Source of the DNA: a virus
IMG/VR virus record: IMGVR_UViG_3300036399_000955
Span: 1-23,857 of that record
DNA: 23,857 nucleotides
Direction: 5' to 3' (one strand)
The notes under the pieces were generated by a model. It was not told the DNA's origin and searched no databases. It saw nothing but the letters and a program-made list of their open reading frames with translations. Below are positions 1 to 23,857 of the stretch, piece after piece (the stretch's first letter is position 1; each line of letters opens with the position of its first letter). The translations under genes were made by a program, and so were the position numbers.

Positions 1-1041
<1,041 letters not shown>

Positions 1042-1212
1042 CTATCTTCCTCTTCTTATTCGAATTTCTAATTCTTTTAAATAAGATGCTTTCCATTTGT
1101 GTTCAACCGATATAGGTCCATGAGGAAATTTATTTAAATCATATTTCCAAATAGAAACACATTCCTCATCTTCAAAAAGATGCTCAAATTTTTTAGATTT
1201 TTCTAAACTCAT
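1042..1212 (-). CDS. Small hypothetical protein, 56 aa
   Basis: An ORF of 56 residues with an ATG at 1212 and a TAG at 1042-1044. Its start overlaps the stop of the upstream SGNH gene in an ATGA arrangement, the same coupling used between many genes here, which is the main reason to believe it. The product is charged: it starts MSLEKSKKFEHLFEDEE, has a central tryptophan-containing stretch (SIWKYDLNKFPHGPI, then EHKWKASYL) and ends in a basic tail (EIRIRRGR). No signal peptide or membrane segment is seen. I do not recognise a family. Without this gene, 1042-1208 would be the largest gap in an otherwise gapless region. Confidence 0.7.
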   Translation of the reverse strand: MSLEKSKKFEHLFEDEECVSIWKYDLNKFPHGPISVEHKWKASYLKELEIRIRRGR

Positions 1213-1937
1213 TGATTAAAATATTCTGAATTTGTTTGTATAATGTAATTTGCAAATGATTCATGCATTTTGAGTGAAAAGTGATGGTCACCTTCTATAC
1301 CATATTCACCATGAGTTTCTTGCCATACATCATTCCACGTTTCCCAAAACCCTAAATTAGAAGTTATTTCACTTTTACCAATCACACAATCTGAATGATA
1401 TTCATCTGTCCAACTATAACATAATAATTTAAATGGTACATACGATTGTAATGATTTTATTATTTCTGAAAAATTATTAATACTGGCTTTTGATGTATTT
1501 ACTATTTTAAATAAATTTAAATTCAAATGATAATTTTGTGAATCTAACAATGACTTATTTAATTCAGTTAATGGTGGTTCTAATTTTGTAGATGCGTTAG
1601 TTGGTATATAAGAATTACTACCTACAAAGTAGTCTAAATGCTTCTCTTTATCTATTGATTTTACACATTTATTACTATGTTCTACATCCATAATAGGATT
1701 TAACAATGGTAGACGGACTCTTTCGGATGTTGGCAAAAACAATATTACAAAATCATTTGAATTTATAAAACTTAATTTTCTTAAAAAAATATCAATTATA
1801 GTTTGAGTATCTCTACTGCCTTTAGATGATACATAATACTCCTCACCGATAAATTGCTCACAAACTTTAAAAATCCACGCGTTTGGATAGGAACCCGTAA
1901 AACTATCTCCAATAATCCAAATTTTTTTATTTTCCAT
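1209..1937 (-). CDS. SGNH/GDSL-type hydrolase, 242 aa
   Basis: Probable serine esterase or acyltransferase of the SGNH superfamily. Block I is IIGDSF near the N-terminus with nucleophile Ser12. A Gly/Ser-rich turn (SSKGSRDTQ) follows where block II is expected, then the hydrophobic strand FVILFLPTSERV. The C-terminal catalytic Asp/His appears as GDHHFS (Asp217, His219), followed by an amphipathic helix. No signal peptide, so it is probably cytoplasmic. It lies between an HddA-type sugar kinase and a small ORF and is one of four such proteins in the window; the setting suggests removal or transfer of acyl groups on a glycan. The substrate cannot be told from sequence. A 22-base spacer separates its ATG from the kinase gene. 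Confidence 0.75.
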   Translation of the reverse strand: MENKKIWIIGDSFTGSYPNAWIFKVCEQFIGEEYYVSSKGSRDTQTIIDIFLRKLSFINSNDFVILFLPTSERVRLPLLNPIMDVEHSNKCVKSIDKEKHLDYFVGSNSYIPTNASTKLEPPLTELNKSLLDSQNYHLNLNLFKIVNTSKASINNFSEIIKSLQSYVPFKLLCYSWTDEYHSDCVIGKSEITSNLGFWETWNDVWQETHGEYGIEGDHHFSLKMHESFANYIIQTNSEYFNQ

Positions 1938-1959
1938 TTTGTAAATATACTAATAAAAA

Positions 1960-2988
1960 TTAAATTTGCCAAGTCCTCATACCAAATTTATTCCAAGTAA
2001 ATGGTTGATTATATCCCATTTCTAATTTATCCAATGCTTTTATAACATCGTATTTGGTATTATTCGGACAATAAAAGAACATAAATCCTCCACCTCCTGC
2101 TCCACTTATTTTACCACCCGTTGCTCCAGCTTTTAATGCAGTTTTATATAATAATTCTATTTCGGGAGTACTAATGCCTTTTGCTAATAATTTTTTTTGT
2201 TGAAATCCATAATCTAATATTTCACCCAATTCATCTATATTTCCTCGTATTAAACAATTTTTAATAAGTTTAGCCTGTTCTACTAATGCGTGTAATGAAA
2301 GTAAAGACGTTGTATTTTTGTCCGCCATTTTCTTAACTTGCTCTTCCAATACATCCGAACTGTTGCGTGTAAAATTAGTAAAATATAAAACAATGTTATT
2401 TTCGATTTCATCCTGTACTTTATCTCTAATTCTAATTGGGTTTACGATTACATCGTTTCCTCTAAATTCCATATAATTGAATCCACCAAACGCAGCTGCG
2501 TATTGGTCTTGTTTTCCACCGTTTTCTTTTAATTCAATTCTTTCAATTTGAATTGCCATTTCGGCTATATCGTACTCACCTAATGGCAAATTGAATAGTT
2601 CCATAAAAACTCCAATAATAGAGACTATAAGAGTTGATGATGTACCTAGTCCACTTCCAGTTGGAACATCTTGATTGGAAATTATATCGTACCCAAATGG
2701 TTCTATATTGAATCGTTTGCAAATGTGATTATGCGTTGCTTTAAACAACTTTAATCCATACGAACAATCTAACTCACTACTGAATTCATGCTCCTCATAT
2801 TCCTCCTTATTTACCCATTTAAACGTAACTCTGGTATCATCTCTTAATTGTAAAGATGTATGTGTAAATAAACGAATTGTAGTGTTGATTACTGCTCCAA
2901 TATGTGTTTTGGTATATTCTGGCATATCAGTACCACCTCCACCAAATGATATTCTAAATGGAACTTTACTTCTATATATTCTCTTCAT
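1960..2988 (-). CDS. hddA: GHMP-family sugar kinase, D-glycero-D-manno-heptose 7-phosphate kinase (HddA) type
   Basis: Predicted ATP-dependent kinase that phosphorylates C1 of a sugar phosphate, as HddA does in making GDP-heptose for surface glycans. The N-terminus carries KVPFRISFGGGGTDMPEY, characteristic of HddA-like GHMP kinases; the ATP loop is PTGSGLGTSST; the C-terminal motif is GGKISGAGGGGFMFF. Length (342 aa) fits the family (~340). I place the start at the ATG at 2988 (MKRIYRSK), not at the upstream Met at 3009, because family members begin just before the RAPLRISF-like strand and this shortens the overlap with the upstream gene to 17 bases. No gmhA, gmhB or hddC was found in the window, so the host may supply the partners, or the true substrate may be a different sugar. 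Confidence 0.88.
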   Translation of the reverse strand: MKRIYRSKVPFRISFGGGGTDMPEYTKTHIGAVINTTIRLFTHTSLQLRDDTRVTFKWVNKEEYEEHEFSSELDCSYGLKLFKATHNHICKRFNIEPFGYDIISNQDVPTGSGLGTSSTLIVSIIGVFMELFNLPLGEYDIAEMAIQIERIELKENGGKQDQYAAAFGGFNYMEFRGNDVIVNPIRIRDKVQDEIENNIVLYFTNFTRNSSDVLEEQVKKMADKNTTSLLSLHALVEQAKLIKNCLIRGNIDELGEILDYGFQQKKLLAKGISTPEIELLYKTALKAGATGGKISGAGGGGFMFFYCPNNTKYDVIKALDKLEMGYNQPFTWNKFGMRTWQI

Positions 2989-3529
2989 CGGGCATACCAT
3001 TTTCTGCATACCAATTTTTTACATTACGTTCTCCTATTAATAAGAAGAAACAATTGTAACAAAGTGGTCTAATATTATCCAATACTCTATTGTTTAGATT
3101 ACCATCTAAAAAATCAATTAATAATGGCATTTTTCCATCCGTAATTCTTTCTTCACTGAATCCACAACTAGAACATACCTTTGGAACATACCCACTATCA
3201 AATAATTTGTTTTTGAATTTATGCAGAGGATATTTTATATGTTTACCCGCAATTAAATCATCTATATGATATTTTTTGTTTCGAATAGTTTTAGTCCTTT
3301 CTATTCCAACACCAAATGGATTTTTTAAATCGTCAAATATACCATATAATTTAGCATATTTTTTATAGGTGTTGTATGATACACCCAATGTTCTGGCTGC
3401 TTCAAACGCAGATTTAGATTGAGCCTGTGCTGCTTTTATTTGGGATTCTAAAATTGGTTTTGCACCCAATCCTCTTTTTGTAATTCTAATTTCAAGATTC
3501 GGAAAGAATCCTTCTACTTCATTTTCCAT
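2972..3529 (-). CDS. HNH-like zinc protein with N-terminal helix-turn-helix, catalytic His absent
   Basis: 185 aa. Residues ~38-62 form a helix-turn-helix-like segment (AARTLGVSYNTYKKYAKLYG), followed by a charged linker. The C-terminal half looks like the zinc-stapled core of HNH endonucleases: CSSC at 119-122, LIDFLDGNLNNRVLDNIRPLC in the middle, and CYNC at 157-160. In active HNH enzymes the core reads DH and ends CxNCH. Here the catalytic His is Phe140 and the last His is Phe161, while the four zinc cysteines are kept. I recall related phage proteins with the same DF wording, so this may be a DNA-binding subfamily without nuclease activity, perhaps a transcription regulator. It follows a 32-base spacer and overlaps the sugar kinase. 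The fold call is fairly firm; the function is inferred. Confidence 0.75.
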   Translation of the reverse strand: MENEVEGFFPNLEIRITKRGLGAKPILESQIKAAQAQSKSAFEAARTLGVSYNTYKKYAKLYGIFDDLKNPFGVGIERTKTIRNKKYHIDDLIAGKHIKYPLHKFKNKLFDSGYVPKVCSSCGFSEERITDGKMPLLIDFLDGNLNNRVLDNIRPLCYNCFFLLIGERNVKNWYAENGMPDEENI

Positions 3530-3561
3530 ACTAATAACAATTTAATGTATATATAAGTATA
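3530..3561 (-). promoter_or_regulatory. AT-rich intergenic spacer, possible promoter
   Basis: A 32-base spacer in a region where most genes overlap. The minus strand reads TATACTTATATATACATT and then AAATTGTTATTAGT up to the ATG at 3529. It could hold a -10-like element for the HNH-like gene and those after it. There is no recognisable -35, and random AT-rich sequence could look the same. Confidence 0.15.
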
Positions 3562-4440
3562 TCAAAATTTATTTTTTATATAATCTATAATTTTTTCAGA
3601 TATTAATTTTGAACCTCTTATAGAATTATGTCCATCAAAACTAACACCTTCGGTATCATCTGAAAACTTTGCTTTTCGTTCTGTACTAAACCAGTGTACC
3701 AAATCATAAGTTTCATCGAATTTTACAGAATATTTCAATATATCACTTTCTACTCGTTTAAATGATGCGAGTTTACCATATTTTGGATTTAAAAATTTTA
3801 ATTGATGTATTCTATTCGTACTTTCTAACGAAGTTTGAATAAATGCATAATTTATATTTTTAGAATTTAAAAGGTTTATCAGTAAATATAGTTTTTGATA
3901 TTCACTTACAATATCTGATTGGACATTAAATGATTTGTCATACCAATTTTGTATTAATTTAAAGTTTTCATTTTCAATAAAATCAAAATTATTTTCACCT
4001 GCAAAATTACAATATCTATTTTGGTTTTCAAAATACATTTCACCTCTACCAGGAGGGGGTAATTCCAATATGAATAATGTAGATTTTAATTCTTCATCAG
4101 ATGTATTCATTATATGTGTTACCGTTTTACGCACCACTCTATGCAATGAACCACCAAATATTGAATCATTTATTACTGGTATTTCAAAAAAATCTCCAAC
4201 TCTATTTACATAATTATATTTTTCTCTAACCCAATCAAATTCATTGAATGGTTCAAATACGTTTGGATTTGTAAATTGTGTATTTTCTTTAAATTTGTCA
4301 TGATGTTTACATTGTTCTAAAAAATAACTTATATCAATATCTTTTGTTTCTTCAAAATATTTAAAATACCACGGATTGTTATGACCATGCCCCCACATAA
4401 AACTGCAACCATTTGCGTATATTTTACTAAATGAGGTCAT
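3562..4440 (-). CDS. SGNH-like hydrolase, GCSF variant, 292 aa
   Basis: Second member of the SGNH group here. Block I is ANGCSFMWGHGH with predicted nucleophile Ser13; GCS in place of GDS is known in some SGNH branches. The middle holds a beta strand followed by LELPPPGRGEMYF. The C-terminal catalytic Asp/His is FDGHNS (Asp269, His271), then a helix. At 292 aa it is the longest of the four, with extra aromatic-rich sequence in the first 100 residues. The stop of the upstream CysC-like kinase overlaps this start by 4 bases, so the two are probably translated together. Likely an esterase or acyltransferase acting on a glycan; the substrate is unknown. Confidence 0.7.
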   Translation of the reverse strand: MTSFSKIYANGCSFMWGHGHNNPWYFKYFEETKDIDISYFLEQCKHHDKFKENTQFTNPNVFEPFNEFDWVREKYNYVNRVGDFFEIPVINDSIFGGSLHRVVRKTVTHIMNTSDEELKSTLFILELPPPGRGEMYFENQNRYCNFAGENNFDFIENENFKLIQNWYDKSFNVQSDIVSEYQKLYLLINLLNSKNINYAFIQTSLESTNRIHQLKFLNPKYGKLASFKRVESDILKYSVKFDETYDLVHWFSTERKAKFSDDTEGVSFDGHNSIRGSKLISEKIIDYIKNKF

Positions 4441-4883
4441 ACGATGTGTTTTATTAGATTTTTAAAAGTATCATCTACTGAATACGATGTATCTAAATTT
4501 ATAAAAAATTCAATTGGTTTTTCGTAATCTAATGCGAAAAAATCCTCCCTACCTCTGATTTTTTTTGTGTGGCAATAAATTTCTTGTACTTTACACTCTG
4601 ATTTAAGTTGTTCTCTCATTTCTCTATATGGAGAAACTAAACTAATCACAACATCATTGCCAGATTTATCCAAATATTTAGCAATATCAAATGCCTTTTG
4701 AATATTCCTTTCTCTACCTTCTTTTGAATAATCTTTATTTGGAAATATTTCTCTTAACTGGTCACCATCTATGTGGAATACGGATTTACGCCAATTTTTT
4801 TTATCGGTTTGTAACCATATTTGTAACTTTTTAGCCAATGTGGTTTTTCCACTTCCTGGTTGGCCGGTAAATAGATAAATCAT
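4437..4883 (-). CDS. CysC-like P-loop kinase (adenylylsulfate-kinase family), short form
   Basis: 148 aa P-loop kinase. Walker A is GQPGSGKTT (7-15); HIDGDQLR (37-44) matches the CysC substrate loop LDGDxxR; DYSKEGRERN (51-60) matches FSxxxRxxN; SPYREMR (84-90) matches ISPxR. These are adenylylsulfate kinase signatures. The protein is ~50 residues shorter than typical CysC (~200 aa): the RDPKGLYKKA lid segment is missing and only FFALDYEKP stands where FTGIDSVYE is expected. Related kinases in Campylobacter capsule loci act on cytidine diphosphoramidate rather than adenylylsulfate, so the substrate is open. No sulfotransferase or ATP sulfurylase is visible. It overlaps its neighbours by 4 bases on both sides. 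Confidence 0.8.
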   Translation of the reverse strand: MIYLFTGQPGSGKTTLAKKLQIWLQTDKKNWRKSVFHIDGDQLREIFPNKDYSKEGRERNIQKAFDIAKYLDKSGNDVVISLVSPYREMREQLKSECKVQEIYCHTKKIRGREDFFALDYEKPIEFFINLDTSYSVDDTFKNLIKHIV

Positions 4884-5548
4884 AACTTATTAAATAATAA
4901 CGATTTTAGTTTGTTTATATTTTCTTCTTTTGGTGGTGGAGGGGTATCATGTTTAACATGTCTAACCTTTAATGATATATTTGGATATTTTTTAGAAAGG
5001 GATTGAACTGCTGATATGTTTTTATGCGAGTCATCTATAAAAAATACATCGTTAACTCCACTTTTTATTTTATCTTCAATCCAGTCAGCTTTCTTTTTTG
5101 GGTCTGCATCTGCTAATGCAACTACATATATTCCGTTCAATCCAATATCAGCTAAATATCGTTTAATTGGCATATATGCACCTCTTGCGGTAAGTATTAC
5201 TATTTCTGAACCACCTACTCTTACGATGTTTTTAAGTAATCTTGTAACACCTTTTATTTCTTGTGGTTGGTTTACTTTATCAAAATCAGAAAAATCAAAT
5301 TTATCACCTTTTTTTGGTTCATATACCGCATATTCTCCAGGTGTTAATTTTGATTTTTTTCCAGTTTTATGTGTAATGTAAATGTGAGAATTTGTTTGAA
5401 CTAATGTATCATCAAAATCAAATACTCTTAATTTATCAGATTTAGCTTCACTTAATGAATTGAATGCAAATGCGTTTAAGTTGGAGTATACTTTTCCAAA
5501 CTCAACCTTCATTCCATTCCACATTCCTGATGTAAAGTTATTAACCAT
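4880..5548 (-). CDS. HAD-superfamily phosphatase, phage type
   Basis: 222 aa with all four HAD motifs: VFDFDDTLV (Asp44 nucleophile, Asp46 acid), LTARG with Thr120, the lysine of PKKKADW (~152), and FFIDDSHKN with Asp172/Asp173. Between motifs I and II is a cap segment with KLTPGEYAVYEPKKGDKF, a wording I associate with a HAD family common in T4-like and other large phages. The ~38 residues before the HAD core are not part of the usual fold; the last 20 are lysine-rich. The active site is complete, so it should be a working phosphatase; its substrate (nucleotide, nucleic acid end or sugar phosphate) is unknown. The start overlaps the upstream coiled-coil gene by 8 bases. Confidence 0.82.
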   Translation of the reverse strand: MVNNFTSGMWNGMKVEFGKVYSNLNAFAFNSLSEAKSDKLRVFDFDDTLVQTNSHIYITHKTGKKSKLTPGEYAVYEPKKGDKFDFSDFDKVNQPQEIKGVTRLLKNIVRVGGSEIVILTARGAYMPIKRYLADIGLNGIYVVALADADPKKKADWIEDKIKSGVNDVFFIDDSHKNISAVQSLSKKYPNISLKVRHVKHDTPPPPKEENINKLKSLLFNKL

Positions 5549-5858
5549 TTAGTATTTGCTTCTTTGCCTTTGGTATTGATTTTTCTAACTTATCGTTCTC
5601 TTTTGTAAGAAATTCAACTTTAACACCCAATGCTGCCACTTCTCGTGTAAGTTCTAACACCATATTACGAAGGTCATCTTTCTCTTTTGATGCGGATTCT
5701 AATAATGCTTCTAATTTAGAGATACGGTCTTTACAATCGTGCTTTATAAAGTCATCATCTTTTTCCTTTTTTTGGGCTCGTTTTTCATAATAACGAAATG
5801 CCGATGCTCCTCCCATTACGGTTATTGCGGTGATTATTACTGAATAAAGGTTTTCCAT
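5541..5858 (-). CDS. Membrane-anchored coiled-coil protein, 105 aa
   Basis: A hydrophobic N-terminal segment (YSVIITAITVMGGASAFRYY, residues ~5-24) is followed directly by basic residues and then a long charged heptad-like helix (ISKLEALLESASKEKDDL and VEFLTKENDKLEKSI). This fits a single-pass membrane protein with a cytoplasmic or periplasmic coiled coil. The layout resembles small phage inner-membrane spanins or holin-associated proteins, but no lysis partner is next to it. It sits five bases after the end of the upstream structural-type gene. Function unknown; the topology call is fairly safe. Confidence 0.6.
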   Translation of the reverse strand: MENLYSVIITAITVMGGASAFRYYEKRAQKKEKDDDFIKHDCKDRISKLEALLESASKEKDDLRNMVLELTREVAALGVKVEFLTKENDKLEKSIPKAKKQILNG

Positions 5859-5863
5859 TAATG

Positions 5864-6271
5864 TTATTTTTTAGGGGGTTCAATTGTACCGTCATTACCA
5901 TCCATCGCATCGTGAACCGAATTCAATTGGTCTACTGCTAATGTGATTTGAGAATACATCCAAGAATCTAATTGCTGTCCTTCTGACATTCTTTGTAAAA
6001 TCATATTTGCATAATCAGCAATTCTTTCCAAATCACCCATTGCCATTTCTTTCAATCCTGCCAATGTTTCTTCCGGTGAAGAATTATCATCACCCTCTTG
6101 CATTTTGTGTTTAAGTAATTCAGTCATTTTGTTGAATACTTGCTCACCACCATTCTCTCCTAAACGATATGCTCCTCCTAATTTCTCATAAACTTTAATT
6201 TTATGAGACATTGGCATACTTTTTTCGTTTACAGCTTTCCAAGCTTTTGGATTAGTTACTTCAAATTTCAT
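5864..6271 (-). CDS. Hypothetical phage protein, possibly structural, 135 aa
   Basis: Soluble, mostly helical, with a basic N-terminus (MKFEVTNPKAWKAVNEKS), an acidic/Ser-rich turn around GDDNSSPEE, and a C-terminal helix LDSWMYSQITLAVDQLNSVH ending in an acidic tail. The SW-x-SQITLA-x-DQL-x-SVHDAM wording is familiar from short proteins of T4-like marine phages annotated as hypothetical or virion-associated; this is from memory and not checked. Its ATG overlaps the TGA of the upstream SGNH gene. It is one of the few genes in this stretch with no link to sugars. Confidence 0.55.
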   Translation of the reverse strand: MKFEVTNPKAWKAVNEKSMPMSHKIKVYEKLGGAYRLGENGGEQVFNKMTELLKHKMQEGDDNSSPEETLAGLKEMAMGDLERIADYANMILQRMSEGQQLDSWMYSQITLAVDQLNSVHDAMDGNDGTIEPPKK

Positions 6272-6909
6272 ATTAAATTTAATTGTATATACTGATATAA
6301 ATATAAAAAAAATTCTTTATGCCCTTCTTTACCAAAATGTCTGTCATTATTTGTTTGCCACCATAATGAAGTTTTGTTACAAACATCTATCCAACATTCC
6401 GCTTCAATAGGAGTTATATAATTTTTACTATGATTTTTAACCATTTTATTGAATATGGGTAATCCACACTTATCCATATTCCAAAAAAATACATTTGTGT
6501 ATCTTTTTAAATTTTCTATTATAAAGTTATATTGTAATAATGCATTTTCTGTATATTGCATCATTTCATTTTTACTTGATAATTTATGTTTATAAAACTC
6601 TATTTCACTTTCGTTAAATCCTTTTATATCATTATTTCTCAAATCAATACCTATATTTTTCCAAAAATCATATAATCTATCATAAAAAGTAATTCCAATT
6701 ATAACAATATCATCTTTATCTAAATTATCAATATTGTGATACATTTTATGCAAAATCCCATAATTTGATATTCCAGCAGATGCATAAGATTGTAGTTCGT
6801 AATTTAATTTATTGGATAACAAAACCGGCCAAGATTCTTCTATTGATACTTCATCTATAGTTGAAAAATTAGTAGAAAATGAATCACCAAATATGTATAA
6901 ATTTTTCAT
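6268..6909 (-). CDS. SGNH/GDSL-type hydrolase, 213 aa
   Basis: Third SGNH protein. Block I is YIFGDSFST with nucleophile Ser10; a block II-like ASAGISNYGI (Gly and Asn of the oxyanion hole) follows near residue 45-52; the hydrophobic strand DDIVIIGITFYDR comes next. The C-terminal catalytic pair is NDRHFGKEGH (Asp189, His191). Length and block spacing match minimal SGNH esterases. No signal peptide. Its ATG overlaps the TAA of the oxygenase gene upstream (TAATG), implying coupled translation. Presumably an esterase or acyltransferase working with the nearby glycosyltransferases; the substrate is not predictable. Confidence 0.77.
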   Translation of the reverse strand: MKNLYIFGDSFSTNFSTIDEVSIEESWPVLLSNKLNYELQSYASAGISNYGILHKMYHNIDNLDKDDIVIIGITFYDRLYDFWKNIGIDLRNNDIKGFNESEIEFYKHKLSSKNEMMQYTENALLQYNFIIENLKRYTNVFFWNMDKCGLPIFNKMVKNHSKNYITPIEAECWIDVCNKTSLWWQTNNDRHFGKEGHKEFFLYLYQYIQLNLI

Positions 6910-7637
6910 TAAAATAATTTATCTTTTCTCTTTTTTCTTTGAGTTGCAAACGCCAATAGAGTACATCTATTATGTTCACCTATTATCTTTTCTACTGCAT
7001 GAGATGTATCAAATGTTTGCAAATCAATAATTGCAACTTTTCCAAATTTAGGAGCTATTTTGTATTTAGTTTCTTTATCAATTGAATGAGTATTTTTTGT
7101 ATTTCTTAATATTAAACTACCACCCCAGTCTTCTTCCCACTCCTCATTTAAATAAATCAATACAGCGCAAGTATTTTGATATTCGTTACCTTGTCCATCA
7201 TTGTGGTCTTTTAAATAGCATCCTTCAGAATAGCATGTCCATTGTAACGCACAATTAACATCATCTTCGGTTTGATTATAAAAATGTTTTATTATTTGAT
7301 AATACGTTTGTTTTATAATTGAATTATCTGAAAATGGTATCATTTCACTTTGTAACCATATCTGTGCAATTTTATTTTCATCGTACTTCTTTATTAAATT
7401 ATTTTTTTCAATAATCGCGTTTTTAAAAGTTTCAAATCCTTCATTAATTCTATATGAATTATGATTTTCATCATGTGCATCAAATCTAACTATAGTAAAC
7501 TTTTCCAAATAATTATCATCCGATACTTTGTATTTTAATTCTAAAAATGCGTTATACGATTCTTCACTAAAATCTTTTAAATCAAAATCACAATATCCAT
7601 TAGTGTGTAATGATTCGTTTGCTTCTATTAAATTCAT
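6909..7637 (-). CDS. 2-oxoglutarate/Fe(II)-dependent oxygenase, prolyl-4-hydroxylase-like
   Basis: 242 aa with the facial triad and co-substrate residues of the 2OG-Fe(II) double-stranded beta helix: His145-x-Asp147 in LKDHNDGQG, His213 in DTSHAVEKI, and Arg224 in HNRCTLLAF. The strands between (CAVLIYLNEEW, WGGSLILRN, GKVAIIDL) fit the P4H-like family, where WGGxL is typical. It couples oxidation of 2-oxoglutarate to hydroxylation of a protein, sugar or small molecule. T4-like phages of aquatic hosts often carry such oxygenases, usually with unknown targets. Here it sits between a GT-A-like gene (4-base overlap) and an SGNH gene (1-base overlap), so a target in the same glycan or glycoprotein pathway is plausible. 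Confidence 0.87.
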   Translation of the reverse strand: MNLIEANESLHTNGYCDFDLKDFSEESYNAFLELKYKVSDDNYLEKFTIVRFDAHDENHNSYRINEGFETFKNAIIEKNNLIKKYDENKIAQIWLQSEMIPFSDNSIIKQTYYQIIKHFYNQTEDDVNCALQWTCYSEGCYLKDHNDGQGNEYQNTCAVLIYLNEEWEEDWGGSLILRNTKNTHSIDKETKYKIAPKFGKVAIIDLQTFDTSHAVEKIIGEHNRCTLLAFATQRKKRKDKLF

Positions 7638-8524
7638 TTTATATTATTTATTTCTGTTTGAAATACTTCGTATGATTGTTTTTTAAATTCTTCTTTTCTA
7701 TCAATTCTTTTTATTATAGAATCATAATGATTTCTATTTCTATAAATATAATTTTCACAAACAATATAGTTTTTTAATTTGAATTGGTGTATGTTTACAC
7801 CTGTTTGATTTAATTTTTCAATTCCCCACATTAGAAATGTATCATCAGGACCATAGGCTCCCATTGATTCTGGCAAAGGTATTCTATCTAATAGTGGTTT
7901 TGATAAAAGTGTAAACCATCCCGCTCCAAATTTTGTTTGTGGTTGGCCAGGTACATTATTAAAAACGGTTTCCAATGCAACATCACCTACTTCACCACAA
8001 TCTACAAACGGATTATTTGTTTTGCAATAATCCAATGGTTTATTTAAATAATTAGAATTTACTAAACAATCCCAAGTAGTATCCCAATACTTAACAATCT
8101 CTGGTGTAATAAAATATTTATCAACATTATCAATTACATCAATTGCGTTTTCCATATAAAATAATATTCGTTCATCAAAACAAATATCAGTATCTAGCCA
8201 AATAAAATGAGTTGCATTTTTAGATTCTAAATGTGCGTATCGTTTGGTTTGAAGTGCACCGATAATTTCATCTCTAATCTGATAGGTAGATTTACTAGCC
8301 CAATCAGTTAATGGTTTTAGTGAATTGAATCTATCTATAAAAAATTGCTTATCTACTTTAGAATTTTTCCAATCAAATAGATAATCTGAAACTGAAAATG
8401 AAATATAAAATTCATAATTATTACCACTTATATGTTTGGATGCCTTATTCAAATCAATTAATACTCTTTCCAAATCATCCAACTCATGTGGCATTACGAA
8501 TGATGTAATAACTATTTTTTTCAT
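7634..8524 (-). CDS. GT-A-type glycosyltransferase, 296 aa
   Basis: Probable nucleotide-sugar-dependent transferase. After an N-terminal Rossmann-like strand (MKKIVITSFVMPHELDDLERV) comes FIWLDTDICFDERIL, where Asp-Thr-Asp is a DxD metal/sugar-nucleotide motif with the hydrophobic lead-in typical of GT-A enzymes. Further on, GAGWFTLLSKPLLDRIPLP and GAYGPDDTFLMWGIEKL match the acceptor loop and the acidic catalytic region (ED/DD) of family-2-like enzymes. No membrane segment. It overlaps both neighbours by 4 bases. Donor and acceptor are unknown. Confidence 0.75.
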   Translation of the reverse strand: MKKIVITSFVMPHELDDLERVLIDLNKASKHISGNNYEFYISFSVSDYLFDWKNSKVDKQFFIDRFNSLKPLTDWASKSTYQIRDEIIGALQTKRYAHLESKNATHFIWLDTDICFDERILFYMENAIDVIDNVDKYFITPEIVKYWDTTWDCLVNSNYLNKPLDYCKTNNPFVDCGEVGDVALETVFNNVPGQPQTKFGAGWFTLLSKPLLDRIPLPESMGAYGPDDTFLMWGIEKLNQTGVNIHQFKLKNYIVCENYIYRNRNHYDSIIKRIDRKEEFKKQSYEVFQTEINNIK

Positions 8525-9312
8525 TTATATTTGTTTTCTATTAACTTTTTAAGTTCTTCATTTCTATCATATTGATGAACTAACGTGTATAATTCCCCTT
8601 TTAAATTTCTAACATCGCTTCCATCGATAGTTGGTAATTTTTCAGTATATGGTAGTATATCTCCCTTTTTTAATTTTAAATGCAACTGTGCAGCAAATCC
8701 TTCCTGTTGTTTTACAAATTGAACTTTATCTTTAAATTGATGTAAACGAATTAAAATATTATATGCCGCTTGGTCTGCCAATTGTTCCCTATTTGATGTG
8801 GTTAAACTCCATCTATAAATATCAATAAATAAGTCTCTAATAGCATCTTTCTTACCAACAATAGTTCCTGCACAACATATTTCTTCATTTTGTAACCAAT
8901 CCCATTCCATAGGAAATGATGTACCTGCATTTAATCTTGCCCATTCTTCATCTCCAAATTTCAATGATTCCGAAAAAGCAAGAATATCTTTATTCATGTT
9001 CTTATTTAACCATTCGGTTGGGTCTTTTTGGAATACAATATCCTTTACATCTACCCATATAATCACATCCGTTTCGTATTGATGTAAAACCTGATACATA
9101 TCTCTAAATCTTTGCAGTATGATATGTTGTTGCGGTTCCGATTGTATTAATTTCCAACCTTTAACATTAAGGTATTCTATTGTATCTTGAGTAATTTCAT
9201 AAACCAACATCAATTTATCTCCATTAAACCCACTACGTTCAATTGATTCAATAAATGGTCTAATTTGCTCTACTCCGTATTTAGTTATGCAACCTATTAT
9301 TGTGTATTTCAT
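8521..9312 (-). CDS. GT-A-like glycosyltransferase, 263 aa
   Basis: Starts MKYTIIGCITKYGVEQIRPF, then a conserved-looking block IIWVDVKDIVFQKDP where Asp-x-x-Asp takes the place of DxD, then CCAGTIVGKKDAIRDLF, LADQAAYNILIR, and VHQYDR near the end. This order (WxDxxDxxF, xAGxxxG, DQxxYN, xHQYDR) is that of a group of GT-A transferases found in bacterial and viral surface-glycan clusters. No membrane segment. Its 5' end overlaps the GDPD gene by 32 bases, which is long for this region; the ATG at 9312 is needed to keep the first beta strand. Specificity unknown. Confidence 0.65.
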   Translation of the reverse strand: MKYTIIGCITKYGVEQIRPFIESIERSGFNGDKLMLVYEITQDTIEYLNVKGWKLIQSEPQQHIILQRFRDMYQVLHQYETDVIIWVDVKDIVFQKDPTEWLNKNMNKDILAFSESLKFGDEEWARLNAGTSFPMEWDWLQNEEICCAGTIVGKKDAIRDLFIDIYRWSLTTSNREQLADQAAYNILIRLHQFKDKVQFVKQQEGFAAQLHLKLKKGDILPYTEKLPTIDGSDVRNLKGELYTLVHQYDRNEELKKLIENKYK

Positions 9313-9742
9313 ATTCTTTTATATTATCTGTCATTATTGCGTAACATTTTGTAATGTCACCGATATATCCCATTTCAGGCATACAACATATTGAATTTTG
9401 TATTAATTTTTCACCAGGTTTAACTAATACCCTTTTATTTGATATCAAAGTGTAATTATCAATTGTATGCCAAAAATAATTGAATCCACCGATTGCGTTA
9501 AACCACTCCATTGCGTCTACATTCTTACAATGTATCCATAGGTGTTCGTATCTTTCGTTTAACCAATGTTGAGTTATACCATATTGCGGTTCATCGTGTC
9601 CTAAAAATAAAACACCTTCAATCATCCATATATCTATTTCGACATCATAACCTAATGAAATTGCTTCATCTATATAATTAGGATGATTCTCTCTTTCAAT
9701 ATTTCTACCGTTTATGTTTCCTCTATGTGCAATCCATTTCAT
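9281..9742 (-). CDS. Minimal GDPD/PI-PLC-like phosphodiesterase, 153 aa
   Basis: Glycerophosphodiester phosphodiesterase fold. The active-site signature is intact: AHRGN (His6, Arg7), DVEIDIW (Glu35, Asp37) for metal binding, FLGHDEP (His49), and WIHCKN with Lys73. These residues cleave phosphodiesters through Ca/Mg-assisted acid-base chemistry. At 153 aa it is well below the ~230-300 of most GDPDs, so the second half of the TIM barrel seems reduced. I use the ATG at 9742 (MKWIAHRGN); a TTG two codons earlier is unlikely. It lies directly after the nucleotidylyltransferase gene. It could trim a phosphodiester-linked group (glycerol-P, ethanolamine-P or similar) from a glycan; this is inference. 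Confidence 0.78.
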   Translation of the reverse strand: MKWIAHRGNINGRNIERENHPNYIDEAISLGYDVEIDIWMIEGVLFLGHDEPQYGITQHWLNERYEHLWIHCKNVDAMEWFNAIGGFNYFWHTIDNYTLISNKRVLVKPGEKLIQNSICCMPEMGYIGDITKCYAIMTDNIKEYEIHNNRLHN

Positions 9743-9759
9743 ACACAAATATACTAAAA

Positions 9760-10581
9760 TTATTTATATTTACCAAATTGTTCATTGTAGTGTTTCCAAT
9801 AATGATATGTCCAAATTAATTCATCTTGTGATTTTATACCACTTTTTAAAATAGTTTGCCAAGCTTCAAAATTTTGAACTTCTTCTGGAGTTCCAAATAC
9901 ACTAACATAATCAGTATCATAGATTGTAACATTCAATCCATCATTAACCATTAAATTGTAAACTAATGTTACATAATACTCACCATTGTAGTTTATATCC
10001 AAATCCATCAATTGTTTGAAATACTTTTTAACATATTTACCTTTTGCAAAATAATATGTTCCAGTTGAAGCATGTTCTTCAATTGGTTTATCTGTATATG
10101 GTTCTTTTTCTTTTATCTCAATCAATTTACCATTATCCTCTTTTATATGTGCCATAAAAGTTGGACTCAGTCTATGTGGATGAAACCCAACATGAGAAAG
10201 AATGCAACCATCTGAATTTTTAATTGATTGTTTGAAATCGTTATAATCCCAAAGGTATGGATTATCACAATAAGTGATTATAACTTCTTCATCATCTTTT
10301 ACATCTAAATTTTTTAAAGTATAAACTGGTCCTTTTTTGTGGTTTTGTATAATGTAAATTTCAGATTGTTTAACTAATTTATTCAATATTTCAACCATTT
10401 TGGTATTGTTGGCGTGTTCTTCATTTATTACAAATATAAACTCGTCATTTTCAATATCAAACATTTCAACAATATATTCTATAATTAATTTTCCATTGAC
10501 GTTTATTAATGGTTTTGGGTCTATGTATCCTGCTTTAACAAATCTATCCCCCATACCTGCCATTGGAACTATAATCTTCAT
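9760..10581 (-). CDS. Sugar (or small-molecule) phosphate nucleotidylyltransferase
   Basis: 273 aa. The N-terminal pyrophosphorylase signature is IVPMAGMGDRFVKAGY followed by DPKPLINVNGK (Lys23), which binds the NTP; TYCDNPYLWDY supplies Asp106 for metal; the later EKEPYTDKPIEEHASTGTYYF is the acceptor-side region. It joins an NTP to a sugar-1-phosphate or analogous phosphate and releases pyrophosphate. The AGMGDRF loop is closer to capsule-locus transferases of the Cj1416 type than to RmlA or GlmU, so a sugar-1-phosphate substrate is not assured. Its ATG overlaps the stop of the kinase-aldolase gene by 4 bases, so the two probably act in sequence. Class is certain; base and substrate are not. 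Confidence 0.87.
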   Translation of the reverse strand: MKIIVPMAGMGDRFVKAGYIDPKPLINVNGKLIIEYIVEMFDIENDEFIFVINEEHANNTKMVEILNKLVKQSEIYIIQNHKKGPVYTLKNLDVKDDEEVIITYCDNPYLWDYNDFKQSIKNSDGCILSHVGFHPHRLSPTFMAHIKEDNGKLIEIKEKEPYTDKPIEEHASTGTYYFAKGKYVKKYFKQLMDLDINYNGEYYVTLVYNLMVNDGLNVTIYDTDYVSVFGTPEEVQNFEAWQTILKSGIKSQDELIWTYHYWKHYNEQFGKYK

Positions 10582-12002
10582 TTTCTATATTTTTCTGATT
10601 TTAGATTGTTTAAATACTCAATGTCTTTATTTGATAATTTTTTAATTTTACCTAATTGTTTAGCGTAATATACAATATAATTATGTGAGGCGAGTGTTTC
10701 GTTATCATTTATTATAACAGAATCTGGAAATGTAAATATATTTTCCTTTGGATATTCGGCCCAACTTAAATCAAATTCTTTAAATTTTATTACATTTCTT
10801 TCAATATATTCCTTTGAATATGTATTAATTCTAGAAATTAAATCAATACATTTATAATAGTTATCATAGGAAACTATTAAACCGTGATTTTCTAAAAATA
10901 CAACATTTGATATGCCATTCGTATTTAAAATTTTATGTGTTAATTCCAATCCTGGGTTATAGTATTTCAAATAAGTGTATTTGAAATCTTCATTTTGGAA
11001 TAATTCATCTATAATATCTTTTCCATTTTCTAATGATAAGATACAATTCAAATATATTGGGTGTACATGAAACACATATTTATCAAATAAACTATGAAAC
11101 CCAGTTTCCATAGATGGTTTTTTATATAAAGAATTTTTGATTGATACCTCCAATATATCATCTAGCATATCATCATCTAATATATTATTAAAATCAATAT
11201 TTTTATAATCTATAATAGAATAACCACTACCATACTTTATATTTTTTAATTTTCCACCACTTTCTTTTATTATTAATTTATCACCAAATTTTGATGATAT
11301 ATTTCCTCCCTTTGATTGAACTACATTTAATCTATTTCCAATTGTTTGATTTATCCATTCAAATTCATACAATTCACGATGCATTTTTTTAATAAACTCA
11401 AATAACATACAATCTACATCGGAATTATATGTTACATTAATACCATCCATTTTGCTAATTTTGATTATAACATCAGCTTTTTTAATTTGTATGGATTTAA
11501 TATGTTCAAAATCTTTTTTTCGCTTGGATATTAGTTCTACTACTTTTTCTTTCGTATATCCTCTTTCATTTGTATCTCTTTCAACTTTAAAATCTGTTAT
11601 TAGATTTTCATCAGTATCAATGTATATTTTTAAATCTGTTAATAATTGGGATTCATTTGTGTAAAATGAATGTAATCCTTCATTTATAACATATTTTTTT
11701 GGTGAAATATAGATTGGTTCGTTAAATTTTCCAGTTGAATGATTGTATATTTTTCTTAATATTTTTTCTCCATTCTTGAGTGATATCAAATGTGAATCAC
11801 CCAATTTTAAATTATTTGCAGATGGATTTAAATGTGTAATGGAATTCCACATAATATGGTTTCTTTCCCATTTATGCAAGTCATCTCCTGAAATGGATAC
11901 AGTATTACCATATCCATAATATAATCTTATGAAATTTGCAATAGTAGATTTCCCAGAAGCAGAATCACCGGATATACCAATGATATATGGGTTATCTTCC
12001 AT
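10578..12002 (-). CDS. Fusion: phosphoribulokinase/uridine-kinase-like kinase + class II aldolase/adducin domain
   Basis: 474 aa in two parts. Residues ~1-215 are a P-loop kinase of the phosphoribulokinase/uridine kinase family: Walker A GDSASGKST (12-20), GDDLHKWER (39-47), ITHLNPSANN, YNHSTGKF, VINEGLHSFY and ERDTNERGY. Residues ~225-474 are a class II aldolase/adducin domain: GGNISSKFGD and the phosphate-binding ESGGKL, Glu299 (METGFH), zinc ligands His312/His314 (FHVHPIY) and His373 (LENHGLIV). Both active sites look complete. I start at the ATG at 12002; an upstream Met at 12047 would overlap the previous gene by 56 bases. One chain could phosphorylate a small substrate and then carry out aldol cleavage, condensation or epimerisation, feeding the co-translated nucleotidylyltransferase. 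The pathway is not known to me. Confidence 0.85.
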   Translation of the reverse strand: MEDNPYIIGISGDSASGKSTIANFIRLYYGYGNTVSISGDDLHKWERNHIMWNSITHLNPSANNLKLGDSHLISLKNGEKILRKIYNHSTGKFNEPIYISPKKYVINEGLHSFYTNESQLLTDLKIYIDTDENLITDFKVERDTNERGYTKEKVVELISKRKKDFEHIKSIQIKKADVIIKISKMDGINVTYNSDVDCMLFEFIKKMHRELYEFEWINQTIGNRLNVVQSKGGNISSKFGDKLIIKESGGKLKNIKYGSGYSIIDYKNIDFNNILDDDMLDDILEVSIKNSLYKKPSMETGFHSLFDKYVFHVHPIYLNCILSLENGKDIIDELFQNEDFKYTYLKYYNPGLELTHKILNTNGISNVVFLENHGLIVSYDNYYKCIDLISRINTYSKEYIERNVIKFKEFDLSWAEYPKENIFTFPDSVIINDNETLASHNYIVYYAKQLGKIKKLSNKDIEYLNNLKSEKYRK

Positions 12003-12732
12003 ATTTTTGCCAATCGTTATGCATGAATAATCCTTCGTTGTGCCCAACCTTAAATGTGGATTCAGCCCACCATTTAGCTATATTGCCTTCTAATGCAATA
12101 CCATCCCCTGCGAACTGATTAACTACATCTAAATAAAATTGTTTTTTATATAAACATGGGTTATTTGTCCAATTACCGTATCGAGAAGTTGTCCAAAACA
12201 TATCCTCTGATTTTTTTATATAATCACCAAATTCGATATCAGGCTCACACCAATGCAGTGAATCTAAAAGATGTGGAGATGTACATTGTGAATTATCATC
12301 ATAATATGTTAATTCTTGTCCTTGATATCTAAATGAAAAATGTGGATTTCCTGGATTTTTCCTATGTCTCAATCGAACAACATCCATCCCCATTTCAATT
12401 GCTTGGTAACTTTTTTCTAATATCTTATATGTAGTTTCTCTATCTTCAATTAAATTCCAATCATGCTCTAATACCAATATATAATCCGATTGTGCGTTTT
12501 GAGTTAGTTTAATGAATCCTTGCCCTATACCTATGTTTTGATTCAATCCTATACAATCTAATCCAAAATGTTTTGCAATTTTGTAATCTTGTTCATTGAA
12601 TTGTTGAAATAATATAGTAGTATCGTTTACCATATCAAATAAACCATTATTGTGATATGTGGTTAATGTATCTACCAATACCTGTCCACTATTCCAAGAA
12701 AGTATTCCTATACTGATTGGAAGTTTTTCCAT
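11992..12732 (-). CDS. Family 2-like glycosyltransferase, 246 aa
   Basis: GT-A fold. The N-terminal strand and loop ISIGILSWNSGQVLVDTL are typical of GT2; NIGIGQGFIKL is the mid-domain helix; ILVLEHDW (Glu89-His90-Asp91) takes the place of DxD. The acceptor side has GIALEGNIAKWWAESTFKVG followed by FMHNDW. No membrane segments, so a soluble single-transfer enzyme. It is followed with an 11-base overlap by the kinase-aldolase gene and preceded at a 3-base gap by a methyltransferase-like gene. The charged and aromatic C-terminal half is unlike textbook GT2 enzymes, so donor and acceptor remain open. Confidence 0.75.
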   Translation of the reverse strand: MEKLPISIGILSWNSGQVLVDTLTTYHNNGLFDMVNDTTILFQQFNEQDYKIAKHFGLDCIGLNQNIGIGQGFIKLTQNAQSDYILVLEHDWNLIEDRETTYKILEKSYQAIEMGMDVVRLRHRKNPGNPHFSFRYQGQELTYYDDNSQCTSPHLLDSLHWCEPDIEFGDYIKKSEDMFWTTSRYGNWTNNPCLYKKQFYLDVVNQFAGDGIALEGNIAKWWAESTFKVGHNEGLFMHNDWQKYGR

Positions 12733-12735
12733 AAT

Positions 12736-13413
12736 TTATTTTTTAATATAACTAGTCCACAAATAAAAATTAAACTCATCATCTCTATATGGTTCTAATC
12801 CATTTTTAATAATGGCATCTTTTATACTATCGTAATTGGTATCGGATTCATACGGCCATTGCCAATAATCCGTAACAAATTTCCAATATTCTGGATTCTT
12901 TGCATAATCATGCGCAATAATAACATCTCCACTTTTTAAATATTCAGAAAATACGTTAAATTCTTTTGGTTTATCACCTCCGTCGCATACAACTAATGTT
13001 TTTCCAGGTCTTTTAATATATGAAATTATTTCATTAAATGGTTTTTCTGCAAAACAATCTTCTATTCTGAAATCAATATCAGTTCTATTTGTATGATTTA
13101 TAGTACCATCTATATCGTATGATACAACCATTGCATTTGGATTTTTATTATCGTATAACCAAGATGTTAAACCTCCATTATATGTTCCAATTTCAATTAT
13201 ATTATCAAATTGATATATGTAATGTGGGTTTAGTGCCAAATAAACACCCAATACTTGCGACATTTGAATTCCATCATAGATATTCAATCTTAAAAATGGA
13301 TGAGATGGGTGCCAATTTGTAATTTCAGTAAATTTTATTTTAGTTGACATTGTATGTTGTAATAATGCGTTTAACATTATTGCATTAAAGTCAGAATTAT
13401 TTTTTTGTTGCAT
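12736..13413 (-). CDS. Class I methyltransferase-like protein, CmcI/cephalosporin-hydroxylase type
   Basis: 225 aa Rossmann-like enzyme. Motif I is NIIEIGTYNGG (71-81); the strand VVSYDID ends in the acidic residue (Asp100) that would hold the SAM ribose; LVVCDGGDKPKEF (~140-152) and VIIAHDYAKN (~164-173) match the metal-site DG and HDY segments of the CmcI/TylF-like sugar O-methyltransferases. The start is uncertain: the ATG at 13413 overlaps the upstream gene by 17 bases, and the ATG at 13350 (MSTKIKFTE) is also possible. In a glycosyltransferase cluster the likely role is O-methylation of a sugar. Confidence 0.72.
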   Translation of the reverse strand: MQQKNNSDFNAIMLNALLQHTMSTKIKFTEITNWHPSHPFLRLNIYDGIQMSQVLGVYLALNPHYIYQFDNIIEIGTYNGGLTSWLYDNKNPNAMVVSYDIDGTINHTNRTDIDFRIEDCFAEKPFNEIISYIKRPGKTLVVCDGGDKPKEFNVFSEYLKSGDVIIAHDYAKNPEYWKFVTDYWQWPYESDTNYDSIKDAIIKNGLEPYRDDEFNFYLWTSYIKK

Positions 13414-14038
13414 TTCTTATATGATTTATAAAGTTAATTTTATCTTGTTCTTTTACAGAGTTCCAAACTCCTTCATCGGAAGTTGTTGACATTTCGGTTT
13501 CTATATTAAAATTTTTCATTGTAGATTTTGTAGAAAGATTGCATTTGAATATGTAATCATCTCCATACCATATTTTAATATCATCTGGTATATCAATCCA
13601 ATTTTGTTTATCAAACATTATAAGACATCCCCATCCCCAATCTCTAATTTTACCATTCCATTTTTCTAAAATGGGTTCGTCTGTATTATTTCCTTTATAG
13701 TTGTATTCGGATTGACCAATGATACCATATTCCAATAAAATATCATTTGTTATGACACCAAATATATTTGGATTAAAGTTTATATCATCGTTTACTAATG
13801 CAATAGAATTATTTTTAGCAAGTTTAACTCCTAAATTCCACGCTGGGTTTACATATATGTTTTCACCAGTCTGAACTAATTTTACTTTATCCAATGCTTC
13901 ATAATATTCAAAGAATTTGCCACCATTATCTATTAATATGATTTCATCTACGAACTCGCATTTTATCAAATCAAATAATAGTTTTCCAATTCTATTTGAT
14001 TTCCAAAGAGTTGGTATTATTACACTATATTTGTTCAT
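13397..14038 (-). CDS. Family 2-like glycosyltransferase, 213 aa
   Basis: Compact GT-A enzyme. It begins YSVIIPTLWKSNRIGKLL, then VDEIILIDNGG (nucleotide-binding strand), NPAWNLGVKLAKNN (the WNLG helix found in many GT2 proteins), and LVNDDINFNP where Asn-Asp-Asp (83-85) is the DxD equivalent. GWGCLIMFDKQNW and WYGDDYIF (second acidic site, likely catalytic base region) follow. No membrane segment. The start overlaps the previous gene by 14 bases. The order of motifs is convincing for a GT; specificity is not predictable. Confidence 0.8.
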   Translation of the reverse strand: MNKYSVIIPTLWKSNRIGKLLFDLIKCEFVDEIILIDNGGKFFEYYEALDKVKLVQTGENIYVNPAWNLGVKLAKNNSIALVNDDINFNPNIFGVITNDILLEYGIIGQSEYNYKGNNTDEPILEKWNGKIRDWGWGCLIMFDKQNWIDIPDDIKIWYGDDYIFKCNLSTKSTMKNFNIETEMSTTSDEGVWNSVKEQDKINFINHIRNATKK

Positions 14039-14774
14039 TTTTTATATATTTTTGGTACAATTTAATGTATATGTCATGCATTTCTTCACCCATTGTTTCT
14101 GGTTTAATTATTTTATTCCATATATCAGGTGAGTATGTATTAAAATTGTAATTAGCACTGCATATTGTAACATGAGATTCAATTTCTTTAACCATTTTTC
14201 CAGGATAACTTTCAACGGCAAACCTATCCTTCTTCATATCATCCCAATTTGGGATATTTAAAAGTTTATCGGTATGAAACCAAAAAAATGTTCCACTATA
14301 ATGCCAATCACTTTCTACCCAAGGAGGGCAGGGTGTTATAATTCTCATTATACCACTAAATGTTTTATCGTTTGATAACTCATCTTGTATTTTAATTAGG
14401 AAAGTTGGTTCTAAATTAAAAAAATACATAGAAAATAACCACATTTTTATTACATCTTTTTCAGGTCTATTTGAACCACCTTTATTGTGTGCAAAAAATG
14501 TAATGGAATCTTTATTCGTTATTTGTTTAATAGAGTCTATAAAATATTCCGATTCACGTGTTTCTTGATTATTTTTTACAACTTCAATTTCGAATCCATT
14601 AAATAATTTTACTAAATGTGAGTTATCTATTTCCAAATCATCAACTGCTATTTTTATTATTCTTTGTCCGTTGAAGTTATTGCAATATCTATTTAACAAT
14701 TCAAGATTTAATTTGGTAAATTCATTTACTTGTGAATTTTCAAAATAACAATAATATATTAAATTTCTAATCAT
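14025..14774 (-). CDS. Probable glycosyltransferase of unassigned family, 249 aa
   Basis: No classical DxD is obvious, but the sequence has FFAHNKGGSNRPEKDVIKMW (~93-112) and DWHYSGTFFWFHTDKLLNIP (156-175), then VESYPGKMV. The pair HNKG-x-S-N...W and HYSG-x-x-x-W near a PGK segment is the pattern I associate with a group of uncharacterised transferases in bacterial and phage polysaccharide loci. The N-terminal MIRNLIYYCYFEN resembles a first Rossmann strand. It sits between a GT2 and a methyltransferase gene. Assignment as a transferase rests on motif memory and context, so it is moderate only. Confidence 0.55.
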   Translation of the reverse strand: MIRNLIYYCYFENSQVNEFTKLNLELLNRYCNNFNGQRIIKIAVDDLEIDNSHLVKLFNGFEIEVVKNNQETRESEYFIDSIKQITNKDSITFFAHNKGGSNRPEKDVIKMWLFSMYFFNLEPTFLIKIQDELSNDKTFSGIMRIITPCPPWVESDWHYSGTFFWFHTDKLLNIPNWDDMKKDRFAVESYPGKMVKEIESHVTICSANYNFNTYSPDIWNKIIKPETMGEEMHDIYIKLYQKYIKNEQI

Positions 14775-14778
14775 ATTT

Positions 14779-15339
14779 TTATTTTTCTATAAATAACAAT
14801 ACATCATCGTATCTTCCTTTATTATTTCGTAAATCATATACTTCCCATTTCATATCAGTATCATTTGCATACAAAACTAATTTATTTAAGTCATCAATTG
14901 ATTGAATATCTTCTATTATCAATTTTCCTCCTGGTTTTATTTTTTTTAACCATTTTTGTATGGATATTATTTGGGTTTCTAATGTGTGTGGACCATCATC
15001 TATAATATAATCAAAACTATCATTTTCAAATTTATTTATAATACTATCAACATACGCGTTTTCTAAAAATAATTTTACATTTGATAGTGTTTTTATAAAT
15101 TCAATATTTGATTGATTCATTTCATTACCATTATCGATTCCAATTATATGGGAATTAACAAACCATTTACTTAATAAGTTTAAAGAGTCTCCACGTCTAA
15201 CACCTATCTCTAAAATTGATAATTTTTCTAATCTTCTATTTGTAAATTCATCCGAATAATATGCATTAATATAATCATGTAAAGTACCTTTATCACTTTT
15301 TGGTTCTATGCTTTCGTAAAATTCTGAAAATGTGGTCAT
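14779..15339 (-). CDS. Class I SAM-dependent methyltransferase, 186 aa
   Basis: Rossmann methyltransferase. Motif I is SILEIGVRRGDS (~41-52), the acidic residue for the ribose is in IIGIDNG (Asp69), motif IV is DYIIDDGPHTLE, and motif V/VI is LKKIKPGGKLIIEDIQS. The DDGPHT and EDI-x-S segments, together with a SDKGT near the N-terminus, match macrocin/mycinamicin-type sugar O-methyltransferases (TylF/MycE group). I choose the ATG at 15339 (MTTFSEFY), which leaves a short gap after the epimerase stop; a Met at 15357 would overlap it by 13 bases and cannot be excluded. Likely methylates a sugar hydroxyl of the product of this cluster. Confidence 0.8.
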   Translation of the reverse strand: MTTFSEFYESIEPKSDKGTLHDYINAYYSDEFTNRRLEKLSILEIGVRRGDSLNLLSKWFVNSHIIGIDNGNEMNQSNIEFIKTLSNVKLFLENAYVDSIINKFENDSFDYIIDDGPHTLETQIISIQKWLKKIKPGGKLIIEDIQSIDDLNKLVLYANDTDMKWEVYDLRNNKGRYDDVLLFIEK

Positions 15340-15344
15340 ATTTT

Positions 15345-16337
15345 TTATTTTTTCCAAAATGAATAAATTCCATTATCTAATTCATACGACGGCCATACAA
15401 ATCTATCTCTTTTCGGTTGGTGTGAAGCCCAAACCCACATATCCCACAATCCTTCATCTAAATTAGTTTTATGTTCAAACCCCAATATATCAATTGATTT
15501 TTGGAAGGTAGGTATTGAGTTTTTAACCTCATGTCTACCTTCTTTATAAACAACTTCACCACTACCTATAATTGCTCTTAATAATGAATTTGCTTTGTTT
15601 ATACTCCACTCTTCTACTCCACCTAAATTAATTATTTCTTTGGATGCTTCAGGTCTAATTGCCGAATTCCATAAAGGTTCTACAATATCATCTACACAAC
15701 TAAATGCTCTAGTTTGTTCTCCATCACCAAATATTGTCATTGGTTCTCCATTTAGATGTTGATACATCCAAATACCCAATACATTACGATACTTATCCCA
15801 TATATTTTGGTTAATACCATATACATTATGTGGTCTGATAATACACCAATCTAATCCATGTTGTTCACCTGCAATTTGAATATCCATTTCACACGCATAT
15901 TTCGCAACTCCATACGGGTCGATTGGTTTAGGTGTGTGTGTTTCATCAAATACGCCACCTTCTCCATGTCCATACACTGCTAATGTTGAAGTGAATACCA
16001 ATCGTTTAACATTGTGTTTAATACATTGATTGACTACTCTTGCAGTTGCAACTAAATTGTTTTCATAATTATATTGTCTAATGAATGGTGATAGTCCTTC
16101 CGCTGCGTATGCTGCAAAATGAAATACATAATCAAATTTGTGAATTTCAAAACAATTTTCAATTGGGTGTGTTACCAAATTCATTTGCCAAAATTCTACG
16201 GTTGGATTTACATTTTCTCTATATCCACCACTTAAATCATCAATTCCAACTATATGAACTTCGGGATGTTTTTCAGTTAACCAATCTGCTAATCTACTAC
16301 CTAATAGCCCTGCTACTCCTGTTATTAAAACTTTCAT
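15345..16337 (-). CDS. NAD-dependent epimerase/dehydratase, GalE-like
   Basis: 330 aa extended short-chain dehydrogenase acting on a nucleotide sugar. NAD-binding GVAGLLGSRL (7-16) and the ribose-binding GIDDLSGG (31-38); catalytic FTSTLAVYG (Ser117/Thr118) and PYGVAKYACE (Tyr142, Lys146); IIRPHNVYG and FGDGEQTRAFSCVDDIV are standard family segments that bind the sugar nucleotide. It fits a UDP-sugar 4-epimerase or a related dehydratase; the exact sugar cannot be set from motifs. Its first 41 bases overlap the 3' end of the upstream glycosyltransferase in another frame, yet the ATG at 16337 must be right because the dinucleotide loop begins at residue 7. Confidence 0.9.
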   Translation of the reverse strand: MKVLITGVAGLLGSRLADWLTEKHPEVHIVGIDDLSGGYRENVNPTVEFWQMNLVTHPIENCFEIHKFDYVFHFAAYAAEGLSPFIRQYNYENNLVATARVVNQCIKHNVKRLVFTSTLAVYGHGEGGVFDETHTPKPIDPYGVAKYACEMDIQIAGEQHGLDWCIIRPHNVYGINQNIWDKYRNVLGIWMYQHLNGEPMTIFGDGEQTRAFSCVDDIVEPLWNSAIRPEASKEIINLGGVEEWSINKANSLLRAIIGSGEVVYKEGRHEVKNSIPTFQKSIDILGFEHKTNLDEGLWDMWVWASHQPKRDRFVWPSYELDNGIYSFWKK

Positions 16338-17178
16338 AATTTTCTATTAATTTATCTACTACTTGAATTTGTGTATAATTGTGTAACACTTTCATCATTC
16401 CATTATGTGCTATTCTTTCCCTCTCCTCCTCATTTTCATTGTAATAGTTCATCTTCTCTATACAATCAAACATATCATTATATAAAACAATATCTTCACC
16501 ATCAATGAATATCTCTTCTAACCCTCTAATGGTATCCAATCTATCTGTTAGGACCATTTTACCGCATGCCATTCCTTCAAATAATCTGCGAGTAATTTCT
16601 CCCCATCTACTATTTTGAATAACCATTAATCCACTATTCAAAAATTGAGTATGTTCTTTTGCAGCCATACCATTACGATTTCCAATTGCACCCTCTGCCC
16701 AGTTTGTAATATAATCTAAAAATTCCGAATTTCCAAGTCCTCGCGTAGTAACCCCAACATATTTTGGTTCTAAATTCATAGGAAACTGAACCATAGTATC
16801 TGCAAAATGATTTATCCATTCTGCGTTTATACCTCTATTTACATATTCGATTGCGGATTGTTTATCAGGAGTAATTGTGTAATGGAAACGATTTGCTTTA
16901 GGATAATTTCTTTCAAAGTTTTGTGGGTCATCTCCACTTTCTTGTATCCAAAATGCAGGAACTAAATCTTTATTAAGATATTGTGAATTGAATCTACCCC
17001 AATCCATAAACAACACAATGTCAGTTTGTGGTTTGGAATCTACCCAATTCTTCAAATCGGTATCGTTTGTTTTAACTATTTGAGTTTCCCAACCTCTCTC
17101 TTTGAATTCATTTAGGAGTGCAAGTGGTGTAGACCATACTTCACCATCTTTGTAATCGTATATGAATGTTATTTTCAT
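16297..17178 (-). CDS. GT-B glycosyltransferase, CgeB/Glyco_trans_1_2-like
   Basis: 293 aa, two Rossmann-like halves. N-terminal: MKITFIYDYKDGEVWSTPLA, then DIVLFMDWGRFNS and FWIQESGDDPQNF. C-terminal: GLMVIQNSRWGEITRRLFEG and MACGKMVLTDR, the E-x(7)-E-like donor-binding segment of CgeB-type enzymes, then a DGEDIVLYNDMFDCIEKM tail. This is a retaining GT-B arrangement, shorter than usual (~350-400 aa). The start overlaps the upstream GT2 gene by 4 bases. Its last 14 codons are read through into the epimerase gene in another frame, so the C-terminus may have drifted. Donor unknown. Confidence 0.75.
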   Translation of the reverse strand: MKITFIYDYKDGEVWSTPLALLNEFKERGWETQIVKTNDTDLKNWVDSKPQTDIVLFMDWGRFNSQYLNKDLVPAFWIQESGDDPQNFERNYPKANRFHYTITPDKQSAIEYVNRGINAEWINHFADTMVQFPMNLEPKYVGVTTRGLGNSEFLDYITNWAEGAIGNRNGMAAKEHTQFLNSGLMVIQNSRWGEITRRLFEGMACGKMVLTDRLDTIRGLEEIFIDGEDIVLYNDMFDCIEKMNYYNENEEERERIAHNGMMKVLHNYTQIQVVDKLIENYESFNNRSSRAIR

Positions 17179-17801
17179 AAAGTATTATAATAATCATTTT
17201 GACGTTCCTGACGTTCTATTGTTTTTGGATGTATAATACAATAGACCTCATCTGATGGAAAATTAGTATATGATTGAAATCCAACAATTCTTTCATGTAC
17301 TTTACCACTCCATCCAATTTGCTCTGGTTTGTTTTTGTAGATACGAGTCTGAACATCAGGGAAGTTTACCCATCCTTTCTCATTAACATTCCATCCCCAT
17401 TTCTGAATATGTGCTTCAGTTAATCCTTCAACCGTATTGATTCTCGGAACTACTATTAGGTCTTTATCAGTATTCACTTCTAACAATTCTTCCAAATTGT
17501 AGATTAAATCATTTGATAGGTATTCATCCGCATCTAATTGAAAAATCCACTCACCTTTGCAATGTGAATTTAAAAAGTTTTTCCATTGTGCGAAATCATT
17601 ATCAAATTCAGATTCAATTAAAGTGATATAATTTGCATTAGCTTGTAATTCTAAATACTCAATCATTTCCGTAGAAGATTTTGGAGTATCTAAAAGAACT
17701 ACTATTTCAGAATTTTCACCTTTATAGTTTATCAATTGAGTAACTAATCGTATAATTTCTTCATGCTCATTACAAGCGGTTATTGCGTAACTTAATTTCA
17801 T
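17175..17801 (-). CDS. Family 2 glycosyltransferase, WaaE/KdtX-like
   Basis: 208 aa. LSYAITACNEHEEIIRLV is the GT2 first strand; EIVVLLDTPKSST follows; DFAQWKNFLNSHCKGEWIFQ leads into LDADEYLS with the DxD (Asp90/Asp92). Later GWSGKVHERIVGF matches the GxVHE segment of LPS-core beta-glycosyltransferases of the WaaE type. I start at the ATG at 17801 (MKLSYAI); a longer reading from 17900 adds 33 residues that lie over the upstream gene and carry no GT sequence. Probably adds a hexose to a core-like acceptor. Confidence 0.83.
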   Translation of the reverse strand: MKLSYAITACNEHEEIIRLVTQLINYKGENSEIVVLLDTPKSSTEMIEYLELQANANYITLIESEFDNDFAQWKNFLNSHCKGEWIFQLDADEYLSNDLIYNLEELLEVNTDKDLIVVPRINTVEGLTEAHIQKWGWNVNEKGWVNFPDVQTRIYKNKPEQIGWSGKVHERIVGFQSYTNFPSDEVYCIIHPKTIERQERQNDYYNTL

Positions 17802-17802
17802 T

Positions 17803-18117
17803 TTAATCTTCGTTATGAGATTTGATAATTTCATCTTCACCACCTGTTGTATATGGTGGATTGTATGTATAATTAATTGAACTACCTGATGGATACCCAT
17901 AAGCAGTTGATGTTACATAGTGTGGATGTTGCCAAGTAGGAAACGATTGTGTATTTGGTGCAGTATTTGGAGTATGGATTGGAAAAGTTAGTGTTGGTTC
18001 ATCATTAACCTTTGCCAACACATCTTTTAATGCATCCCATTGTTTGGGTGATATATTGTATTCATGTACTCCTTGAGTAAATCCCTGTAACCAAAGGACG
18101 AATTCTTTTGATGTCAT
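17803..18117 (-). CDS. Small conserved phage protein (WLxGF family), 104 aa
   Basis: The N-terminal ~38 residues (SKEFVLWLQGFTQGVHEYN, then ISPKQWDALKDVLAKV) form two helices of a type seen in many phage genomes, always as small hypothetical proteins. The rest is low-complexity, rich in Pro, Thr, Ser, Tyr and His, and ends in an acidic tail; it is probably disordered. One base separates its stop from the GT2 start and two bases separate its start from the SGNH stop. Function unknown. It marks the block as phage DNA rather than a bacterial capsule locus. Confidence 0.7.
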   Translation of the reverse strand: MTSKEFVLWLQGFTQGVHEYNISPKQWDALKDVLAKVNDEPTLTFPIHTPNTAPNTQSFPTWQHPHYVTSTAYGYPSGSSINYTYNPPYTTGGEDEIIKSHNED

Positions 18118-18119
18118 TA

Positions 18120-18776
18120 TTATTTATTTAAATATTTTAATATATCATTTGCCAATTCCTTATAACCTACTTCACCATAATGCCCATCTCTAACTACATT
18201 AGCAGTTTCTTTACTCATATCGGTATAGTTTACAACCGGAAATGATAACTTCAAATTTTGTTTACCACCTATATTTTCATTACACCAACTCCAATGGATA
18301 ACTTTTACATCTTTTAAGTTTGCCCAATCATTTATAAATGTAATCCATTGATTAACTTCTTGCTCATAGAAATGTTGTAAATCACACCTATTATAAATCA
18401 ATTGCTCCGCTACTTCCTTTGTTATATATGTTCCATCTACACACTCATATTCAGGAAGATTCGATAACCCTACAGACCAGATTGTTTTCCATCCGTGTTT
18501 AGATGCTACTCTGTATCTAGCTATAACTGTCCATCCAAAAATTAGGATATCACCTGATTGAATGTTTTGTAATTCTGAAAGGAATTTGTGAAATATTCCA
18601 CAATTGGAACTTCCACTAACTCCCATATTTTTTACACTAAACCCGTATTCTTCTGCTACAAATGTAGCAGTATCCTTTGCATCTCTACCCAACCATTGTT
18701 TGTAAGGACTGGGGTCATTAGAGGTGCCATTTATAGGTGCTGTCATTGAATCACCGAAAGACCATACTCTGTTCAT
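18120..18776 (-). CDS. SGNH/GDSL-type hydrolase, 218 aa
   Basis: Fourth SGNH protein and the clearest. Block I: VWSFGDSMTAP (Ser10). Block II/III: NMGVSGSSNCGIFHKF, supplying the oxyanion Gly and Asn. Core strand: GDILIFGWTVIARYR. Catalytic pair: VRDGHYGEVGYKEL (Asp197, His199). There is an insertion between blocks II and V (~residues 95-150) with several Trp and Cys. No export signal. It overlaps the upstream unknown gene by 4 bases. Same inference as its relatives: hydrolysis or transfer of acyl groups on a glycan. Confidence 0.8.
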   Translation of the reverse strand: MNRVWSFGDSMTAPINGTSNDPSPYKQWLGRDAKDTATFVAEEYGFSVKNMGVSGSSNCGIFHKFLSELQNIQSGDILIFGWTVIARYRVASKHGWKTIWSVGLSNLPEYECVDGTYITKEVAEQLIYNRCDLQHFYEQEVNQWITFINDWANLKDVKVIHWSWCNENIGGKQNLKLSFPVVNYTDMSKETANVVRDGHYGEVGYKELANDILKYLNK

Positions 18777-19246
18777 TCTTCGTTATTTTGTTCTTTAATA
18801 GTTTTTATTGATTTTTTTACATTAGGAGTCAATTCTTCAATATCCATTTCCAATTCAGTTATTCTACCAAACCCACTTATTTTATAAGTTCTATATGCTT
18901 CATTTGTTATTATAGGTACTTTAGAAACTACGGATGAATAAAACTTCTTTGCTCCACCCTTCATTTCTAATTTATCTTCATCTTCATTTACAAATTTACC
19001 AAAAAATCTTTTTATTAAAGTGGGATTTATATTTGATACTTTAATTGCGTGTACCACACCTTTTGCTCTAGAAACAAACAAAGTGTATATTATAGGCCCA
19101 TCTCCTATTGTGTATGATTGTTTAGTACCATCTACATATTCGTATTGCATTATCATATAGAATTTTCCACGCTTCATTCTTTCAGGTGATATTGATTTAT
19201 CACCTTTATCTATATATTTGCGATATATACGATTATATGCTGACAC
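18773..19246 (-). CDS. Conserved-looking phage protein of unknown function, GTG start, 157 aa
   Basis: The start codon is GTG at 19246, fused to the TAG stop of the upstream gene (TAGTG); the next in-frame Met is 23 codons later and would waste a structured stretch. The body reads FYMIMQYEYVDGTKQSYT, then GPIIYTLFVSRAKGVVHAIK and VSNINPTLIKRFFGKF, which suggests a small beta-barrel-like domain, followed by a charged linker and a YRTYKISGFGRITELEM beta segment. The C-terminus is Lys/Glu-rich. I recall similar layouts among unannotated T4-like phage proteins but cannot name a family. It is not obviously a sugar enzyme. Confidence 0.55.
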   Translation of the reverse strand: MSAYNRIYRKYIDKGDKSISPERMKRGKFYMIMQYEYVDGTKQSYTIGDGPIIYTLFVSRAKGVVHAIKVSNINPTLIKRFFGKFVNEDEDKLEMKGGAKKFYSSVVSKVPIITNEAYRTYKISGFGRITELEMDIEELTPNVKKSIKTIKEQNNEE

Positions 19247-20514
19247 TACTTATTTAACATTTTTAGTTTAGGTAATTGAAGTTGCTGGAACTTTGGTTGT
19301 ATCTTATTATAAATACCATATTGATTCAAAATTCCATCAAACAATTTAGTCATTTTTTCCAATCCAAAGTTTTGTTTGTTTTGTTTACCCAATTGTATAG
19401 ATGCCTTTTTGTATTTTTCATAGTTCTTATAAACATCTTTTATGGATGATAGTGCCTTTGAAATATTTACATTAAACCATTGTGATTCTTTTAATAAGAA
19501 TTGGTCTGCAGCTGATTCATGTACCTGCTTTAATTCACCTTCTAATAAAACAGCTCCTTGCTTTAAGAAATCCAAATGTCCACTCCAATTGGAAACAATT
19601 ACAGGCTTACCTGTTAAACTGAATTCCAATAGGGGTCTACCAAATCCTTCACCTTTTGTAAAGTTTAACATTGCTTTTACTTTTGGATGTTCGTATAATC
19701 CGTTCATTTCAACAGGTGTTAAATCACCATGCAACAAATAAATTGGAACTGATTTATAATCATTACCCAATACTTCTCTAATTTTTTTAATAGTGGTTTC
19801 TCTATCCATTACAGAGAACCCTGCTGAAGATGTTTTAAGAACTAATGCGGGTTTTACCTTTTCATTTTTGAATGCCATTGCGAATGTTTTTATCATCATT
19901 CCCACATTCTTTCTATCTTCTCCCAAATCACCTCTTAACCAATGACCTACGAATAGGAATGCAAACTCTTCTTTGATTTGGTCTAATTCCGAAACAATAG
20001 CAACCTCATCTGTTCCAAACATTGTTTCATCAAATCCTTCAAATAGAATTTCAACAGGTTTTTGAATTCTATGTTGTGCAATTAATTGTCCGCTTTGTTT
20101 ATCTTGTTCATTATATACCGTATCTACTAAACTTTTCTTTGAATGTTCTGATGGAACTATAATCAAATCCATTCTATTACATCCATGAATCCAATCTAAT
20201 GCACAATGTGTTGTTTCAATTGCCGCAGTAATTCCAATATTATAAAATCCTAATGGTTGAAATTCATTTGGGACTGTAACTTGAATATAAATGTCAGGTT
20301 TTTCTGTAATTTGTGGGATGATATTATCTACAGCCCATTTGTGAAATTGATTATCATAATTAAGAGCATCCATTGGGGTATTCCCCCAACGAGTGCTAAT
20401 AATTTTAATATCAAATTTATCTAATTTATATAGAGAATGTAATAAATCTCTCGCGTGGTCACCATATCCACTTCTTGTTGCAATCGGTGCCTGAAATACT
20501 AATGTTGGTTTCAT
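19246..20514 (-). CDS. GT-B glycosyltransferase, family 4-like, 422 aa
   Basis: N-terminal domain: LVFQAPIATRSGYGDHARDL (the SGYG glycine loop), ending in IIVPSEHSKKSL. C-terminal domain: FLFVGHWLRGDL, then LHGDLTPVEMNGLYEHP and the donor-binding EGFGRPLLEFSLTGKPVIVS, with the E-x(7)-E spacing of GT4 enzymes. Full-length for the family. It follows another GT-B gene by one base; the two may be an old tandem pair, although their sequences differ. The soluble N-terminus suggests action in the cytoplasm. Likely a retaining transfer from an NDP-sugar. Confidence 0.87.
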   Translation of the reverse strand: MKPTLVFQAPIATRSGYGDHARDLLHSLYKLDKFDIKIISTRWGNTPMDALNYDNQFHKWAVDNIIPQITEKPDIYIQVTVPNEFQPLGFYNIGITAAIETTHCALDWIHGCNRMDLIIVPSEHSKKSLVDTVYNEQDKQSGQLIAQHRIQKPVEILFEGFDETMFGTDEVAIVSELDQIKEEFAFLFVGHWLRGDLGEDRKNVGMMIKTFAMAFKNEKVKPALVLKTSSAGFSVMDRETTIKKIREVLGNDYKSVPIYLLHGDLTPVEMNGLYEHPKVKAMLNFTKGEGFGRPLLEFSLTGKPVIVSNWSGHLDFLKQGAVLLEGELKQVHESAADQFLLKESQWFNVNISKALSSIKDVYKNYEKYKKASIQLGKQNKQNFGLEKMTKLFDGILNQYGIYNKIQPKFQQLQLPKLKMLNK

Positions 20515-20515
20515 A

Positions 20516-21898
20516 TTATAACTCTATTAACTTAAATTTTTTCTTTGGTGTCCAATTTTCAAATGCACCTTCCATGCCATCTACTAATGTTTTACACATT
20601 GCTTCTCTGCTCAACAAACCATCTCCCAACATCCACTTTCTACCTTTCAATGCTGCTGCATCTCTATCTTCTTTTGGAGTTAAATACCATTCCATAATCA
20701 ATGGTGATATATCTTCAAAATCAACTCTATCATCAAAGATGTAAGGAGTAGGAACTGAACCCGTTGTTGAACGAACTGGCCAAATTGGTTTAACCCAATC
20801 TCCCCAAACTACACCTGCTTTTTTGTGTCTATCATGCAATGAACCAATCTGTACATAATCTTCTGCGGTTAGTAGTTTACCAGTTGTAATATCTCTAAAT
20901 CCACATTGGTCTTGCAATCCACCCGTTACCGTTACAATGATTGGAGTTCCAGCCATTACTGATTCAGCCGTTGCCAATCCAAATCCTTCATTAGATGCCA
21001 CATTAATTGTTACATCTCCTAAATTATAAAGATAGTTCAATTGCTCTTCTGAATATCTGTTTGGTGCAAATACTACATTTGTTTCAGGTGAACAACACTC
21101 TGCTATAGTTCTTGGTAAATCAGTACCATGTTCTTCTACGGGTTGAGTATGCATTAATAAACATACTTTACTTCTATGTTCTGGTGATAATGCCTCCACA
21201 AACTTATCGAATGCAAGAATTACATCAATTGGTTGTTTTCTACGAATGTTTCTATTATTCCAATACAAAACAAAATCGTATTCTTTTTCACCAAAGATTT
21301 CCTTTTTAAATTCAGCAGGTACTTCAACTGGCTTATATAAATCGGAATTAATGCCGTGAGGTACATAACTTACTTGCCAATCAGCAGGTTTAGTCCAATG
21401 TTTTTCTTTATCCCATCCCCACACTCTACGGGTAATACCATAAGTTTGTTTTGAAATACAACCAATCCAATCACAACTTTCGTAGTAATCTCTATTGTAT
21501 TTAGGGTCTGGTAAATCATCCCAAATGTGATAAAAGAAAAGGGGTACTGATTGACGAATTTCGTGCTCCATCTCATATAACCAAATCCAGTAACGAGGGT
21601 CAGTAAAGTGGAGAATTGCATCAGGTTTTTCAACCATCAACAATTGACGAATAATACCTGGATTACCATATCCATCTGATGGGTAAATTTTTACACTAGC
21701 ATCAGCAACACCAGTTTGCTCTCTAACGCTATCATTTAAATCTAAAATCTTACCTGCTTCTGGGTGTTTGATTGCTGCTCCTAATTGAACCCAATCATAT
21801 TTATCAACGGTTCCCATAACCAATTGTTTGGAAACATTAGCGATACCACTCGCCATTCGTAAATCGTCTGATAATAATAAAATCTTCTTTTTTGCCAT
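20516..21898 (-). CDS. GT-B glycosyltransferase, family 4-like, 460 aa
   Basis: N-terminal LLLSDDLRMASGIANVSKQL, a GIAN/GxxN variant of the acceptor loop, then PDAILHFTDPRYW and CDWIGCISKQTYG. VSYVPHGINSDLYKP is the interdomain strand found in GT4 enzymes. C-terminal: FVLYWNNRNIRRKQP (donor base pocket), LYNLGDVTINVASNEGFGLA and TAESVMAGTPIIVTVTGG, the E-x(7)-E region. Complete at 460 aa. It is the first glycan gene after the replication block, set off by a 29-base spacer, so transcription of the glycan block may begin or be boosted here. Confidence 0.88.
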   Translation of the reverse strand: MAKKKILLLSDDLRMASGIANVSKQLVMGTVDKYDWVQLGAAIKHPEAGKILDLNDSVREQTGVADASVKIYPSDGYGNPGIIRQLLMVEKPDAILHFTDPRYWIWLYEMEHEIRQSVPLFFYHIWDDLPDPKYNRDYYESCDWIGCISKQTYGITRRVWGWDKEKHWTKPADWQVSYVPHGINSDLYKPVEVPAEFKKEIFGEKEYDFVLYWNNRNIRRKQPIDVILAFDKFVEALSPEHRSKVCLLMHTQPVEEHGTDLPRTIAECCSPETNVVFAPNRYSEEQLNYLYNLGDVTINVASNEGFGLATAESVMAGTPIIVTVTGGLQDQCGFRDITTGKLLTAEDYVQIGSLHDRHKKAGVVWGDWVKPIWPVRSTTGSVPTPYIFDDRVDFEDISPLIMEWYLTPKEDRDAAALKGRKWMLGDGLLSREAMCKTLVDGMEGAFENWTPKKKFKLIEL

Positions 21899-21927
21899 AA
21901 CTTATTTTTATAAATAATTATTGTTTT

Positions 21928-22794
21928 TTATATTTTTCCGTCACAAATTCCTCTTTGTTTAAACTCACACCAATCACATAATTTTGATGGATGTTTGGGG
22001 TATTTTGAATCTACATTATATTCCCCATTCTGGTCAAACACACTATTAACGAATTCAGTAAATCCTTTCCATGATTTGGTCATAGAAGGTTTACCACTTG
22101 CAGGTACGTGTCTACTGATACGAGGGATGTTATAATCTGTATTTTCAGATACCTTACGCTTTAGAATTATGAATTCCACATCAATTACATCTTCGGATAT
22201 ATTTAGTAATTCTGCGTAAAATTTTTTGTATAAAAGTAATTGTGTGCTTTTAATCGAGTCTGCTTTTTGGTTTTTAGTCCATCCTCTAGTTGAGGTTTTG
22301 AAATCAGTAATACGATATCTACCTGTTGATTTACTTCTAACGATGAAATCAATAAATCCCATAAAATTGACATTTTCTGAAATCTTTGTATTGATTACCT
22401 GCTCAATTGCAATTAACTCGTCATCTTTTAGTGAGAAAAAATTATTGAAATTTTTAGATTTCTGAAAGTAATCTAAAATAAGATACCCATCTTCTAAAAA
22501 CTCAACTAACTCCTCTTTGGAACATATTGGGTTCTGTCCTTCGTTTGATTCTTTTAAAAAGGATTCTCGCATTTTTTCTTTGAGAAACTCTTTTGTATTC
22601 ATATTCTTATCTGCTTGCGATTTGGAAATACGCAAACATCTACTTAAATATTCTTGCAAAGTCTCATGCATTGCGGAACCAAAAACGGTGTGTATATTGG
22701 ATGATGATTCTCTCAAACCATCTATATACGCCAGTTTGTATTGATGTGGGCATGCAGACCACATACTATATTGGGAAAATGAAACTCTAGCCAT
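21928..22794 (-). CDS. PD-(D/E)XK nuclease with four-cysteine cluster, RecB/Cas4-like
   Basis: 288 aa. RVSFSQYSMWSACPHQYKL opens the RecB-type fold with Cys15; FGSAMHETLQEYL gives His43; MGFIDFIV (Asp149), ITDFKTS (Asp164, Lys166) and STQLLLYKKFY form the catalytic core and helix with the QxxxY motif; the C-terminus has LCDWCEFKQRGIC (Cys273, Cys276, Cys284). One N-terminal plus three C-terminal cysteines is the 4Fe-4S arrangement of AddB and Cas4 nucleases. Expected activity: single-strand exonuclease or flap cleavage in recombination or DNA processing. It follows the clamp-loader genes after a 50-base spacer. Confidence 0.88.
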   Translation of the reverse strand: MARVSFSQYSMWSACPHQYKLAYIDGLRESSSNIHTVFGSAMHETLQEYLSRCLRISKSQADKNMNTKEFLKEKMRESFLKESNEGQNPICSKEELVEFLEDGYLILDYFQKSKNFNNFFSLKDDELIAIEQVINTKISENVNFMGFIDFIVRSKSTGRYRITDFKTSTRGWTKNQKADSIKSTQLLLYKKFYAELLNISEDVIDVEFIILKRKVSENTDYNIPRISRHVPASGKPSMTKSWKGFTEFVNSVFDQNGEYNVDSKYPKHPSKLCDWCEFKQRGICDGKI

Positions 22795-22844
22795 AGTGTG
22801 TTATTTAAATACAATATACACAATTTATTCCTATTTTCCTAGCA
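22795..22844 (-). promoter_or_regulatory. 50-base spacer, candidate promoter before the nuclease gene
   Basis: The second-longest spacer in the window. On the minus strand it reads AAATTGTGTATATTGTATTT about 15-35 bases before the ATG. TTG and TATATTG elements are in the neighbourhood expected for a Bacteroidota-type promoter (-33 TTG, -7 TAnnTTTG) but do not match it fully. No terminator hairpin is visible after the gp62 stop. Confidence 0.22.
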
Positions 22845-23297
22845 TTAAATCTTTAATTTTAATTTGGTTATTAACTTTTTGTCAGTACCATATTTTTCGC
22901 ACATATATTTTATATTTTCTCTACCTTCTCTGGTTGCATATAAAACTTCAATGTAATCAATTGATTGTCTTTCGGAACAATCGTAATCTTTTTTAATTAA
23001 ATCAACTAAAAATGATTCGTATTTTTCTTCTCCTTTTCCTTTGATGTATTTAAGATAATATTTACCTTTAGGTATAATACTGATATACAACTTATACATT
23101 TCTCTAGGTTCTAATGTTTGAGTCAGAGGTAATATAGTTGCAATCAATTCTACCCATTCAGGTTTCATCGAAAGGAATCTATTAATCATAAAGTTACTCC
23201 ATGTCTTAATATCTTCCTCTGATAATTTATCAAAGTAGTTTGGGTCTTGCTCCGATGTAATTGCAGCAATGTGGTCAAATAACTTTTTTCCTGCCAT
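22845..23297 (-). CDS. 62: Clamp-loader small subunit, T4 gp62-like
   Basis: 150 aa from the ATG at 23297. The wording follows T4 gp62 and its cyanophage relatives: LFDHIAAIT at the N-terminus, WSNFMINRFLSMKPEWVELI (gp62: YSKFMVENALSQFPE), MYKLYISIIPKGKYYLKYIK (gp62: FNYLMAAVPRGKRYGKWAK), then a basic C-terminal half. gp62 combines with four gp44 subunits to load the sliding clamp gp45 onto DNA for replication and late transcription. A longer reading from 23375 would lie over the upstream gene and adds no recognisable sequence. Two bases separate it from the zinc-ribbon gene. The match is from remembered sequence, not an alignment. Confidence 0.8.
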   Translation of the reverse strand: MAGKKLFDHIAAITSEQDPNYFDKLSEEDIKTWSNFMINRFLSMKPEWVELIATILPLTQTLEPREMYKLYISIIPKGKYYLKYIKGKGEEKYESFLVDLIKKDYDCSERQSIDYIEVLYATREGRENIKYMCEKYGTDKKLITKLKLKI

Positions 23298-23299
23298 TA

Positions 23300-23536
23300 T
23301 TATACTATTGATGATGGTGTGTCTCTCAATTCCAAAGGTAATAATTCCTGCAATGCTTTTCCACATTGAGTACATAAATACATTTCAATTGGAATGATTG
23401 AATCTTGAGCATTACCAGTCATTATTTTACTTAATTTTTTAAATCTATATCCTGGCATAAATGTTTTATTTCCACATTCACACACCATATCTCTCGCATC
23501 ATTTAAACTGATACCATTTGGTAATCCTTGTTCCAT
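23300..23536 (-). CDS. Zinc-ribbon protein, 78 aa
   Basis: Two cysteine knuckles: CECG at residues ~19-22 and CTQC at ~55-58, 32 residues apart, with a basic FKKLSKIMTG stretch between them. This is a zinc ribbon, probably DNA-, RNA- or protein-binding. It lies between the gp44-like and gp62-like genes, where T4 has none; its start overlaps the gp44 stop by one base and its stop is two bases before gp62. The order suggests a replication or transcription accessory factor tied to the clamp loader. No nuclease motif is visible. Confidence 0.72.
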   Translation of the reverse strand: MEQGLPNGISLNDARDMVCECGNKTFMPGYRFKKLSKIMTGNAQDSIIPIEMYLCTQCGKALQELLPLELRDTPSSIV

Positions 23537-23857
23537 TATTTTATAATATTTAAAATTTGAATAATTGTACTCATAAACACTATTTCTTTATCTACTACTA
23601 ATGCATCTTTGGATAATCCTTCTGCGATTGTCAAAATTACATTTGCCGTATTACCTGCCGCGTATTCATCTACTCTACTATACAACATAGAATACATTTC
23701 AGAATAATCATTTAAACGATTGTCCGCAACTGCTTGTCTGATATTCATAAACATATTTCGTTTATCATCATTTGCTTTTAACAAATCTACCAATTTAGTT
23801 TGGAAGTTAGATTCCACCATAATTTGATGGTCTACTTTCAACTCTCCTTTTGCAGAT
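23536..23857 (-). CDS. 44: Clamp-loader large subunit, T4 gp44-like, C-terminal fragment (runs off the right edge)
   Basis: The frame is open to the last base of the window, giving the final ~107 codons of a longer gene. A TTG at 23841 could be mistaken for a start, but reading continues upstream as SAKGELKVD without a stop. The sequence MFMNIRQAVADNRLNDYSEM, then LYSRVDEYAAG, NVILTIAEGLSKDALVVDKE and an I-rich helix matches the C-terminal collar domain of phage gp44/RFC-small-subunit proteins, where an LxxxYDxxSxYF, AxYQYxxAFVADPE-like pattern is usual. The AAA+ motor domain lies beyond the edge. The gene order 44, zinc ribbon, 62 supports the call. Confidence 0.77.
   Translation of the reverse strand, partial: SAKGELKVDHQIMVESNFQTKLVDLLKANDDKRNMFMNIRQAVADNRLNDYSEMYSMLYSRVDEYAAGNTANVILTIAEGLSKDALVVDKEIVFMSTIIQILNIIK

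Follow-up and report, generated by a model that had tools for sequence, protein, structure and literature searches.

Which small molecule does a phage make with a kinase joined to an aldolase, in a gene that overlaps that of a nucleotidylyltransferase? The question is raised by a 23,857-bp fragment of a T4-like virus (termed the window here, for its whole length), on which all clear genes lie on the minus strand. A groEL gene stands at one end and genes for a clamp loader and an exonuclease at the other, and many glycosyltransferase and sugar genes fill the space in the middle. The preliminary description of this locus had read the overlapping pair as a possible new pathway to an activated precursor.

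Composition of the kinase-aldolase fusion

The fusion gene occupies 10578..12002 on the minus strand (ATG at 12002, TGA at 10580-10578) and encodes a protein of 474 residues. Its phosphoribulokinase-like (PRK) kinase domain (residues 7-182; 11457..11984, minus strand) matches PF00485 with E=1.5e-34 and 120 bits against a curated cutoff of 22, while the class II (FucA-type) aldolase domain (residues 224-394; 10821..11333, minus strand) matches PF00596 with E=1.7e-9, also above the curated cutoff; this Pfam search had been suggested in the preliminary description, and it recognized both halves. The kinase domain contains a complete Walker A motif, SGDSASGKS (loop GDSASGKS, residues 12-19, at 11946..11969, minus strand), and an ERG motif at residues 146-148. 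In an alignment of 21 diverse viral fusions, Gly12, Ser14, Gly17, Lys18, and Thr20 are invariant, as are Asp40, Asp41, His43, Arg47, Lys139, Arg142, Asp143, and Arg147 of the kinase and Glu299, His312, His314, and His373 of the aldolase, so that the Walker A, ERG, and zinc site residues first reported from the translation alone are present as numbered and conserved. A C-terminal tail (residues 395-474; 10581..10820, minus strand) carries FPD and SEKYRK motifs shared with the bacterial aldolases described below. The monomeric AlphaFold model of the whole fusion has a mean pLDDT of 92.8 and a pTM of 0.89.

Neighboring genes in the window

The fusion gene is joined to the next gene by a 4-base ATGA stop/start overlap (10578..10581, minus strand; the junction reads AAAATGAAGA), as previously noted. 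This gene encodes a nucleotidylyltransferase (NTPT) of 273 residues (9760..10581, minus strand; ATG at 10581, TAA at 9762-9760), in which the signature G-x-G-x-R-F..PKP and conserved Asp motifs are present. It matches the solved NTP_transferase superfamily member 4evw by sequence (1.5e-12) and by profile (6.2e-19), scores 20.4 bits against PF12804, under the curated cutoff of 27, and reaches at best 55.8 bits with the named equivalogs, for a cutoff of 292; the GlmU and RmlA models remain far below theirs. The statement that its loop is not RmlA/GlmU-like is thus right at the level of the subfamily. The protein shares 37% identity and the motifs YCD and GFHPH with a tandem protein from an Escherichia coli plasmid, and it is an ortholog of the first half of the tandem NTPTs found in bacterial and cyanophage loci.

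A third gene, missed in the preliminary description, begins 17 bases past the end of the NTPT gene and encodes a small GDPD-like phosphodiesterase of ∼153 residues (9281..9742, minus strand) with a reduced barrel and H-R, E-N, E-x-D, and H-D motifs. These motifs are invariant among 40 viral members and, except for one D-to-E replacement, in the bacterial ones as well. Pfam gave no match for this protein, but its profile matches a putative GDPD of solved structure (2.1e-6), and its AlphaFold model (pLDDT 93.4) retrieves the GDPD 1v8e as the top Foldseek entry with a probability of 0.99, although with E=7e-3 and a TM score of 0.39, a loose match of the kind expected for a shortened barrel. In PHROGs, the NTPT (phrog_3980, 1.5e-62), the GDPD-like protein (phrog_34507), and the aldolase domain (phrog_13212) all fall in families listed as of unknown function.

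The same gene island encodes a GHMP kinase (1960-3009; phrog_34407, without an assigned function in PHROGs), an APS-kinase-like P-loop protein (4437-4883), and a 2OG-Fe(II) oxygenase (6909-7637). Four proteins of the window (1209-1937, 3562-4440, 6268-6909, and 18120-18776) have SGNH/GDSL-like starts (IGDSF, FGDSM, and similar); a Pfam search with two of the four gave no match, and these proteins are possibly esterases or transferases of the glycan island.

A conserved module in viruses and bacteria

Co-occurrence was surveyed in public collections with the kinase domain alone as the query, and the flanking genes were then examined. The survey covered 80 bacterial loci (L033-L112) among at least 154 relatives and 69 viral loci (L113-L181); genome contigs scanned with the whole fusion gave no match, probably because the patterns were over-specific, whereas the kinase-domain profile did find relatives. 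Genes for NTPT, aldolase, and GDPD lie beside the PRK gene in 42 of the 50 viral and 55 of the 62 bacterial loci whose flanks are complete, all of them found by PRK only, and the GDPD-like gene is present in 49 of the 50 viral ones. In the reverse direction, viral loci found through the NTPT alone contain the aldolase in 68 of 80 instances, and most of the remaining loci are incomplete at their ends. The preliminary description had named a failure of the fusion and NTPT genes to recur together as grounds for giving up the proposed pathway; they do recur, with the NTPT directly downstream in 33 of the 34 loci of the kinase-domain survey that hold both. The fusion itself is found in 56 loci, a count that includes the window and repeated views of a single contig; at 85% non-redundancy they come down to ∼20 sequences, which form one clade and are nearly always accompanied by the NTPT and the GDPD-like protein. 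Such recurrence argues against a chance joining. The identical fusion is also encoded in IMG/VR records L002 and L003, which duplicate the window virus exactly or almost exactly.

Three viral forms were distinguished. The first, that of the window, combines the PRK-aldolase fusion with a single NTPT. In the second, which forms another viral clade (L131:7302-8786 and its relatives L121, L146, and L168), a glycosyltransferase-like N-terminal domain of ∼220 residues precedes the PRK domain, the aldolase is separate, and the NTPT is a tandem protein; the third is the kinase-less form of cyanophages. In several relatives of the window virus (L116:9416-10777, L117-L120, and L137), an HAD+NTPT fusion replaces the NTPT; by eye, it is similar to the latter half of the tandem NTPTs.

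The bacterial gene order is tandem NTPT, GtrA, GT2, GDPD, a protein joining a membrane domain to PRK, HAD, and class II aldolase. Carriers belong to Pseudomonadota, Acidobacteriota, Thermodesulfobacteriota, Cyanobacteriota, Planctomycetota, Bacteroidota, Actinomycetota, and Bdellovibrionota, at least eight phyla as read from record titles and taxonomic groups; some carriers are metagenome bins, for which misassignment is possible. GtrA was found in none of 65 viral loci and GT2 matched once there, while both were met in most bacterial loci. The entire bacterial module also sits on a small E. coli plasmid (L028:5481-12683; NZ_CP145712, an IncR plasmid with IS26 nearby, and also NZ_JCAPUP010000005), in 2 of 5426 E. 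coli genomes. Near the module, 13 of ∼85 bacterial loci encode a SAM-dependent methyltransferase (e.g., L032:7665-8480), in each case from the same family. Two loci (L104 and L107) contain a stand-alone module-type PRK of ∼320 residues with no partners within 20 kb.

The bacterial module resembles GtrA-GtrB-type O-antigen modification systems in having GT2, GtrA, and a polytopic membrane domain; unlike those systems, the window lacks GtrA and the membrane domain, and GtrA-GtrB-type systems are not known to have a kinase, aldolase, phosphatase, GDPD, or NTPT of their own. No description of the module was found in the family libraries or in the open-access literature searched, a body of text outside which most subscription papers fall; articles on a cyanobacterial PRK paralogue and on xylulose-containing or glycolaldehyde O-antigens gave nothing on it, and the idea of a D-xylulose O-antigen, for which no supporting evidence was found, was dropped. 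The co-occurrence of NTPT, aldolase, and GDPD makes a pathway to an activated precursor very plausible. The outline given in the preliminary description therefore stands, but it was incomplete, since further members (GDPD and HAD, with GtrA, GT2, and a membrane domain in bacteria) belong to the set, and the pathway is not confined to this virus. The three genes of the window almost certainly belong to a conserved module, of which they would be a viral edition, supplying a surface-glycan precursor. Judged by its sequences, this module is a clearly conserved yet undescribed pathway built from known enzyme families.

The kinase half is closest to phosphoribulokinases

Among solved structures, the closest relatives of the fusion kinase are phosphoribulokinases by sequence (7e-38), by profile (7e-53), and by fold, with the AlphaFold model as the query. 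The likeness to this family (PF00485, NF005655/PRK07429; PDB 9qko, 6hzk, and 6kev) extends over the fold and the Walker A loop, and the top matches by structure are 38-39% identical to the window protein across the kinase domain. Positions of solved PRKs that are kept in module kinases include D-D-x-H-x-x-x-R, GLH, and K-x-x-R-D-x-x-x-R-G. The residue preceding GLH, Glu in PRK, remains Glu in the window and in nearly all viral fusions and is Ser in the bacterial module kinases and Cys in the glycosyltransferase-fused viral ones. Against the phosphoribulokinase subfamily NF005655, the fusion scores 187 bits, below the cutoff of 236 and over the N-terminal 207 positions only. In a tree of 105 kinase domains, the module kinases form one clade (99/89) that adjoins the Calvin cycle PRKs from outside and is remote from uridine kinases; within it, a single subclade comprises the viral fusions and the unfused L149 kinase. 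The earlier label of a PRK/uridine-kinase-like domain was correct as to the PRK family, but the tree, the structures, and the conserved positions indicate a phosphoribulokinase-like rather than a generic uridine-kinase-like enzyme. Apart from their separate clade, module kinases are unlike phosphoribulokinases in being fused to aldolase, membrane, or glycosyltransferase-like domains and in lacking a RuBisCO context.

The aldolase half and the bacterial HAD phosphatase

When aligned with L-fuculose-1-phosphate aldolase (FucA), the aldolase half shows an identical set of one Glu and three His and retains the GN-S and S-G positions of the phosphate loop. The closest NCBIfam models are RhaD-type aldolase domains, all far from reaching their equivalog cutoffs. 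Because the Foldseek list for the fusion is occupied by kinases, assignment of the aldolase fold rests on sequence profiles. Compared with FucA/RhaD-type class II aldolases (PF00596; PDB 1fua, 2opi, and 3m4r), the module protein has the same zinc histidines, catalytic Glu, and phosphate-loop positions but differs by its extra FPD...EKYRK tail and by its location in glycan clusters. An AraD-like epimerase and an MtnB-like dehydratase were considered and judged less likely, as the acid residue is Glu and is accompanied by the FucA phosphate loop.

All 18 of the bacterial module HADs match NF053830, the family of ribulose 1,5-bisphosphate (RuBP) 5-phosphatase. The scores are about half of the curated cutoff of 330; for one of these HADs, this family ranks first with 168 bits against 97 for the next. 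The small HAD of phages is of a different type, with a weak EcbF-BcbF match. Neither type was found around the fusion: the small module HAD is absent from the known 41 kb of the window virus in a search with positive controls, and no bacterial-type HAD occurs in the neighborhood of the window.

A biochemical precedent exists in halophilic archaea, in which an HAD enzyme turns RuBP into ribulose 1-phosphate and a FucA-type aldolase then gives dihydroxyacetone phosphate (DHAP) and glycolaldehyde; RuBP derives there from nucleosides through ribose-1,5-bisphosphate isomerase, and the pathway serves catabolism (PMC9700705). The bacterial module shares with this non-carboxylating pentose bisphosphate pathway a RuBP 5-phosphatase-like HAD, a FucA-type aldolase, and RuBP as the branch point, and departs from it in having a PRK-like kinase, NTPT, GDPD, and glycan genes. 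With the HAD and aldolase resembling the haloarchaeal enzymes of the final steps, the kinase, HAD, and aldolase of the module line up as successive steps.

Kinase-less cyanophage modules and a second fusion

Cyanophages, among them S-SM2 and Bellamy (L029 and L030) and those of loci L007-L027 and L195-L255, encode tandem NTPT, GT61, aldolase, a small HAD, and GDPD, without a PRK-family gene; the complete genomes of S-SM2 and Bellamy contain no PF00485 gene. Among viral records of at least 40 kb, psbA/psbD is present in 6 of 7 that lack the kinase and in 0 of 29 that bear it (Fisher p 3.6e-6, an optimistic value, since several PRK-bearing records are near-copies and independence is overstated). 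For a scheme based on pentulose phosphates, this distribution could be read as kinase-less modules occurring where the Calvin cycle of a phototrophic host makes RuBP. However, where cyanobacteria have the complete module, they retain the membrane-PRK protein despite a Calvin cycle PRK of their own (L111, L191, and L192), so that supply of RuBP by the host is not upheld as a rule, and the missing kinase of cyanophages may reflect shared ancestry rather than redundancy.

In two further cyanobacterial loci, the same tandem NTPT, GtrA, and GT2 genes adjoin an epimerase, a P-loop kinase, and an FBP-type aldolase. One genome (G304, L193:7400-14709) encodes a 1293-residue fusion of kinase, FBP-type aldolase, and ribulose-phosphate 3-epimerase, and the other (G457, L274:6464-12618) a 951-residue kinase-aldolase with the epimerase separate; the domains match PF00834 (ribulose-phosphate 3-epimerase, 1.2e-25) and PF01116 (FBP-type class II aldolase, 1.3e-7). 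Grouping by phylum and family suggests that both genomes are from picocyanobacteria. A methyltransferase of the family mentioned above is encoded near the first of these variants (L193:14943-15764). Kinase and aldolase have thus been fused here a second time, from unrelated proteins and at the equivalent genomic position. FucA-type aldolases cleave D-ribulose 1-phosphate and FBP-type enzymes D-xylulose 1-phosphate, in both cases to DHAP and glycolaldehyde; the two variants would accordingly converge on the cleavage products.

A proposed pentulose bisphosphate route and its alternatives

The conserved kinase positions, the HAD family, the psbA/psbD pattern, and the picocyanobacterial variant all point to pentulose phosphates. 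In the route considered here, the kinase is predicted to convert ribulose 5-phosphate to RuBP, or to a close pentulose bisphosphate. The bacterial HAD, like its haloarchaeal counterpart, would then form ribulose 1-phosphate, and the aldolase would break the C3-C4 bond of the ketose 1-phosphate to give DHAP and glycolaldehyde or its phosphate. The NTPT would activate some product of this sequence as an NDP derivative for use by neighboring glycosyltransferases. In L192:8799-11075, tandem NTPT and GT2 glycosyltransferase are fused in one 758-residue protein, which suggests that the NTPT product is the donor for GT2. In bacteria, GT2, GtrA, and the kinase-fused membrane domain suggest that transfer to a surface polysaccharide may proceed through a polyprenyl-phosphate carrier; GtrA/GtrB and ArnC-type enzymes are polyprenyl-phosphate machinery, and the ArnC model is among the weak relatives. 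Without an HAD, the aldolase of the window virus would face RuBP itself, and for this virus RuBP may be the direct substrate, the host may provide a phosphatase, or one may be encoded outside the known 41 kb. Pentulose bisphosphate and retro-aldol chemistry is, on these comparisons, somewhat favored. The complete explanation, a glycan precursor module with a pentulose bisphosphate route to an activated donor, is the best available and has an even chance of being correct; that the activated unit is a cleavage product rather than the whole pentulose is a tentative proposal.

Counting against this explanation, a C2 unit fits a polyprenyl-phosphate carrier poorly. Such a carrier usually bears a sugar, which favors the intact pentulose, or a sugar assembled from the products, over a bare C2 unit. 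The pentulose might therefore stay whole: its phosphate would be moved to C1, the NTPT would make an NDP-pentulose, the aldolase-fold protein would epimerize or equilibrate pentulose 1-phosphates, and the glycan would receive pentulose or pentulose phosphate. The bacterial GT2/GtrA machinery suits a sugar, kinase and RuBP 5-phosphatase-like HAD together amount to a net phosphate transposition, and relatives of class II aldolases include the 4-epimerase AraD. The catalytic acid of AraD is Asp, however, and that of the module protein is Glu, as in FucA. In addition, FBP-type aldolases cleave ketose 1-phosphates of the other C3 configuration than FucA-type enzymes, so that the product shared with the picocyanobacterial variant would be a cleavage product and not one ketose. 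This alternative is considered unlikely.

Rather improbable as well is a kinase acting on a small phosphorylated substrate other than pentulose 5-phosphate, with an unrelated rare precursor as the outcome. The position of the kinase family in its own clade apart from Calvin cycle PRKs and the loss of the Glu before GLH in the bacterial enzymes are consistent with such a change of substrate, but nearly all PRK-conserved positions are retained, and the HAD, epimerase, and aldolase partners all indicate pentulose phosphates.

Phages are known to carry auxiliary genes of central carbon metabolism, and the fusion could by that analogy be an auxiliary catabolic enzyme that provides the infected cell with DHAP made from host pentose, with the adjacent NTPT gene signifying a mere island of sugar genes. 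Although DHAP is a likely product of such an aldolase, as in the haloarchaeal case (PMC9700705), the strict co-occurrence with one NTPT family and GDPD in viruses and bacteria, the NTPT immediately downstream in 33 of 34 fusion loci, and the glycosyltransferase-like fusions and glycan context make this very unlikely.

Implications for phage and bacterial surface glycans

The five enzymes of the set stay grouped in bacteria of at least eight phyla, in cyanophages, and in other T4-like viruses, and the libraries searched contain no family name or description for them. The set very likely makes an undescribed component of surface glycans, and it seems, from its gene content, to convert a common pentose phosphate, by a route not described before, into an activated unit from which such glycans are built. 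A more speculative version, which we regard as doubtful although worth stating, is that in many phyla and viruses RuBP is split by a retro-aldol reaction and a small unit is loaded onto surface glycans by way of the tandem NTPT and the GDPD-like enzyme; that this pathway arose two or more times, using kinase-aldolase fusions that are not homologous; and that cyanophages lean on the host Calvin cycle for its first step. RuBP as a precursor is a concrete, testable biochemical hypothesis. If true, it would account for the functions of phrog_3980, phrog_34507, and phrog_13212 and, in cyanophages, would tie phage surface chemistry to the Calvin cycle of the host.
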